From assembly GCF_011065895.1 (NCBI RefSeq), contig NZ_JAALCR010000010.1, forward strand, positions 62,001 through 126,000: a stretch of 64,000 bases of DNA, in the 5' to 3' direction. Of the stretch, positions 1 to 64,000 are shown piece by piece (position 1 is the first letter of the stretch; each line of letters opens with the position of its first letter). The stretch is from Paludisphaera rhizosphaerae (GTDB lineage: Bacteria > Planctomycetota > Planctomycetia > Isosphaerales > Isosphaeraceae). A model generated the notes under the pieces. That model was not told where the DNA came from and did no database searches. It worked only from the letters and a program-made list of their open reading frames with translations. The translations under genes were made by a program, and so were the position numbers.

Positions 1-900
1 GGCGGCGATCCGCAGATCCCGGAGCCGCAAGGTCTCGCGACGTTCCCGGTCCAGCCGGCGAGCCTCGGCCAGTTCCAACGCCCTGAACGCGGTCGAGTCC
101 CCCGGCCAGAGCCTTCCCAGGCGGTCGAGGTCGGCCGAGATCACCTGGGCGACGTGCGGATATCCTCCCATCGTGCCGCTGGCGACCCCCAGCACGATCA
201 GCCCGCCCCTCGTCGCCTGGATCGCTCCCGGTATCACAGGGGCTGAGAGCCGATCCAGGTCGGCTGCAACCTCGATCAATCCCTCCAGTCGCAGACCCAT
301 CCGGTTGCTTTGAGGCGAGACGCGGAACGACCCGTCGACCAGCGCTCTCCGGTCGATCCGCGACCAGTCGGGGCCGGGGAGGATTCGGATCGGTCCCGTT
401 TCCTCGTCTGCATCCGGGAATCGTCGCGATTCCAACTGGCTCGGCCCGGCGGGAAGGAAGTCGCCGGCGCGGAGGGGCTTCTCAGTCGACCGGCCGCTCA
501 GGCGGACTTCTGTCCGAAATCCGCCGGGCGTCGCCAGATAGGCGCGGGCCGAGCCTTCGAGGCGGCCCAGGACGAGCTGGTCTCCCTCGCGGAGCCAGCC
601 GCTGCCGGGCGAGGCCACGGGCCGCCGGCTGTCTTTGCCGACGATCTCCGCGTTCATCTCCGCACCGGCCAGGGCGATCCCCACGTCGCCGGTCGCCTGA
701 AAGACCCCGCCCCGGAGCGTCATCTCGAGCGCGGCCGGGCCGGGGGCGTCCCCTGCCAGGGCCGTCGCTAGCTGGTACGACTCCCGATCGGCCGCACCGC
801 CCAGGGGAACCCCGAACGCCCGCAGACCCGGTCGACCCAGGTCCTGAACCGTCGTGAAGAACCCCGGATCGATCACCAGCAGGCCGGCCGAGTTGTTCAA
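1..900 (-). CDS. pxpC: 5-oxoprolinase subunit C (biotin-dependent carboxyltransferase family), partial at left edge
   Basis: This is the third subunit of the ATP-dependent 5-oxoprolinase PxpABC, which opens 5-oxoproline to glutamate in the cytoplasm. The family is also annotated KipA or allophanate hydrolase subunit 2. The translated minus strand begins NNSAGLLVIDPG, followed by FFTTVQDLGRPG and FGVPLGGAAD, the hallmark N-terminus of the family, and later has SNRMGLRLEG and PGAIQ. About 300 codons are present and the C-terminus lies beyond the window. No ATG fits. The likely start is a TTG at 898-900 that overlaps the pxpA stop in a TTGA junction, with a G-rich ribosome site just upstream inside pxpA. 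The gene is translationally coupled to pxpA. Identity is secure; the non-ATG start is inferred. Confidence 0.88.
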   Translation of the reverse strand, partial: MNNSAGLLVIDPGFFTTVQDLGRPGLRAFGVPLGGAADRESYQLATALAGDAPGPAALEMTLRGGVFQATGDVGIALAGAEMNAEIVGKDSRRPVASPGSGWLREGDQLVLGRLEGSARAYLATPGGFRTEVRLSGRSTEKPLRAGDFLPAGPSQLESRRFPDADEETGPIRILPGPDWSRIDRRALVDGSFRVSPQSNRMGLRLEGLIEVAADLDRLSAPVIPGAIQATRGGLIVLGVASGTMGGYPHVAQVISADLDRLGRLWPGDSTAFRALELAEARRLDRERRETLRLRDLRIAA

Positions 901-1619
901 GGCGAGTCCCCCGCGAACGGTCGCACGGCGATCCCCAGACCGTCCAGAATCGCCCGCAGCCGGTCGGCGTGGGCGACGGCGTCCGGGTGGTCGCCGTGCA
1001 GGCAGAGGGTGCGGACGCGACCGCCTTCCAGCAGGGCGCGGACGTTGGCGGCCAGTTCGTCGGGGTCGTGGATGACGGCGTCCGGCTGGGTTCGGGGCGT
1101 TAACGAGCCGTCGGGGAGGTAGCGGCGGTCGGGGAAGCCTTCCGGGATGTACTCCACGCCCGCCGCCTTTGCCAGCGATTCCAGCCGAGTCCCCGGCTGC
1201 CCCAGCAGCGGCAGACCCAGCGAGACGGCCGCCGCGACAACCCCCCGGGCCGTGGCCTCCCCGCGCTGAGCCTGGTTGTAGAGAGCGCCGTGGGGTTTCA
1301 GGAACCGGATCGGGACGCCCTCCGCATCGGCCAGTTCCTTCAAGAAGAGCGCCTGGTTTGCAACCAGGAGGTTGACGGTTTCAGCGTCCAGGTCCATGTC
1401 GCGCCGGCCGAAGCCCTCGCGGTCGGGATAGCCGGGGTGTGCTCCGACGACCACGCCCCGAGTACGGGCCGCGGCGAGCGTCCGGCGTATCGCGGCCGGG
1501 TCGCCGGCGTGGGCGCCGCAGGAAAGACTCGCGGAGGAGACCCGCTCCAGCAGGGCCTCGTCATTGGGGAAACCTTCGCCGAGGTCGGCGTTGACGTCGA
1601 TGGAGTCAGAGAGGTTCAT
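897..1619 (-). CDS. pxpA: 5-oxoprolinase subunit A (LamB/YcsF family)
   Basis: PxpA is the LamB/YcsF-family subunit of 5-oxoprolinase and works with PxpB and PxpC in the cytoplasm. The 240-residue protein starts with the family signature VDVNADLGEGF-like run (IDVNADLGEGFPND) and carries LSCGAHAGDP, VVVGAHPGYPDREGFGRR, RFLKPHGALYN and LCLHGDHP. These Asp/His-rich motifs are conserved in the polysaccharide-deacetylase-like fold of the family. Length is close to the usual 245-255. The start ATG overlaps the end of pxpB by 14 nt, and its stop overlaps the pxpC start, so the three genes form one minus-strand operon ordered B-A-C. Identification rests on clear family motifs. Confidence 0.95.
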   Translation of the reverse strand: MNLSDSIDVNADLGEGFPNDEALLERVSSASLSCGAHAGDPAAIRRTLAAARTRGVVVGAHPGYPDREGFGRRDMDLDAETVNLLVANQALFLKELADAEGVPIRFLKPHGALYNQAQRGEATARGVVAAAVSLGLPLLGQPGTRLESLAKAAGVEYIPEGFPDRRYLPDGSLTPRTQPDAVIHDPDELAANVRALLEGGRVRTLCLHGDHPDAVAHADRLRAILDGLGIAVRPFAGDSP

Positions 1620-2259
1620 CGGTCCTCGCCTCGAACTCGTCGCGATCGATGGGCTGGAACCGGATGCTGTCGCCGGCGCGGATGGGGAAGCGGCCGGCGT
1701 CGGGATCGGCGATCCGCAGCGGCGTGCGGCCGAGCAGCCGCCAGCCGCCGGGGGATGGGAACGGGTAGATCCCCGTCTGTCGCCCCGCGATGGCCACGGA
1801 ACCCGCCGGCACGCTCGTCCGAGGGGCGTCGAGTCGAGGGAGGCCGCAAAGCTCCTCGGGAAGATACCCCGCGTACGGGAACCCGGGCAGGAAGCCGACG
1901 GCGAACACCCGGTAATCGCGCTCCGAATGCCGAGCGACCACCTCGGCCGGCGTCATCCCGAGCCGTTCCGCCGCGTCGGCCAGGTCGGGGCCGTCGTAGA
2001 GGACGGGGATCTCGTGGCGGACACCTTCGCCGGTCGGGGCGTCATCGGGATCCAATCCGGTCAGCGCCTCGGCGAGTGCATCCAGGTCACAGGCGGCCGG
2101 ATCGGCAAGGACGGCCGTCGAGCGATACGCCAGCACAACGTCGATCACCCCTGGAAGGGCTCGGTTCCGGACCTCTTCCGCCCAGCGTCGAGCAAGGTCC
2201 TCGTGATCGAATCGAGCCATAAAGGCCCGATCGCCCAACGGTTCCAGCTTGGCGTGCAT
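1606..2259 (-). CDS. pxpB: 5-oxoprolinase subunit B
   Basis: PxpB (KipI / allophanate hydrolase subunit 1 family) is the first gene of the 5-oxoprolinase operon. The protein has the family hallmarks LEPLGDRAFMARFDH at the N-terminus, IPVLYDGPDL in the middle, FLPGFPYAGYLPEEL, and TSVPAGSVAIAGRQTGIYPFPSPGG-type residues toward the C-terminus. I chose the ATG at 2257-2259 (MHAKLEPLG), because a strong GGGGGAG ribosome site lies about 7 nt upstream. The open frame extends 21 codons further upstream without homology-like sequence. Length is 217 residues, typical of the family. PxpB may have been named KipI in Bacillus for a separate kinase-inhibitory role; the three-gene context here favours 5-oxoproline catabolism. 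Confidence 0.94.
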   Translation of the reverse strand: MHAKLEPLGDRAFMARFDHEDLARRWAEEVRNRALPGVIDVVLAYRSTAVLADPAACDLDALAEALTGLDPDDAPTGEGVRHEIPVLYDGPDLADAAERLGMTPAEVVARHSERDYRVFAVGFLPGFPYAGYLPEELCGLPRLDAPRTSVPAGSVAIAGRQTGIYPFPSPGGWRLLGRTPLRIADPDAGRFPIRAGDSIRFQPIDRDEFEARTDEPL

Positions 2260-2447
2260 CGGTGGGCTCCCCCGGAGTCGCTTCATTCCTATGGTTTTAG
2301 GGCGATGTCCACGGGCGAGCAAGCCGTCGAGAATTTTCGGTATTCCAGGTTTTCTTGAAATGAAACCCCATCTCCCGCGTTGATAAGATCGTAGGGTTGC
2401 GCGTGGACTGATGAAATCGCGCCCGCAATATCCAGGGAAGGTCGAAA

Positions 2448-2735
2448 ATGAAACTGCGGTCGATCATCGCCCTGAGCTTCCTGATCCTCACGGTCTTCGC
2501 GGCGATCCTCGGCAGTTTGCAGCCGGACGTCGAGACGCAGGCGGCCAATGACGACTGGTCGATCTTCGCCGTATGGAACGCCGGGGCCGAGCCTGGGGGT
2601 GTTGAGGCGATTCCCCCCCATCTGCTTGAAGTCTACGCCCCGGATGATGGGCTCATCGCCCCTCGTCCGCTCCAGCCCATGGGGATACCGTCGGTGCGTG
2701 GGGCTGTGGAAGTGGGTGAGCTGACCAAGCGCTGA
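2448..2735 (+). CDS. hypothetical small membrane-anchored or exported protein
   Basis: I do not recognise this 95-residue protein. It begins MKLRSIIALSFLILTVFAAILGS, a charged N-terminus followed by one strongly hydrophobic helix, so it is probably exported or anchored by its N-terminus. The remainder is polar (DDWSIFAVWNAG, LLEVYAPDDG) with no known motif. A ribosome-site-like AGGGAAGG lies about 7 nt before the ATG. It is transcribed away from the pxpBAC operon, and a short GC-rich inverted repeat (2737-2744 with 2764-2771, followed by ATTTGTT) after the stop could be a weak terminator. The alternative is that it is a chance open frame; antisense frames over this stretch look less protein-like. 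Confidence 0.5.
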   Translation: MKLRSIIALSFLILTVFAAILGSLQPDVETQAANDDWSIFAVWNAGAEPGGVEAIPPHLLEVYAPDDGLIAPRPLQPMGIPSVRGAVEVGELTKR

Positions 2736-2862
2736 GCTTGAGCCTGGCGATTCGGCCCCTTCCGGCTCGAGATTTGTTAGGATCGCTGATGAGTGAGGGT
2801 CGGCTGCGCGCGAGCAAGGGCTCGCAACCGGCCGCGACCCGAGGCCCTTGGCGAGGCCGAAC

Positions 2863-4119
2863 ATGATCTCGACGATGCTGGCGGCGTTCGCGGTCCTGAT
2901 GTTCGCTCCTCCCCCTGTGCAGGAACCGAAAACCGGCGTGGCGCCGGTCCAGGTCCCCACGACGGCAGCCGACAGGGTGACGCTCCGCGACGGCAAGGTG
3001 ATCCTCGGGCTGGTGACGTCGCAGGCGGCAGGGCCCAGGGTCGGGTTCGACATGCTCGTCCGACGTGACTGGGCCGAGGCCCACGTCCCCGACCTGGCCG
3101 CGAAGTGGGTCCGCAACGCCGGGACGATGCGCAAGCCGGCCGTCGCCGAACGTCGCCGGCGGCTGGAAGCCTGGCGCGACGAGCGCAGCCGGTTCGTCGG
3201 GGGCGGCGACAAGGTCCTGGTCTGGATCGACGCCGAGTTGAAGCGGCTGGAGGACCCCAAGGCGCTCGACGCCCCCTTGCTTTCGATCCACATCGCCCGC
3301 GACGGCTGCCGGACGGCCGAGCGGAACTCGGACGCCTCGCGCAGGATGCTCGCGCTGGCCTGGCTTTCCAATCTGCCGAACCCGGAAGATGCGACGCCGG
3401 GCGAGTTGACGGATTCCGTCGAGGCCCGCGGGTTCATGGTGGAAGGGACCGAGGTGCCGTCGCTCGATCGCCTGCTGCCGATCGTCACGGAGCCCGAGGC
3501 GAAGTGGCTGGCACGTCGCGCCGCGACCGAGCTGACCGTCGATTCCGGCCGACGCTTCATCCGCTACAACAACGTCCTGCTCCCCGAGCAGACCGACGGC
3601 CAGGCCCTCAACGCACCGCTCGACCTGAACTCGGCGCTCGGCCAACTCGCCGGCCTCCTCGATCCATCGGCCGCCGCGACGGACCCGCTCGCCCCGGCCC
3701 TGGCGAAGATCAGCGCCCAGGGAGGCCGAGGAGCCGTCGTGACCCGGATGGACATGGCCCCGGATCTGTCGCAGGTCCGCGTCGACATCGCCCTCTGGGT
3801 CCGCGGCCCGCAGGGGTGGGTCGAGTTCGGCTCGCGCAACGCGGTCGCCCGGCCCGACGACGCAGCACCAGCCGCGACGGCCGTCCTGGAGAACGATCCC
3901 CAGATCCAGTCCGTCTTCAACTTCGCCGACGCCCTCGGCCTGGGGACCGTCACCGCCGAGATGAAGCAGCGCGGCCTCCGCATGGGCGCCGCCACCTCGA
4001 AGGCGCTCGGGCAGGCTCGCTCGGCCTTCTCGCAGGACCTCAGCGGCCTGGCGTTCCCGGTGCTGGAGGCGGCTCCGGCGCCGGCGGCCGGGCCGGCGAA
4101 TCCTCCGGGAGCGGGATGA
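2863..4119 (+). CDS. hypothetical exported protein
   Basis: A 418-residue protein of unknown function. It starts MISTMLAAFAVLMFAPPP, which reads as a short signal peptide, followed by QEPKTGVAPVQVPTTAADRVTLRDGKVILGLV. This part resembles the short beta-rich segment often found after the signal peptide of planctomycete secreted proteins that begin with a residue-dense repeat such as LRDGxVxxG. The middle is helix-rich with many Arg and Glu residues (ERRRRLEAWRDERSRF), and the C-terminus is Ala/Pro-rich. The ATG at 2863 has a GAGG ribosome site 6 nt upstream, so I prefer it to an in-frame TTG at 2848. Its last 80 bases overlap, tail to tail, the glycosyltransferase gene on the other strand. No function can be assigned. 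Confidence 0.8.
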   Translation: MISTMLAAFAVLMFAPPPVQEPKTGVAPVQVPTTAADRVTLRDGKVILGLVTSQAAGPRVGFDMLVRRDWAEAHVPDLAAKWVRNAGTMRKPAVAERRRRLEAWRDERSRFVGGGDKVLVWIDAELKRLEDPKALDAPLLSIHIARDGCRTAERNSDASRRMLALAWLSNLPNPEDATPGELTDSVEARGFMVEGTEVPSLDRLLPIVTEPEAKWLARRAATELTVDSGRRFIRYNNVLLPEQTDGQALNAPLDLNSALGQLAGLLDPSAAATDPLAPALAKISAQGGRGAVVTRMDMAPDLSQVRVDIALWVRGPQGWVEFGSRNAVARPDDAAPAATAVLENDPQIQSVFNFADALGLGTVTAEMKQRGLRMGAATSKALGQARSAFSQDLSGLAFPVLEAAPAPAAGPANPPGAG

Positions 4120-5500
4120 GCTGGTACAGGATGAACGACGATTCCGTCCGTGAAGGGTCTGGGCCATCGTCCGAATAGGACATCCAACTGATCGGCCCCA
4201 GGGGGAGCAGGTCGTTTCTGAAGGTCGCCGAATCCGGATTGTTCCAGGCGACGAGCACGAAGCGTGATGGATCTCGGCGTTCGCGCGTCGCATCCTCGAG
4301 GCGGAACGGCCGGACGTCGACGGCCGGGCCGAAGTAGTAGCGGGCCGTCTCGGCTTCGACGTTCGGCTCGGCGGACGACATGACGAACACGACGAGTTTT
4401 GCGCCCGGGGGCAAGGGGGCACGGAGGGCCGCCTGGACGCAGGGCCGCCAGTCGGACTTCGTCGGGGTCGAGGGCGCGTAGACCGTCACCAGGACCCCCA
4501 CGCCTACGGCGGCCGCCGTTGCCGTCAGAGCGGGCAGTCGGGCCATCCCCTGAGCCACAAGGATCAGGAACGCCGGGGAGCAATAGAGCGTGTATCGAGG
4601 AGGCCCGAAGATCGGGTTGCCGATCCACGAGTAGGCGTAGAGCACGGTCGGCGGCAGCACGAGCCAGGCCGCCAGGCAACTCGGCGCGGGCCAGGATCGT
4701 TCCCCGCCCCGATTCCGTCGCCACAGTCCCCAGGCGATCAGGGCGACGACCCCCGCGAGCGTCGCGAAGTTGCCGCCGAGGAATCCGATCGGCGTTCCGA
4801 GCAGAAATTTGATCGGCAGCTTTCCCGAGAGGAACTCGGGGGCATGGTCGAAGTAGAACCGCAGCCACCACGACGAGGCCACGACCGGGATCAGGTGCGC
4901 CGCCGTCCAGGTCCGCCACGTTCCGAAGAACCCCTTCGCGTCCATCGCCGAGGCGATCGCCAGCGTCGCCGCCATCGGCAGAGCCAGGGGATGCGTGAAC
5001 ATCGTCAGGAACAGGCAAGCGACGTAGGCGACGATCTTCGCACGCCTCGGCTCGGCTCGCATCCAGAACAACAGCGTCCACGCGAGCGTCGTCAAGAAGA
5101 CGAGCAGGGCGTACATCCGGACCTCGCGCGAGTAGTACACGAGGAGCGGACTCAACGTCCCCAACCCCATCGCCCAGAGCCCTGTCTTCCGGTCGAAGGC
5201 CAATCGGCCGAGCGGATAGAGCAGGGCGACCGTCCCCACCCCAAACAGCACGCTGAGCGCCCTGCCCGAGGCCTCCGAAACGCCGAAGGCCCGCAGCCAT
5301 CCCTGGAGAAGCATCGGATGCAGCGGCGCGCGGGTGGCGTCGATCCGGAAGAGCAGGTCGACGAGCGCCCGGGGCGACGACGTCTCCGCCAGCCGCATCG
5401 TGACGACCTCGTCATACCAGAAGGCGTCGTCGCCGAGGCGCCAGGCGCGAAGGCCCAGCGCGATGAACAGGACGGCTACGGCCGTCGCCCAGGCCCTCAC
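4040..5500 (-). CDS. glycosyltransferase family 39-like membrane protein
   Basis: A polytopic inner-membrane protein of the PMT/ArnT (GT39, GT-C fold) type that probably transfers sugars from a polyprenyl-phosphate donor to an acceptor on the outer face of the membrane. The N-terminus has a membrane helix followed by DDAFWYDEVVTMRLA, where the acidic pair in the first large loop matches the catalytic D-E region of GT-C enzymes. Several hydrophobic segments follow (around residues 80-100, 120-180, 240-260, 280-330), with YYSREVRMYALL, a typical motif of this family. The C-terminus is soluble and Pro-rich. It starts with a GTG at 5498-5500 that overlaps the upstream gene's stop by 4 nt (GTGA), so the two genes are coupled. 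The specific sugar and acceptor cannot be read from sequence. Confidence 0.85.
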   Translation of the reverse strand: MRAWATAVAVLFIALGLRAWRLGDDAFWYDEVVTMRLAETSSPRALVDLLFRIDATRAPLHPMLLQGWLRAFGVSEASGRALSVLFGVGTVALLYPLGRLAFDRKTGLWAMGLGTLSPLLVYYSREVRMYALLVFLTTLAWTLLFWMRAEPRRAKIVAYVACLFLTMFTHPLALPMAATLAIASAMDAKGFFGTWRTWTAAHLIPVVASSWWLRFYFDHAPEFLSGKLPIKFLLGTPIGFLGGNFATLAGVVALIAWGLWRRNRGGERSWPAPSCLAAWLVLPPTVLYAYSWIGNPIFGPPRYTLYCSPAFLILVAQGMARLPALTATAAAVGVGVLVTVYAPSTPTKSDWRPCVQAALRAPLPPGAKLVVFVMSSAEPNVEAETARYYFGPAVDVRPFRLEDATRERRDPSRFVLVAWNNPDSATFRNDLLPLGPISWMSYSDDGPDPSRTESSFILYQLIPLPEDSPARPPAPEPPPAPGTPGR

Positions 5501-6984
5501 GTCTGAGGGCCTTTTCGGCTTGAGAGCTCCTGGGATCGAGCCCCTAACGGCCTTCCCCCCTCGCGGGGGAAGGTGGCCGCGAAGCGGCCGGATGAGGGGG
5601 GATCGGCGGTGGGCTCAGGGCAGACTACCGATTGCGCGTCCGTGGCCGGTCGCCCCCTCATCCGGCCTTCGGCCACCTTCCCCCGCGAGGGGGGAAGGCC
5701 GATTCGCAACGCTTCCGATGGGTGCGAAGCTGACCGCGCGTCCGCCGGGGCTTCCTCCGCCGGCCTGAGTGCCGGAGGAGGCAGCTGCTTCGGGTTCCGG
5801 ATGCGGTCCAGCTCGTCGAGCAGGTCGTCTTTCAGGTCGCCGTGGGTGTCGAACGGGCGGGAGCGGTTCTTGGGCATGACGAACTGGTTCCAGAACAGGT
5901 CGCCCGCCTGACCGCCGACGAACAGCAAAGCCAGCGCGATCGTCGCCCACGGCCGGGTGATTCGCCCCATGGCCGCCATCCCCTCGCAGAGCAACAGGTG
6001 GTACGTCGGGACGAGCGACAGGATCAGCCGACCGTGGAACGGATACTGCCGCAGGGCCGACACCGCCAACTGCACCACCAGCGGGCTGACCACCATGAAG
6101 AGCCCGCCCGGCCAGCGCCGGGCCATCGAGACCGCCCCAATGATCGCCACGAGCGACGCCAGCGCGGCCGTTACGATGAAGTCGAACGGCGTCAGCACGC
6201 TCCCCGGGTTGATGAAGACGTTGGCGATGGTCTCCAGCGTGAACCGGGCGTCGGTCCAGCTTTTGGGGGGGATCGGCATGAAGGCGAAGTCCCACCAGAC
6301 CCAGAGGAAATCCCGCTTGGGGGCGATCGACCGTGAGAGCAGGAAGCAGCCCAGGAAGCTGACGAACCACACGCCGCACACGAGCACCGCTTTCGACGCT
6401 CCCCGGCGGCCCTCGGCCTTCCAGGATCGTGCGGTCAGGTGCAACCCCACACCCGCCAGCGCGAACACGACGGGGAACGAGAACCAGGGGGCCACCGCCC
6501 CCCAGATCCCCAACCGGACGAGGCGGCGTTTGGACGGCTCCCCCGGGCCAGGGGGAACGGCCAGCAGAAGCGTGATCATGGCCGCGAGGAGGTCGCACAC
6601 GTACGGCTTGATCTCGGACGAGTAGTAGATGAGGTGGTCGGCCAGCGCCAGCATCCACACGGCGATCGGCACGGCGTGGGGATCCAGATATTTTCGGGCG
6701 AGCGGCAGGATCAGGAGCATGCTTGCCAGCCCGCAGATCAGCGGGAAGAGCCGGCCGGCCGCCTTGTTGGGGATCGGCAGGCGGACCATGACCCGCTCGA
6801 CGGCCAGGAAGCCCGGCGGCGCGAGCTGGTCCTGCTTCATCTCGTGGGAGAACTCGAAGATCGGCACGCCGACGAGGTTCTTCAGCAGGGCGCCCTCGTC
6901 GATATAGAGGTCGCGCATGTCGCTGTATTCGCTGATCCGGAGCAGGATTCCGACCAGAACGCCCAGGCGGATGAACCAGCCCAT
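5497..6984 (-). CDS. glycosyltransferase family 39-like membrane protein with repeat-derived C-terminus
   Basis: A second polytopic GT-C glycosyltransferase-like protein, 495 residues, upstream of and coupled to the previous gene. It begins MGWFIRLGVLVGILLR and has YIDEGALLKNLV (acidic residue in the first loop), YYSSEIKPYVCDLL, and eight or more hydrophobic segments. After VMPKNRSRPFDTHGDL the sequence becomes soluble, and about the last 80 residues are encoded partly by a palindromic dispersed repeat (5549-5700), giving translated repeat peptides such as LPPSRGKVAEGRMRG and RFAATFPREGGRPL. These carry no recognisable fold, so the original gene probably ended earlier and the reading frame was extended by repeat insertion. 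The start ATG at 6982-6984 has only a weak ribosome site; the frame is open further upstream but that part lacks membrane-protein character. Confidence 0.82.
   Translation of the reverse strand: MGWFIRLGVLVGILLRISEYSDMRDLYIDEGALLKNLVGVPIFEFSHEMKQDQLAPPGFLAVERVMVRLPIPNKAAGRLFPLICGLASMLLILPLARKYLDPHAVPIAVWMLALADHLIYYSSEIKPYVCDLLAAMITLLLAVPPGPGEPSKRRLVRLGIWGAVAPWFSFPVVFALAGVGLHLTARSWKAEGRRGASKAVLVCGVWFVSFLGCFLLSRSIAPKRDFLWVWWDFAFMPIPPKSWTDARFTLETIANVFINPGSVLTPFDFIVTAALASLVAIIGAVSMARRWPGGLFMVVSPLVVQLAVSALRQYPFHGRLILSLVPTYHLLLCEGMAAMGRITRPWATIALALLFVGGQAGDLFWNQFVMPKNRSRPFDTHGDLKDDLLDELDRIRNPKQLPPPALRPAEEAPADARSASHPSEALRIGLPPSRGKVAEGRMRGRPATDAQSVVCPEPTADPPSSGRFAATFPREGGRPLGARSQELSSRKGPQT
5549..5700. 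repeat. dispersed palindromic repeat inside a coding region
   Basis: Two arms of about 50 bases, at 5549-5600 and 5653-5700, are near-perfect inverted copies separated by a loop of about 52 bases. Each arm contains a CCCCTCGCGGGGGAAGG-type segment followed by GGTGGCC, a small inner hairpin and GGATGAGGGG. The same arm type occurs at 45956-46085 and 49855-50241. This copy lies in the 3' end of the minus-strand glycosyltransferase gene and is read through in frame. Confidence 0.9.
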
Positions 6985-7209
6985 GCGGCCGATTCCGCCA
7001 GTGGAGTCGTCGGATGCTGCTATTACGACGGGTTGGGACGGTTCGGTTTCCAACGCGAGCCTCGCCTCGTCGCGCCGTCGCGCGGGTAAACTGGACGTTG
7101 TCGGTTTTTTGGGGTCCGGGTATTGTACAGGACTTCGCCCGCGACGATGAATCGGGCCGATTACGGAACCGTGGAAAGCCGTGCCGAGAGGCCGCCGAAA
7201 GGGATCACG
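6985..7209. promoter_or_regulatory. divergent intergenic region with a possible fabI promoter
   Basis: This 225-base gap separates the minus-strand glycosyltransferase from fabI and must hold both promoters. On the plus strand TTGTCG (7098-7103) and TATTGT (7121-7126) are 17 bases apart, a weak sigma-70-like pair 84 bases before the fabI ATG. I see no clear operator. Confidence 0.3.
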
Positions 7210-8010
7210 ATGGGACTGTTCACCGGGAAGAAGGGCGTCGTGCTGGGGGTCGCCAACGATTTCAGCATCGCCTGGGCCGTGACCCGCAAGCTCCTGGACG
7301 AGGGGGCTGAGGTCGGCTTCACGCACCTGCCCGGCGACAAGATGGAGCGCCGGGTGCGGAAGCTCGCCGACCCCATCGGCGCCAAGCTCATCACCCCCTG
7401 CGACGTGCAGAAGGACGAGGACATCGCCCGCGTCTTCAAGGAAGCCGGCGAGGTCTACGGCAAGCTCGACTTCGTCCTGCACTCGATCGCCTTCGCGCCG
7501 CTGGACGACCTGAAGTGCTCGTTCGTGAACTCCAGCCGCGAGGGCTTCAAGACGGCCATGGAGATCAGCGCCTACAGCCTGGCGGCTGTCTCCCGAGAGG
7601 CCGCGAAGGTCATGCCCGAAGGGGGCTCGATCCTCACGCTGACCTACTACGGCGGCGAGAAGGTCGTCCCCGGCTACAACATGATGGGCGTCTGCAAGGC
7701 TGCGCTCGACGCCTCGGTGAAGTACCTGGCGTATGACCTCGGCCCGAAGAACATCCGGGTCAACGCGGTTTCCGCCGGCCCGGTGAAGACGCTGGCGGCC
7801 TCCGCCGTGGGCGACTTCGACGACCTCTCCGGCCTGTACGACGCCGTCTCGCCCATGCAGCGGAACATCACCCGCGACGAGGTGGGGGCCTCCGGCATGT
7901 TCCTGCTCTCCGACCTCGCCACGGGGATCACCGGCGAGATCCTCCACGTCGACTGCGGCTACAACGTGATGGGCTCCCCCGGCCGGGCCCTGGAAAAGGC
8001 CAAGGCCTGA
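7210..8010 (+). CDS. fabI: enoyl-[acyl-carrier-protein] reductase (NADH)
   Basis: FabI reduces trans-2-enoyl-ACP with NAD(P)H, the last step of each fatty-acid elongation cycle, in the cytoplasm. The 266-residue protein is a divergent short-chain dehydrogenase: [22 protein letters not shown] is the nucleotide-binding N-terminus, and Tyr146, Tyr156 and Lys163 (in TYYGGEK and YNMMGVCK) match the FabI active-site Y-x6-K and extra Tyr. The C-terminal DVGYNVMG-like run ([10 protein letters not shown]) is also typical. The in-frame region upstream of 7210 is not conserved in character, and AAAGGG lies 7 nt before the chosen ATG. A Nudix gene follows after 2 nt and is probably cotranscribed. Identification is secure. 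Confidence 0.96.
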
Positions 8011-8012
8011 CC

Positions 8013-8438
8013 ATGACCGAACCGTCCCATGCCTACGAGGGGTTCAAGACGACCCTCGTCGGCATCGGCATCATCCGACGCCCCTCCGACGGCCGCTTCC
8101 TGATCCGCGAGCGCCCGCCCGGCACCGTCTACGCCGGTTACTGGGAGTTCCCCGGCGGCAAGGTCGAGCCCGGCGAGACGCCGGCGGAGACGACCGAGCG
8201 CGAATGCCTCGAAGAGACCGGCCTCGCCGTCAAGGCCCACCACCTCCGCGCCCAGATCGAACACACCTACCCCCACGGCCGCGTCCGTCTTCACTTCTTC
8301 GATTGCACCCCCATAGACCCCTCGGCCCAGGCCGACGCCGCCTGCCGATGGATCCCCGCCTCGGAGTTGACCTCCTACCGCTTTCCCGAGGCCAACGAGC
8401 CGATTCTGGCGCAGCTTGTCGCCGAGGCGACGGCCTGA
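8013..8438 (+). CDS. (deoxy)nucleoside triphosphate pyrophosphohydrolase, MutT-like Nudix
   Basis: A 141-residue Nudix hydrolase that likely cleaves oxidised or non-canonical (d)NTPs to monophosphates. The Nudix box GX5EX7REUXEEXGU is intact: GKVEPGETPAETTERECLEETGL, with all metal-binding Glu residues. Before it lies YWEFPGG, as in MutT (8-oxo-dGTP diphosphatase) proteins, and the C-terminus has a CRWIPASEL segment like the MutT WxxxxEL. Size matches MutT (about 130 residues). It starts 2 nt after fabI, so the two are probably one transcript. Substrate preference is inferred from the MutT-like flanks and is not certain. Confidence 0.92.
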   Translation: MTEPSHAYEGFKTTLVGIGIIRRPSDGRFLIRERPPGTVYAGYWEFPGGKVEPGETPAETTERECLEETGLAVKAHHLRAQIEHTYPHGRVRLHFFDCTPIDPSAQADAACRWIPASELTSYRFPEANEPILAQLVAEATA

Positions 8439-8536
8439 AGCTGGGGGGGGCTCACGCTCGGTCAAGCCTTGCCGAGGAAGGGGCCTCAGAGGATCGGCCG
8501 AGCATGGGATGCTCTTGGTGATTGGGCTGGTCGCTC

Positions 8537-8938
8537 CTAACGCCTGACGCACTCGCGGAGCTTCACGTCGATCGAGCAGATGTGGCGCTGGAGCCAGTCG
8601 CCCAGGGTGCGTTCGATTTTGACGAGGTCGACGAGGGGGAGGCCGTCGGCCTTCAGGTGCGTTTTGATCTCGGCGACGTCGCGGCGAAGCGCGTTGTGGG
8701 CGGCGAGATTCGCGGCGGCGGCGGGGCACCGGAGTTCGGCCATGCACTTCTCCTCGTGGGCGAAGTGCGTCTCGGTGTAGTCGACGATGAAGGAGAGCAA
8801 CCGCGATGCGGCGTCGCGGCCCTGGCCGTGGGCCATGGCGTCGTGGAACTCGTTGAAGCGTCGGATCAGCTCCTGGTGCTCCCGATCGATCACATCGACG
8901 CCCGTAGTCATCCGCTCTTGGTTCCAGACGATCGCCAT
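8537..8938 (-). CDS. bacteriohemerythrin
   Basis: A single-domain hemerythrin of 133 residues with a diiron centre that binds oxygen reversibly, used for oxygen storage, delivery or sensing. Visible ligands follow the family spacing: His21 in DREHQEL, His58 and Glu62 in THFAHEEK, His81 in AAHNALRRD, and His119 with Asp124 in RHICSID. The start MAIVWNQERMTTGVDVID is the classic bacteriohemerythrin N-terminus and has a GGGAGGTG ribosome site 5-6 nt upstream. The open frame continues upstream by 42 codons without family character. It stands alone, convergent with the Nudix gene. Confidence 0.94.
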   Translation of the reverse strand: MAIVWNQERMTTGVDVIDREHQELIRRFNEFHDAMAHGQGRDAASRLLSFIVDYTETHFAHEEKCMAELRCPAAAANLAAHNALRRDVAEIKTHLKADGLPLVDLVKIERTLGDWLQRHICSIDVKLRECVRR

Positions 8939-9144
8939 CGCACACCTCCCGGAGGTCGCGACGATCCTCTTGAACCTCTCGCACACATGCGCCGCAGCCT
9001 CGCTGGACCTCCATCGTACCCCGTTCCGCAGCCCTGCGACACGATGCCGAGGCCGCCTCAACACGAAGCGGCCGGCGTCGCTCCCATTGGTGCGACGCCG
9101 GCCGCTGGATTGCGACGGGCCACTGGCCGTCGATCAGGGCGTCG

Positions 9145-9273
9145 TCATTTGTTGAAGGCCTTCGCGATTGCGAAGACGACCACCGCGCCGACCACGCCGC
9201 CGCCGCAGAGCATGTACAGAAGCGAATATTCGATCGCCGCGTAGACGACGGGCGTTTGCATCAGGATGGACAT
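9145..9273 (-). CDS. small membrane peptide, hypothetical
   Basis: A 42-residue open frame, MSILMQTPVVYAAIEYSLLYMLCGGGVVGAVVVFAIAKAFNK. It has one long hydrophobic helix with a GGGVVGAVVV core and a Lys-ended C-terminus, so it is probably a single-span membrane peptide. A GAGGTG ribosome site sits 7-8 nt before the ATG at 9271-9273. I do not recognise a family. It lies between bacteriohemerythrin, transcribed the same way, and the divergent GT4 gene. The amphipathic composition and ribosome site argue for a real gene, but at this length a chance frame cannot be excluded. Confidence 0.5.
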   Translation of the reverse strand: MSILMQTPVVYAAIEYSLLYMLCGGGVVGAVVVFAIAKAFNK

Positions 9274-9698
9274 CGTCGAGCACCTCGTTCGGTGTGGTTT
9301 GCGAAGAGAAGAAGACCTCGCCGGCGGCTGGCCGCCTGAAGGTCGTTTCATCGCTCGAAACCCAATGCAAACTCGGCGCCGATGACGTGAACGAGCCTAG
9401 AACGACGCGACGATACGCCGTTTGCGTCGACTTCATGGAACGGATGGGTTGAAAACCCGGTGGGACACTCAAGTCGGGAACGACGAGGCGCTTAGATTAG
9501 ACTTGGAGACAGCCCCAGTGTAAGCTACCGAGGGGCCAAAGTTCGTCGTCGTCCACTTGGGGGTGCTTGGTTCGGGCCGTGGCGGCCTGAATAGTCACCC
9601 ACCGGCGGCGCAGGTTCTGCACCTGCGTACGGCGAGGATCGCCGGCCGGTCCCCTCGGATCGCCGGTTTGCAGCTGGCGGCGCCTCCAGGAGCGAATG
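9274..9698. other. gene-free divergent intergenic region
   Basis: About 425 bases between the small peptide gene (minus) and the GT4 gene (plus). I see no convincing gene, RNA or clear promoter. The stretch 9380-9540 is less GC-rich than its surroundings, which fits a regulatory region for the glycosyltransferase. Confidence 0.4.
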
Positions 9699-11027
9699 AT
9701 GACACAAGAGAAGGCCGTCGACGTCGTCAGCACAGACGTCGCGGTCGAGGATCCGCGCATCCTCGTCGTGGCCGAGCACGCCTCGGCTCGATTCGGTGGC
9801 GAGGCCATTCTGCCGCTGCACATCTTCCAGCGGCTGAGGCAGCGTGGGATCGACGCTCAGCTCGTGGTTCACGCACGGACGCGCGGCGAGTTGGAGGCCC
9901 TGTTGCCCGACGACCGCGACCGCATGCATTTCATCCCCGACACCCGCGCCCACAAACTGCTCAACAGCATGGGGAAGCGACTCCCCGCGCGAGTCGGCTA
10001 CTTCAGCACAGGTCTGATCAGTCGCATCATCACCGGCGTCTACGCTCGGCGAATCGTAAAGCGGCTGGTGGCGGAGCGCGGCATCGACGTGGTCCACCAG
10101 CCCATCCCGGTCTCTCCCCGAGAGCCGTCGATGATCTACGGCGTCGGCGCGCCGGTGGTGATCGGACCGATGAACGGCGGGATGTCGTATCCTCCGGGCT
10201 TTCGAGGCCGCGAGTCGGCCTTGGTCTCGGCCTACCTCGGGGTGGGTCGCGTCGCCGCTGGATTAATGCACCGGCTCATGCCCGGGAAGCTCCGGGCTGA
10301 CATCCTGCTCGTGGCCAATGAACGGAGCGGAAAAGCCCTGCCGGCGGGAATCCGCGGGGAAGTTCAAACGATCATCGAAAACGGCGTCGACCTGAAACTC
10401 TGGCCGCCCACCGAGCCCACGTCCACGCCCGGCGAACCGCTCCGCGTCGTGTTCATGGGACGCCTTGTCGACTGGAAGGCGGTCGACCTGCTGCTGGAGG
10501 CGATGCGGGATCTCGTCGCCCGCACCCCCGCGCGGTTGACGATCGTCGGCGACGGTCCCATGCGGCCGCAACTGGAAGCCCAGGCGGCTGAACTCGGCAT
10601 CGCGGATAAGATCGACTTCATCGGCTGGCTGTCTCAGCCGGACTGCGCCGAACTCCTGAAGAAATCAGACGTTCTGGTTTTGCCGAGCCTCCTCGAATGC
10701 GGCGGCGCCGTGGTTCTGGAGGCGATGTCGATGTCCTTGCCGGTCGTCGTCACGAACTGGGGAGGGCCGGCGGACTACGTCGACGAGACGTGCGGGATTC
10801 TGGTTGAGCCCACCTCGCGCCCGGAATTCATTACGGGTCTCACCGAGGCCCTGGCACGTCTCGCCGCCGCACCGGAACTGCGCCGAAGCCTGGGCCGCGC
10901 CGGTCGTGAGCGGATCGTCCGTGAATTCGACTGGGACAAGAAGATCGAGCGGATGCTGGAGGTTTACGAGCCGCTGATCCGGGCGCGGCGGGCGTCGAAG
11001 CGGGGCGCGGGCGTCAGCTCGACGTGA
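9699..11027 (+). CDS. glycosyltransferase family 4
   Basis: A retaining GT-B glycosyltransferase (GT4, RfaB/PimA-like) that transfers a sugar from a nucleotide-sugar to an acceptor on the cytoplasmic face of the membrane. The N-terminal Rossmann domain starts ILVVAEHASARFGGEA, with a Gly-rich acceptor-side loop. The C-terminal domain carries VVFMGRLVDWKAVDLLLEA, LTIVGDGPMRP, IDFIGWLSQ, and the E-x7-E motif region SLLECGGAVVLEAMSMSLPVV, where the two Glu contact donor sugar and phosphate. The ORF opens with two ATGs; the second (9699) has better spacing, 6 nt from AGGAG. No other polysaccharide gene is adjacent, so the product is unknown. Confidence 0.9.
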   Translation: MTQEKAVDVVSTDVAVEDPRILVVAEHASARFGGEAILPLHIFQRLRQRGIDAQLVVHARTRGELEALLPDDRDRMHFIPDTRAHKLLNSMGKRLPARVGYFSTGLISRIITGVYARRIVKRLVAERGIDVVHQPIPVSPREPSMIYGVGAPVVIGPMNGGMSYPPGFRGRESALVSAYLGVGRVAAGLMHRLMPGKLRADILLVANERSGKALPAGIRGEVQTIIENGVDLKLWPPTEPTSTPGEPLRVVFMGRLVDWKAVDLLLEAMRDLVARTPARLTIVGDGPMRPQLEAQAAELGIADKIDFIGWLSQPDCAELLKKSDVLVLPSLLECGGAVVLEAMSMSLPVVVTNWGGPADYVDETCGILVEPTSRPEFITGLTEALARLAAAPELRRSLGRAGRERIVREFDWDKKIERMLEVYEPLIRARRASKRGAGVSST

Positions 11028-11081
11028 GCAAGTACGTCGACATCGAAACGCACGCTGAAACGGGACTTCGAGACCAGGCCG

Positions 11082-11951
11082 TCAACGGACCCGTCGCCAG
11101 TCGGAATCGTAGGGCGTGCGGGGGTCGAAACTCGGGTCGTGGGAGTGGACCTCGCGGCCGTCGCGGCTGACCCAGATGCATGCGGGGGTGGTCGACCGAC
11201 GCATGTCCGGGTTCCCGTAGGGGTCGGACGACCACTGCTGGCCGGTCAGCATCGGTCCGAGCGCCTCCTGCCTCTGCGCATCGGACGCCCACCGCTCGTT
11301 GACGACGCCCTGCCAGTTGCTCTGCGACCAAGCGCGGTAGTCGGCGTTGGCCTGGCCCTCGCGCTGGGTGATGTCGTGCATCGTCTGGCCCATCGCGGTC
11401 GAGCCGTAGGCGTTGGACCCCATGTTCCGCGCGGCGAGGGCGACCTGCGGGAGCCAGTCTCGGTACGAAGGCCAGAGGTGGGCGGCCGAAGCGGCGAGGG
11501 TGATCACCCCGCTGCAGGTTCCATATCCAATCGCCACATGGCTGAAGACAACCCCCTGGATGGGCACGGGCCCCATGGGAGTTTGAAGCGTGTAGGTCGT
11601 CTGCATGACCGCCGCGTGCGTGTAACCTGGCAGCGGTTGAAACGGTCGGGACTCGAAAAGGCGAACGTCCGGGGCGATCCGCATCACTCCGGCCATCGCC
11701 TGATGGGCGAACTGCTCGGGCGACAATGCGGCCATCAAGCCGCTCTGGCCGAACACGACGATGGCCGCGAGCATATCGGGCGATCGCAGCACCAGCGCGA
11801 ACGGTCCTTCTTCACCCACCGACCAGCCTGGCGGCAGCAGATAGCTGAAATTCGGCCCCTGCATCGGTCGCGGAGGCGGCGGCCCCTGGGGCGGCTGCGA
11901 GCCTGGCGGCGGGGGCATGAACGGCGGCCCGGGATGGAAGGGATTCGACAC
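11082..11951 (-). CDS. hypothetical protein with proline-rich N-terminus
   Basis: A 289-residue protein with no family I recognise. The first 40 residues are Pro/Gly/Gln-rich (PPPPGSQPPQGPPPPRP), followed by a compact domain that opens FSYLLPPGWSVGEEGPFALVLRSPD. That layout resembles stress-response or secretion-associated domains that begin with a PPGW-type strand, but I cannot name it. The C-terminal third is Gln/Asn/Trp-rich (YRAWSQSNWQGVVNERW), a pattern seen in planctomycete proteins that report on a basic environment. I chose the GTG at 11949-11951 because GGGAGG stands 6-7 nt upstream. No signal peptide is evident, so it is probably cytoplasmic or surface-associated through partners. 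It converges with the GT4 gene. Confidence 0.75.
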   Translation of the reverse strand: MSNPFHPGPPFMPPPPGSQPPQGPPPPRPMQGPNFSYLLPPGWSVGEEGPFALVLRSPDMLAAIVVFGQSGLMAALSPEQFAHQAMAGVMRIAPDVRLFESRPFQPLPGYTHAAVMQTTYTLQTPMGPVPIQGVVFSHVAIGYGTCSGVITLAASAAHLWPSYRDWLPQVALAARNMGSNAYGSTAMGQTMHDITQREGQANADYRAWSQSNWQGVVNERWASDAQRQEALGPMLTGQQWSSDPYGNPDMRRSTTPACIWVSRDGREVHSHDPSFDPRTPYDSDWRRVR

Positions 11952-12355
11952 GCTCAACCTCCCGAAACGCGGAACGGAGTCATCCATCAGCGGATTGATA
12001 CAGCCGTTTTCGGTTCTGGCGATCGCGTAAGTCGAGTCGATTTTGTGGAAGACGGCGGATCTGTGGATTTCGGCGTGCCGTTTCTTCCTGGACGCCGGCT
12101 CGAGCGTCGACCAGTTTCGGCGTCCAGAGACCAGATTATCTACAGGAAGGCCATCCTCGCCGGGCGAGGCTCGATCATCGTCATGAGAACAGCGAGCTTG
12201 CCGAGAGCCGCGAACCGGTCAGCGAGAATCGGCCGATCAAAGCCAAAAGCGGTGGCGAAAATATCTTCCGCAAAGTCCTTTGGCGAAGTCTGTTACGGTG
12301 AAAGCAGGGCTCTGTGAAGTCGGGCGATCGAAGCCAAATCGAAGCCGCCGAAGCG
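11952..12355. other. intergenic region with one inverted repeat
   Basis: About 400 bases upstream of the proline-rich gene and downstream of the clpP operon terminator. A perfect 10-base inverted repeat, CTGGACGCCG at 12088-12097 and its complement at 12118-12127, encloses a 20-base loop. It has no U-tract, so its role is open. No gene is seen. Confidence 0.45.
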
Positions 12356-12357
12356 CA

Positions 12358-12391
12358 TAAAAAACGCCGCGCCCGGAGGGGGCGCGGCGTG
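12358..12391 (-). terminator. Rho-independent terminator of the tig-clpP-clpP operon
   Basis: On the minus strand an 11-base perfect GC-rich stem (12380-12390 pairing with 12364-12374, loop GGAGG read on the plus strand) is followed by six T residues. It lies 26 bases past the clpP stop, the expected place for the operon terminator. Confidence 0.92.
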
Positions 12392-12415
12392 AGTTTTGGC
12401 GAGGCCGAGAGCCGG

Positions 12416-13036
12416 TCAGGACTTCTCGGGCGTCTCGGTCTTGGTCGGGAAGGCCGGGGCGCGGTCGACGACATGGTCGATGAGGCCGTAGTCCTTGGCC
12501 TCCTCGGGGGACATGAAGCGGTCGCGGTCGGTGTCTTCCTGCAGCCGTTCCAGGGTCTGGCCGGTATGCTTCTGATAGATGCCGTTGAGGGCCTTCTTCA
12601 TACGGAGGAACTCCTCCGCATGGATCAGGATCTCGGTGGCCGTCCCTTCCATGCCGGCGAGCGGCTGGTGGATCATGATCCGGCTGTTGGGCAGGGCGTA
12701 GCGCTTGTTCTTGGCGCCGGCCGTCATGAGCAGCGAGCCCATGCTGGCGCACTGGCCCATGCAGTAGGTGGCGACGTCGCAGGGGACCCACTGCATCGTG
12801 TCGTAGATGGCCATGCCGGCGGTGACGCTGCCGCCGGGGCTGTTGATGTACAGGTGGATGTCGGCCTTGGCGTCCTGATGCGCCAGGACGAGCATCTGGG
12901 CAACCACCAGGTTGGCGACGTTGTCGTCGATGGCGGTCCCCAGGATGATGATGCGGTCCTGGAGCAGGCGGGAGTAGATGTCCATCGCCCGCTCTTCGCG
13001 GCCGCTACGTTCGATGACGATCGGAACCAGTGGCAT
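12416..13036 (-). CDS. clpP: ATP-dependent Clp protease proteolytic subunit
   Basis: ClpP forms tetradecameric barrels that degrade proteins fed by ClpX or ClpA/C. The Ser-His-Asp triad is complete: Ser98 in [10 protein letters not shown], His123 in IMIHQP, Asp172 in DTDRDRF. The [21 protein letters not shown] strand-turn region that lines the chamber is intact. At 206 residues it is of normal length with a short propeptide-like N-terminus ([25 protein letters not shown]). It is the last gene of the tig-clpP-clpP operon, 63 nt after its paralogue, and is followed by the terminator. It is the more canonical of the two ClpPs here. Confidence 0.96.
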
Positions 13037-13099
13037 CGGGGTCGGGCCTCTCTATCAATCTTTGGGCGATGCGTTCCGGCTTTCCGCAGCGGGGGGACG

Positions 13100-13750
13100 T
13101 CAAAAGGTGCCCGGCGTCGGCGCGGAGGCGCCGTCGGCACCCTTGAGGCCGCCGATGCGTCCGACGACCTCGTCGACCAGGCCGTATTCCTTGGCCTGGA
13201 CCGCCGACAGATAGCGGTCGCGTTCGGTATCCTTGGCGATCCGCTCGATGGGCTGGCCTGTGTGTCGGGCGAGAATCTCGTTGATGACCTGACGGCTCTT
13301 AACGATCTCCTCGGCCTGAATCTCGATGTCCGAGACCTGGCCCCCCACCTGGCCGTAGGGCTGGTGGATCATGATCTTGGAGTGGGGCAGGGAGAACCGC
13401 CGCCCCTTGCTGCCGCCGGCGAGCAAAACCGCCGCACCGGAGGCGGCCAGGCCGATGCAGTAAGTGGCGATCTGGCACTCGATGAACTGCATCGTGTCGT
13501 AGATCGCCAGCGTGCTGCTGACGCTGCCGCCGGGGCTGTTGATGTAGAAGCTGATCCCCTGGGTCCGGTTCTCGTACTGGAGGTACAGGAACTTCATGAC
13601 GGCCGCGTTGGCCACGCCGTCGTCGATGACGCCTTCCAGGAAGACGATTCGGTTTTCCAGCAGGAGGTCGCCGAGGGTCATCTGCCTCTGGCGCGCGTAA
13701 TCGCGGTAGCGCTGAAGCTTCGGCTCCGCGAGCGGGTGGTCGAAGGCCAT
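13100..13750 (-). CDS. clpP: ATP-dependent Clp protease proteolytic subunit, second paralogue
   Basis: A second ClpP of 216 residues, placed between tig and the canonical clpP. The triad is present (Ser104 in GLAASGAAV, His129 in IMIHQP, Asp178 in DTERDRY) with the same spacing as in Escherichia coli ClpP, so it should be active. It differs from the neighbour around the active-site Ser (AASG instead of CASM) and has a longer N-terminus, MAFDHPLAEPKLQRYRDYARQRQ, in place of a standard propeptide. Tandem ClpPs are common in planctomycetes, actinobacteria and cyanobacteria, where they can form mixed heptamer rings. Whether these two assemble together is inference. Confidence 0.95.
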   Translation of the reverse strand: MAFDHPLAEPKLQRYRDYARQRQMTLGDLLLENRIVFLEGVIDDGVANAAVMKFLYLQYENRTQGISFYINSPGGSVSSTLAIYDTMQFIECQIATYCIGLAASGAAVLLAGGSKGRRFSLPHSKIMIHQPYGQVGGQVSDIEIQAEEIVKSRQVINEILARHTGQPIERIAKDTERDRYLSAVQAKEYGLVDEVVGRIGGLKGADGASAPTPGTF

Positions 13751-13852
13751 GCGACAATCCCTTTCGATGACGAGGAAGCGGGCGGGCCGAACGCGCGACC
13801 CCTTCTTATTGAAGGGGCCCGCGGGCGGAATTCAAGGGGGGCCGGCGACGGG

Positions 13853-15316
13853 TTATTCCGACGCGGCGGCCTCTTCGCCTTCCCCGGCCTCAGGCGCGGG
13901 GCTGGCAGCCTCGTCGAGGGTCTCGACGGCGACTTCGGGCTCGTCGGCGGCGACGTCCTCGTACTCGACCGACTTGAGGATGTGATCGAGGGCCCGACGT
14001 TCGAGAATCTGGGTGGCCAGGGCGTCGGCGAGGCCTTCCTTTTCGACCCGGGCGCGGACGCGGCGGACGTTCTCGCCGGAGCGTTCGGCCATGGCCTCCA
14101 CTTCAGCCTCCAGGTCCTCGTCCTCGACCTTGATGCTCTCGGCCTCGGCGACCTTGGCGAGGATGAAGAACTCCTTGAGGGAGCGGAGGGTCATCTCATG
14201 GGCGTTGGCCCGGATTTCTGCCTGACGGGCCCGGACTTCCTCGGGCGAGAAGCCTTCCTCGCGAAGCTCCATCGCCAGACGGCTGGCGGTGCTCCGCTCC
14301 TGGCGCGAGACCAGGTCGGCGGGGAGGTCGAACGGGGTGGCTTCGATCAGAGCGTCGAGCACCTGGCGACGGACGGCCTGCCGCTGCTGGGCTTCGACCC
14401 GGCGGACAAGGGCGTCGCGGACGGCTTCACGCAGCTCGTCGACGCTCTCGAAACCGATCGACTCCAGGAAAGCGTGGTCGACTTCGGGCAGCTCGACCTT
14501 CTTGAGGTCGTGGATCGTCGCCTTGACCTTCACGGTCTTGCCGCGGAGATCGGGGTCGGCGATCGAGGTGCCGAGCTCGGCCTCGACCTCGCGGACGTCG
14601 CTGGGCTTGGCACCCGTGAGCGCCTCACCCATCTTGGAGATCCGGCCGTCCTGGAACCGCAGCTCGGGCTGCAGGCGGAACTGGATTTCCTTGACCTCGT
14701 TGAGCGTCGAGCCGTCTTCGCGGAAGAACGTCAGGTCGGCCGTGACGTAGTCGCCGATCTCGGCCCCGCCTTCAAGCTTGGGGACGATCCGGGCGTAGCG
14801 CTCAAGGAAGCGCTCGTACTGGGTGTCGACGTCCTTATCGGAGACCGTTCGGACGGGCCGCTTGACCTTCAGGCCCTGATAGCTGGGGAGCGGGAACTCG
14901 GGCCGAACCTCGACCTCCATGTCGAAGGCGAGGGGGCCTTCTTCGGGAAGTTCGATGGCGGCGACGTCCAGCTTGGGCTGGGTGATCGGATTCAGCTGAT
15001 AGTCGCGATCGACCTGCTCCAGCGACTCCATCAGGAGTGCGGACTTGACCTGATCGGCCACCTGCTTTTTGAACCGCTTGACGACGAGCGTCTTGGGGGC
15101 TCGTCCAGGGCGGAAACCGGGAACGTGAGCCTCCTTCTGGAGGCTTCCCAGCGATTCCTCATATTGGCGGTCGATTTCCGCCCGAGGGATCGTAATCGTG
15201 ATATGCTTCTTGCAGGCGCCGGCGTCCTTGACCTGGACTTCGAGATCGAGCTTCCGCTTCGGCTCTTCAGTCGAGGTTTCGACGGTGGTCGACTCGTGCG
15301 CTTCGCCAGGGGTCAT
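13853..15316 (-). CDS. tig: trigger factor (ribosome-associated chaperone, PPIase)
   Basis: Trigger factor binds at the ribosomal exit tunnel and shields nascent chains. The 487-residue protein has an N-terminal ribosome-binding domain with the FRPGRAPKTLV tail-loop signature (GFRPGRAPK, residues about 67-75), a central FKBP-like domain (about 160-250; IGDYVTADLTFF), and a helical C-terminal chaperone domain. An acidic tail rich in Glu, Asp and Ala follows the usual end and lengthens it beyond the 430-450 of most family members. An upstream extension (MTPGEAHESTTVETSTEEPKR) is also present before the LDLEVQVKDAGACKKHITI core. It is first in an operon with two clpP genes, the classic tig-clpP arrangement, so folding and proteolysis are coregulated. 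Confidence 0.95.
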   Translation of the reverse strand: MTPGEAHESTTVETSTEEPKRKLDLEVQVKDAGACKKHITITIPRAEIDRQYEESLGSLQKEAHVPGFRPGRAPKTLVVKRFKKQVADQVKSALLMESLEQVDRDYQLNPITQPKLDVAAIELPEEGPLAFDMEVEVRPEFPLPSYQGLKVKRPVRTVSDKDVDTQYERFLERYARIVPKLEGGAEIGDYVTADLTFFREDGSTLNEVKEIQFRLQPELRFQDGRISKMGEALTGAKPSDVREVEAELGTSIADPDLRGKTVKVKATIHDLKKVELPEVDHAFLESIGFESVDELREAVRDALVRRVEAQQRQAVRRQVLDALIEATPFDLPADLVSRQERSTASRLAMELREEGFSPEEVRARQAEIRANAHEMTLRSLKEFFILAKVAEAESIKVEDEDLEAEVEAMAERSGENVRRVRARVEKEGLADALATQILERRALDHILKSVEYEDVAADEPEVAVETLDEAASPAPEAGEGEEAAASE

Positions 15317-15422
15317 GAGAGGCGTTTCCTCGGGTCACGTCGGGCTGGGAGGCTTGAGTCGCCAACACGCACCCGGAGCGCTCGGACGAAAACGGCCGTC
15401 CCAGATATGGCTAATCGGCAAG

Positions 15423-15494
15423 AGCGGGAGAAGGGATTTGAACCCTCGACAACCACGTTGGCAACGTGGTGCTCTACCCCTGAGCTACTCCCGC
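15423..15494 (-). tRNA. tRNA-Gly (anticodon GCC)
   Basis: On the minus strand the sequence folds as a full cloverleaf. The 7-base acceptor stem pairs GCGGGAG with CTCCCGC, the D arm is GCTC-AGGGGTA-GAGC, the anticodon stem is CACGT/ACGTG with loop TTGCCAA (anticodon GCC), and the T arm has GGGTTCAAATCCC. CCA is not encoded. It lies about 107 nt upstream of tig in the same direction. Confidence 0.96.
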
Positions 15495-15568
15495 AGTACG
15501 CCCCGAAGGGCTGCGACGTCGACAAGGGGGGTGGGCCGGTTGGGCCCGTCTCGTCGAGCGGTAGACTC

Positions 15569-15596
15569 AGTATAGGGACGCCGCGTCGGATTGCAA
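15569..15596 (-). promoter_or_regulatory. sigma-70-like promoter for tRNA-Gly
   Basis: Read on the minus strand, TTGCAA (15591-15596) and TATACT (15569-15574) are 16 bases apart, a good match to a -35/-10 pair. It would start transcription about 65-70 bases before the tRNA-Gly gene, and read-through could also feed tig. Confidence 0.6.
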
Positions 15597-15799
15597 GCGG
15601 TCTCCCCGGAATCCTGGAAAATCGCGATGCGGGAGGAGGCCCAGGTCTGGATTGGCACGCGCCGCGACAGCCTTTCCATTTGCGTGCCTGGGGGCCAGGA
15701 TGTAACTTGAAACATATACGCGAGCGCGTCGTGCGGCTTTCTTCAGGCCGCTCTCGCGGCCCTTCTCCCGCGGTTCAGACCAGCCGAGATCGATTCGCG

Positions 15800-16459
15800 A
15801 TGAAGTACACACTCCAGGTGCTCAAGGGTCGGAGCGACGTCACCGCCCTCAGGCTGATCGACGGCGTCAACAGCGTGGGACGCCACGACGACTGCGTGAT
15901 CCGCATTCGGTCGTCTCAGGTGAGCCGTCGTCATTGTGAGATCTTCGAGGCCGACGACCGCCTGGTCGTGCGCGACCTGGGGAGTTCCAACGGGACGTTC
16001 GTCAACGGTCTGCGCGTGCTGGGGCAGCAGCCGCTGAAGCCGGGAGACGTGATCACCATCGGAGGCGTCGCCCTGAGGGTCGACCCGATCGGCGGCCACG
16101 TCCCGGCGGCCGCGGCGGTGGTCGCGCCTGCGTCGGGCGGCGATACGACCGACGCCGACGCGCTCATCGACGACGAGGTGGAGATCGTCGACGCGATCGA
16201 GATCGACGAGCCCGACGATTTCGAGATCTCCGCGGACGTCGCCGAGATCGAGCCCGACGACTTCGTGCTCAGCGACGCCATCCCCCTTGAAGAGGAGCCC
16301 GCTCCTCCCCCGCCTCCTCCGGCTCCGGTCGAGGGCAAGAAGAAGAAAAAGAAGAAGGCCAAGGAAGAAACCGTCGACGCTTCCGCCGAACCCGAGGGCG
16401 AGCAAGACGACGCGGTCGCTCAGTTCTTGATGGATCTCAAGCTCGACGAAAACGATTGA
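15800..16459 (+). CDS. FHA-domain protein with acidic and lysine-rich C-terminal tail
   Basis: A 219-residue protein. Residues 1-95 form a forkhead-associated domain, which binds phosphothreonine peptides: SVGRHDDCVIRIRSSQVSRRHCEI has the GR, S-x-x-H (SRRH) and the later LGSSNGTFVNG motif, all canonical. After about residue 105 the protein is disordered: Ala-rich linker, a highly acidic stretch with repeated EID, DDF and DAI units, a Pro-rich patch, a KKKKKKK basic run and a short C-terminal DAVAQFLMDLKLDEND helix. It probably recruits partners to phosphorylated proteins, perhaps substrates of Hanks kinases such as the one at 25.7 kb. The start ATG follows a weak ribosome site; the long frame upstream is antisense to tig and clpP and is not coding. 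Confidence 0.9.
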   Translation: MKYTLQVLKGRSDVTALRLIDGVNSVGRHDDCVIRIRSSQVSRRHCEIFEADDRLVVRDLGSSNGTFVNGLRVLGQQPLKPGDVITIGGVALRVDPIGGHVPAAAAVVAPASGGDTTDADALIDDEVEIVDAIEIDEPDDFEISADVAEIEPDDFVLSDAIPLEEEPAPPPPPPAPVEGKKKKKKKAKEETVDASAEPEGEQDDAVAQFLMDLKLDEND

Positions 16460-16518
16460 CCTGCGCGGCGAATCGCGGGGTCGGATGTTGAACTTTCGCA
16501 TCGTTTCCAATTCAACAA

Positions 16519-16546
16519 TTGATTTCGTGGCCGAGGGTGCTATAAA
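16519..16546 (+). promoter_or_regulatory. probable sigma-70-like promoter of the helix-turn-helix gene
   Basis: TTGATT (16519-16524) and TATAAA (16541-16546) are separated by 16 bases, in an AT-rich patch that stands out from its GC-rich surroundings. It lies about 100 bases before the regulator start. Confidence 0.5.
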
Positions 16547-16645
16547 TAGCTCCCGGATATCCCTCCCGAGGGAGCGGGAAGGGGTGGTTGCGTGCGCCCA
16601 TTCTCCAGGAGCTTGGAAGCGGAATTTCTTCAGGACGGGATGCTC

Positions 16646-17449
16646 ATGGCTCGTCGCAAAACCCTGCCGGAATCGTTGCGGGCCAAACTTGACCTCGCGG
16701 AGCGGCTCGCTCTGTTGCGTCTGGAATTGTTCGGCGAGCGGGGCGGTCCAGAGATGGCCCGTCGCCTGGGGATTCCGGTTCGCACCTGGTACAACTACGA
16801 AGGCGGGGTGACGGTTCCGGCCGAGGTCGTGCTCAAGATTATCGAGCTGACGTCGGTGGAGCCGACCTGGCTGCTGCGAGGCAAGGGCCCGAAGTTCCGC
16901 CCGGCCGGTCGAGACGACCGCAGCGATGGACCGCCCACGATGATGGTCGGCGCCTTGTTGCGGACCGCCTTGCAGCTTCTGGAAGGAGAAGCCTCCCCCG
17001 AGTTGGGGACGGCGACGGCCCGGTTCCTGGAGTCCGAGAAGTCCCTGGTCGATTCGACCGACGACGACGAGGACGACGAGGACGACGACAAGGAGATCTC
17101 CTCGCATCGCGGCGGGCCGGATGAACTCCGCGCCGGTCGGGGTGAACGCGAGTGGCTGGAGGCTCGCCGCGAGGGCCGCTGTCTGACCGTTCCCGATGCG
17201 GCGATGGAGCCGGTCCTGCCGCGAGGGGCCATGGTCGCCTACACGTCCGAGGAAGAGTCGGCCCGAGAGCTCGACGGCCGAATGGTCGCGGCCTGGATCG
17301 ACGGCCAGCCGATGGTCCGCTGGTTCCAGGACCTGGGCGACCACGGTTTGCTCCGCGCTCAGGACCCCGCCGAGCGGCCGTTCCAGGTCAATCTCGACGA
17401 CGAGCTTCCGCGGATTCGCCGTATCCTCTGGATCGAGGCCGTGCGTTGA
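16646..17449 (+). CDS. helix-turn-helix protein with degenerate S24/LexA-like C-terminal domain
   Basis: A 267-residue DNA-binding regulator. The N-terminal 70 residues are an XRE/CI-type helix-turn-helix (RLALLRLELFGERGG, ARRLGIPVRTWYNYEGGVTVPAEVVLKIIELTSVEPTWLL). A central linker carries an acidic run (STDDDEDDEDDDKE). The C-terminal part has the layout of the LexA/CI S24 domain, but the Ser site (GDSM in active members) reads DAAMEP, Ala186 in place of the Ser, and the Lys site reads MVRW, Arg instead of Lys. The domain therefore should not self-cleave. Likely a transcription factor that senses something other than DNA damage. A GTG at 16592 would give a longer start; I prefer ATG at 16646 as the motif region begins there. 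No target is evident. Confidence 0.8.
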   Translation: MARRKTLPESLRAKLDLAERLALLRLELFGERGGPEMARRLGIPVRTWYNYEGGVTVPAEVVLKIIELTSVEPTWLLRGKGPKFRPAGRDDRSDGPPTMMVGALLRTALQLLEGEASPELGTATARFLESEKSLVDSTDDDEDDEDDDKEISSHRGGPDELRAGRGEREWLEARREGRCLTVPDAAMEPVLPRGAMVAYTSEEESARELDGRMVAAWIDGQPMVRWFQDLGDHGLLRAQDPAERPFQVNLDDELPRIRRILWIEAVR

Positions 17450-17473
17450 GTTGAACCGGCTTTCCCCGCGCGT

Positions 17474-17854
17474 CTACCACGCTAGGTAGTCGTGAAAGCA
17501 GCGCAGTACGAGGATCTTGCCGTCGCCGATCCTCCCCGTGCGCGCATGGTCGGTGATTGCCTTGACCGCCGCCGCCAGGTGTTCCTCCTCCACGAACACG
17601 GTCAATTCCACCTTGGGAAGGAACGAGGTGTTGTACTCGCTTCCCAGGTACTGGTTCAGCCGGTTCTTCTGTCGACCGTACCCCATGGCCTCTCGGACGA
17701 CGCCGCCGAGGATTTCCACCTCTTCCAACGCCGCCAGCACGGCCTGGGCGCGGAACGGCTTCATCAGGGCGATGATCTGCATGGGCCGGCCGGTTCGGAC
17801 CGAATCGTCGTGGCCGGCGGGCTGAGACTCGGGGTCGTCGTCGAACTCGGCCAT
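17474..17854 (-). CDS. PII family nitrogen/carbon signalling protein
   Basis: A PII-type signal transduction protein (GlnB/GlnK superfamily) that binds ATP/ADP and 2-oxoglutarate. The core is recognisable: MQIIALMKPFRAQAVLAALEEVEILGGVVREAMGYGRQKN, then the T-loop NQYLGSEYNTSFLPKVELTVFV with Tyr at both conserved T-loop positions, and ARTGRIGDGKILVL as the B-loop/C-terminal signature. The chosen start (17854) adds 24 residues, MAEFDDDPESQPAGHDDSVRTGRP, before the canonical beginning. The last segment differs from GlnB (CFHDYLAW). No amtB or glnA is adjacent, so its target is unclear. The gene is divergent from the lipoprotein gene. Confidence 0.88.
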   Translation of the reverse strand: MAEFDDDPESQPAGHDDSVRTGRPMQIIALMKPFRAQAVLAALEEVEILGGVVREAMGYGRQKNRLNQYLGSEYNTSFLPKVELTVFVEEEHLAAAVKAITDHARTGRIGDGKILVLRCFHDYLAW

Positions 17855-18030
17855 CGCTCGCTGATCTCCCCGGTCGAACCGCCAAACTCGGCCGCCCGCT
17901 GGCGTCGAACCGGCCAGAGGACTATGATCTGAAAATACCACGATCCGCGGTTCGCCGGGAACGCCCGGGGCCGTCGAACGACCATCCGCGAAGCGAGGCG
18001 GGACGGACGAGACCAGGGGGCCTTTCGGCG

Positions 18031-18780
18031 ATGAAACGCGCACGGGCGATGCTGATCAGCTTCGGGATGCTCATGGCGGTCGGCTGTGGGATGAAGAACT
18101 ACGACTACCGCATCGAGCAGACTCTCGACCGCATGAAGTACGAGAAGCGGCTCGACGAGAACCTGGCCGCCCCGATCGCCAAGGGGAAGCTTGAGGAGGA
18201 GGGCATCTTCATCAGGCCCCCCAAAGGTCTGAGCGGGCCGACCCAGACGTTCCAGTTCGCTGCGCTCGAGCCGAACCAGTTCGATCTGGCGAACACCTTC
18301 CTGGAAGGTGAGAAGCAGAGCCTCCACGTCCTCGTCTGGCATGACAAGCCCAAAGTGCCCGCCAAGAAGGGGGCCGATGCTCAGGCCCAGCCGGCGCCTC
18401 GCGGCGACTTCGAGGCGTTCAAGCAGATGGTCGTCGACATGATCCGCAACGCCAGCGGCGCGGAACTCGACCTCTCCCAGTTCAAGCAGGAGACGAAGCA
18501 GGTCAAGGACCGTCGGCAGTCCAACGCCTTCCTGACGAAGACCCTCGACCTGAACGCCAAGGAGATGCAGATCTACCTGTACGGCTCCAAGGCGTCGCCC
18601 TACAAGATCGCCCTGATCTTCGAGTATCCGAAGGCCGAGAAGAACGCCGTGGCCCCCAAGATCGGCCTCTGCCTCGAGAACTTCCTGGTCGGCGAACCTG
18701 CCCGCCTGGCTTTCAGCGGCGGCGAGTCCGAGGAAGGCGGCGAGGGGGGCGAAGGCGGTGAGGCCGCTCCGCCCATTTGA
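18031..18780 (+). CDS. hypothetical lipoprotein
   Basis: A 249-residue predicted lipoprotein of unknown function. It begins MKRARAMLISFGMLMAVGCGMKNYDYRIEQTLDRMKYEKRLD, where AVGC is the likely lipobox and the Cys would be lipidated. The mature part is charged and helical, followed by a beta-type region (LHVLVWHDKP, MQIYLYGSKASPYKIALIFEYPK), and ends in a Glu/Gly repeat (ESEEGGEGGEGGEA). That composition resembles other planctomycete lipoproteins of unknown role near signalling genes. It is divergent from the PII gene, and a perfect 10-base hairpin follows its stop. Confidence 0.82.
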   Translation: MKRARAMLISFGMLMAVGCGMKNYDYRIEQTLDRMKYEKRLDENLAAPIAKGKLEEEGIFIRPPKGLSGPTQTFQFAALEPNQFDLANTFLEGEKQSLHVLVWHDKPKVPAKKGADAQAQPAPRGDFEAFKQMVVDMIRNASGAELDLSQFKQETKQVKDRRQSNAFLTKTLDLNAKEMQIYLYGSKASPYKIALIFEYPKAEKNAVAPKIGLCLENFLVGEPARLAFSGGESEEGGEGGEGGEAAPPI

Positions 18781-18809
18781 ACCGGACCGTCGAAATCACG
18801 GGCGTATCC

Positions 18810-18833
18810 GGCCGACCGTTTCCACGGTCGGCC
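18810..18833. terminator. hairpin after the lipoprotein gene
   Basis: A perfect 10-base inverted repeat, GGCCGACCGT and its complement, with a 4-base TTCC loop, starts 30 bases after the lipoprotein stop. No clear T-tract follows, so termination without a U-run or RNA stabilisation is possible. Confidence 0.5.
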
Positions 18834-18945
18834 GCACCCGGCTGTTTCGACGTATCTCCAACGCCCCCAGAAAGCCGAAGGCTGTACAGCCTACCCCTCG
18901 CCATAAGCGTTGAGTTCAGGCGTCGGCCGCTCGCCGCGCGCGGAA

Positions 18946-18980
18946 GACCGACCGCAGCCCCAGGTTGGGCCCGGTCGGTC
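18946..18980 (-). terminator. imperfect hairpin after csrA
   Basis: GACCGACCG (18946-18954) pairs with CGGTCGGTC (18972-18980), with an inner CCCA/TGGG stem in the 17-base loop. On the minus strand it lies 28 bases past the csrA stop and is followed by only TTCC, so it is a weak terminator candidate. Confidence 0.4.
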
Positions 18981-19007
18981 GTGGTCGAGAATTCTCAATG
19001 AGTGGAG

Positions 19008-19214
19008 TCAGGAGGTCGTCGAGACCTCGAGCGTCAGTTCGGCGTTCGCGAAGCCTTCCTCGGCCGCTTCAAGCAGCTCGCCGCGGAGGATCCGGACGTT
19101 CTGAGGGGCTTCGATCCCGATCCGGACCTGATTTCCCTCGACGCGCACCACGGTGATCCGGACCTCTTCGCCGATCACCACCGACTGCAACGCTTTGCGG
19201 CTGAGCACCAACAT
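19008..19214 (-). CDS. csrA: carbon storage regulator CsrA (RsmA)
   Basis: CsrA is a dimeric RNA-binding protein that represses or activates translation by binding GGA motifs near ribosome sites. The 68-residue protein starts MLVLSRKALQSVVIGEEVRITVVRV and continues RIGIEAPQNVRILRGEL, the conserved CsrA core, including the Arg of NVRILR that contacts RNA. The C-terminus (EEGFANAELTLEVSTTS) is longer than in Escherichia coli. The chosen ATG has a perfect AAGGAGGT ribosome site, and the frame upstream lacks family character. No flagellar genes are nearby, so it is an orphan. Its ribosome site overlaps a near-consensus CsrA binding site. Confidence 0.95.
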   Translation of the reverse strand: MLVLSRKALQSVVIGEEVRITVVRVEGNQVRIGIEAPQNVRILRGELLEAAEEGFANAELTLEVSTTS

Positions 19215-19219
19215 AACTG

Positions 19220-19229
19220 ACCTCCTTGT
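19220..19229 (-). promoter_or_regulatory. csrA: possible CsrA autoregulatory site overlapping the csrA ribosome site
   Basis: On the minus strand the leader reads ACAAGGAGGT ending 5 nt before the csrA ATG. This fits the CsrA binding core ACARGGAxGU (one base off the full SELEX consensus), with the GGA inside the Shine-Dalgarno sequence. CsrA bound here would block its own translation. Binding is inferred. Confidence 0.5.
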
Positions 19230-19547
19230 CTTCACCAATCGCCCTGGAGTCCAACCCAGCTGTCTGGCGTTTCCATTTCCGCCTTCACCTGATACGACGA
19301 AGTTCAGGCCCGGGCGACGACAGGTTTTCCCCTCAATCCGAGGGATTTTCATCACACCCGACATCCCCGATTACGCCGACGATCCCAGGATTGTTCGTGA
19401 AGTCAGGACATGCGGGTGGATCCATGACCCACGACGGTCGTCGTCGCGTATCGACGCAAACCTTGTTCCCGCCTGGGCTTTGCTCTCTGGCCGAAACCGA
19501 ATGCGGCTCGGTTGCCTCGGATGAAGTAGACCCTTAGGGAGGGCGCC
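19230..19547. other. gene-free intergenic region
   Basis: About 320 bases between csrA (minus) and the DUF1570 gene (plus). I see no gene or RNA, and no pair of promoter hexamers that I would trust. It presumably carries the csrA promoter and the DUF1570 promoter. Confidence 0.4.
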
Positions 19548-21047
19548 TTGGCACCCCTCATTCACCGACCGAAAGCGTTGCGATTTCAAGGGATCTGCGT
19601 CGTCTTGCTATTTCTGGCGGTCGGCCTCCCTTCGACTCACGCCGACTTGATCTATTTCCGGAGTGGCGGGCGCATCCAGGCCAAGGCCGTGGTGGCGGGG
19701 GGGAACGTGGAGATCGAGGTCGGCGGCCGGCCGTTCGCTTTCCGACCGGAGGATTTCGAGAAGCGGGTCGAGGGTTTCATCCCGGCTGCCGAGTGGGAAG
19801 GCCGGCGACGAGAGCTGGCGTCCCGGACGCCTGCCGAACGTTTCGCTGGCGCGTGGTGGGCTTTGGAGAACGGCCTGGTGGACGAGGCCGTCGAGGAGCT
19901 GAGGCGAATTCACGAGGCGGCACCCGACCACGAACCGACGAGGAGGATGGTCGCGGTGGCGGACCGGTTGAAATCGCCCTGCGAGGATCCCAACTTCGAG
20001 CCGTTCCGCCAGGCGCTGGGAGTGCCGATGCGGGTCGCGCGAGGTTCGCACGTCGTCCTTTTGCACCAGCATCCGGAAGACGAGGCGACGGAGCGGGTCG
20101 CGTTTCTGGAGCGGGTGACAACGGCTTTTCACCTCGTTTTCGCCGGCGCTGGGCTCTCGTTGGAGACGCCCCGGCGTCGCCTAGTTTTCGCCTGGTTCGA
20201 GGACAAGAGCGACTATCGAGCGTTTCTCGTCTCACATGACGCGGGAGCCTTCGCCTCGACCCGGGGCTATTTCCACCCGACCTGGAACGCCGTGCTCATC
20301 TACGACGCCCGCTCCAGCGACCTTCAGCGCCAGGATCGGGCGACGTTCGCGAAGCGTCGCGAGGAACTGGCGGTGTTTCGGACCTCGCTGGAGAAACTGC
20401 CGGCCAACGGCCGGTTTCGGGTATCCCTCTCAGGCGAGCGGCCTCGCGTTATGGGCCGCACCGAGGCTCGCCCCCTGGCTGACCGCCTCGAACGGGACGT
20501 CCGGCGCGGGGAGCTGTTGCTGGAAGCCGAGCGACGGGCCTACGACGAGGGGATCACGGCCCACGAGATGGTCCACCTGCTCGCCGCCGACAGCGGGCTG
20601 CTGCCGCGACACGACGCCTTCCCGCTCTGGCTCCAGGAGGGACTGGCGATGCAGTTCGAGGTCGTCCGAGGCGGACGATGGGCGGGGATCGGCCGTCCCC
20701 ACGACATCCGCCTCCCCGACTGGCGGAAGATCCACCCAGCGCCCGCTTTGGAGCCGCTGCTCCAGGATGGCGGCCTTGGCCGGGGCTACAGCCGCGATCC
20801 TTACGTCGCGTCCTGGGCGCTCGTCTATTTCCTCCGCGCTCGCAAGGGGGACCAGTTCATCCGATTCCTCGATCTCCTCCGCGGCCCCGAAACCGTCCCA
20901 TCCCAGGAAGCCTTTCGGCGAGCCTTCGGCGACGACCTCGCCTCGCTGGAACGTGAGTGGCGGGAATACCTTGCCGCCGCACAGACGCCTCTGGAACATC
21001 ACCAACCGCACCCGCCCACTCCCTTGGAAATCCGTCCTGCGGATTGA
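19548..21047 (+). CDS. DUF1570-type exported putative metallopeptidase
   Basis: A 499-residue protein. After a signal sequence (hydrophobic ICVVLLFLAVGLPSTHA) comes a small beta segment, DLIYFRSGGRIQAKAVVAGG, typical of planctomycete exported proteins. The C-terminal half matches the DUF1570 layout: an HExxH-like zinc motif in ITAHEMVHLLAAD (His-Glu-Met-Val-His) followed by FPLWLQEGLAMQFE, with the downstream Glu as candidate third ligand as in gluzincins. A final segment (DPYVASWALVYFLRARKGDQFIRFLDLL) is helical. The substrate is unknown. The start is a TTG at 19548 preceded by AGGGAGGG, since no ATG opens the frame. Peptidase activity is inferred from HExxH only. Confidence 0.85.
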   Translation: MAPLIHRPKALRFQGICVVLLFLAVGLPSTHADLIYFRSGGRIQAKAVVAGGNVEIEVGGRPFAFRPEDFEKRVEGFIPAAEWEGRRRELASRTPAERFAGAWWALENGLVDEAVEELRRIHEAAPDHEPTRRMVAVADRLKSPCEDPNFEPFRQALGVPMRVARGSHVVLLHQHPEDEATERVAFLERVTTAFHLVFAGAGLSLETPRRRLVFAWFEDKSDYRAFLVSHDAGAFASTRGYFHPTWNAVLIYDARSSDLQRQDRATFAKRREELAVFRTSLEKLPANGRFRVSLSGERPRVMGRTEARPLADRLERDVRRGELLLEAERRAYDEGITAHEMVHLLAADSGLLPRHDAFPLWLQEGLAMQFEVVRGGRWAGIGRPHDIRLPDWRKIHPAPALEPLLQDGGLGRGYSRDPYVASWALVYFLRARKGDQFIRFLDLLRGPETVPSQEAFRRAFGDDLASLEREWREYLAAAQTPLEHHQPHPPTPLEIRPAD

Positions 21048-21052
21048 TGCGG

Positions 21053-21080
21053 TTGACAGATTCTCCCAGGCCGCTATGAT
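21053..21080 (+). promoter_or_regulatory. sigma-70 promoter of tRNA-Pro
   Basis: A near-consensus pair, TTGACA (21053-21058) and TATGAT (21075-21080) with a 16-base spacer, starts 6 bases after the DUF1570 stop and 24 bases before the tRNA gene. Confidence 0.85.
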
Positions 21081-21103
21081 GCTCTTCACGCAACACGCAG
21101 TAA

Positions 21104-21178
21104 CGGGGCGTAGCTCAGCTTGGCTAGAGCGCACGGTTCGGGTCCGTGAGGCCGGAGGTTCAAATCCTCTCGCCCCGA
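21104..21178 (+). tRNA. tRNA-Pro (anticodon CGG)
   Basis: A complete cloverleaf of 75 nt. The acceptor stem pairs CGGGGCG with CGCCCCG, the D arm is GCTC-AGCTTGGCTA-GAGC, the anticodon stem is CACGG/CCGTG with loop TTCGGGT (anticodon CGG), and the T arm contains GGAGGTTCAAATCCTCT. The discriminator is A and CCA is not encoded. Confidence 0.95.
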
Positions 21179-21193
21179 TTAGTCCGCAGTAAG

Positions 21194-21240
21194 AATCCCG
21201 CCAACGGTCGCATTGACGACTGTCGGCGGGATTTGTGCGT
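21194..21240 (+). terminator. Rho-independent terminator after tRNA-Pro
   Basis: AATCCCGCC (21194-21202) pairs with GGCGGGATT (21225-21233), and an inner 7-base stem closes over loop CATTGA. The T-rich TTGTGCGTTT follows. It also lies downstream of the minus-strand DUF1801 gene, so it may work in both directions. Confidence 0.8.
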
Positions 21241-21282
21241 TTACGAGGCTTTGCTCGTATCCATCTCGCCGGCCAGGGATGA

Positions 21283-22215
21283 TCAGGCAAGCCAGCCGGG
21301 CGTTTCGGCGGCCTGTTTCACCCAGGCTTCCATCTGCTGCTCGTCGAGCGGATCGTTCTCGTAGACGTCGATCCAGCGAGCCTCCTTGCTGCGTTCCGTC
21401 CCGCCGGGCGGGATTGGGTGCAGGGACGTCCCCTTGAAGAAGGTGACTTTGACGTATCGCGTGAAGACGTGGAACGACAGGAACCAGCCCTGGTTCTCAA
21501 CCCCGTAGAACGGTGAGTTCCACTTCACGGCCTTCTGCACGCTCGGGACGGTCCGCTCGATCAGCGCATCGAGTCGTCTCCCGAGGTCGCTTTTCCAGTC
21601 GGGCATCGCGGCGATATAAGCCTGGACGGGAGCGTCGCCGTCCGCCTTGGCGATCTGAGGGTTGCCGCCCGACAGGAGAGGGACCGCAGCGTTTTGGCTT
21701 TCGGGCTTCTTGATCGCCCCAGCCGCCTTCCCGGGAGCCTTGGCCTTCGCGCCTGGCTTGGATTTCGACCGGAGGTTCTCCGCAACCGCGGCTTTGATCA
21801 ACGCCCTGAACGCGGCGGCGTTGAGCGTTTCACCCTCGCGTATGTCGATCGCCCGCCGGGTGTTCCCCACCAGGCTGGAGTTGAAGAGCCCGTGCGGGTC
21901 TTCGACGGAAGCGCCTCGGGCGAAGGTCAGTTTGACGACCTGTTTGTAGGTCTCTCCCGTGCAGAGGTTCCCAGCGTGAGACCAGACGGGCGTGCCCATC
22001 CATTTCCACTCTTCTACCACGTCCGGATCCGCCTCGTGGATCAGGCGACGGACCTCGGTGAGCGTCTCGGCCCGCCAGTCGCCGAGGGACTGGAGTCGCT
22101 CGTCGATAAGCCCAGAGGCTTCTGCTCCGATCGCGGGTTTCGCTCCGGTGTCCGGATCGGCTTTCACACTCGGCTTGGCTGATTCCTTGGCCGTCGGCTT
22201 CTTGCCTCCAGGCAT
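21283..22215 (-). CDS. tandem DUF1801 (YdhG/YdeI-like) protein
   Basis: A 310-residue protein with two DUF1801-type domains. The first (about 35-140) has the family run LIHEADPDVVEEWKWMGTPVWSHAGNLCTGETYKQVVKLTFARGA. The second (about 195-305) has VQAYIAAMPDWKSDLGRRLDALI, VKWNSPFYGVENQGWFLSFHVFTRYVKVTFFKGTSL. A Lys/Ala-rich linker joins them, and the N-terminus is Lys-rich. In Bacillus the related YdhG/Fra protein is an iron chaperone, but most members have no known function. The fused double form suggests a built-in pseudo-dimer. No iron-related neighbours are present. Domain calls are confident; role is not. Confidence 0.88.
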   Translation of the reverse strand: MPGGKKPTAKESAKPSVKADPDTGAKPAIGAEASGLIDERLQSLGDWRAETLTEVRRLIHEADPDVVEEWKWMGTPVWSHAGNLCTGETYKQVVKLTFARGASVEDPHGLFNSSLVGNTRRAIDIREGETLNAAAFRALIKAAVAENLRSKSKPGAKAKAPGKAAGAIKKPESQNAAVPLLSGGNPQIAKADGDAPVQAYIAAMPDWKSDLGRRLDALIERTVPSVQKAVKWNSPFYGVENQGWFLSFHVFTRYVKVTFFKGTSLHPIPPGGTERSKEARWIDVYENDPLDEQQMEAWVKQAAETPGWLA

Positions 22216-22254
22216 CGATCTTCCCTTCTGTTCGAGCGTTACTGGGGAGGAGGC

Positions 22255-24855
22255 TCAGCGGCCGATCTCGATCTCGTACCAAAGGGTCTTCGCCTCGGGC
22301 CCGATCGTTATCCTTGAGCCTTCGCCGGCTGATTCGGCCTTGAGCGGGGCGTTGAGTCGGCGTTGGCCTTTTTCGTCGAGCGGCCAGGCTCTGACCTTGG
22401 ATGCGGCGGCCGGGAGCTCGATGACGGCGGGGATTCCCTCGACGAGGGAGGAACCCTTGCCCCAATCTGTGCCGATGGTGGTGCGGGCGGCGTCGCGCCA
22501 CTTCATGCCGACGTTGCCGGCGTCGCCGGTGGCGGTCAGCAGGATGCGGCCTGGGGAGCGGAAGTCGGGGCCGTCGATCGCGGTCAGGGTGACGGCGGCC
22601 CAATCCTGGCGGTTGGGCTTTGGGGTGATCGTCACGTCGCCCAGTCGCGCCGGACCGGCCTTGATTGAGCCGATGAATGCCTTGGACCGCTTGGCGTCGA
22701 TCGACAGGTGCCCCAGCTTCTCGTCGGTGCCTGGCTGCCAGGCGAAGGTCCGGCCGTCGTCGGGTTCGGTCGCTTCGGCTGGAGAATGCCAACCGAGCGA
22801 AATCCCGACGTATCGCGTCAGCGCCTGCTCCTTGGTCAGTCCGAACGCCTCACCGCCGAGTCCCCAGGCACCCTTGAGCCGGCTGGCTTCGATCCAGTCG
22901 TTCGTGGTGGGGGTAGCGATCGCCGTCTGCGTGGCTCGCGGCACGTCGCCGCGGATGAACATCGCGGCGGCGGCCGGGAGCGTGGCCATCTTGGCGGGGT
23001 TTTGGTCCACGTCGAAAAAGCTCGTGATTCGGCCGGTTCCCCACTCGTCGTTGCCGCGGTGGCTGTAGGCGAACAGGAAGACCGCGTCCCAGTCCTGTCG
23101 CGCCGCATAGGCGGCGATGATCGGGGCCGTCTCCGAGCCGTAGGTGTTGGGCGCGGAGTGATTGTACTCGGTGCAGAGGAACGGCTTGCCGACTACCCGC
23201 GAGAGACCCAGGCGGGGCAGTGTGCCGCCGTCGGCTCGACCAGCCATCGGGACGTTGTTGATCGTCCAGTCGTTCTGGTCCCACTGGCGATGTGGGAACC
23301 TCGGGTGCTGCCAGTACGAGTGCGAATCGATCGCGTCGAGCTTCGCCTGCACCGGCGCGGGGCTCCAGCCCATCTGGGTCCCCAGCACCACGCACTTCAC
23401 GCCCAGATCTTCTTTGACGAATCGATACATGCCCGACCAGTAATCGTCCTCCAGCTTCCAGAGGAAGCGGATCCAGTCGGACTGAGCTTCCGGCGTGCGG
23501 ACGCCGAAATCGCGATGCCGGAGCCACGCGACCTTCCCGAGGCCCTCGCCCGGTCGCAGGCCCATCACGCCTCCCTCAGCCAGCGAGACGTCGTCGATCT
23601 CCAGCGTCAGCTTTTTGTCTCCTAGTCCCGAAAACGAGATCCGCCCGTTCTCGTCGGCCTCGGCGGGGCGGAAGACCATCTCCACTGTCTTCCACTCGGA
23701 CGTCAGGTCCTGCTGGACGCTCCAAAGCTGCTTCCAGGGAGCGTGAGCCTGCATCGCATTGATGGACAACTTCGCCGGCTCGTTGGTGCGGGCCCGGAAA
23801 CGGAGGGTGTAGGGCGTGTCCGGCTTGAAGCGAAGACCCGGCTGGTTGAACTGGATGTGCCACGATTGTTCGGCGGGTTGCTCGACGATGAGTTTCAGCC
23901 GGCCTTCGGTCGTCTCATGGCGGGCCTTGCCGCTGTGCTGCTCGAAGTTCCAGCCGGCGACGTCGCGGTCGAACGAGCCGTTCTTGAGGATCTCCGGCCC
24001 CTTCGCGACCTCCTTCACCGACCAAGCCCGGCGCATGGCGGCGTCGGACTTGTATTTGTCGGTCAGGAAGGCGTTCCAGCGCTTTTGCATGTCGGCCGAG
24101 TATGGGTCGGGCATGTCGTCGAGGCGGTTGCCGGACCAGTCCTGGAAGAGGGCGTTCTCGTTGTTGATCTCGACGATCGCGACGGCCGGCTCGTCGGCGT
24201 ATCGGGTTTTGGTGTAGGGGTTGACGTGGTGGAGCAGGTCGCGGGCGTACTGCTTCTGGTCCTCGATCATCGCCGCGTCGACGTTGTCGATCCCCTTGAA
24301 GTAGCTCGGCATGCCGGGCCACTCGGGACGATCGGGGTACTTGCGGCCGACGTGCAGGTTGAGATTCGCGTAGACTCCGTGCTCCTTGAGCCTGGCGATC
24401 AGGTAGTCGAGCCGTTCCAACCGCTCCGGGTCGATCGTCTTGCGGTCGGCCTTCACCAGACCGTTCGGCGAGGCGGAGGTGTCCATGTGGTGGAACCGGA
24501 CGCAGTTGATCCCAAACTTGGCCATCCGCGCGGCGAGCTTGTCGGCCGCGTCGTGGCTGGGGAAGTTGGCCCCGAAGCAGAGGTTGACGCCGAAGAAACG
24601 GACTCGACGGTCCCCCGCGTAAAGGTGCCCGTTTCGGGCCTGGACCGGACCGTCCTTGCCGGCGGGCTTCGGCAAGAGGTCGCTGACGTTCGTCACCCCC
24701 GCCGAGGCGTCGTCCCACGGCAGGACGAAGGGGATCATCCCCTCGCCGGCCTTCAACGGCTGAGGCGTTCCGACGTCCTGAGCGTGGACGTTCGCCGCCG
24801 TCAACGCTCCAGCAAGCACCGCCGCGCTTCCCCACCACGACTTCATGCGAACCAT
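22255..24855 (-). CDS. exported clan GH-A glycoside hydrolase with internal carbohydrate-binding domain
   Basis: An 866-residue secreted glycosidase. After a signal peptide (MVRMKSWWGSAAVLAGALTAANVHAQ) comes the TIM barrel: FFGVNLCFGANFP, NCVRFHHMD and VEINNENAL, where the Glu of NEN is the acid/base of clan GH-A. Around residues 300-425 there is a CBM4/9-type beta-sandwich (EILKNGSFDRDVAGWNF ... DVSLAEGG) inserted between barrel strands. The barrel resumes with WIRFLWKLEDDYWSGM, and CTEYNHSAPN holds the likely nucleophile Glu. A beta-sandwich closes the C-terminus. The exact GH family and substrate are not clear; a plant or algal polysaccharide is likely. The first ATG has GGAGG about 6 nt upstream. 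Confidence 0.88.
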   Translation of the reverse strand: MVRMKSWWGSAAVLAGALTAANVHAQDVGTPQPLKAGEGMIPFVLPWDDASAGVTNVSDLLPKPAGKDGPVQARNGHLYAGDRRVRFFGVNLCFGANFPSHDAADKLAARMAKFGINCVRFHHMDTSASPNGLVKADRKTIDPERLERLDYLIARLKEHGVYANLNLHVGRKYPDRPEWPGMPSYFKGIDNVDAAMIEDQKQYARDLLHHVNPYTKTRYADEPAVAIVEINNENALFQDWSGNRLDDMPDPYSADMQKRWNAFLTDKYKSDAAMRRAWSVKEVAKGPEILKNGSFDRDVAGWNFEQHSGKARHETTEGRLKLIVEQPAEQSWHIQFNQPGLRFKPDTPYTLRFRARTNEPAKLSINAMQAHAPWKQLWSVQQDLTSEWKTVEMVFRPAEADENGRISFSGLGDKKLTLEIDDVSLAEGGVMGLRPGEGLGKVAWLRHRDFGVRTPEAQSDWIRFLWKLEDDYWSGMYRFVKEDLGVKCVVLGTQMGWSPAPVQAKLDAIDSHSYWQHPRFPHRQWDQNDWTINNVPMAGRADGGTLPRLGLSRVVGKPFLCTEYNHSAPNTYGSETAPIIAAYAARQDWDAVFLFAYSHRGNDEWGTGRITSFFDVDQNPAKMATLPAAAAMFIRGDVPRATQTAIATPTTNDWIEASRLKGAWGLGGEAFGLTKEQALTRYVGISLGWHSPAEATEPDDGRTFAWQPGTDEKLGHLSIDAKRSKAFIGSIKAGPARLGDVTITPKPNRQDWAAVTLTAIDGPDFRSPGRILLTATGDAGNVGMKWRDAARTTIGTDWGKGSSLVEGIPAVIELPAAASKVRAWPLDEKGQRRLNAPLKAESAGEGSRITIGPEAKTLWYEIEIGR

Positions 24856-25064
24856 GATCGGACCTCCCGAGTATCGACTCTCCTGAGTCGACAGCGCCTT
24901 GGCGGCCGAATCAACCCCCCGGCGGCGGCGGCCGGGTGAGTCGCCTGCCCTTCTGAAAAAAGATTTACGGAGCTGGTCCGTACGGGACTATGATTGCGAC
25001 CGCGCGTTCGTCATTGATTCGACGTCCTTGAAGCGCTCTTCAAGAGCATTGCGGGAGGCTCGCG

Positions 25065-25655
25065 ATGTCTTCCGACGGCTCCATCACGCGATTGATAGGC
25101 CCTCTGAAAGAGGGGGACCGCGAGACGACCCGGCGGCTGTGGGATGTGTATTTCGACCGTCTTGCCCGTCTTGCCCAGGCTCGGCTCCGAGGGGTTGCGC
25201 GGGGGGCGGCCGACGAGGAGGACGTCGTCGTCAGCGTGTTCGACAGCTTCTTCCGTCGCGCCGAGGAAGGGCGGTTCCCCCAGCTTCGCGACCGCGACGA
25301 CCTCTGGAAGATGCTGTTCGTCCTGACCGTGCGCAAGGCCATCAATCGGGTCCAACACGAAGGCCGTCAATCGCGCGGCGGGGGCCGAGTCCGAAGCCTG
25401 TCCGAGTTGGATGACCTCGACGCCTTCGCTCCGCCGGCTCTTGAACCTTCTCCCGAGATCGCCGCCCAGATGACCGAGGAATGCCGCATCCTGCTTGATC
25501 GACTCGGCGACCCCGCCCTCCGCGCGGTCGCCGTCTGGAAGATGGAGGGGTACACCAACCGCGAGATCGCCGAGAAACTCGATTGCGTCGAACAGACCGT
25601 CGAGCGCAAGCTGAAGTCCATACGACGCATCTGGGCCGCGGAGGATTCTTCTTGA
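25065..25655 (+). CDS. ECF-like sigma factor (planctomycete type)
   Basis: A 196-residue sigma-70 family protein of the ECF-like group abundant in planctomycetes. Region 2 is near residues 20-90 (LWDVYFDRLARLAQARLRG, EEDVVVSVFDSFFRRAEEG) and region 4 near 140-190, with the helix-turn-helix GYTNREIAEKLDCVEQTVERKLKSIRRIW. It directs RNA polymerase to a specific promoter set. It is followed, with a TTGA overlap, by a Ser/Thr kinase gene. In this group the kinase, rather than an anti-sigma factor, is often encoded next door, so phosphorylation may control the sigma factor. The start ATG has GGGAGGCTC-type purines upstream. Confidence 0.93.
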   Translation: MSSDGSITRLIGPLKEGDRETTRRLWDVYFDRLARLAQARLRGVARGAADEEDVVVSVFDSFFRRAEEGRFPQLRDRDDLWKMLFVLTVRKAINRVQHEGRQSRGGGRVRSLSELDDLDAFAPPALEPSPEIAAQMTEECRILLDRLGDPALRAVAVWKMEGYTNREIAEKLDCVEQTVERKLKSIRRIWAAEDSS

Positions 25656-27916
25656 ACGCCGACCGCTCGACCGATCAGGACATTCCGCCGGCCGGTTCCG
25701 TCGAGCGGTTCGAGTCGATCTGCGATCGATTCGAGGACGCCTGGCGCAACGGCGAGCGACCCACCCTGGAGGCGTTCCTCTCCGGGGCGCCGGTCGACCC
25801 CGAATTGCTCCGCGAGCTTCTCGTCGTCGAGCTGGCCTATCGGAAACGGTCGGGCGAACACCCAGGCGTTCTCGAATACCTGTCGCGGTTTCCCGAGCAC
25901 GCCTCGACCGTTCAGGACGCCGTCGCGTCGGCCGTGGGAGACGACGACGCCGAGGCGACGCATGTGGCCGAGGACGAGGAATACGAGCCTGCGACGTTCG
26001 TCCGCAAGGCCGACGCCTCGGTCGACCGCGTCGAACCGAATCGCGGCGCGACGGTCGAGAAGCACGTCGCGGAGGCTCTCGCACAGGCTGGATACGAGGT
26101 GATCCGCGAACTCGGCCGGGGCGGCATGGGCATCGTCTACGAGGCCCGTCAGGGGGGGCTCGGGAGAGTGGTGGCGCTCAAGGTCCTGCGATCGGGCCTG
26201 TTCGCGACCGATGAGGAGTGCCGACGGTTCCTCAACGAGGCCGAGGCCGTCGCGCGTCTGGACCACCCGGCGATTGTTCCCATCTTCGAGGCCAGGAGGA
26301 GCCGGGGCCTGTACTTCTACAGCATGCGGCGGGTCGGCGGGGCCGGCCTCGATCGGAAGCTGGAGCAGGGGCCGCTCGAGCCCGCAGAGGCCGCGAGGCT
26401 CGTCGCCCGCGTCGCCTGGGCCGTCGACGAGGCCCATCGGCACGGCGTCCTGCATCGGGACGTCAAGCCGGCGAATGTGCTCGTCGACGAGAGCGGCGAG
26501 TCGTTCCTGACCGACTTCGGCCTCGCCCGACGGATCGACGCCGACGGCGAGGACGGAACTCGCAGCGGCGCCGTGCTGGGAACGCCGTCGTACATGTCGC
26601 CCGAGCAGGCGGAGGGGAGGATCGGCGACCTGACCACCGCCACCGACGTCTTCGGCCTGGGCGGCGTCCTGTATGCGACGCTCACCGGCCGCGCCCCGCA
26701 CGTCGGGTCGAGCGTCGTCGACACCCTGGACCGGGTCCGCAAGGTCCCGCCCGAGCCCCCCTCGCGGATCAACCGCAAGGTGCCGCGAGATCTGGAATCG
26801 GTCTGCCTCAAGTGCCTGGAGAAGGAGCCGAGCCGGCGGTACGCCTCGGCCCGCGAACTCGCCGAGGACCTCGACCGCTGGCTTGAAGGCCGCCCGACGT
26901 TGGCGAGGCCCGTCTCCGCTCTCGCCCGGGGGAGGATGTGGGCTCGGCGGCATCCGCTGCCCGCGGCGCTGGCCTCGGCGCTGGGGGCGGCGGTGATCCT
27001 GGGGATGATCGGAGTCGGTTGGCAGTGGCGGGAGGCCGAACGGCAGCGACGCCATGCGCTCCGTCTGCTGGACTACGTGTCGAACCGGCTTCTCGCTCAG
27101 GCGTCGACCGAGATGAACCCCCAGGGGGCGAACGTGACCGTCCGCGAGGTCCTCGATCGCCAGGCGTCGATGATCGGCGGCGAGTTTCAGAGCGAGCCTG
27201 AAACCGAAGGCCCTTTGCGCGAGGTCATCGGCAACGCTTACCACTCGCTCGGCCTCTTCGACGCCGCCGAGAAGCAACTGCGCCGGGCGTCGGAGTTGAT
27301 CGAGACGTCGGAGGGGGAGGAGAGCCTGGCTTCGATTCGGGTCGCCACGCGGCTTGGGCGGCTCATGGGGGACAAGGGGGCGCATGCGGAGGCGGAACGT
27401 CGGCTCTCACAGGCCCGGGAGACTTCCGCCCGCATCCTCGGCCCGGACGACCCGGCGACGCTCGAAGCCTCCGCTCGGCTGGGCTCGGTGTATCTTGCCG
27501 AGGGGCAGGCCGACAAGGCCGAGCCGTTGCTTCGCCACGTGCTGGAGGTTCGTCGCCGCGTTCTCCCCACCGACCATCCCGACACCCTCCAGTCGGTCAA
27601 CGATCTCTGCCGCCTGGCCGTCGCGACAGCGCGTTTTAACGTCGCCGAGCCCCTGGCTTATGAGTACGAGCACGGCATTCGCTGCGCCCGAGGCCCCAAC
27701 CATCCGGACAACGTCACCGCGATCGCCAACCGAGGCCTTATCAGCCGCCTGCAGGGGAAGCTTGCCGAGGCCGTTTCGTATCAGCAGAAGGCAGCCGAGG
27801 AGGCGAGGCGGATCCTCGGCCCCGACCACCCCACGACGGCGTCCGTCGAACGCGAGTATCTCGCCCTTCGCGAGCGGCTCAACCAGGAAGCCTCCGCGAA
27901 GCCGTCCAACCCCTGA
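25652..27916 (+). CDS. membrane-anchored Hanks-type Ser/Thr protein kinase with TPR tail
   Basis: A 754-residue receptor-like kinase. An N-terminal region of about 140 residues precedes the kinase core (about 148-420): ELGRGGMGIVYEA (Gly loop near 154), VALKVL (Lys), HRDVKPANVLVD (catalytic Asp near 270), TDFGLA (Asp near 288), GTPSYMSPEQA and TDVFGLGG. A single membrane helix follows (PAALASALGAAVILGMIGVGW, about 435-455), then TPR repeats of kinesin-light-chain type with HPDT-like ends (GPDDPATLEA, PTDHPDTLQS, GPNHPDNVTA, GPDHPTTASV). All catalytic residues are present. The start is a TTG at 25652 overlapping the sigma-factor stop, with GAGG 7 nt upstream, so kinase and sigma factor are translationally coupled. 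Confidence 0.93.
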   Translation: MNADRSTDQDIPPAGSVERFESICDRFEDAWRNGERPTLEAFLSGAPVDPELLRELLVVELAYRKRSGEHPGVLEYLSRFPEHASTVQDAVASAVGDDDAEATHVAEDEEYEPATFVRKADASVDRVEPNRGATVEKHVAEALAQAGYEVIRELGRGGMGIVYEARQGGLGRVVALKVLRSGLFATDEECRRFLNEAEAVARLDHPAIVPIFEARRSRGLYFYSMRRVGGAGLDRKLEQGPLEPAEAARLVARVAWAVDEAHRHGVLHRDVKPANVLVDESGESFLTDFGLARRIDADGEDGTRSGAVLGTPSYMSPEQAEGRIGDLTTATDVFGLGGVLYATLTGRAPHVGSSVVDTLDRVRKVPPEPPSRINRKVPRDLESVCLKCLEKEPSRRYASARELAEDLDRWLEGRPTLARPVSALARGRMWARRHPLPAALASALGAAVILGMIGVGWQWREAERQRRHALRLLDYVSNRLLAQASTEMNPQGANVTVREVLDRQASMIGGEFQSEPETEGPLREVIGNAYHSLGLFDAAEKQLRRASELIETSEGEESLASIRVATRLGRLMGDKGAHAEAERRLSQARETSARILGPDDPATLEASARLGSVYLAEGQADKAEPLLRHVLEVRRRVLPTDHPDTLQSVNDLCRLAVATARFNVAEPLAYEYEHGIRCARGPNHPDNVTAIANRGLISRLQGKLAEAVSYQQKAAEEARRILGPDHPTTASVEREYLALRERLNQEASAKPSNP

Positions 27917-27934
27917 GCCTGCATACGGCGAAGA

Positions 27935-27981
27935 CCTCCCCGACGCCCGGCCGGGTGTGCGGCCGAGGGGCGTCGGGGAGG
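27935..27981. terminator. strong hairpin between convergent genes
   Basis: CCTCCCCGACGCCC (27935-27948) pairs with GGGCGTCGGGGAGG (27968-27981), and GGCC/GGCC adds an inner stem. It lies between the ends of the kinase gene and the convergent LESR-motif gene. No T-run is obvious, so it is a probable bidirectional terminator or transcript end. Confidence 0.6.
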
Positions 27982-28016
27982 CCCATGAACGCGGGGCGTC
28001 GTCTCCCGTCTCCGGC

Positions 28017-29246
28017 TCACGTGGGGGTCTCGACGGACAGGTCCAGCTGGTTCTGGCCGATGACCGCCGACGTGATCCGGCCGCCGGCGATGAAGCCGTG
28101 GATCGCCTGGTTCAGCATGTGGGAGAGGGCGTCCAGCTTGGAGTCGACCAGGCTGGTCACTGCGCTGCTGACCTTGGAATTGATGTCGGGGACCAGCAGG
28201 TCGATGACCGAGCCGAAGGGCCCGCCCGCGTGCCATGAGCCGGTGACGGTGGTCGTGGCCTGACCGAACTGGAAGTACTGGTACTGGGCGTTGTAGGTCA
28301 GCGGCAGGAAGACCTTCACCTGGAGGTTCGACACGCTGAAGTCCGGGAACAGCGACGACGGCGTGTGCAGGGCGTGCTGGTTGTCCGCGAATTTCACCGT
28401 GATCGCGAGGCCCCCCTTCTCATAGCTCAGCGAGACGCCCGAGGTCACGAGGTTGTTGACGTAGTACGTCGCCGAGACCGAGAGCGGGAAGACGCCGACA
28501 GTCACCGTCTTGCCCGGGATCTGGAAGTGCTGGTCGATCACGCCGGGGATCGAGATCTCGGAGTTGTTGGCGTCGAGCCGCAGCTTGGCGCCCTGCACCG
28601 CGGTGTTCAGCGAAGGGAGCAGGCCAAGAGTGGCCGTGTTGATCGGGTAGGTGTGGGCGATCAGGCTGTCGACCGTCCTGGTGTTGTTCGCCGTGTTGGC
28701 GTCTGGGAACGGAAGGGCGAGATGGTTGACCACGGCGGGGACGGCGGACGCGGTGAAGATCGCCCGTCCCTGGGTGACCGTCGACAGTTGAATCGTCTGG
28801 TGGAAGGCGAGCGCGGGGATCGGCATCGAGGCGATGACCGTGGCCGGATCCGGCGTGGCCAGGACGGGGCCCGTCGGTACGCCGTTGAGGTTCGTGCCGC
28901 CGCTGGTGCGGGCGATCTGGAGCACGCCGCCGCCAGCGTAGGCCACGCCGACCGACGTGGCGACGGACGAGCCGATGCCGGCAGGCTTGGCGACGACCGG
29001 GAGCCCCTCGTTCTCCAGGACGGCCGTCACCCGAAACTGGTTGTTGCCAAGGGGCTGCACGCTCAGGCTTTCCAGGACGATGTCGGCCTTCAGGGTGCCG
29101 GTCGGCAGGGAGATGATCCCGGGATTCGCTCCAATGGTGACGACGCCGGCCGTTGAGCCGGAAAGCTGGACTCGGGACTCAAGCCCTTCGCTGGCGGGCT
29201 TGAACGAGCGGGACGAACGGGCCTTGCGGGCGGCGGCGTGACTCAT
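28017..29246 (-). CDS. hypothetical surface-associated protein with LESR-type N-terminal motif
   Basis: A 409-residue protein with no function I can name. The N-terminus MSHAAARKARSSRSFKPASEGLESRVQLSG has a basic start and an EGLESRVQLS segment. It resembles the N-terminal LExR-LLS motif carried by many exported planctomycete proteins. The rest is Ser/Thr/Gly/Val-rich beta-type sequence (SLSVQPLGNNQFRVTAVLENEG, TANNTRTVDSL) as in extracellular matrix or adhesin-like proteins, ending in amphipathic helices (SKVSSAVTSLVDSKLDALSHMLNQAIHGF). No catalytic motif is seen. It converges on the kinase gene across a strong hairpin. Surface location is inferred from the motif and composition. Confidence 0.75.
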   Translation of the reverse strand: MSHAAARKARSSRSFKPASEGLESRVQLSGSTAGVVTIGANPGIISLPTGTLKADIVLESLSVQPLGNNQFRVTAVLENEGLPVVAKPAGIGSSVATSVGVAYAGGGVLQIARTSGGTNLNGVPTGPVLATPDPATVIASMPIPALAFHQTIQLSTVTQGRAIFTASAVPAVVNHLALPFPDANTANNTRTVDSLIAHTYPINTATLGLLPSLNTAVQGAKLRLDANNSEISIPGVIDQHFQIPGKTVTVGVFPLSVSATYYVNNLVTSGVSLSYEKGGLAITVKFADNQHALHTPSSLFPDFSVSNLQVKVFLPLTYNAQYQYFQFGQATTTVTGSWHAGGPFGSVIDLLVPDINSKVSSAVTSLVDSKLDALSHMLNQAIHGFIAGGRITSAVIGQNQLDLSVETPT

Positions 29247-29480
29247 CGGAACCTCACGGGATTGGCGTTGGGTTTTGATCGAGGGCCAACACCGAGTAGC
29301 TCAAGATCGAGCCCGGAAACCCCGCATCGATTCTGAAAAAAGAGAACCCCGTCGCCGGGCGACGTCGCCTAGGTCGATATCACGCCGATTTTCCGCTACG
29401 GTTGTCGGCGATCGCTGGAGTATCATGATCGGCGACGGGGGTTTGCGCCGGCGTCCCGGAGTGGAGGAGGGACCGAGATC

Positions 29481-32072
29481 GTGCAGCGTTCCTCGAACGA
29501 TAACGACCGCCTGCGGCGATGGGGCCTGGCGGCCTTTGCGATCGCAATCTCGCTATGGGGAGGCCGGGCCGGGGCGGCGGACATCGATGGGGCGAAACGC
29601 CTCTACCAGACCGGCCGCTACGACGAGTGCATCAAGCTCGCGACCGAGGAGGTCGGCAAGGGCTGGCGCGGCGACGAGTGGCACGCGTTGAAGATCCGCG
29701 CTGAAATGGCTCGCGGCCGCTACGCCGAGGCCGTCGCATCCCTGGCCGACGCCGTCCGCCGCTACCCCGCCAGCCTGATGATCCACCTCCTGGGCCGGGA
29801 GGTCCGCCGTTTCGATCCAGCCGCCCGCGAGGGTGCCGGAGAGGGGCCGGCGGAGGCGTCCGCATCGTTGATCGAGCGGATCGTCATCAACGCGCCCGAG
29901 CGTTACAGCGACCCCCAGGCGCGGGTCGACCTGGGTCGCTATCTGCTGCGCAACGGGGCCGACCCCAAGCGGGTTCTCGACCGCTTCTACGACCCGGTGA
30001 TGAAGCAGAACCCCGACCTGATGGACGGTTTCTACGCCGCCGCCGAGCTGGCCCTCGACAAACAGGACGCAGCCCTGGCCGCCGACACTCTCCGTGCGGC
30101 CCCCAAGACGGCCGCCGAGGATCCAGCCTACCACTTCCTCCTCGCCCGCGCCCTGTCCGAGGGCGACCGCGCCGGCTCCGCCGCGGCCCTCGACCAGGCG
30201 CTGAAGATCAACCCGAACTACGTCGACGCCCTGCTGCTGCTCGTCGACGGCCTCGTCGACCGCGAGCGTTACGCCGAGGCCGCTCAGATGCTCGACAAGG
30301 TCGCCGAGGTCAACCCCCGCGAGCCACGCGCCTGGGCCTATCGCGCGGTCCTCGCCCACCTCAAGAGCGACGCCGAGGGCGAAGAGTCCGCCCGCCGCAA
30401 GGCCATGGAGCCCTGGCCGGGGAACCCCGAGGTCGACGAGCTGATCGGTCGCAAGCTGGCGCAGAAGTATCGGTTCGCCGAGTCCGAGGCGTATCTCCGC
30501 CGCGCCGTGACGCTCGACGGCGAGTCTCTGTCGGCCCGCGTTCAACTTGCCGAGACCCTGCTGCGGCTGGGCAAGGAGGAGGAGGGCTGGAAGCTCGTCG
30601 ACGGAGTTTTCACCGCGGACGGCTACAATGTGGTCGCCTACAACCTCACGAACCTTCGCGACCGCATCGCCGCCTTCCGTACGATCGAGTCCGACGGGAT
30701 CGTCGTCCGCATGGATCCGCGCGAGGCCGAACTCTACGGCGACCGCGTGGTCGAGCTGCTCAAGGAAGCCCGCGCGACGCTCTCCGCGCGCTACGGATCG
30801 GCGCCTCCCAACCCGTTGATCGTCGAGATTTTCCCGCGTCGGCAGGAGTTCGGCGTGCGGACGTTCGGGCTCCCCGGGGCCGACGGTTTCCTGGGCGTCT
30901 GCTTCGGGCCGGTGATCACGGCCATCAGCGCGGCGGCCCAGGCGGAGCACCCCTCCAACTGGCGGGCCGTCCTCTGGCACGAGCTTTGCCATGCGGTGAC
31001 GCTGTCGAAGACGCGCAACAAGATGCCGCGATGGCTCAGCGAGGGGATCTCGGTGTACGAGGAGGGCCTCAAAGACCCGGCGTGGGCGACTCGCCCCAGC
31101 CCCGAACAGCGCGAGGCGCTGCGGGCCGAAGGGCTTACGCCGCTCAGCCGGCTCAGCTCGGCCTTCCTGGAAGCCAAGAGCGGCCAGGATGTGCAGTTGG
31201 CCTATCTGGAATCGGCCCTGGCCGTGGAATTCCTGGTCGCCAAGGCAGGTTTCCCGGCCCTTGTCGGGCTGCTCGAAGACCTGGGGGCGGGGAAGAATCT
31301 GGACTCGGCGCTGCCGGCGCGAACCGGAATGACGCTCGATCGATTAGACGCCGAATTCGCCGCGTTCGCGAAATCAAAGGCCGAGGCCGGCGCTGAATGG
31401 GAGGACGTCGAGCTTCCCGAAACCGCCGACGCCGCCGCGCTGGCGGGCTGGGTCGAGAAGCATCCGAAGAACCTCCCTGGCTGGCGACGGTACGCGGCGA
31501 AGCTCGTCGCCGAGCAGAAATGGCCTGAAGCCAAGGCGGCGCTGCTCAAATATCAGGCGCTGGCGCCCGACTACGTCGGCGAGGGGAACGCCTACATGCT
31601 GCTGGCCGAGGTCGACCGGAAGACGAACAACGCCGCCGGCGAACGCGCCGCGCTGGAGGAACTGGCGTCCCGCGAGGGGGACGCGACTCCCGTCTACGAT
31701 CGGCTCATCGACCTGGCCAAAGGGGCGGACGACTGGCAGGCCGTGGCGGTCAACGCCCGCCGGCTCCTGGCCGTCAATCCGCTGGTCCCCGCTCCGCACC
31801 GGGCCCTCGCCGAAGCCGCCGAACGCCTGGGGCTCCGCGACGAGGCCATCTCGTCCGCCCGGGCTCTGGCGACGCTCGACGACGGCGATCCGGCCGGCGT
31901 CCACTTCCGCCTCGCCCGCCTCCTCCGCGACGCCGGGCGCAAACCGGAAGCCCGTCGCGAGGCACTCAAAGCTCTGGAGGAAGCCCCGCGCTTCCTCGAC
32001 GCCCATAAGCTGCTCCTTGAGCTCGTCGACGAAACCCAGACGCCGCAATTACCCCCGGGGCTACCGCGATGA
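29481..32072 (+). CDS. exported TPR protein with HExxH metallopeptidase-like domain
   Basis: An 863-residue exported protein. After a signal peptide (WGLAAFAIAISLWGGRAGAA) come TPR-type repeats (about 35-350; GAKRLYQTGRYDECIKLA, ALKINPNYVDALLLLVDGLVDRERYAEAA). A gluzincin-like domain follows: VLWHELCHAVTLSKTRNKMPRWLSEGISVYEE, with HELCH as zinc motif and the later Glu of SEGISVYEE as third-ligand candidate. More TPR-like helices make up the C-terminus. It begins the 15-kb plus-strand cluster, and its stop overlaps the next gene by 4 nt. It probably acts in the periplasm, with TPRs binding partners. GTG start at 29481 after GGAGGAGGG. Peptidase activity is inferred from motifs. Confidence 0.88.
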   Translation: MQRSSNDNDRLRRWGLAAFAIAISLWGGRAGAADIDGAKRLYQTGRYDECIKLATEEVGKGWRGDEWHALKIRAEMARGRYAEAVASLADAVRRYPASLMIHLLGREVRRFDPAAREGAGEGPAEASASLIERIVINAPERYSDPQARVDLGRYLLRNGADPKRVLDRFYDPVMKQNPDLMDGFYAAAELALDKQDAALAADTLRAAPKTAAEDPAYHFLLARALSEGDRAGSAAALDQALKINPNYVDALLLLVDGLVDRERYAEAAQMLDKVAEVNPREPRAWAYRAVLAHLKSDAEGEESARRKAMEPWPGNPEVDELIGRKLAQKYRFAESEAYLRRAVTLDGESLSARVQLAETLLRLGKEEEGWKLVDGVFTADGYNVVAYNLTNLRDRIAAFRTIESDGIVVRMDPREAELYGDRVVELLKEARATLSARYGSAPPNPLIVEIFPRRQEFGVRTFGLPGADGFLGVCFGPVITAISAAAQAEHPSNWRAVLWHELCHAVTLSKTRNKMPRWLSEGISVYEEGLKDPAWATRPSPEQREALRAEGLTPLSRLSSAFLEAKSGQDVQLAYLESALAVEFLVAKAGFPALVGLLEDLGAGKNLDSALPARTGMTLDRLDAEFAAFAKSKAEAGAEWEDVELPETADAAALAGWVEKHPKNLPGWRRYAAKLVAEQKWPEAKAALLKYQALAPDYVGEGNAYMLLAEVDRKTNNAAGERAALEELASREGDATPVYDRLIDLAKGADDWQAVAVNARRLLAVNPLVPAPHRALAEAAERLGLRDEAISSARALATLDDGDPAGVHFRLARLLRDAGRKPEARREALKALEEAPRFLDAHKLLLELVDETQTPQLPPGLPR

Positions 32073-32974
32073 GTCGATTCACAAGACGCCCATTCGCCGT
32101 CGCGGTCGTCGCCCTCTGCCTGGCCGTGGTCGTCGGCGGAGCCGTTCTGGCCCAGTTCGGCCCAGGCTTCGGACCCGGGTTCGGCCGCGGCGGAGGCCGA
32201 GGCCGACGGATGTCGCCTCTGAACGGCCTCCCCACCGATCGCGCCGGCGTCCCCGACTGGGAGGTCAGCGAGAAGTTTTCGGAGGACGTCTTTACCTTCG
32301 TCCGCGTCCAGTACGACTCCTCGTACAACTCCTACGGCGGTTGGGGCCGCGGCGGCGGAGGCGGCTGGACGACCGACTGGCCCGACAGTGACCTGAACTT
32401 CTCGTACCGGCTCCAGCAACTCACCTCGTTGAAGGTGAACCCGGAGCCGATCTGCCTCCGCCTGACCGACCCTCGACTGTTCGACTACCCGTTCCTCTAC
32501 ATGATCGAGCCCGGCCGGCTGGCCTTCTCGGAAGAGGAGGTCGTCGCCCTTCGCCGCTATCTTCTGAACGGCGGGTTCATGATGGTGGACGACTTCTGGG
32601 GCGATGCGCAATACGAGAACTTCTACCACGAGATCAAGCGCGTCTTCCCCGACCGCGAGCCCTTTGACATCCCTCTGGAGCACCCGATCTTCCAGTGCGT
32701 CTACAAGCTCCGCGAGCGCCCGCAGGTCCCCAGTATCCACACCTGGATGGGGACCGGGCAGATGTATGAGGACCACGGTCCTGGCTCGGTCGAGGTCCAC
32801 TATCGAGGGATCAAGGACGACAAGGATCGGCTCGTCGTCTTCATCGGCCACAACACGGACCTGGGCGACGGCTGGGAGCGCGAGGGCGAGGATCCGGAAT
32901 ACTTCCACGAGTTCGCCGAGAAGAAGTCGTACCCGCTGGGCATCAACATCGTCACCTACGCCATGACCCACTAA
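32069..32974 (+). CDS. DUF4159 domain exported protein
   Basis: A 301-residue protein with an N-terminal signal or anchor (AVAVVALCLAVVVGGAVLAQ), a Gly/Arg-rich low-complexity stretch, and a DUF4159 domain: FTFVRVQYDS, then WPDSDLNFSYRLQQLTSLKVNPEP, DYPFLYMIEPGRLAFSEEEVVALRRYLLNGGFMMVDDFWG. The last run is a glutamine-amidotransferase-like fold. It begins by ATGA overlap with the upstream TPR peptidase gene. DUF4159 proteins are regularly found beside MoxR, DUF58 and BatA genes in planctomycetes and relatives, which fits this place. Function unknown; perhaps a periplasmic scaffold of the cluster. A second Gly-rich insertion, YGGWGRGGGGGW, is unusual. Confidence 0.9.
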   Translation: MSRFTRRPFAVAVVALCLAVVVGGAVLAQFGPGFGPGFGRGGGRGRRMSPLNGLPTDRAGVPDWEVSEKFSEDVFTFVRVQYDSSYNSYGGWGRGGGGGWTTDWPDSDLNFSYRLQQLTSLKVNPEPICLRLTDPRLFDYPFLYMIEPGRLAFSEEEVVALRRYLLNGGFMMVDDFWGDAQYENFYHEIKRVFPDREPFDIPLEHPIFQCVYKLRERPQVPSIHTWMGTGQMYEDHGPGSVEVHYRGIKDDKDRLVVFIGHNTDLGDGWEREGEDPEYFHEFAEKKSYPLGINIVTYAMTH

Positions 32975-32990
32975 GAGACTGCGAGAGGGT

Positions 32991-33043
32991 CGGGGACTGT
33001 CCCGATTTTGCGAAGTCCGCGGAGCAAAATGGGACTGTCCCCC
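32991..33043. repeat. REP-like palindrome
   Basis: Inverted arms CGGGGACTGTCCCGATTTTGC (32991-33011, split here at 20 bases) and GCAAAATGGGACTGTCCCC flank a 12-base GC-rich spacer. Each arm contains GGGACTGTCCC, itself a palindrome. This form matches REP-type elements mobilised by TnpA-REP (RAYT) transposases in many bacteria; no RAYT gene is in this window. Confidence 0.7.
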
Positions 33044-33076
33044 TCCCCGAGCGTGAACGATACGAAAGGGACTCTC

Positions 33077-34087
33077 GTGACCGAAGCGGCCGACTCCTAC
33101 GAGGACGAGAAACGGATCGTCGAGAAGATCCACGAGAGCCGGGGCCGGATCGAACGCGAACTGGCCAAGGTGATCGTCGGGCAGGCCGAGGCGACGCGGC
33201 AGCTCCTGATCGCGCTCTTCGCCGGCGGCCACTGCCTCATCACCGGTGCCCCCGGTCTGGCCAAGACGCTGCTGGTGCGGACGATCGCCCAGGTCTTCCA
33301 CCTGGACTTCCAGCGCATCCAGTTCACGCCCGACCTCATGCCGGCCGACATCACCGGGACCGAGATCCTGGAAGACGTGGGCGACGGCCGGCGGCGGATG
33401 CAGTTCGTCAAGGGGCCGATCTTCGCCAACGTGATCCTCGCCGACGAGATCAACCGAACCCCGCCCAAGACCCAGGCCGCCCTGCTGGAAGCCATGCAGG
33501 AGCACCAGGTCACCGCGGCCGGCGTCCGCTATCCGCTGGAAGAGCCGTTCTTCGTCCTGGCGACCCAGAACCCGATCGAGATGGAAGGGACCTACCCGCT
33601 GCCGGAGGCCCAGCTCGACCGCTTCCTGTTCAACGTCGTCGTCGACTACCTGCCGGAAGACGACGAGGTCTCCGTCGTCCAGCGGACGACCTCGACGAAG
33701 CCCGAGAAGGTTGAGCCTCTGTTCAGCGGCGTGGACGTGACCGAGTTCCACGAGGTCGTCCGCAAGGTGCCCGTCGCCGAGCCGCTGGTGCGATACGCCG
33801 TGAAGCTCGCCGCCGCCAGCCGGCCGGGGCCCTCGGCGCCGAAGTTCGTCAACGACTGGGTGAGCTGGGGGGCCGGCCTCCGCGCTCCGCAGTCGCTGGT
33901 TCTGGGCGCCAAGGCGCGGGCCTTGCTCTCAGGCCGGTTCCACGTCGCGACCGACGACATCCGCGCCCTCGCTCACCCCACGCTCCGCCACCGCATCCTG
34001 CTCGGCTACCGGGCCGAGGCCGACGGGATTACGGTCGACTCGGTGATCGACCGCCTCCTCGAACACGTCAAGGAGCCGATCCGTTGA
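33077..34087 (+). CDS. MoxR-family AAA ATPase
   Basis: A 336-residue AAA+ ATPase of the MoxR/APE2220 branch, thought to act as a chaperone in assembly of VWA-domain complexes. Motifs: Walker A TGAPGLAKT (about 56-64), Walker B VILADEINRTPP, sensor 1 LATQNPIEMEGTYPLPEAQLDRF, and Arg-containing C-terminal lid helices. The GTG at 33077 has AAAGGGA 6 nt upstream; the in-frame region before it overlaps the REP-like repeat and is not coding. It overlaps the DUF58 gene by 4 nt, the constant partner of MoxR. It should be cytoplasmic and act on the adjacent VWA proteins. Confidence 0.95.
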   Translation: MTEAADSYEDEKRIVEKIHESRGRIERELAKVIVGQAEATRQLLIALFAGGHCLITGAPGLAKTLLVRTIAQVFHLDFQRIQFTPDLMPADITGTEILEDVGDGRRRMQFVKGPIFANVILADEINRTPPKTQAALLEAMQEHQVTAAGVRYPLEEPFFVLATQNPIEMEGTYPLPEAQLDRFLFNVVVDYLPEDDEVSVVQRTTSTKPEKVEPLFSGVDVTEFHEVVRKVPVAEPLVRYAVKLAAASRPGPSAPKFVNDWVSWGAGLRAPQSLVLGAKARALLSGRFHVATDDIRALAHPTLRHRILLGYRAEADGITVDSVIDRLLEHVKEPIR

Positions 34088-35070
34088 GCATGCCGGACGA
34101 CCGACCCCCGCGCGAGCCTGCACCCGCCCCCGCGGCGGGCCGGCGGTCGTTCGTCGACCCTCAGGCGCTCTTCCGGATCAAGAGCCTGCAACTCCGGGCT
34201 CGGGCGGCCGTGGAGGGCTTCCTCAAGGGGATCCACCGCAGCCCCTACCACGGCTACTCGGTCGAATTCAGCGAGTACCGCCCCTACACCGAAGGGGACG
34301 ACGTCCGCGGCCTGGACTGGCGGCTCTACGCCCGGACCGACCGCTACTACGTCAAGAAGTTCGAGGATGAGACCAACCTCCGCTGCCACCTCGTCGTCGA
34401 CTCCAGCCGGTCGATGGGCTATGCCTCCGGCGAGGTGACGAAGGGCGAGTACGCCCGAACGGCCGCCGCCACGATCGCCTACTTCCTGAACCTCCAGCGC
34501 GACGCCGTCGGCCTGGCCCTGTTCGAGGACCGGATCGTCGACTACCTGCCCCCTCGCAACCGTCCCGGTCAACTGCGTCGGATCATGGGGCTGCTCGACC
34601 GCGAGCCGAAGGGAGCGGCGACGAACCTCGTCGGCCCGCTCGACGAATTGGCGGCGAACGTCAAGCGGCGTGGGCTGGTCGTCTTGATCTCCGACCTGCT
34701 CGCGCCGGCCTCGGCCTTGAAGGAGCCGCTCTCGCGGCTGCATGCCCGAGGGCACGAGGTGATCCTCCTCCGCGTCCTCGACCCGGCGGAGGTCGACTTC
34801 ACCTTCGAGACCCCCGCGCGGTTCCGCGACGTGGAGTCCGGCCGCGACCTGTTCATCGACCCTTCGTCCGCCCGCGCCGGTTACCTGGCGAAGTTCCGCG
34901 CCCACGCCGACGAACTGACCCAGATCTGCGACGGCATGGGCTTCGTCCTGCGGACGATGACGACCGACTCCCCCCTGGAGCTGGCCCTGTTCGACGTCCT
35001 CCGCTCGCGGATGCTCCGGCTTTCCGGCCCATCGCGGCGGACCGCCCCGGGGCGGGGAGGGCGGGCATGA
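34084..35070 (+). CDS. DUF58 domain protein (VWA-like)
   Basis: A 328-residue DUF58 protein, the usual partner of MoxR ATPases. The core DUF58 signature is GIHRSPYHGYSVEFSEYRPYTEGDDVRGLDWRLYARTDRYYVKKFEDETNL, followed by LVVDSSRSMGYASG, a MIDAS-like DxSxS site typical of VWA domains. The likely start is a TTG at 34084 overlapping the MoxR stop (TTGA), with AGGAG 8 nt upstream; an ATG follows two codons later. Role: metal-dependent binding partner in the MoxR complex, cytoplasmic. The stop overlaps the BatA-like gene. DUF58 members occur in aerotolerance operons and in peptidoglycan or envelope stress contexts, but no target is known. Confidence 0.95.
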   Translation: MSMPDDRPPREPAPAPAAGRRSFVDPQALFRIKSLQLRARAAVEGFLKGIHRSPYHGYSVEFSEYRPYTEGDDVRGLDWRLYARTDRYYVKKFEDETNLRCHLVVDSSRSMGYASGEVTKGEYARTAAATIAYFLNLQRDAVGLALFEDRIVDYLPPRNRPGQLRRIMGLLDREPKGAATNLVGPLDELAANVKRRGLVVLISDLLAPASALKEPLSRLHARGHEVILLRVLDPAEVDFTFETPARFRDVESGRDLFIDPSSARAGYLAKFRAHADELTQICDGMGFVLRTMTTDSPLELALFDVLRSRMLRLSGPSRRTAPGRGGRA

Positions 35071-37156
35071 GCTTCCTCACCCCGCTTTTCCTGCTGGGCG
35101 GCCTGGCGATCGTCGCGCCGATCATCTTCCACCTGATCCGCCGGACGACCAAGGACGAGACCCCGTTCGGCTCCCTGATGTTCCTGGAGCCCTCGCCGCC
35201 GCGAGTCTCACGCCGGAGCCGCCTGGAGAATCTCCCTCTACTGCTGCTGCGAGCCGGCGTCCTGATCATCCTGGCGGCGGCCTTCGCCCGGCCCTTCCTG
35301 AGGGAGCCCGCCGCGCTGGACGTCGCCGCCGCGCAAGGGGAACGCGTCGCCCTTTTGATCGACGCCAGCGCGAGCATGAGACGGTCCGACCTGTGGCCGA
35401 AAGCCGTCGCCGCGGCGATCGCCGAGGTCGACGCCCGCGGCCCCGGCGATGAGCTGGCCGTCATCGCCTTCGACGCCTCGACTCGGCCGATCCTCAGCTT
35501 CGCCGAGTGGTCGGCGCTCGACCCGGACGCCCGCCGCGCGCTGGCTCGCACACGGATCGGCGAGCTGCGGCCCTCGTGGTCGGCGACGAAGCTGGGCCAG
35601 GCCCTCGTGGACGCCGCCGGCGTGATCGAGGACGTCGGCGACGCCGAACCGGCGGCCGCCCGGACGACACGGCGGATCGTGCTGATCTCCGACGTCCAGC
35701 AGGGGTGCCACCTCGAGGCGCTGGGAGACTTCGAGTGGCCGTCCGACCTGGAGCTGGACGTCCGGCCCTTCGTCGCCCGCGGCTCCAACGCTTCCATGGA
35801 ACGCCTGGCCGACACGGCCGACGACGCCCAGCCTGAATCGATCCGCGTCCGCGTCTCCAACGATCCCGATTCCGATCGTGAGGCGTTCCGGCTCGCCTGG
35901 GACGTCGACCGCCCCGGCGAGCCCGTCTCCATGACCGTCCCCCCCGGCGAGAGCCGCGTCGTCCGCGTCCCGCTGCCGCCGGCCGGCGCCGAACACACCG
36001 CGCTGAAGCTGGCGGGGGACTCGCACTCGTTCGACGACACCTTCTACGTGGCGACCGAGCCCGAACGTCCGTCGTCCGTCCTGTTCGCCGGTCCCGACGA
36101 GGCCGACGACCCCGAGGGCCTGCTCTACTACCTGTCGAGGGCCTATGAAGGGCTCCCCGGCCGGACCGTGAACGTCGAGCGTCGCCCTCCCGGAACGCCG
36201 CTCGCCATCGCCGCGGACCGTCCTCCCGCGCTCGTCGTCCTGACCTCGGAACTCCCTGCAGCCGAAGCCCCCGCGCTGGCCGAGTACGTCAACCGCGGCG
36301 GGACGGTGCTGGCCGTCCCCGGCGCCGGTAGGTCGGAGACCCTCGCGGCTGTGGCTGGCGTCGCCCCGTTCGACGTGGCCGACGCCGACGTGAAAGGCGA
36401 CTCGATGCTCGGCGAGATCGACTTCGGACATCCCCTGTTCTCCGCCGTCTCGGCGCCCCAGTTCAACGACTTCACGAAGATCCGATTCCGCAAGTACCGT
36501 CGCCTGCCGGCCGACGCGCTGGGGGAGGCCCGCGTGGTCGCCCGGTTTGAGTCGGGCGATCCGGCGGTGATCGAGAAGCGGATCGGCCGAGGCCGGCTGG
36601 TTGTGATGACGACGGGCTGGCGACCGACCGACGGCTGGCTGGCTCGATCGTCGAAGTTCATCCCCCTGATGGCGGCCATGCTCGACGCCCCCGGCGATTC
36701 CAGCGAGCCCACCGGGCCGCTGCGGGTGGGCGACCCGATCCCGCTCCCCGAAGGGGCGACCGCCGTCCGCAAGCCGGACGGCCCCTCGATCCCCATCTCG
36801 CCGGGATTGGCCGCGTTCCTCGGGGCGGATGCGCCGGGCGTGTATGAGATCGAGGCCCCGGGCGGCCCTCGCCGCGTGGCCGTGAACCTGGACCCCTCCG
36901 AGAGCCGCACAGCACCCCTGGGCGTCGGGGCGCTGGAGCAGGCGGGGGTGCGGTTGGTGCAGTCGAAGAAAGAGGCCGCGGCCGAGCCGGACCCTGAGAC
37001 GAAGCGGCAGTTGCAGGCGGCGGAGTTGGAGGGGCGGCAGAAGCTCTGGCGTCCTTTGATCCTGGCGGCGCTTGGCGTTTTGGTCGTGGAAACCTGGCTC
37101 GCGGGTCGGCTCAGCCGAACCCGTCGCGTCGTAACCGAAGCGGGGGCGGCCGCGTC

Positions 37157-37160
<4 letters not shown>
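35067..37160 (+). CDS. BatA-like VWA membrane protein
   Basis: A 697-residue membrane protein. The N-terminus (MSFLTPLFLLGGLAIVAPIIFHLIRR) is the BatA domain, with FGSLMFLEPSPPRVSRRSRLENLPLLLLRAGVLIILAAAFARPF completing the signature two-helix unit. A VWA domain follows: VALLIDASASMRRSD (MIDAS DxSxS) and RIVLISDVQQG. After it comes a periplasmic beta-rich part and a glutamine-amidotransferase-like fold (VLFAGPDEADDPEGLLYYLSRAYEG, GGTVLAVPGAG). A C-terminal membrane helix (RPLILAALGVLVVETWLAGRLS) closes the protein. Both ends are membrane anchors. ATG start overlaps the DUF58 stop by 4 nt. A cluster member that likely receives MoxR/DUF58 action. Confidence 0.92.
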
Positions 37161-41130
<3,970 letters not shown>

Positions 41131-41134
<4 letters not shown>

Positions 41135-43482
41135 CAGGATCGTCGATCGTGTTGGGGGGGCCCGCGTGGTGGCCCTGGGCTGCGGGATTCGCGGCGTTCG
41201 GATTGCTGCTGACTCTCTGGAGCTACTCGGACTCCCGCTTCAGCGTCGGCGTGCGGCTCGCCTGCGCGCTGCTCAAGGCGACGGCCTTCGCGGCGCTCGC
41301 CCTGATCGTGCTTGAGCCGCTGCTGGCCGGGCGTCGTCCTCGCCCCGGCGCGAACGCGTTCGCCGTCATGGCCGACGCCAGCCAGAGCCTCCAGGTACGC
41401 GACGAGGGGGAGGAGAAGACCCGAGGCGACTGGATCCGAGGCAAGCTCAACCAGGACCAGCCCTGGCGAACCCGGCTCGGCCAGGACTTCGACGTCCGCG
41501 GTTACGCCTTCGACACCCACCTCCGCGCCGTCGACGACTTCAACGGGCTGACGTTCAGCGGGCCGGGCTCGTCGATCGGTTCGGCGCTCGGGTCGCTGGC
41601 CAAGCGGTTCCGGGGGCGTCCGCTGGCCGGGGCCCTGTTGTTCACGGACGGTCTCCGTACCGACCTCGGCGACGTTGACCCCAAGGATCTGCCGCCGATC
41701 TATCCGGTGCTCCTGCCGATGAACCCCGGCGCACGGGACGTCGGCGTGCGGTCGGCGACGGTCAGCCAGACGAACTTCGAGTCGGCCCCGGTCGTCATTC
41801 GGGTCGAGGTCGCGACCCCCGGATTCTCCGGCCGGCCGATCGTCGCCGTCGTGCTCGACGAGAACGGCGCCGAGGTCCAGCGGCGTCGCGAGACCGCTGG
41901 CTCCGACGACAAGCCCCTGAACTTCCGCTTCCAGTTCCGTCCCCCCAAACGCGGGGTCTCGTTCTACCGCGTCCGCGCCTTCCCGGCCGATGAGGAGCCG
42001 AAAGCCGAAGGGCCGTCGCCGCCGTCCACGGAGCAGGCGCTGGCCAACAACGAGCGGTTTGTAGTGGTCGACCAGGGGGGCGGAGAATACCGCATCCTGT
42101 ACGTCGGCGGCCGGCCTAACTGGGAGTACAAGTTCCTCCATCGGGGTCTCCACGAAGACGAGCAGATCCGCCTGGTAGGCATGCTACGGGTGGCTCGAAA
42201 GCAGCCCAAGTTCGACTTTCAGGCCAAGGGGGAACGGCCGCAGAACAAGTTCTTCGAGGGCTTCGACGACCCCGCCGCCGACACCCAGGACGCCGCCGAC
42301 AAGCCGGTGCTGGTCCGCCTCGACGTCGCCGACGAGTCCGAGCTGCGCGACGGCTTCCCCAAGACGGCCGAGGACCTGTACCGCTACCACGCCATCGTCC
42401 TGGACGACATCGAGGCCGGCTTCTTCGCCCCCGACCAGATGACGCTCTTGCGGAACTTCGTCTCGATCCGGGGCGGCGGCCTGCTGATGCTTGGCGGCCC
42501 CGAGACGTTCGCCGACGGCCATTACGACCGGACGCCCGTGGGCGAGATGCTCCCCGTCTATCTCGACCGCCGCACCGAGCCGAAAGACACAACGGGCTTC
42601 CATCTGGTCCTCACTCGTGAAGGCTGGCTCCAGCCCTGGGTCCGCACCCGCGCCACCGAGCCGGAGGAGCAGAAGCGGCTGAACGAGATGCCCCCCTTCC
42701 GGACGCTCAGCCAGGTCGGCCGGCTCAAGCCCGGGGCGGTGGTGCTGGCCGAGGCGACCGATCCCGAGGGGACCGTCGCCCCCGCGCTGGCGGTGCAGAG
42801 CTTCGGCAAGGGGAGGGTCGGCGCGTTGCTGATCGGCGACCTCTGGCGCTGGGGGATGCATCGTAAAGACCCGGCGGAGAGCGACCTCGAGAAGGCCTGG
42901 CGCCAGACCGCTCGCTGGCTGGTGGCCGACGTCCCGCGCCGCGTGGAGGTCGCCGTCCGGCCGTCGCCGGAATCCCCCGCGCCGGCCGTCGAGTTGACCG
43001 CCCGCGTCCGCGACAAGGAGTACCGGCCGCTCGACGATTCCAAGGTCGCGCTCAAAGTCAAGCTCCCCGACGGCGAGACGGCCGCCGTCGTCGCCGAACC
43101 GGTCTCCGGCGAGCCGGGCGCCTACGTGGCGACCTACGTTCCCAAGACGCCGGGGGGCTATCGCGTCTCGGCGACGGCCGTCGCGGCCGACGGCTCGGCG
43201 GTGGGTGAGGCCGAAGCCGGCTGGGCCTCGCAGCCGGCGGCCGACGAGTTCGCCCGGCTGGCCCCAGACCGCGCCTTCCTCTCCGACCTGGCCAGGAAGA
43301 CGGGCGGCGCGGTGGTCGAGGGCGACGACCTGGAATCGTTCGTCGCCGGCCTTCCCGCCCGAGGCGCCCCGATCTCCGAGCCCTGGACGGCCACGCTCTG
43401 GGACCATCCGGCCGCGTTCCTCTTCGCCGTCGCCTGCCTCGCCGCCGAGTGGGGCCTGCGCCGGCTCAACGGCCTCGCCTGA
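41131..43482 (+). CDS. VWA/glutamine-amidotransferase-like membrane protein
   Basis: A 783-residue membrane protein. Two N-terminal helices (WAAGFAAFGLLLTLWS, LLKATAFAALALIVLEPLL) precede a VWA-like domain: NAFAVMADASQSLQV in place of the MIDAS DxSxS, and GALLFTDGLRTD. A beta sandwich follows (VGVRSATVSQTNFESAPVVIRVEV). Then an amidotransferase-like Rossmann fold appears: GEYRILYVGGRPNWEYKFLHRGL, IVLDDIEAGFFAPDQMTLLRNFVSIRGGGLLMLGGPETFADG. The catalytic Cys of class I amidotransferases is not apparent, so the domain is probably non-catalytic. A C-terminal helix (AAFLFAVACLAAEWGLRRL) anchors it. ATG overlaps the previous stop. Such proteins regularly follow MoxR-DUF58-BatA genes in planctomycetes. 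Confidence 0.88.
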
Positions 43483-43497
43483 CCGAAGGACGACCCC

Positions 43498-44481
43498 ATG
43501 CCCCTCCTGGCGACCGCCCTGCTGCTCGCGACCCTGGCTCAGGCCCAGGCCGAGGCTCCGCCGCCCGCCGACCGGCCGTCGGTCCTCGTCGTCGTCGGGA
43601 CGCCCGGCACGCCCGAGTACGCCGCCGAGTTCCGCCAGGCCGTCGACGCCTGGCGAGCCGCCGCGGCCAAGGCCCCGGCCGACTTCCGGGCGATCGGGAT
43701 CGACGGCTCCGCCGACGCCGCCGTCCCCGACCGTGAAGCCCTGCGCAAGGCCCTGGCCGAGACGCCGACGGGCGGTCGCGAGGCCCTCTGGTTGGTCATG
43801 GTCGGTCATGGCACCTTCGACGGTAAGGAGGCCAAGTTCAACCTCCGCGGCCCCGACGTCACGGCCGCCGAGACGGCCGAGTGGCTCAAGCCGTTCACCC
43901 GCCCGCTGGCGATCCTCGACGGCTCCTCGGCGAGCGGCCCGTTCCTCAACGCCCTCTCCGCGCCCGGGCGAGTCGTGATCGTCGCCACCCGCAGCGGCGA
44001 CGAGCAGAACTACGCCAGGCTCGGCCCGAACCTCGCCGAGGCGATCGCCGACCCCCGCGCCGACCTCGACAAGGACGAACAGGTCTCGCTGCTGGAAGCC
44101 TTCCTCACGGCCGCCACCCGCACGGCCGAGTTCTACAAGTCCAAGTCCCGCCTGGCCACCGAGCACCCCCTGATCGACGACGACGGCGACAAGCTGGGCA
44201 CCCCCGCCGACTGGTTCAAGGGCCTCAGGGCGATCAAGAAGCCCACCGGCGGCAAGTCGCTCGACGGCGCACGAGCCCGACAGATCCACCTGGTCCCCAA
44301 CGACCGCGACCGCAAGATGACGCCCGAAGTCCGCGACCGCCGTGATAACCTGGAGCGCGAGGCCGCCGACCTGCGGGCCAAGAAAGAGAGTCTGTCCGAG
44401 GACGACTACTACGCCCGCCTCGAGAAGATCATGGTTGAGCTGGCCCGCATCTACGGCGGCCGTCCTGCGGTGGGGTTCTGA
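43498..44481 (+). CDS. exported caspase-fold-like protein, probably without catalytic Cys
   Basis: A 327-residue exported protein (signal MPLLATALLLATLAQAQAEAPP). The core has the look of clan CD peptidases (caspase or C13-like): VLVVVGTPGTPEYAAEF, LWLVMVGHGTFDG with the His-Gly of the catalytic His (His104), then LAILDGSSASGPFLNAL at the site of the catalytic Cys. In active members this reads D-A-C-x-S-G; here D141-G142-S143 has Ser where Cys would be. Later RVVIVATRSGDEQNYARLGPNLAEAI and AFLTAATRTAEFY match the family's 3D layout. The C-terminus is helical, with a DDYYARLEKIMVELARIY end. It follows the cluster's last membrane gene by 15 nt and probably ends the operon. Fold is inferred from motifs. 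Confidence 0.75.
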   Translation: MPLLATALLLATLAQAQAEAPPPADRPSVLVVVGTPGTPEYAAEFRQAVDAWRAAAAKAPADFRAIGIDGSADAAVPDREALRKALAETPTGGREALWLVMVGHGTFDGKEAKFNLRGPDVTAAETAEWLKPFTRPLAILDGSSASGPFLNALSAPGRVVIVATRSGDEQNYARLGPNLAEAIADPRADLDKDEQVSLLEAFLTAATRTAEFYKSKSRLATEHPLIDDDGDKLGTPADWFKGLRAIKKPTGGKSLDGARARQIHLVPNDRDRKMTPEVRDRRDNLEREAADLRAKKESLSEDDYYARLEKIMVELARIYGGRPAVGF

Positions 44482-44487
44482 GAATCC

Positions 44488-45288
44488 ATGAATTGGAAGA
44501 CGATATTCGCCATCGCCCTCGCTTCGGCCTGTCTCGGCGCGGATGAGCCGCCGGGGGGGGGCCGCGACACCATCTCGCAGATCTCGGTCATCAACGCCCT
44601 GATGGTCGGCCGGTACGACGGCGAGGCTTCCATCGCCGAGCTGCTGAAGCTGGGCGACTTCGGCCTGGGGACGCTCGACCACCTCGACGGCGAGTTGATC
44701 GTCCTGGACGGCCGGGCGTATCAGGTCCGGGGCGACGGCGCGATCGTCGACGTTCCGCCCGATCGCTCCACCCCGTTCGCGGTCGTCACCCCGTTCGACG
44801 TCGACGGCGAGTTCCCCTGTCCGCGCGTCGCCAGCCTCACCGAGCTTGAGGAACGCCTGAACAAGACGCTCGCCGGCCGGAACGCGTTCGTCGCGATCAA
44901 GATCCGGGCCAAGGTCGACTCGATCACCCTGCGAAGCGTCAAGCGGCAGGAGCCTCCTTATCGACCGCTCGACGAGGTGGCGAAGAGCCAGTCGATGTGG
45001 ACCCATCGCAACGTCAGCGGGACGATGCTGGGCGTCCGGAGTCCGTCGTGGGTCGGCAACCTGACGGTCCCCGGCTACCACTGGCACTTCCTCTCGGACG
45101 ACCACAAGGTCGGCGGCCACATCCTGGACGTCCGCCCCGTCGAGGGCCGCGTCCAGTACGACCTCACCCGCGACTGGGACGTCCGCCTCCCCGCCTCGGC
45201 CGACTTCGACGCCGCCGAGCTGAACCGCGACCTCTCCCGAGAGCTGAAGCGGGTGGAAAGCTCCCGCGGCGACGCCCCCCCGAAGTAA
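44488..45288 (+). CDS. exported alpha-acetolactate decarboxylase-like protein
   Basis: A 266-residue protein of the acetolactate decarboxylase (BudA/AlsD) family, which turns 2-acetolactate into acetoin. The domain hallmarks are present: GDFGLGTLDHLDGELIVLDGRAYQ and VPGYHWHFLSDDHKVGGHILD. His198, His200 and His211 match the three zinc ligands. The acidic Glu/Arg residues of the core are also visible (ELIVLDG). Unlike most members it starts with MNWKTIFAIALASACLGADE, which reads as a signal peptide or lipoprotein signal (ASAC), so the enzyme would act outside the cytoplasm. No acetolactate synthase gene is near. It starts 6 nt after the caspase-like gene. Family assignment is firm, location inferred. 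Confidence 0.9.
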   Translation: MNWKTIFAIALASACLGADEPPGGGRDTISQISVINALMVGRYDGEASIAELLKLGDFGLGTLDHLDGELIVLDGRAYQVRGDGAIVDVPPDRSTPFAVVTPFDVDGEFPCPRVASLTELEERLNKTLAGRNAFVAIKIRAKVDSITLRSVKRQEPPYRPLDEVAKSQSMWTHRNVSGTMLGVRSPSWVGNLTVPGYHWHFLSDDHKVGGHILDVRPVEGRVQYDLTRDWDVRLPASADFDAAELNRDLSRELKRVESSRGDAPPK

Positions 45289-45955
45289 GCCGCGGCGTAC
45301 CCGGAGGCTTGGGTCCGTTCGCGCCGTGCTCGTTCGAAGCCGGTCGACGCAACACTTTGGGGTTCTGGGTTTTGCTCCCGACAAACGGCCTTCGGGATTG
45401 GCTCCGTTCGGCGATTTTCGGTATCCAGCTTCGCTGTTTGCCGACCTGGCGATCCGGTCGAGGTCGATCGCGGGGACCTCGCCGATCGCAGGCTCGCGCC
45501 GGCCGTTCGGCGACCGTGTCCGACGCCGAGTGCGGAACCCCTCGCGCGGCTCCGTTTCGGCTTCGTTCGCCGCGGGAATTGTGCCTGATTCCGATGATCA
45601 ACCTGTTGCCATTGTGGACTTTGCGGCGTCGCCCGTCCTTGGCTTCGTTCGGCGAAAAACGACCAGGCTTGCTGCTCGCTTCCTTCGCGCATTCGAATTG
45701 AGAAAGAGCCGGGCACCGCCATCCTCTATTTCTACTGTGTCGTCCACGGGCCATTTCCGATCACCGGCCTGATAGCTTCCTGGGACGCCTGGCCGGTGCG
45801 ATCGCTACGGTCGTCGCCTCCGCTTTGAGGGACGGGCCCCAGGCTGACAGGAGAAAGCGGCGGCCCGTTGTGGTCGGCTGTGGGGCGGCGTAACCTGAGG
45901 CGTCGGGTAAGGCTGTCCCGCAAGACTTTCACGGGGCTGTTGTGTGTGCCTGCAT
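45289..45955. other. gene-free region with imperfect internal repeats
   Basis: About 670 bases without a convincing gene: open frames on both strands have shadow-like composition. A motif close to TTGGCTCCGTTCGGCGA appears at about 45398-45415, 45557-45575 (divergent) and 45641-45658, which suggests a degenerate repeat family or eroded sequence. No RNA or promoter is evident to me. Confidence 0.5.
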
Positions 45956-46085
45956 CCCCCTTCTCCCCTTGTGGGAGAAGGTGCCGCGCAGCGGCGGATG
46001 AGGGGTGCGAAACCATCGGCCGTTGGGTTGCGACCCCCCTCATCCGGGCCTTCGGGCCACCTTCTCCCACAAGGGGAGAAGGGAG
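45956..46085. repeat. dispersed palindromic repeat
   Basis: Arms at about 45956-46008 and 46034-46085 are inverted copies with CCTTCTCCCCTTGTGGGAGAAGG, an inner hairpin and GGATGAGGGG. The loop is about 26 bases. It is the same arm type as at 5549-5700 and 49855-50241, with a different arm-tip sequence. Confidence 0.88.
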
Positions 46086-46165
46086 GTAGGGCGCCTCGTG
46101 CGTAACCCCCATTCACGGGAAGGCTCTAGGCGAAGTGCGTTTCCCGGGTGATCGGAGGACGGACG

Positions 46166-47257
46166 ATGAAGCGACGGGCGTTCCTCGGGGCGACGGCGAT
46201 TGGCGCGCTCGGTGCGGCGGCTCCTTCGGCTTCACCCCCTTTGCGGCTGGGGATGGCGGGGCTGGTGCACGGACACGCCTCGGGGTTCCTGTCGCGGTAT
46301 CGCGACTCGAATGAAGTCGAGCTGGTCGGCGTGTCCGAGCCCGATCGCGAGGTCGCCGCGCGTTACGTCCAGCGGCTGAAGCTTGACCCGGACAAGGTCC
46401 ACCCCTCGCTGGAGGCGATGCTCGACCGTGCGAAGCCAGAGGGCGTCGTCGTCTTCACCAACACGTTCGACCACCCGGCCGCCGTCGAGGCCTGCGCCCG
46501 GCGCAAGATCCCGGTGATGATGGAGAAGCCGCTGGCCGTCAGCGTGGATCACGCCCGGGCCATCGAGCGATCCGCGGCCGAGCACGGCGTCCCCGTGCTG
46601 GTGAACTACGAGACGACCTGGCATTCCTCCAACCACGCCGCGTACGCCCTGGCGAAGACGGCCGGGGCGCTGGGGGAGATCCGCAAGGTGGTCGTTCACG
46701 ACGGACATCGCGGGCCCAAGGAGATCGGCGTCCAGCCCGAGTTCCTCGCCTGGCTCACCGACCCGGAGAAAAACGGGGCGGGGGCCCTGTTCGACTTCGG
46801 CTGCTATGGCGCCAACCTGATGACCTGGCTGATGGACGACGCGCGTCCAACGTCCGTCTCGGCCGTCACCCAGCGGTTCAAGCCCGACGTCTACCCGCGA
46901 GTGGACGACGAGGCGACCGTGATCCTGGAATACCCCGCCGCCGTGGCCGTCTTGCAGGCCTCGTGGAACTGGCCGTTCGACCGCAAGGACATGGAGGTCT
47001 ACGGGCGGACCGGGCAGGTCCTCACGGTCGGCCGCGAGGAAGTCCGCGTCCGTCTCGCCGGCAAGCCCGAGGAGACCCGCAAGGCTCCCGCGCTGGCCGC
47101 GCCGGAGGACGACTTCCTCCGCTACTTCGCCGCCGTGGTCCGGGGCGAGATCAAACCCACGGGCCTTTCCGCCCTGCGCAACAACCTCATCGTCGTCGAG
47201 ATCCTCGACGCCGCCCGTCGCTCCGCCGCCGAGGGACGAACCATCCGGCTGTCGTGA
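46166..47257 (+). CDS. Gfo/Idh/MocA family oxidoreductase
   Basis: A 363-residue NAD(P)-dependent sugar/inositol dehydrogenase-like protein. The N-terminus MKRRAFLGATAIGALGAAAPSA has a twin-Arg-like pattern (KRRAFLG) common to exported Gfo/Idh/MocA proteins of planctomycetes. The Rossmann domain follows (LRLGMAGLVHGHASGFLSRYRDSNEVELVGVSEPD), with the usual GLVHGH in place of GxGxxG and the EKP motif in VMMEKPLAVSVDHARAIE. The C-terminal domain has GGHRGP-like DGHRGPKEIG and FDFGCYGANLMTWLM, typical of the family. I chose the ATG at 46166 after GGAGGACGG. It stands 38 nt before the GH51 gene, so both may act on the same sugar. Substrate unknown. Confidence 0.9.
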   Translation: MKRRAFLGATAIGALGAAAPSASPPLRLGMAGLVHGHASGFLSRYRDSNEVELVGVSEPDREVAARYVQRLKLDPDKVHPSLEAMLDRAKPEGVVVFTNTFDHPAAVEACARRKIPVMMEKPLAVSVDHARAIERSAAEHGVPVLVNYETTWHSSNHAAYALAKTAGALGEIRKVVVHDGHRGPKEIGVQPEFLAWLTDPEKNGAGALFDFGCYGANLMTWLMDDARPTSVSAVTQRFKPDVYPRVDDEATVILEYPAAVAVLQASWNWPFDRKDMEVYGRTGQVLTVGREEVRVRLAGKPEETRKAPALAAPEDDFLRYFAAVVRGEIKPTGLSALRNNLIVVEILDAARRSAAEGRTIRLS

Positions 47258-47295
47258 GCGAGCCTCGTCGATCCGAGTTCAGGGAGCACCCGAGA

Positions 47296-49839
47296 ATGCA
47301 ACGTCGACCCCGTTCCGGCTACGGCCGGACTTCATGGCTTGCGGCCCTCGCGATCGGCGCGGGGATTTCCATCGCCTCGGCTACGGCCGCCGACGGCCCG
47401 GCGACGATCGCCGTGCACGTCGACAAGCCCGGCACGGCCATCCCGCCCGACTTCATGGGGTTCATGACCGAGGAGATCAACCACGCCTACGACGGCGGGC
47501 TGTACGCGGAGCTGATCCAGAACCGGACGTTTCAGGATCCCGGCAACGCCCCCGGCGGGCTCCCCGTCCACTGGTCGGTCGTGGGCCAGGGGAAGGCGTC
47601 GACGGATGCGATCGAGCCCGTGAACTCGGCGCTGCCGGTCAGCCTTCGCCTGGATCTGTCTGGCGGCGAGGCCGGCGTCGCCAACGACGGTTACTGGGGC
47701 GTCCCGGTGCGGCCCGACACGCCCTACAGCGCGACGTTCTACGCCCGGGGCTCCGGCGGTTTCGCCGGCCCAGTGACGGTCTCACTCCTGACCGATGACG
47801 GGAAAACGGTCGCCTCGGCCCAATCGCAGCCCGTGACCGGTGATTGGCGGAAGCACACCATCGCACTCAAGACCGGCCCCGACGCCCCGACGACGGCGAA
47901 GGCCCGGTTCGTGCTCTCGGCGAAGGGGAGCGGCCGCGTCTCGTTCAGCTATGTCTCGCTCTTCCCGCCCACGTATCAGAACGCCCCCAACGGGCTGCGT
48001 CCCGACCTGATGAAGCTGATGGCCGAGATGCGGCCCAAGTTCATCCGGCTCCCCGGCGGCAACTACCTGGAAGGGGGACGCTTCGCCGATCGCTTCCGCT
48101 GGAAGGAGATGGTCGGCCCGCCCGATCAGCGTCCCGGCCACATGGGATGCTGGGGCTATCGCTCGTCCGACGGCTTCGGCCTGCCCGAGTTCCTCCTCTG
48201 GTGCAAGCAGCTCGGCGCGGAGCCGGTCCTTGGCGTGTTCGCGGGCTACGTCCTCAACGGCGATTACGTGAAGGCCGGGACCCCAGAAATGGACGTCTTC
48301 ACGCAGGAGGCCCTGGAGGAGATCGAGTACGTCATGGGCCCGGCCGACAGCCAGTGGGGAGCCCGACGCTCGGCCGACGGATTCCCCGAGCCGTTCGCGC
48401 TGAAGTACGTCGAGATCGGCAATGAGGACTGGTTCGACAAGTCGGGGAGCTACGACGGCCGGTTCACCCAGATCGCCAGGGCGATCCGCGCCCGCTATCC
48501 CCAGTTGAAGCTCATCGCCTCCGCGCCGGTGACCAGCTTCAAGCCCGACCTCTACGACGACCACTTCTACCGAAGCGCCCGCCAGTTGATGGGCATGGCC
48601 ACGATGTACGACCCAACGACGGCCGACTCGCCGAAGCTCTCGTTCGCCGGAGGCGGCTTCAACGGCCGCCAGCGCGACACCGCGATCAAGACGTTCGTCG
48701 GCGAGTGGGCCACGCAGGAAGGCCGGCCGACGCCGACGCTCAACGCCGGCCTGGCCGATGCCGCCTTCATCATGGGGATGGAGAAGAACTCCGACGCCGT
48801 GGTGATGGAGTGTTACGCGCCCCTGCTGGTGAACGTGAACCCCGCCGATCCGGGCAAGGGGTATCCGAAGGGCTGGCAGTGGAACACGAACCTGATCGGC
48901 TACGACGCTCTGCATAGCTTTGGCTCGCCCAGCTACCACGCGCAGGTGATGCTCGCTCAGAACAAGGGGGACGTCGTCCTGCCGACCGAGTTCACCGCCC
49001 CGACCTCATCGCCGAGCGCCGAGGCGTCTCGCGGCGGGATCGGGCTGGGCTCATGGCACACGGACGTCGAGTACACCGACCTGAGCGTCACGGCCCCGGA
49101 CGGTCGAGTGCTGATGGCCCCGGACCAGACCGGCGAGTGGCGGTCCAGCGGCGGTCCCTGGAACTCGCGAGGACGCGTCGTCGCCCCCGCCCGGAAGGAC
49201 GCGGAGACCTGGGCGTTCACCGGAGATCCCGGCTGGACCGATTACACGATCCGCGTGAAGGCCCGCAAGAACGCCGGTCGCGAGGGGTTCATCGTGATCT
49301 GGCACGCGGTCGGCGAGGACGAATACCGCTGGTGGAACATCGGCGGCTGGGGGAACACAGAGGCCCGCTGCGAGGCCGCGAACAGCCTTGGCGGTCGCGA
49401 TCCGTACGGTCCCAGCGCCCCCTTCCGCGTCGAAGCCGGACGCTGGTACGACCTACGCCTGGAAGTCGCCGGGCGTCGCGTCCGAGGCTACATCGACGAC
49501 AAGCTGGTGACCGACGTCACGTCTGAACCAAGCGCGGCCTCGATCGCCGCCTTCACGACGGCGACTTACGACAAGGCCGATCGCACGGTGATCGTGAAGT
49601 TCGTCAACGCCGGCGCGTCGCCGCTGGACGCCCGCGTCGAGCTTCGCGGAGTCTCTCGCGTTGAGCCGGAGGGGACCGCGCTGGTGATCTCGGGCGAGCC
49701 CGGGGCGGTCAACTCGGTCGACGAGCCGCTGAAGGTCGCCCCCCGGCGCGAGGCCGTTAGTGGGGCGTCGACCTCCTTCGTCCGGACGTTCCCGGCGCAC
49801 TCGTTGACGGTCCTGCGGCTGAAGGCGACGGCTCCGTGA
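47296..49839 (+). CDS. exported GH51 alpha-L-arabinofuranosidase with concanavalin-like insert
   Basis: An 847-residue secreted enzyme that removes alpha-L-arabinofuranosyl side chains from plant polysaccharides such as arabinoxylan. After a signal peptide (WLAALAIGAGISIASATAA) the GH51 start is DFMGFMTEEINHAYDGGLYAELIQNRTF. A CBM-like sandwich (about 110-210) precedes the barrel (IRLPGGNYLEGG). The acid/base Glu is in YVEIGNEDWFDK (about residue 377) and the nucleophile Glu in FVGEWATQEG (about 470). Between about 570 and 740 a concanavalin-type domain appears (GWTDYTIRVKARKNAGREGFIVIWHAVGEDEYRWWNIG), inserted before the C-terminal arabinofuranosidase beta domain. ATG at 47296 is preceded by AGGGAG. 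It directly follows the oxidoreductase gene. Confidence 0.93.
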   Translation: MQRRPRSGYGRTSWLAALAIGAGISIASATAADGPATIAVHVDKPGTAIPPDFMGFMTEEINHAYDGGLYAELIQNRTFQDPGNAPGGLPVHWSVVGQGKASTDAIEPVNSALPVSLRLDLSGGEAGVANDGYWGVPVRPDTPYSATFYARGSGGFAGPVTVSLLTDDGKTVASAQSQPVTGDWRKHTIALKTGPDAPTTAKARFVLSAKGSGRVSFSYVSLFPPTYQNAPNGLRPDLMKLMAEMRPKFIRLPGGNYLEGGRFADRFRWKEMVGPPDQRPGHMGCWGYRSSDGFGLPEFLLWCKQLGAEPVLGVFAGYVLNGDYVKAGTPEMDVFTQEALEEIEYVMGPADSQWGARRSADGFPEPFALKYVEIGNEDWFDKSGSYDGRFTQIARAIRARYPQLKLIASAPVTSFKPDLYDDHFYRSARQLMGMATMYDPTTADSPKLSFAGGGFNGRQRDTAIKTFVGEWATQEGRPTPTLNAGLADAAFIMGMEKNSDAVVMECYAPLLVNVNPADPGKGYPKGWQWNTNLIGYDALHSFGSPSYHAQVMLAQNKGDVVLPTEFTAPTSSPSAEASRGGIGLGSWHTDVEYTDLSVTAPDGRVLMAPDQTGEWRSSGGPWNSRGRVVAPARKDAETWAFTGDPGWTDYTIRVKARKNAGREGFIVIWHAVGEDEYRWWNIGGWGNTEARCEAANSLGGRDPYGPSAPFRVEAGRWYDLRLEVAGRRVRGYIDDKLVTDVTSEPSAASIAAFTTATYDKADRTVIVKFVNAGASPLDARVELRGVSRVEPEGTALVISGEPGAVNSVDEPLKVAPRREAVSGASTSFVRTFPAHSLTVLRLKATAP

Positions 49840-49854
49840 CGAGATTGTCTCAAC

Positions 49855-50241
49855 GGCCTTCCCCCCTCGCGGGGGAAGGTGGCCCGCGGGGCAATACTGC
49901 TCGGCTCGACTTGCATATAAGCCATCGGAGGCGATTGCCTCCCTTCTCCCCTGGTGGGAGAAGGTGCCCCGTAGGGGCGGATGAGGGGGGTCATAACCGT
50001 CGGCGGACGTTGGGATCCCCCTCATCCGGCCTTCGGCCACCTTCTCCCACCAGGGGAGAAGGGAGGTTTCCATCGCTTCTTCTGAAGCTCAATTCCCGTG
50101 CCGAACAGTATTGGCCCGAAGGGCCGGATGAGGGGGGATCGGCATCGCTTTGAAGTCGCGACTTTGGATGCGGATCCGGCGGCGGTCGTCCCCCTCATCT
50201 GATCGCTTCGCGATCTGTCTTCCCCCGCGAGGGGGGAAGAC
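49855..50241. repeat. palindromic repeat split by a nested second repeat
   Basis: Outer arm 1 starts at 49855 (GGCCTTCCCCCCTCGCGGG type) and resumes at 50115-50140 (GGCCCGAAGGGCCGGATGAG). Outer arm 2 lies at 50188-50241. Together they form one palindromic unit like that at 5549-5700, except that about 230 bases (49886-50118) interrupt arm 1 at its small inner hairpin. Confidence 0.8.
49886..50118. mobile_element. MITE-like insert with short terminal inverted repeats
   Basis: The segment that splits the outer repeat has ends GGGCAATACTGCTCGGC (about 49889-49905) and GCCGAACAGTATTGGCCC (about 50101-50118), inverted with one or two differences. Inside is a full second palindrome (49938-49991 and 50016-50070) of the CTCCCTTCTCCCCTGGTGGG arm type. 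No coding capacity, so any movement would need a transposase in trans. Confidence 0.6.
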
Positions 50242-50271
50242 TGTCTCTCTTCGTTCCGAACAACGTTGGGA

Positions 50272-50967
50272 TCACGTCCCCGGTTTCGGCGGCGTTGCCT
50301 CGAAGACGCCGACGGGCCGGGGCGTTTGCTCGTCGCCCACGTTCCAGCGGGAGAAGCTGACGGCCCAGCCGGCGGCTTCCAGGGATTCGAGGAACGCGAA
50401 GCCGGGGGGGCGGAATGGGTCGGCCAGGAGGACCCGGCCGCGCGGGGTGAGGTTGGTCTCGAGGATCTTGCGGATGTGAGGGTGGATCGAGTCGCCGTAG
50501 AGGACGTCGGCGGCGAGGATCCAGTCGTAGCGGGCGGTCTCGGTCCATTCAGTCCAGTCGGCCTCGCGGTGTTCGATGTCGGTCTGGCGGTTGCGATCGG
50601 CGTTGATCCGGCAGACGTGCAGGGCCAACGCCTCGCGATCCGTCTGGACGACCCGCGCGCCGAGGGTCGAGGCGACGATCCCTGGCAGGCCCACGCCGGC
50701 TCCCAACTCCAGGACGCTCCGGCCGCGGAACTCGCCCGGCCGGGCGGCGACCTCGTGCGCCAGGGCGATCGCCGAGGGCCAGAGCGACACCCCGTACGGC
50801 AGTCGGTTCGTCTTGCGGACGATCGCGCGGGTCTCGTCTTCCTCCGTCAGCACGGCTCCGACGTGCAGCACCGGCCACTCGCGGCCCTCGCGACGCAGGC
50901 GGTATTCCAGGAGCGGGAACTTCCCGGCCGTGGTGTCCAGCACCGTCGGCGCGTCCGTCTCAGCCAT
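50272..50967 (-). CDS. class I SAM-dependent methyltransferase (Methyltransf_16-like)
   Basis: A 231-residue methyltransferase of the lysine methyltransferase-like family (METTL21/NNT1 type). Motif I is VLELGAGVGLPGIVASTLGARVVQTDRE (Gly-rich SAM site and acidic ribose binder), the pre-motif is LPYGVSLWPSAIALAHEV, and the post-motif YDWILAADVLYGDSIHPHIRKIL holds the ADVLY signature. These fit a protein or small-molecule N-methyltransferase. The N-terminus has TTAGKFPLLEYRLRREGREWPVLHVG. Of two adjacent ATGs the second (50967) has better spacing from GGGAGG. It stands alone, divergent from the transglutaminase gene, and its 3' end lies next to the repeat cluster. Substrate unknown. Confidence 0.85.
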   Translation of the reverse strand: MAETDAPTVLDTTAGKFPLLEYRLRREGREWPVLHVGAVLTEEDETRAIVRKTNRLPYGVSLWPSAIALAHEVAARPGEFRGRSVLELGAGVGLPGIVASTLGARVVQTDREALALHVCRINADRNRQTDIEHREADWTEWTETARYDWILAADVLYGDSIHPHIRKILETNLTPRGRVLLADPFRPPGFAFLESLEAAGWAVSFSRWNVGDEQTPRPVGVFEATPPKPGT

Positions 50968-51012
50968 CATTCCTCCCGTTCGAAACTCCGCGACTTCGGG
51001 CCGATATTGTAC

Positions 51013-51040
51013 TTAAGAGCCCATCGTGCCGCGCTATAAT
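51013..51040 (+). promoter_or_regulatory. probable promoter of the transglutaminase gene
   Basis: A perfect -10 hexamer TATAAT (51035-51040) with TTAAGA (51013-51018) 16 bases upstream as the -35. It lies 43 bases before the ATG at 51083. Confidence 0.55.
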
Positions 51041-51082
51041 GGCCTAATTGACGACGACGCGTGAGCCGAAGGGACCCTGTTC

Positions 51083-51868
51083 ATGCTGCTTTCCGTCCGC
51101 GCCGCCGCGTCCTACCAGTTGCCCGCCGATACGTTCGTCCTTCTGATGGTCGAGCCTCCCCTGCAGGGGCTGACGCATTGCGTTCGCGACGAACATCTGG
51201 CGACCACGCCGACGAACCTCTCCGAGCTTCGCGCCGACATCTTCGCCAACCCCGAGCGTCGTCTGCTGGCTCCGGCGGGGACGTTTTCGTTCGAGTTCAC
51301 GGCGACGATCGAGTCGCAGCCCAACGTGCCGCCGCCGGTCGACGCGATCGAGCACGCGCCGCAGGACATCCCGGCGGACGCCATGATGTACACGCTCCCT
51401 TCGCGCTATTGCCAGTCGGACCTCCTCTCCCGCATGGCGCAGAGCGAGTTCGGCGGCATTCAGCCGGGGGGAGAGCGGGTTCTGAAAGTCGCCGAATGGG
51501 TCCGCCGTCACGTCGAATACCGTTATGGGACGACAGACGCGATGACCTCGGCCTACGACACGGCGACGGAGCGCATCGGCGTCTGCCGCGACTTCGCCCA
51601 TCTGACCATCGCCTTCTGCCGGGCGCTCGGCGTCCCGGCTCGGTACGTTTCGGGCTACGCCCTGGGGTTGGAACCGCCCGACTTCCACGGCTACGTCCAG
51701 GTGTATCTCGGCGGGGCCTGGTGGAACGTCGACGCGACGTTCGACGGCGTCCGCCCGGCGCTCGTTCCGATCGCCGTCGGCCGCGACGCCGCCGACGTGG
51801 CCATGACCACCCTCTGGGGGGCGGCCAAGCTGAACGAACAAACGGTCGAGGTAAAGGAGGCCCAATGA
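51083..51868 (+). CDS. transglutaminase-like family protein
   Basis: A 261-residue protein of the bacterial transglutaminase-like superfamily. The C-terminal core has the Cys-His-Asp triad: RIGVCRDFAHLTIAFCRALGVPARYVSGYALG (Cys), DFHGYVQVYLGGAWWNVDATFDG (His and Asp). The N-terminal half is the beta-sandwich typical of this subgroup (SVRAAASYQLPADTFVLLMVEPP, FSFEFTATIESQPN). Members are mostly peptidases or cross-linkers acting on proteins or peptidoglycan peptides. No signal peptide is apparent, so it is probably cytoplasmic. It overlaps or abuts the following gene with AAAGGAGG in its last codons, so they are cotranscribed. Confidence 0.92.
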   Translation: MLLSVRAAASYQLPADTFVLLMVEPPLQGLTHCVRDEHLATTPTNLSELRADIFANPERRLLAPAGTFSFEFTATIESQPNVPPPVDAIEHAPQDIPADAMMYTLPSRYCQSDLLSRMAQSEFGGIQPGGERVLKVAEWVRRHVEYRYGTTDAMTSAYDTATERIGVCRDFAHLTIAFCRALGVPARYVSGYALGLEPPDFHGYVQVYLGGAWWNVDATFDGVRPALVPIAVGRDAADVAMTTLWGAAKLNEQTVEVKEAQ

Positions 51869-52437
51869 TGAGCGAGGATCGAATCGGCGAAGTCGCCGCC
51901 AAACACGGGTTCAGCCGCGAGGCCGCGCAAGCACTTTACAACGCCTTGAAGAAGGGGCCGATGGCGCAGTTCGACCACCCTGAACTCGGCGGGTTGGGTC
52001 AGTGGATGCCCGGCATGATCCAGATCGGCAAGATGTTCGACTCAGCCTTGAAAAGCCGCGTGGCTTCCCTGGCCGCGGACCTGGAGGCCCTGATCCGAGA
52101 GGGCGGCCCAGCGCCCGGAGCATCGGCGTCGATGAGGCCCATGGAACCCATGCGTCCGATGGAGCCCATGAAGCCTATCGAGGCCTGGTGGCCGGAGGAA
52201 TTCGGCCGTCCCAACGCGGCCGGCGGCCAGGACGACGTGCTTTACGCCTATTTCGCTGGGCTTCGCCGCTTGGTCGTCCGTCGCGGCGCCCAGACGACCA
52301 TTTACGACACGGGCGATCACCAGATCGGCGGCGTCTCTCAGCAGCAGGGGAGCGACCGTCGCGACGTCCTCTTCACCAGCCAGCACGGATCCGTGCCGCT
52401 GTCGAGCCTGAAGGTCGTCCCGCCGCCAGGGGGCTGA
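51868..52437 (+). CDS. hypothetical protein with Met-Pro repeat
   Basis: A 189-residue protein of unknown function. The N-terminal part is helical (DRIGEVAAKHGFSREAAQALYNALKKG, QFDHPELGGLGQWMPGMIQIGKMFDSALKSRVASLAADL). Residues about 89-102 carry a short repeat MRPMEPMRPMEPMKPIE, and the C-terminal half is beta-type (DDVLYAYFAGLRRLVVRRGAQTTIYDTGDHQIGGVSQQQ ... DVLFTSQHGSVPLSSLKVV). This beta part has the size of a PH-like or SHOCT-linked domain, but I cannot name it. Start: ATG at 51868 has AAAGGAGG 7 nt upstream, while ATG at 51865 also fits. Cotranscribed with the transglutaminase, so it may be its accessory. Confidence 0.78.
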   Translation: MSEDRIGEVAAKHGFSREAAQALYNALKKGPMAQFDHPELGGLGQWMPGMIQIGKMFDSALKSRVASLAADLEALIREGGPAPGASASMRPMEPMRPMEPMKPIEAWWPEEFGRPNAAGGQDDVLYAYFAGLRRLVVRRGAQTTIYDTGDHQIGGVSQQQGSDRRDVLFTSQHGSVPLSSLKVVPPPGG

Positions 52438-52455
52438 GCTCGGGCGCCTTGCGCG

Positions 52456-52857
52456 TCAGCCCGACTCCGCCGTGGGCCCGCACGCGGCCGACGGGTTGGG
52501 GAAGGCGTGGGCGTCGTCGTGCTCATGACCCTCCGCGCGGTCCAGGCAGGCGAAGTCTTTTTCCAGCACCACCCGGACCGATCCCCCTTCGACGGCCTGC
52601 TCGTGATCGAACCCGATGCGATCGGTCGCGGCCCACGCGCGGACGTCCTCCGGGTCGATCGTGACGACCAACCGACCCTCGGAGTACGAGGCGGTCGGCT
52701 TTCCTCTCGGCGCCGAAGCCGCTTCGACCGCGTAGCGGAACTCCGCCCCAGGCCCGAACCGCAGCGCGTCTTCGATTCCGCCTCGCTCGGCGAGCCCGCC
52801 CAGGTCGCGCCGGTCCAACCGGATCCGGATCGAGTTCCCCTTGAGACGCAGCTTCAT
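52456..52857 (-). CDS. conserved hypothetical protein (DUF7009-like)
   Basis: A 133-residue protein. The start MKLRLKGNSIRIRLDRRDLGGLAERGGIEDALRFGPGAEFRYAVEA and the tail VRVVLEKDFACLDRAEGHEHDDAHAFPNPSAACG, with EKDFACL and an Asp-Ala-Phe-Pro-Asn-Pro segment, match a family of small conserved proteins of unknown function found in Bacteroidetes and Planctomycetes. The His/Asp/Cys-rich end could bind a metal. GGGGGA stands 7 nt before the second ATG, which I use. It converges with the Met-Pro gene. No function can be given. Confidence 0.82.
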   Translation of the reverse strand: MKLRLKGNSIRIRLDRRDLGGLAERGGIEDALRFGPGAEFRYAVEAASAPRGKPTASYSEGRLVVTIDPEDVRAWAATDRIGFDHEQAVEGGSVRVVLEKDFACLDRAEGHEHDDAHAFPNPSAACGPTAESG

Positions 52858-52960
52858 CATTCGATCCCCCGGCGGCGTCCCGAAACAGGAAGTCGCCCGT
52901 AGGAATTATAGCGAGCGAGGACGATCGGGCGGAGAGTCCGCTTAATTCATACGGGCGAGG

Positions 52961-52990
52961 TTCGCCCCAGGTCGACGAAGCTGATATAAT
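52961..52990 (+). promoter_or_regulatory. possible promoter of the PRTase gene
   Basis: TATAAT (52985-52990) is a perfect -10; the best -35 is TTCGCC (52961-52966) with an 18-base spacer, which is weak. The leader to the ATG at 53151 is about 155 bases and holds no clear structure. Confidence 0.4.
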
Positions 52991-53150
52991 GAGGCGTCGT
53001 TTGCGAGGCGTTCGCCGATCCGAGGATCGGCGATTCGTCGGTCCCGTTCAGAGCGGGTCATTGTTCACGGTGATCTCCTTCCCGCGGCGTTGCGTGGGGA
53101 GTCAGGTCGCCCCCCCTTGCATCGGTCGGAGGGACCGAAGGAGGCGGGCG

Positions 53151-53828
53151 ATGTCTCGTCAGGTTTTCCGCGATCGGAGAGAGGCGGGGCGAGTCCTCGC
53201 CGAGTCTCTTTCGAAATACGCCGGACGTTCCGACGTGTTGGTTCTGGGGCTGCCGCGCGGCGGCGTGCCGGTGGCGTATGAGGCGGCCCACGCCCTGGGA
53301 GCGCCGCTCGACGTGTTCCTGGTCCGCAAGCTCGGCGTACCGGGTCATGAGGAGCTGGCCTTCGGCGCATTGGCGTCGGGGGGCGTTCGGCTGCTGAATC
53401 GAGACGTCGTCGAGGCCCTGCGGATCCAGCCGCAGGTCGTCGAGGCGGTCACGAAGATGGAGGCGACCGAGTTGGGACGTCGCGAGCGGCAGTATCGCGA
53501 CGACCGCCCCGCGCCCGAGGTGCGAGACAGGACCGTCATTCTGATCGACGACGGCCTGGCCACCGGAGCGAGCATGCGCGCGGCCGTCGCCGCGTTGAAA
53601 CGAATGGGGCCGGCGAGGGTCGTGGTCGCCGTCCCCGTCGCGGCTCGTCAAACGGTTGACGAGATGTCCCACGAGGTCGACGAGATCGTTTGCGCGAGAA
53701 CTCCGGAGCCGTTCCAGGCGGTCGGCCTTTGGTACGCCGACTTCAGCCAGACGAGCGACGCGGAGGTGAGTGAATTGCTTCGACAGGCGGAGCGAGAGCA
53801 AGAAGCGGCCCGGACGGCGTCCCGCTGA
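53151..53828 (+). CDS. phosphoribosyltransferase family protein
   Basis: A 225-residue type I phosphoribosyltransferase. The PRPP-binding loop is VILIDDGLATGASMRAAVAALKRMG, and the N-terminal part has VLVLGLPRGGVPVAYEAAHALGAPLDVFLVRKLGVPGHEELAFGALASGG, the pattern of this uncharacterised PRTase subgroup. The C-terminal extension (FQAVGLWYADFSQTSDAEVSELL) is typical of members linked to erythromycin-esterase-like proteins, where the two are sometimes one polypeptide. The start ATG at 53151 follows GAAGGAGGCGGG. The hydrolase and esterase genes come next, spaced 46 and 38 nt, so a three-gene operon is likely. The physiological base or substrate is not known. Confidence 0.9.
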   Translation: MSRQVFRDRREAGRVLAESLSKYAGRSDVLVLGLPRGGVPVAYEAAHALGAPLDVFLVRKLGVPGHEELAFGALASGGVRLLNRDVVEALRIQPQVVEAVTKMEATELGRRERQYRDDRPAPEVRDRTVILIDDGLATGASMRAAVAALKRMGPARVVVAVPVAARQTVDEMSHEVDEIVCARTPEPFQAVGLWYADFSQTSDAEVSELLRQAEREQEAARTASR

Positions 53829-53874
53829 GCGCGGCGTTCGGGGGTGAGATGGATTTCAGCCAGGAGTTGATTCG

Positions 53875-54540
53875 ATGATTCAGACCATCGACGGCGTGCA
53901 GACGATCCCCGTCCAGATCCCCGCCGTGGGCGTCATGTTGGAGGGCGACCTGGCGGTTCCGCCGGACGCGCGCGGAGCGGTCCTGTTTGCGCACGGCAGC
54001 GGCAGCGGCCGGTTCAGCGAACGCAACCGAGCCGTCGCCGCGACGCTCCAGGCGGCGGGGTTCGCCACCCTGCTGTTCGACCTGCTCACGGCGGCCGAGG
54101 AACGCGAAGAACGATACACCCGCCATCTGCGGTTCGACATCGACCTGCTGATCGGCCGGCTGGTGGCCGCGACCGAGTGGATCGAACGTCGTCCGGAGAC
54201 GGTCGGCCTGAAGCTCGGCTACTTCGGGGCGAGCACCGGCGGCGCTGCGGCCCTGGGGGCGGCGGCTGAGCGTCCCGAGGTCGCCGCCGTCGTCTCGCGC
54301 GGCGGTCGACCCGACCTCACGCCCGACGCCTCGCTGTTCGCGGTCCAGGCGCCGACGCTGCTGATCGTCGGCGGCGACGACCGCCAGGTGCTGGCCCTGA
54401 ACCGACGGACCATGGCCCGGATGAGGGCCCCCGTCGCCCTGGAGATCGTCCCCGGGGCGACCCATCTCTTCGAAGAACCGGGCGCTCTGGATCAGGTCGC
54501 CCGGCTGGCTCGCGAGTGGTTCGAGACCTATCTCCGGTAA
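53875..54540 (+). CDS. alpha/beta hydrolase (dienelactone hydrolase-like)
   Basis: A 221-residue alpha/beta hydrolase. The oxyanion-hole region is ARGAVLFAHGSGSGRFSERN, the nucleophile elbow is FGASTGG (Gly-x-Ser-x-Gly variant with Ser near residue 121), the acid is in LLIVGGDD and the His in ATHLFEEPG, so the triad appears complete. The HGSGSG motif is characteristic of the hydrolases that sit next to PRTases. It is the middle gene of the PRTase-hydrolase-Ere trio. Substrate unknown. The ATG at 53875 has CAGGAG upstream. Confidence 0.9.
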   Translation: MIQTIDGVQTIPVQIPAVGVMLEGDLAVPPDARGAVLFAHGSGSGRFSERNRAVAATLQAAGFATLLFDLLTAAEEREERYTRHLRFDIDLLIGRLVAATEWIERRPETVGLKLGYFGASTGGAAALGAAAERPEVAAVVSRGGRPDLTPDASLFAVQAPTLLIVGGDDRQVLALNRRTMARMRAPVALEIVPGATHLFEEPGALDQVARLAREWFETYLR

Positions 54541-54578
54541 GGCCTGAGCGGTCGGCCGGAGTGGAAGGAGAGGGAGTC

Positions 54579-55937
54579 ATGGCTTCCATGACGCGCCTTT
54601 CGCGGGCGGAGGCGCCGCCGTCGCCCGCACTCGTCGCCGAGGTTCAGGGGCTGGCCCGCCCGCTGCGGGGGCCCGCCGACCTGGACCCCCTGCTGGAACG
54701 GATCGGCGACGCCCGCTACGTCCTGCTGGGAGAAGCCTCGCACGGCACGTCCGAGTTCTACACCTGGCGCTCCCAGATCAGCCGCCGCTTGATCGTCGAG
54801 AAAGGCTTCTCGTTCATCGCCGTCGAGGGGGACTGGCCCGACTGCTATCAGGTCGACCAGTTCGTCAAGGGCCGCGGCCCGGCCGGCGAAACCGCCCGCG
54901 ACGTGCTCCACGGCTTCGAGCGATGGCCGACCTGGATGTGGGCCAACGAGGAGGTCGTCGAGCTGGTCGAGTGGCTCCGGAGTCACAACGCCGCACAGCC
55001 CTCCGCGCGCCGCGTCGGCCTCTACGGCCTGGACGTCTACAGCCTATGGGATTCGCTCTACGCGATCATGGGCTACCTCCAGCGCAAGGAGCCCTCGGCC
55101 CTGCCGGCCGCGTGGGAAGCCTTCCGTTGTTTTGAACCCTACGGCGAAGACGTGCAGGAATACGCCCGCGCCTCGCGGTTCGTCCCCAACTCCTGCGAGG
55201 ACGAGGTCGTCGATCTGCTCCAGGAGCTGCGTCGTCGGTCTGGACCGTCGTCGGCTGGAGAATCCGAGGATGATCGCGAAGCCCGGTTCGTCGCCGAGCA
55301 GAACGGCCTGGTGCTCCAGAACGCCGAGGCTTACTACCGAGCCATGGTCCGGGGAGGACCCGATTCCTGGAACCTCCGCGACAGTCACATGGTTGAAACC
55401 CTGGATCGGTTGATGCTCCAGCACGGCCCGGACGCGCGGGCGATCGTCTGGGAGCACAACACCCACATCGGCGACGCCCGATTCACCGACATGGCCGAGC
55501 AGGGCGAGTACAACGTCGGGCAGCTCGTCCGCGAACGCCACGGCGACGACGGGGTCGTGCTCGTCGGCTTCGGCTCGCACCGAGGGCGCGTGATCGCCGG
55601 TCGACGTTGGGAGGCTCCGATGGAGAGCATGGTCGTCCCCCGCGCCCGCGAGGGGAGCTGGGAAGACGTCGTCCATCGGGCCGTCGGCCGTGACGCGATT
55701 TTGGTCTTCAAGCCGGACCGCGCGAGCCCCGAGATCATGGAGCCTCGCGGCCACCGCGCCATCGGCGTCGTCTATCGGCCGGAGTACGAGCACCTGGGCA
55801 ACTACGTCCCCACGATCCTGCCGCGACGTTACGACGCCTTCCTCCATCTGGAGGAGACTCACGCGTTGCACCCGCTGTCCGGCGTCCGCGTGGAAGAGCG
55901 AGGCGAGACGCCCGAGACCTTCCCCTCAGGCGTCTGA
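54579..55937 (+). CDS. erythromycin esterase-like protein
   Basis: A 452-residue member of the erythromycin esterase (EreA/EreB) superfamily, many of which do not act on macrolides. Core motifs: YVLLGEASHGTSEFYTWRSQISRRLIVEKGFSFIAVEGDWPDCYQ with the active-site His of EASHG and the Glu of EGDW, then RDSHMVETLDRLMLQHGPDARAIVWEHNTHIGDARF with the His of WEHNTHIG. These match the catalytic pocket of EreB. Length is typical. The ATG at 54579 follows GGAAGGAGAGGGAG. It ends the PRTase-hydrolase-Ere set and almost abuts (7 nt) the convergent porin gene. True macrolide resistance is not implied. Confidence 0.9.
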   Translation: MASMTRLSRAEAPPSPALVAEVQGLARPLRGPADLDPLLERIGDARYVLLGEASHGTSEFYTWRSQISRRLIVEKGFSFIAVEGDWPDCYQVDQFVKGRGPAGETARDVLHGFERWPTWMWANEEVVELVEWLRSHNAAQPSARRVGLYGLDVYSLWDSLYAIMGYLQRKEPSALPAAWEAFRCFEPYGEDVQEYARASRFVPNSCEDEVVDLLQELRRRSGPSSAGESEDDREARFVAEQNGLVLQNAEAYYRAMVRGGPDSWNLRDSHMVETLDRLMLQHGPDARAIVWEHNTHIGDARFTDMAEQGEYNVGQLVRERHGDDGVVLVGFGSHRGRVIAGRRWEAPMESMVVPRAREGSWEDVVHRAVGRDAILVFKPDRASPEIMEPRGHRAIGVVYRPEYEHLGNYVPTILPRRYDAFLHLEETHALHPLSGVRVEERGETPETFPSGV

Positions 55938-55944
55938 GGCTCGG

Positions 55945-57645
55945 TCAGAAGAACATCGCGAACCGCATCCAGAAGGTGTTGTACTGGTCGACGTATCCAG
56001 GGCCGACGAGCGGGATCGGGTTGTTGAACCAGGTCCAGACGTAGTCGAAACTCACGCGGGTGTACTTGTTGGGCCACCAGTTCATGCCGGTCATGAAGCT
56101 GTCCATTCGCTCCGTCGAACGCGTGGGGTCGGCGAAGCCGCGGTCGATGTCGCCGCGACCGGCGTTGAACTCGGACCACTGCGCGGCGATTTGCCAGGCG
56201 CCGGGGCCGTACTGGCCGCGGCTGGGGATGAACGGCCGCAAGGGCTCCGTGACCGCGTAGCCCTGGAAGCCGCTGCCCATGAAATCGCGCTCGCCGGTCA
56301 GGTAGTACGAGGCGTTCACGTAATAGGCCCACTGAGTCGACCGGCCGCGATTGACGCCGTCGGTCAGCTCGCGGCTGAAGTTCATCATCTCCGCCAGGAC
56401 GCTGAAGCGGCCGAACCAGTAGACGTGCGGCGCGACCCGCGACCGCATGCCGTCGGCCCAGACGTTCTGGTTGTAGACGTACCAGGGGAGGCCGACGACC
56501 GTGACGAAGCTGGGGTTCGTCGTCGCCTCGCCGTTGTTCGTGAAGGCGATGCTCGTCTGGTCCAGCTTGTAGTGGTTGTCCCCTGCCGAGAACCCAACGC
56601 CGCCGCCCAGACCCTCGAAGTGCGAGTCCTTCCAGGCGTCGCCGCGGAAGGGCGTGAAGTCGACGGCGCCGTTGTACTCGACGTTCCGATTGAGGTCGCC
56701 GTACAGCGAGGTCGCGGAGTTGGTCACGCCCGACCACCACTGCATCCGGTTGTCGAACAAGGTGCCGTTGAACATGACGCCGAAAGGCCGCTTGGCCGCC
56801 AACTGAAACAGGGGCGAGTTCGTGATCACCGGCTCCAGCGCCGGGGAGAAGGCGTAATACTCGTACAAGGGCGGCGTCAGTCCCTTACCGACGCGCATGT
56901 TGACGTACTTGTTGATATGCCAGGCCACGAACATGTCGAGAAGGTTGTAGGTGCCCAGGAAAGCCTGGGTGCCGACCTGATAGCTCCAGTCCTTGGTGAT
57001 GTTCCCGTAGAAGTACATACGAGTGAACGGGCTGTTGAAGTTCTGCTCGTTGGTGGGCATGTTGGCGCGGTCGAAGAAGGTGCCGTCCAGGGTGAGCTGG
57101 CTGGTGACGTTGAGCGAGAACTCGTCGTCGTCGGTGCTGAAGCTGAAGTACCCGCCGCCGCCGTTGGGGCCTGTGGCGTCATGGTGGAACTTGTAGCGTC
57201 CCTTCAGGGGATAACGGTCGGCGTCGGGCGGCTCGCCCGTGTCGGGGCCGAAGGCGCCGGACTGATACCGATTGGGGAGGCCGTTGAACCCGCCTCTGCC
57301 TTCCTCGGCCGCCGTCAACGGCGAACCGAAACCGCCCCAATTGCGGCCGTCGCCGCCAGGGCCGGCGACGCCGGCTGGGGCACCGCCGCCGCCGCCCACG
57401 CTGATGCCCTGAAGTTGGCGCTGGAGTATCTCGACCTGAGCCTTAAGCTGGCGGGCCTCGGCGACTTCGGCGCGGAGCTGCCGCAGCTCGGAAAGAATAT
57501 CGGCGTCGGTGGCGAGCCCCGCGCTTGGAGGAACCGCGCCTGACGGTATCGGCGGCGTCGTGGGGGTCTGGCCTATGGCCTGCACCGCCGACGCCAGCGC
57601 CAGCCCGAGGGCGGCGACGAACCGACAGAAATTGGCGCGTCCCAC
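55945..57645 (-). CDS. OprP/OprO-like outer-membrane porin
   Basis: A 566-residue outer-membrane beta-barrel of the phosphate-selective porin (OprO/OprP) type. After a signal peptide (CRFVAALGLALASAVQAIGQ) comes a coiled-coil stretch (ILSELRQLRAEVAEARQLKAQVEILQRQLQG) and a Gly-rich linker. The barrel then starts with KFHHDATGPNGGGGYFSFSTDDDEFSLNVTSQLTLDG and has alternating aromatic strands to the C-terminal FWMRFAMFF, where a terminal Phe is the usual barrel signal. I chose the GTG at 57645 since GAGGAGG sits 5 nt upstream. It is divergent from the urea operon by 242 nt. Substrate preference cannot be read; general or anion porin. Confidence 0.9.
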   Translation of the reverse strand: MGRANFCRFVAALGLALASAVQAIGQTPTTPPIPSGAVPPSAGLATDADILSELRQLRAEVAEARQLKAQVEILQRQLQGISVGGGGGAPAGVAGPGGDGRNWGGFGSPLTAAEEGRGGFNGLPNRYQSGAFGPDTGEPPDADRYPLKGRYKFHHDATGPNGGGGYFSFSTDDDEFSLNVTSQLTLDGTFFDRANMPTNEQNFNSPFTRMYFYGNITKDWSYQVGTQAFLGTYNLLDMFVAWHINKYVNMRVGKGLTPPLYEYYAFSPALEPVITNSPLFQLAAKRPFGVMFNGTLFDNRMQWWSGVTNSATSLYGDLNRNVEYNGAVDFTPFRGDAWKDSHFEGLGGGVGFSAGDNHYKLDQTSIAFTNNGEATTNPSFVTVVGLPWYVYNQNVWADGMRSRVAPHVYWFGRFSVLAEMMNFSRELTDGVNRGRSTQWAYYVNASYYLTGERDFMGSGFQGYAVTEPLRPFIPSRGQYGPGAWQIAAQWSEFNAGRGDIDRGFADPTRSTERMDSFMTGMNWWPNKYTRVSFDYVWTWFNNPIPLVGPGYVDQYNTFWMRFAMFF

Positions 57646-57887
57646 GAACACCTCCTCGACCCCTCGGACGCATGGGTGACGTCCCATCCTCAGCGCGCGG
57701 CCAGCCGTTCAAGCCGATCGGCGTCGTTTGTATCGATCACAAGGACTGTGAGGCTTGAGGGGGATTATGAAAGGAAGCGAAATTTTGGGACGGCTTCAGG
57801 GTTGATTCGCCATTACGGGCGTGAGATCCTCGGAAAACACGGACGGTTTCAACACGTCCCCCCAGGCTCGTGCGGTGAATCACGCGA
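57646..57887. promoter_or_regulatory. divergent intergenic region, porin and urea operon
   Basis: This 242-base gap separates the porin (minus) from the urea channel gene (plus), so both promoters should lie here. I see no clear hexamer pair or operator that I would trust. The AT-richer part near 57760-57800 is the best place for them. Confidence 0.3.
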
Positions 57888-58796
57888 ATGCAAGCGTTCA
57901 AGCCCTCCTCGGCTGTCGCCCGGTATTTTGACCTGGCGATTCTGCGGGGCGTCGGACAGATCATGTTCCAGGGGCACGCCGGTACGGGCGTTTGCTTCCT
58001 GGCGGGGATCGCCCTGGCCTCGCCGATCATGCTCCTGGGAGCTGTGCTTGGCGCCTTGATCGGACCGATGACGGCTCGCGTTGCGGGATTCGACAAGGAT
58101 CAGATCGAGCAGGGGCTGTTCGGGTTCAACTCGACGCTCGTCGGTCTGGCCACGCTCTTCTTCCTGAAGCCGGCGGGACTGACGTTCACCCTGCTGGTCC
58201 TGGGTTGCATCGCCTCGACGTTCATCACCTGGCTGGCGATGCGGTTCCTGCCGTTCCCGGCCTACACGGGCCCCTTCGTCGTGTCGACGTGGATCTTGCT
58301 CGTCATCGCCCACGCGATTGCGGGGAACTCGCTCGACGTCTCCCCCGCGTCGGAGGCCGTCGCGCCGGGGGGCTTCATCGAGCAAGTTCTGCGGGGCGAG
58401 GCCGAGGTCATGCTGGGGGCGAACGTCGTCACGGGGATTCTGTTCCTCGTCGGGATCGCCCTGAGCGACGTTTGGCACGCCGGCATGGCTCTTCTGGGCT
58501 CGATCGTCGGCACCGCCATGGCCGACTATCACGGCGATCCGACGCAGGCGATCTCGATCGGAATCTACGGTTACAACGCGGCCCTGGCGGCGATGGCGAT
58601 GTTCCTGAAGCGAAAGTCGCTCACGTTGCCGATCCTGGCGGCGTTGATCGCGACCGGGATGACGGAGTTCTTTCCGAAGTCGCTGGGCGTCCCGGCGCTG
58701 ACGGGGCCGTTCGTGGCCGCGTCGTGGTTGATGCTGGCGGTGATCTGGCTTGAGGATCGACTGTTCGGAGAGGCTCGCTGGTTTAGCAGGCCGTAA
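57888..58796 (+). CDS. urea transporter (UT family)
   Basis: A 302-residue polytopic protein of the urea transporter family, which lets urea pass the inner membrane as a channel. Both halves of the internal repeat show the pore motifs: GFNSTLVGLA and GYNAALAAMA (each GxNxxL type), and PAYTGPFV with PALTGPFV (PxxTGPF type), as in bacterial UTs. About ten hydrophobic segments are visible. It leads the urease genes with 18 nt to ureA, so urea uptake and hydrolysis are cotranscribed. Some family members differ in selectivity, but the context makes urea nearly certain. Confidence 0.95.
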   Translation: MQAFKPSSAVARYFDLAILRGVGQIMFQGHAGTGVCFLAGIALASPIMLLGAVLGALIGPMTARVAGFDKDQIEQGLFGFNSTLVGLATLFFLKPAGLTFTLLVLGCIASTFITWLAMRFLPFPAYTGPFVVSTWILLVIAHAIAGNSLDVSPASEAVAPGGFIEQVLRGEAEVMLGANVVTGILFLVGIALSDVWHAGMALLGSIVGTAMADYHGDPTQAISIGIYGYNAALAAMAMFLKRKSLTLPILAALIATGMTEFFPKSLGVPALTGPFVAASWLMLAVIWLEDRLFGEARWFSRP

Positions 58797-58814
58797 GGCG
58801 AGGGAGGATCTGAC

Positions 58815-59117
58815 ATGCACCTGACACCCCGAGAGATCGAGAAGCTGCTGATCCATCAGCTCGCCGACGTGGCGCTGAAGCGGAAGGCGAAGGGCCTGAA
58901 GCTCAACCACCCGGAGTCGATGGCCATCATCTGCGCCGCCGCCCTCGAAGGCGCGCGCGAGGGGAAGACCGTCGAGGAAGTGATGAAGGACGCGGCGACC
59001 GTCCTGACGCGCGAGGATGTGATGGAAGGGGTCGCGGAGATGATCCCCTTCGTGCAACTGGAAGCGATCTTCACCGACGGCAGCCGCCTGGTCACCGTGC
59101 ACGACCCGATCAAGTGA
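58815..59117 (+). CDS. ureA: urease subunit gamma
   Basis: UreA, the 100-residue gamma subunit of urease, which splits urea to ammonia and carbamate in the cytoplasm. The family signature [56 protein letters not shown] is complete, as are [33 protein letters not shown]. Length matches the standard 100. It follows the urea channel and precedes ureB by 31 nt. A clear GGGAGG lies ahead of the ATG. Confidence 0.97.
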
Positions 59118-59148
59118 GTCCGCGTCCCATCGCGATCGGAGGCGACCC

Positions 59149-59667
59149 ATGTCCAAATCGAAAAAAGCCGAACCCGAGTCGAAAGAACCTGAAGTCGAGC
59201 TCCCGACCGGCCCAGGCGTCCAGTTCGAACATCACCACGAGGCGGCGCCGCAGGCTCCTCGGGGGGCGAAGGAGGCGCCGGTCGGCGGCCTGATCCTCAA
59301 GCACGTCTCGATCGAGCTGAACGCCGGCCGCCCGACGGTGACGATCAAGGTTCGCAACACGGGCGATCGTCCGATCCAGGTCGGCTCGCATTTTCACTTC
59401 TTCGAGGTCAACCGTTACCTCGAGTTCGATCGCAGGAAGGCGTTCGGCCGCCGTCTGGACGTCCCGGCGACGACCGCCGTCCGCTTCGAGCCGGGCGACG
59501 AGAAGGAAGTGACGCTCGTGCCGATGGGGGGCAAGCAGTTCTGCTACGGCTTCAACAACCTGGTCGACGGCTGGACGGGGGACGGGCCCAACCCGGACTA
59601 TCGGCCCAACGAGGATGCCGGCGTCCGGCGGGTGAAGGAACAGGGATTCAAGTCGACCAAGTCGTGA
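59149..59667 (+). CDS. ureB: urease subunit beta with N- and C-terminal extensions
   Basis: UreB, 172 residues, compared with about 101-106 for most bacteria. The core (about 45-150) is canonical: [93 protein letters not shown]. Ahead of it lies a Lys/Glu/Pro/His-rich tail ([32 protein letters not shown]), and after it [28 protein letters not shown]. The tails may stabilise the assembly or bind metal through the HHH. The ribosome site is GGAGGCGACCC. It is followed by ureC after 19 nt. Confidence 0.95.
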
Positions 59668-59686
59668 GCCAGACGGAGGCGAAGAC

Positions 59687-61405
59687 GTGTCCAAGATCAC
59701 GCGACAGCAGTACGCCGATCTCTTTGGTCCGACAGTCGGCGACAAGATCCGGCTTGGGGACAGCGACCTCTACATCGAGATCGAGCGGGACCTCCGCACC
59801 TACGGCGACGAGTTGGTCTGCGGCGGCGGCAAGACGCTCCGCGACGGCATGGGCTCGGACAACCAGCTCACGCAGGAGTCGGGCTGCCTCGACCTGGTCA
59901 TCACCAACGTCACGGTTCTGGATCCCATCCTGGGCGTGCTCAAGGCGGACGTCGGCGTTCGCAACGGGCGGATCGTGGGGATCGGCAAGGCGGGGAACCC
60001 CAGCACGATGGACGGGGTCACTCCCGGCCTGAGCACCGGCGTAGCCACCGACGCCATCAGCGGCGAGCACCTGATCCTCACCGCCGCGGGGATGGACACC
60101 CACATTCACTACATCTGCCCCCAGCAGGTCTGGGCGGCGCTCTCCAACGGGACGACCACGTTCTGGGGGGGCGGCGTGGGGCCGACCGACGGCACGAACG
60201 GCGTGACCTCGACCAACGGCCCCTGGAACCTGGAGATGATGTTGCGGTCCGTCGAGGGCCTGCCGATCAACTTCGGCTTCCAGGGCAAGGGGAACAGCAG
60301 CGGTGCCGCGCCGCTGATCGAGCAGATCCGCGGCGGGGCCGCCGGGTTCAAGATTCACGAGGACTACGGGACCACCCCGGCCGCGATCCGGTCCTGCCTG
60401 GCGGTCGCCGATGAGTACGACGTGAGCGTCGCCGTTCACACCGACACGCTCAACGAGTCGGGCTTCGTCGAGGATTCGATCGCGGCGTTCGACGGACGGA
60501 CGATCCACACGTACCACTCCGAGGGCGCCGGCGGCGGTCACGCCCCCGACTTGCTCAAGGTGGTGGGCCAACCCAACGTGCTCCCCAGCTCGACCAACCC
60601 GACGCTCCCCTGCGGGGTGAATTCGGTGGCTGAGCTGTTCGACATGATCATGGTCTGCCACAACCTCAACCCCAAGATCCCCTCAGACGTTGCCTTCGCC
60701 GAGAGCCGCGTTCGCGCCGAGACGATCGTCGCCGAGAGCGTCCTGCACGACATGGGCGCCATCTCGATCATCGGCAGCGACTCGCAGGCGATGGGCCGCG
60801 CTGGGGAGAACTTCCTCCGCGCCTTCCAGACGGCCGACGCGATGAAGAAGGCCCGCGGCCCGCTCCCCGAGGACGCCTCCGGCAACGACAACTTTCGGGT
60901 GCTCCGCTATCTGGCCAAGGTCACGCTCAACCCGTGCATCACCGCCGGGATCTCCAGCACTCTGGGGTCCATCGCCCCCGGCAAGCTGGCCGACCTGGTC
61001 CTCTGGGAGCCGGCCTTCTTCGGGGCCAAACCCAAGCTGGTGCTCAAGGGCGGTATGATCGTTTGGGCCAACATGGGCGACCCCAACGCCTCGCTCCCGA
61101 CGCCCCAGCCGATGATGTATCGGCCGATGTTCGGCGCCTTCGGTTCAGCTCTGGCCCGCACCTGCGTCACTTTCGTCTCCCGCGCGGCGCACGATTTGAA
61201 CATCAAGGAGAAGTACGGCCTGCAGCGCATTGTGGAGCCGGTCTCGACGACGCGGGTGCTGACCAAGCATCACATGGTCCGCAACGATTTCCTGCCGAAG
61301 ATCGAGGTCGACCCGCAGACGTTCGCCGTGAAGGTGGACGGCGTCCACGCCACTGTGACGCCGCCCAAGACGATCTCGCTGAACCAACTGTATTTCTTCT
61401 GCTGA
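59687..61405 (+). CDS. ureC: urease subunit alpha (divergent)
   Basis: UreC, 572 residues, carries the dinickel site. Ligands are visible: His139 and His141 in GMDTHIHYI, the carbamylated Lys222 in GFKIHEDYG, His251 in AVHTDTLNE, His277 in [14 protein letters not shown] and Asp365 in GSDSQAMGR. The catalytic flap has CHNL (His325) where most ureases read CHHL, and the segment before it reads [25 protein letters not shown] instead of TRPYTxNTxDEHLDMLMVCHH. Another departure is [17 protein letters not shown] in place of NPAIAHGI. So all metal ligands remain, but it is a divergent clade. GTG start with ACGGAGG 7 nt upstream. Confidence 0.96.
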
Positions 61406-61434
61406 CGCCGCTGCGGGCTGGACGGAGGACGCCG

Positions 61435-62007
61435 ATGATCCTTATCGAGAAGCCGCTCGGCAACGAGCGGGACCCTTCGTGGGCCCAACTGCTGGAAGAC
61501 GCCGTGATCGACACGCTCGACCTGGACCAGTGGCAGGCCCAGAAGAGCCGAATGCGGCTGAAGACCGAGGCGGGCGTGGAGGTGGCGATCGCCCTTGATC
61601 GCAACACCCACCTGCGCGACGGCGACGTCCTGGCCTGGGACGAACCCAACCTGACCGCCATCGTCGCGCGGGTGAGCCTGAAGGAAGTCATGATCCTGAA
61701 GCTCGACGGCCTGCTGGGCCTTCCTCCGGAGGAACTCGCGAGGGCGTGCGTCGAGTTGGGCCATGCCTTGGGGAACCAGCACTGGCCGGCCGTGGTCAAG
61801 GGGACGTCCGTGTTCGTGCCGTTGACCGTGGATCAGAAGGTGATGGAATCGGTGATGAGGACCCACGCGTTTGAGGGGATCACCCCCGAGTTCGCCCCGG
61901 GGGCCGAGATCATCCCGCACCTGGCCCCGCATGAGGCCCGTCGCCTCTTCGGCGGGGCTGAGTCCACGCCGCATTCTCACGTCCCGGCGAATATCGATGA
62001 ACCCTGA
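61435..62007 (+). CDS. ureE: urease accessory protein UreE
   Basis: UreE is the nickel metallochaperone that delivers Ni to the urease-UreDFG complex. The 190-residue protein has the N-terminal peptide-binding domain (MRLKTEAGVEVAIALDRNTHLRDGDVLAWDEPNLTAIV) and the metal-binding domain with the conserved GHALGNQHWPAVVKG (His of GH). The C-terminus is less His-rich than Klebsiella UreE; it ends PHSHVPANIDEP with two His. The ATG at 61435 is preceded by GGACGGAGGACG. It lies 29 nt after ureC and before ureF. Identification is clear. Confidence 0.93.
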   Translation: MILIEKPLGNERDPSWAQLLEDAVIDTLDLDQWQAQKSRMRLKTEAGVEVAIALDRNTHLRDGDVLAWDEPNLTAIVARVSLKEVMILKLDGLLGLPPEELARACVELGHALGNQHWPAVVKGTSVFVPLTVDQKVMESVMRTHAFEGITPEFAPGAEIIPHLAPHEARRLFGGAESTPHSHVPANIDEP

Positions 62008-62022
62008 GACGCGGAGAGCGGC

Positions 62023-62712
62023 TTGGCGACGATCGCGGAATTGATGCGGGTCCTCCAGTTCGGCGATTCGCTGCTGCCTGTCGGGGCGTTCTCGTTCTCG
62101 AACGGGCTGGAGACCGCGGTGGAAATCGGCGTGGTGCACGACGTCGAGACGCTTCGCGCGTTCGTGCGCGCGGCCGTCGAGCAAGCGGCCACGTCGGACG
62201 GCGTGGCCGTGCTGGCGACGCATCGCGCGGTTTCGGTCGGCGACATTACGGGCGTCGACCGGGCCGATCGGGCGGTGTTCGACCGCAAGCTGAACGAGGA
62301 GATGCGGACGATGACCGTCCGGATGGGCCGCAAGCTCGCTGAGATGGCCGCACGCGTCCTCGGCCCGTCGACCCCCTCCGACTGGCTCGATCGCATCAAG
62401 GCCGGCGCGACGCCCGGCTGCCTGCCCATCGGTCAGGCCCTGGTCTTCGCGGCGCTCGGCCTCTCTGAACGCGACGCCTTCGCCGTTCATCAGTACGGGC
62501 TGGCGACGATGATGATCAACGCCTCGCTGCGGCTGATGAAGATCCACTATCTGGACGCGCAGGCGGTCCTCTTCGAGGTCGACGCCGACGCTGAAGAGGC
62601 TTACTGGCGAGTCGCGAAGCTGGGGCTCGACGATATGGCGGCCTTCGCGCCAGGGTTCGACGTCCTGGCCTCGCTGCACGTTCGGGCCCACGTCCGCATG
62701 TTCATGAATTGA
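62023..62712 (+). CDS. ureF: urease accessory protein UreF
   Basis: UreF, a helical 229-residue protein, acts as GTPase-activating partner of UreG in urease maturation. Family motifs are [32 protein letters not shown] (the DSxLPVGxFxFSxGLE signature) and later [28 protein letters not shown]. The start is a TTG at 62023, since no ATG opens the conserved part; GGAGAG stands upstream. It is the third accessory gene and its stop lies 17 nt before ureG. Non-canonical start is inferred but fits the conserved N-terminus. Confidence 0.93.
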
Positions 62713-62729
62713 TCGAGGAGTCGAACGAG

Positions 62730-63371
62730 ATGGCGAAGAAGATCACGCGGATCGGCGTCGGCGGCCCGGTCGGCTCGGGGAAGACGGCGATCATCGAGGC
62801 GATCACGCCGAGGCTTCTGGACCTGGGCTCGCGCGTCCTCATCATCACCAACGACGTCGTCACCACCGAGGACGCCGCGCACGTTCGGAGGACGCTCAAG
62901 GGCGTGCTCGTGGAGGAGCGGATCCTCGGCGTTGAGACCGGCGCCTGCCCGCACACAGCCGTCCGCGAGGATCCTAGCATGAACCTCGCGGCCGTCGAGG
63001 ACATGGAGGCCCGGTTCCCCGACTCGGACGTCGTCCTGATCGAGAGCGGCGGCGATAACCTCACGCTCACGTTCAGCCCGGCGCTCGTCGATTTCTTCAT
63101 CTACGTCATCGACGTCGCCGCCGGCGACAAGATCCCCCGCAAGAACGGGCCGGGGATCACGCGGTCGGACATCCTCGTCATCAACAAGACCGACCTCGCG
63201 CCGTACGTCGGAGCCAGCCTCAAGGTCATGGAGGACGACTCGCGGCTGATGCGCAAGGGCCGTCCGTTCGTCTTCACCAACTGCAAGACGGGCGAGGGGA
63301 TCGAGGAACTCATCGACCTGATTCGCGAGAACGTCCTGTTCGATCTTCCTACCGAGAAGGCCGCGAAGTGA
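62730..63371 (+). CDS. ureG: urease accessory GTPase UreG
   Basis: UreG is the GTPase that drives nickel insertion with UreD, UreF and UreE. The P-loop is [16 protein letters not shown] (about residues 9-24), with [32 protein letters not shown] (the CPH metal-binding motif), [53 protein letters not shown] and NKTD as the guanine site. All are canonical. Length is 213 residues. The frame opens earlier at 62709, but [12 protein letters not shown] is the proper start. Confidence 0.97.
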
Positions 63372-64000
63372 GCATGATCCCCGCTCCCGAACTGGCCCCG
63401 TACCTCGACGAGCCGGCGCAGCTCCCCAGCGGCGGGTTCGGCAAGAATGCGAAGCTCCTCCTGCGCTTCGAGCGTCGGGGCGAGCGTTCGATCCTCGCCG
63501 CCATGGAACGCCGCGCGCCTCTGCTGGTGCAGAAGGCCCTTTATTGCGACGAGGGGATGCCCAGCCTGCCGGTCGTCTTCATCATCAGCAACGCGGGGGG
63601 CATCCTCCAGGGGGATCGCTACGCGATGGACTTTTCCGCCGGCCCGGGCTCGTGTGGGCACATCACGACGCAGGCGGGCACCAAGATCCACGAGATGGAC
63701 GCCAACCACGCGAGCCAGACCCAGGAGATCACGCTCGACGAGAACGCCTATCTGGAGTACATCCCCGAGCCCACCATCCCGTTCGCCCGCTCACGCTTTC
63801 TGACCAGGACGCGGGTTCGGATCGCCCCCACGGCGACGCTCCTCTACGCCGAGACCCTCCTGGGCGGCCGGAAGCACTACCGCGACGGCGAGCTGTTCCG
63901 CTTCGACCTCTTCTCGTCGACCGTCGCCGCCGAGCGGCCCGATGGGTCGAGCCTTTTCGTCGAGAAGTTCATCATCGACCCCGCGCGCTCGCCCGTCGCG
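63368..64000 (+). CDS. ureD: urease accessory protein UreD, partial at right edge
   Basis: UreD (UreH) scaffolds the activation complex and channels nickel to apo-urease. The visible 210 residues include [51 protein letters not shown] (compare the family GGLLGGDxL), [17 protein letters not shown], and a [17 protein letters not shown] segment with typical beta strands. The C-terminus is beyond the window. The likely start is a GTG overlapping the ureG stop (GTGA), preceded by AGAAGG at 7 nt; an ATG two codons later also fits. Compared with the usual GGLxxGD it reads GGILQGDR, acceptable for the family. Confidence 0.93.

What the first reader, a model, noticed from the sequence alone, without database searches (positions are those of the whole stretch)
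43498..44481. Caspase-fold protein with Ser in place of the catalytic Cys
Seen: an exported protein with the VMVGHG histidine element and ILDGSSASG at the position where clan CD peptidases have D-A-C-x-S-G. The Cys is replaced by Ser143, while the scaffold is kept. Inference: it is a pseudo-protease that binds peptides, or a Ser-based enzyme of this fold. Its place directly after the VWA/amidotransferase-like gene, whose own catalytic Cys is also missing, suggests that non-catalytic protease folds have been recruited as structural parts of the complex.
Basis: partly seen in the sequence, partly recalled or inferred. Interest (0 to 1): 0.6.

Follow-up and report, generated by a model that had tools for sequence, protein, structure and literature searches.

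The report
Exported pseudo-legumain paired with VWA protein
This planctomycete gene makes an apparently exported protein with the fold of legumain-type proteases whose catalytic cysteine is missing across its whole known family, and which seems to survive as a fixed, non-cutting partner of one membrane protein.

Summary
Window 43498-44481 encodes a 327-aa protein with a signal-like N-terminus. Its AlphaFold2 model (pLDDT 90.1) superposes best on legumain (VIA Z 18.9, 196 residues, 2.6 Å). The nucleophile position is Ser144, not Ser143: Cys-bearing relatives align there without gaps. None of four family libraries recognises the protein. At that position 221 distinct core relatives have S199, A18, P2, G1, T1 and no Cys; His104 is 220 of 220, and an acidic, calcium-loop-like motif is nearly invariant. 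So this is an old, fixed Cys-less family, not a decayed copy. Sixteen changes at 144 on the best tree, and His kept in all 22 rows without Ser144, speak against a Ser-His enzyme. Outside the core clade 4 of 23 relatives carry Cys; two of the three whose surroundings I read follow a VWA gene too. The gene follows the VWA/GATase-like gene of a MoxR-DUF58-BatA-DUF4175 operon in 75 of 80 loci (four misses are contig ends). Close relatives of both genes are present together (29) or absent together (30) in 59 genomes. Best reading: a clan CD pseudo-peptidase acting as obligate, non-catalytic partner of that membrane protein. A Ser-based enzyme is not excluded.

The parts
43498..44481 (+). Legumain-fold pseudo-peptidase with signal-like start, 327 aa; His104 kept, Ser144 at the nucleophile position
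43804..43812 (+). Codons of Gly103-His104-Gly105, the kept His element after strand 97-102
   Evidence: His 220 of 220 core relatives; strand limits
43927..43929 (+). Codon of Ser144, aligned with the Cys of Cys-bearing relatives
44062..44097 (+). Codons 189-200: acidic loop D189-x-D191-x-D193-x-x-x-S197-x-x-E200, EF-hand-like, presumably calcium binding (inference)
   Evidence: D189, D193, S197, E200 in 221 of 221, D191 in 216 of 221
41131..43482 (+). Partner gene: VWA / GATase1-like protein with predicted membrane helices at both ends, 783 aa
   Evidence: Pfam GATase1_like PF07090 32.5 bits, cut-off 27; the VWA-like part was read by eye; adjacent in 75 of 80 loci; close relatives co-present in 29 and co-absent in 30 of 59 genomes
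37157..41134 (+). DUF4175-like gene of the same operon
   Evidence: PF13779 31.4 bits, cut-off 27.3; conserved upstream
35067..37160 (+). BatA-type gene (BatA N-terminus, VWA)
   Evidence: PF07584 61.4 bits, PF13519 VWA_2 32.1 bits
34084..35070 (+). DUF58 gene
   Evidence: PF01882 E 6e-52
33008..34087 (+). MoxR-type AAA+ ATPase gene, named by eye; no family scan was run on it

Best explanation
The gene encodes a clan CD pseudo-peptidase of the legumain type with a signal-like start. Shown: the predicted fold, the absence of the catalytic Cys in every core relative read, strong conservation of the rest of the protein, and close genomic pairing with one VWA/GATase-like membrane protein. Inferred: the protein sits in the periplasm, uses the old substrate cleft or the conserved rim around His104, N115-D120 and S146 to hold a peptide segment or the partner's ectodomain, is stabilised by calcium at the invariant acidic loops, and serves as a non-cutting adaptor or regulator in the MoxR/Bat-type membrane complex.
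For: Fold: legumain first by VIA (Z 18.9, 2.6 Å, 196 residues); caspase-11, legumain and MALT1 first by Foldseek. Homology chain: the core profile finds L133 (E 1.0e-31), and L133, which has Cys at 144, passes Pfam Peptidase_C13 (28.1 bits, cut-off 22.8) and, narrowly, C14 (21.5, cut-off 21.4). Loss of Cys: 0 of 221 core rows have Cys at 144, though Cys stands at 142 in 150 and at 145 in 23 of 221. Not a nucleophile: 22 of 221 lack Ser144 (18 Ala); parsimony needs 16 changes on the best tree, 10 independent pairs rest on well-supported branches; all 22 keep His104. Column 144 ranked 71st of 296 in conservation, while H104, D120, D189, D193, S197, E200, E222, D228 and D231 did not vary (120 rows). 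Not decayed: dN 0.16-0.33 against dS 0.51-0.66 with five relatives. Pairing: 75 of 80 loci; four misses have at most 184 bases upstream, one (L047) has 8 kb without the partner. 39 of 75 have a 4-base start/stop overlap by mechanical start choice. 29 genomes have close relatives of both genes, 30 of neither, 0 of only one (tally).
Against: No interaction, localisation or activity was measured. Invariant His104 and S146 could also be read as a working active site. Where Ser144 is lost, position 143 is Ser/Thr in 17 of 22 against 61 of 199 (Fisher p 2.9e-5), as if a hydroxyl were needed nearby; on independent pairs this is not significant (median p 0.375). The 29/30 split is not corrected for shared ancestry. 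The trees are quick ones (LG+G4, SH-aLRT only).
Confidence: 0.68

Rival explanations
1. A Ser-based enzyme on the clan CD scaffold: Ser144 with His104 forms a dyad that acts on an ester, a peptide or as a transferase.
For: Ser at 144 in 199 of 221, His104 in 220 of 220, S146 in 220 of 221; 17 of 22 rows without Ser144 have Ser/Thr at 143.
Against: Ala, Pro, Gly or Thr at 144 in 22 of 221 with 16 changes on the best tree, and His104 stays in all 22. In outlying rows with A, G, P, E or R at that position the His stays in 7 of 9, so the His does not track a nucleophile. The hydroxyl compensation is not significant on independent pairs.
Confidence: 0.13
2. A decoy or inhibitor that binds the substrates or the active form of a true caspase-type peptidase in the same cell.
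For: The genome holds two Peptidase_C14 matches; L206 keeps GHG and DAC motifs and begins with a signal-like stretch (read by eye). Inactive caspase domains are common in the effector position of other bacterial MoxR-vWA systems (passages of PMC7159879).
Against: Presence follows one VWA/GATase subfamily in 59 of 59 genomes; the distribution of C14 genes was not compared. No Peptidase_C13 match was found in this genome.
Confidence: 0.12
3. A recently decayed copy of an active peptidase.
For: Cys-bearing relatives occupy a like operon place (L133 in L141, L135 in L142).
Against: None of 221 core rows has the Cys; the core rows are one side of a branch, SH-aLRT 99; open frame, dN below dS, and invariant sites elsewhere.
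Confidence: 0.02

Closest known systems
Legumain, MEROPS family C13 (clan CD)
   Same: Fold (VIA Z 18.9 over 196 residues), His-Gly after the third main strand, distant homology through L133
   Different: No Cys nucleophile; no Pfam C13 match; two residues before the nucleophile position 0 of 221 have D, E or Q and one has N, where legumain has a Glu that lines the S1 pocket (recalled); followed by a helical hairpin of about residues 276-319
Pseudo-orthocaspases (p20 domain with Tyr-Ser in place of His-Cys; PMC6426788, start of abstract, passages)
   Same: Clan CD fold in bacteria with Ser in place of Cys
   Different: Here the His is kept in 220 of 220, the sequence does not match C14, and the protein is a single domain tied to a MoxR/Bat-type operon
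Inactive caspase domains of MoxR-vWA ternary conflict systems (PMC7159879, passages)
   Same: Catalytically dead clan CD domains near MoxR and vWA genes, systems also present in planctomycetes
   Different: Those are described as parts of VMAP or of the vWA effector position; here it is a stand-alone, apparently exported protein in a DUF58-BatA-DUF4175 operon; 'BatA' has 0 occurrences in that text
Bat (aerotolerance) operons, e.g. Leptospira biflexa (PMC3557215, abstract and section list)
   Same: MoxR, DUF58, BatA and VWA membrane proteins (make-up of Bat operons recalled in part)
   Different: No clan CD protein is named in the abstract or section list; the abstract reports no growth or oxidative-stress phenotype of the deletion

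Membership tests
Clan CD cysteine peptidases (features as in PMC4357240, passages) | Caspase/haemoglobinase alpha-beta fold | tested here: met
   AlphaFold2 model pLDDT 90.1, pTM 0.88; legumain, metacaspase and caspase matches at VIA Z about 16-19
Clan CD cysteine peptidases (features as in PMC4357240, passages) | Catalytic His with adjacent Gly at the end of the third main strand | tested here: met
   Strand 97-102, then G103-H104-G105; His 220 of 220
Clan CD cysteine peptidases (features as in PMC4357240, passages) | Catalytic Cys at the end of the fourth main strand | tested here: not met
   Ser144; 0 of 221 core relatives have Cys there
Clan CD cysteine peptidases (features as in PMC4357240, passages) | Peptidase activity, generally with strict P1 specificity | not testable with these tools
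   Needs biochemistry
Peptidase family C13 (legumain) | Match to Pfam PF01650 | tested here: not met
   0 Pfam families for P0001 at E up to 1; none in its genome at E up to 0.001; a distant Cys-bearing relative, L133, does match
Peptidase family C13 (legumain) | S1 pocket residues of legumain | tested here: inconclusive
   No D/E/Q at column 142 in 221 and columns 42-43 vary freely, but the mapping on legumain is by eye from recalled residues, without coordinates; the Cys-bearing outlying rows L133, L135, L138 and L139 lack D/E/Q there too
Peptidase family C14 / pseudo-orthocaspases | Match to Peptidase_C14 | tested here: not met
   the own-genome search with PF00656 listed two other genes only
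Peptidase family C14 / pseudo-orthocaspases | Tyr in place of the catalytic His (YS type) | tested here: not met
   His104 kept, 220 of 220
MoxR-vWA ternary conflict systems | MoxR plus vWA plus a third component such as VMAP | not tested
   VWA and MoxR-type genes are present in the operon; VMAP was not searched for

The most novel reading that the evidence does not exclude
A serine-based enzyme of the caspase/legumain fold: Ser144 and the invariant His104 form a working dyad in an exported protein of Planctomycetota and Verrucomicrobiota, with lineages in which the hydroxyl has moved to position 143 or been lost.
Probability: 0.12. Interest if true: 0.8.

Novelty: new variant of a known kind. 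Interest (0 to 1): 0.5.

Why it matters
Dead caspase-fold proteins are known in bacteria, but this one is a large family without a Pfam or NCBIfam match, fixed in the Cys-less state with its His intact, and locked to one VWA/GATase membrane protein of an operon whose function is unsettled. Because some outlying relatives in a similar operon place still have Cys (L133, L135), Cys and Ser versions offer a natural comparison: does the same slot work with and without proteolysis? It also gives a concrete handle on what the MoxR/Bat-type operons of planctomycetes do.

Tried and rejected
Sequence searches of solved structures gave nothing (best E 0.44 and 1.5, unrelated). PHROGs and PADLOC gave only weak rows (best E 0.26 and 0.027), so phage or defence labels were dropped. 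The NCBIfam row RoxC (12.5 bits, cut-off 900) was dropped.

Decay was rejected (see rivals). The idea that Ser/Thr143 takes over where Ser144 is lost was tested on trees of 143 rows (120 core) and 221 rows; it leans that way but is not significant once relatedness is allowed for. The wider idea that some Cys, Ser or Thr is kept at 142-144 holds in 221 of 221, but a Cys, Ser or Thr at 142 or 143 is not significantly commoner where Ser144 is lost (22 of 22 against 188 of 199, Fisher p 0.61). Cys142, present in 150 of 221, as a moved nucleophile was considered and rejected for this protein, which has Gly there.

The downstream acetolactate decarboxylase gene was considered as part of the unit and rejected: 0 of 67 loci with more than 1.5 kb downstream have it. 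Fusion of partner and pseudo-peptidase was looked for and not found (0 of 75). The partner model (pLDDT 84.4) gave, in the 50 rows shown, broad Foldseek matches to multi-domain glycosidases, complement proteins and an adhesin at TM under 0.3, which I do not interpret; no VIA job was run on it. Gingipain, clostripain and separase do not appear among the 50 rows; this excludes nothing.

Literature: seven searches listed no paper that I recognised as describing this family; I read passages or abstracts of five papers, and most subscription papers are not in that library. PMC3501461 (passages) reports that planctomycete metacaspases keep the Cys-His dyad in 64% and that Cys is most often replaced by Ser (43% of substitutions), so the kind of change is known. 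PMC7889975 was seen in listings only.

Rows dropped: 3 of 80 loci (L063, L088, L100) were left out of alignment A2 because my coordinates ran past a stop; rows identical to another apart from their ends, and pieces under 120 aa, were removed before the counts; 23 outlying rows (core score 200 or less) are counted apart. From the class search 30 loci came with the call and 100 more regions were fetched; its remaining matches were not read. Of the 490 relatives only the best 80 were returned. The first look of the tree warned of long outlying branches.

Full report
What is there. The ORF at 43498-44481 encodes 327 aa with a hydrophobic, signal-like start, VMVGHG around His104 and ILDGSSASG at 139-147. 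It starts 15 bases after the stop of the VWA/GATase1-like gene 41131-43482 (coordinates). Upstream lie a DUF4175-like gene, a BatA-type gene, a DUF58 gene and a gene that I read by eye as a MoxR-type ATPase. Downstream is an acetolactate decarboxylase gene that the other loci do not share (0 of 67 with more than 1.5 kb downstream).

Fold. No Pfam family at E up to 1, and only weak rows of NCBIfam, PHROGs and PADLOC, match the protein; no related PDB sequence was found. The AlphaFold2 model built with 77 relatives has mean pLDDT 90.1 and pTM 0.88. Foldseek lists caspase-11 (E 3.2e-5), legumain and MALT1 first. VIA, over Foldseek's best 1000 chains, lists legumain first (4nol_A, Z 18.9, 196 residues, 2.6 Å), then plant legumains, metacaspase (17.9), a CHAT filament protein (16.7), GPI transamidase (16.0) and caspases (about 16). 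This is a clan CD fold, nearest to legumain.

Which residue. In ungapped stretches of the profile alignments the Cys of L139, L133, L135 and L138 falls on column 144 and the following Ser on 146. L133 itself passes Pfam's cut-offs for Peptidase_C13 and narrowly for C14; L135 and L139 match C13 below the cut-off, L138 not at all. So the nucleophile position is Ser144.

How old the loss is. Relatives were collected from 59 related genomes (30 with a match), from genome contigs (490 confirmed of 524 stretches, best 80 returned), from 294 genomes of the phylum (37 with a match), from 288 genomes drawn from the phylum of a Verrucomicrobiota-titled genome (20 with a match) and from 397 genomes of the class (194 with a match). 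Of the 80 returned loci, 40 have titles in Planctomycetota, 38 in Verrucomicrobiota and 2 are unplaced. After removal of rows identical apart from their ends, 221 core rows remain: at 144 S199, A18, P2, G1, T1, Cys 0; His104 220 of 220 (one row is cut short); Ser146 220 of 221; D189, D193, S197, E200, E222, D228 and D231 221 of 221. The core rows form one side of a branch with SH-aLRT 99 in a quick tree of 143 rows that warns of long outlying branches. Outside the core, Cys occurs at that column in 4 of 23 rows, next to S5, T5, P3, A2, G2, E1 and R1; three of the four Cys rows form a clade (99) beside two Ser rows. I infer, since C13 peptidases at large have Cys, that the core lost it once at its base; the root was not computed.

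Is it a Ser enzyme? Against: 22 of 221 rows lack Ser144, 16 changes are needed on the best tree (10 independent pairs on well-supported branches), and all 22 keep His104; among outlying rows without C, S or T there 7 of 9 keep the His as well. The His is therefore kept for reasons other than a dyad. In favour: 90% Ser, and 17 of 22 exceptions have Ser/Thr one residue earlier against 61 of 199 (Fisher p 2.9e-5); on independent pairs this goes 3.7 for, 0.8 against, 5.5 undecided on average, median p 0.375. Cys is absent at 144 although frequent at 142 (150 of 221) and 145 (23 of 221) and rare overall (363 in 68,578 residues); a Ser-to-Cys change can need one base only, so I read this as avoidance of re-arming the site (inference, not tested statistically).

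Partnership. Of 80 loci, 75 have the VWA/GATase gene directly upstream on the same strand; four of the others have at most 184 bases upstream and one, L047, has 8 kb without it. Among loci with more than 3.5 kb upstream, 63 of 64 have both the DUF4175-like and the VWA/GATase gene. In 39 of 75 the start overlaps the stop by 4 bases, with mechanical start choice, and none of 75 is fused. In the 59 related genomes, the 29 with a core match (E better than 1e-60) are exactly the 29 with a close relative of the partner (same limit); the 30 others have neither, though all 59 have at least remoter VWA/GATase relatives (tally and Fisher p 1.7e-17, not corrected for ancestry; one of the 30, G022, has a remote pseudo-peptidase relative at E 4.2e-22). 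Of nine outlying relatives whose surroundings were fetched, four follow a VWA/GATase gene (L141, L142, L143, L146), three lie before MoxR-DUF58 genes on the same strand (L147, L148, L149), and L144 and L145 show neither. L141 and L142 hold the Cys form (L133, L135), L145 holds the Cys form L139 without a VWA neighbour, and the surroundings of the fourth Cys row, L138, were not read. So a like slot exists in Cys and Ser versions.

The partner. In 70 relatives plus the window protein no column of the GATase-like part has Cys in 30% or more; the only such columns are 45, 59 and 769, within predicted helices near the two ends. Its model has pLDDT 84.4 and no fold match that I can interpret.

Mechanism. 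Shown: predicted fold, absence of Cys in all core rows read, conservation, genomic pairing. Inferred: export to the periplasm, calcium at the acidic loops, and a role as a non-cutting adaptor that holds a peptide or the partner's ectodomain. Probability about 0.68 for the pseudo-peptidase partner, 0.13 for a Ser enzyme, 0.12 for a decoy or inhibitor of an active peptidase such as the dyad-bearing C14 protein of the same genome (L206).

Known or new. Cys-to-Ser pseudo-caspases are known in bacteria (PMC6426788, start of abstract and passages; PMC3501461, passages), and dead caspase domains occur in MoxR-vWA conflict systems (PMC7159879, passages). The listings showed me no account of this family. 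Hence: a new variant of a known kind.

Noticed in passing
window 44488-45288 (+): Acetolactate decarboxylase (PF03306 E 6.2e-75) with a signal-like N-terminus (by eye), directly after the operon; not shared by the other loci (0 of 67).
   Followed up: partly
window about 40100-40760 (+): The DUF4175-like protein carries a long Gln/Gly-rich low-complexity stretch; the 1515-aa minus-strand ORF 36143-40690 over it is probably its mirror and no gene.
   Followed up: no
window 29481-32072 (+): TPR-type protein with an HELCH (HExxH-like) motif upstream of the MoxR-type gene (read by eye): perhaps a metallopeptidase of the same unit. The gene between them (32069-32974) was taken for DUF4159 by eye only.
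   Followed up: no
L147, L148, L149: Another outlying caspase-fold gene lies just before MoxR-DUF58 genes in related genomes; the row of L149 reads SACSG, with Cys one column off.
   Followed up: partly
core relatives, column 142: Cys in 150 of 221 rows two residues before the nucleophile position, 150 of the 363 Cys in all core rows; the window has Gly. Role unknown.
   Followed up: partly
L206 (G000:C14:165575-166303): The same genome holds a Peptidase_C14 protein (67.8 bits) with His and Cys motifs kept, read by eye.
   Followed up: partly
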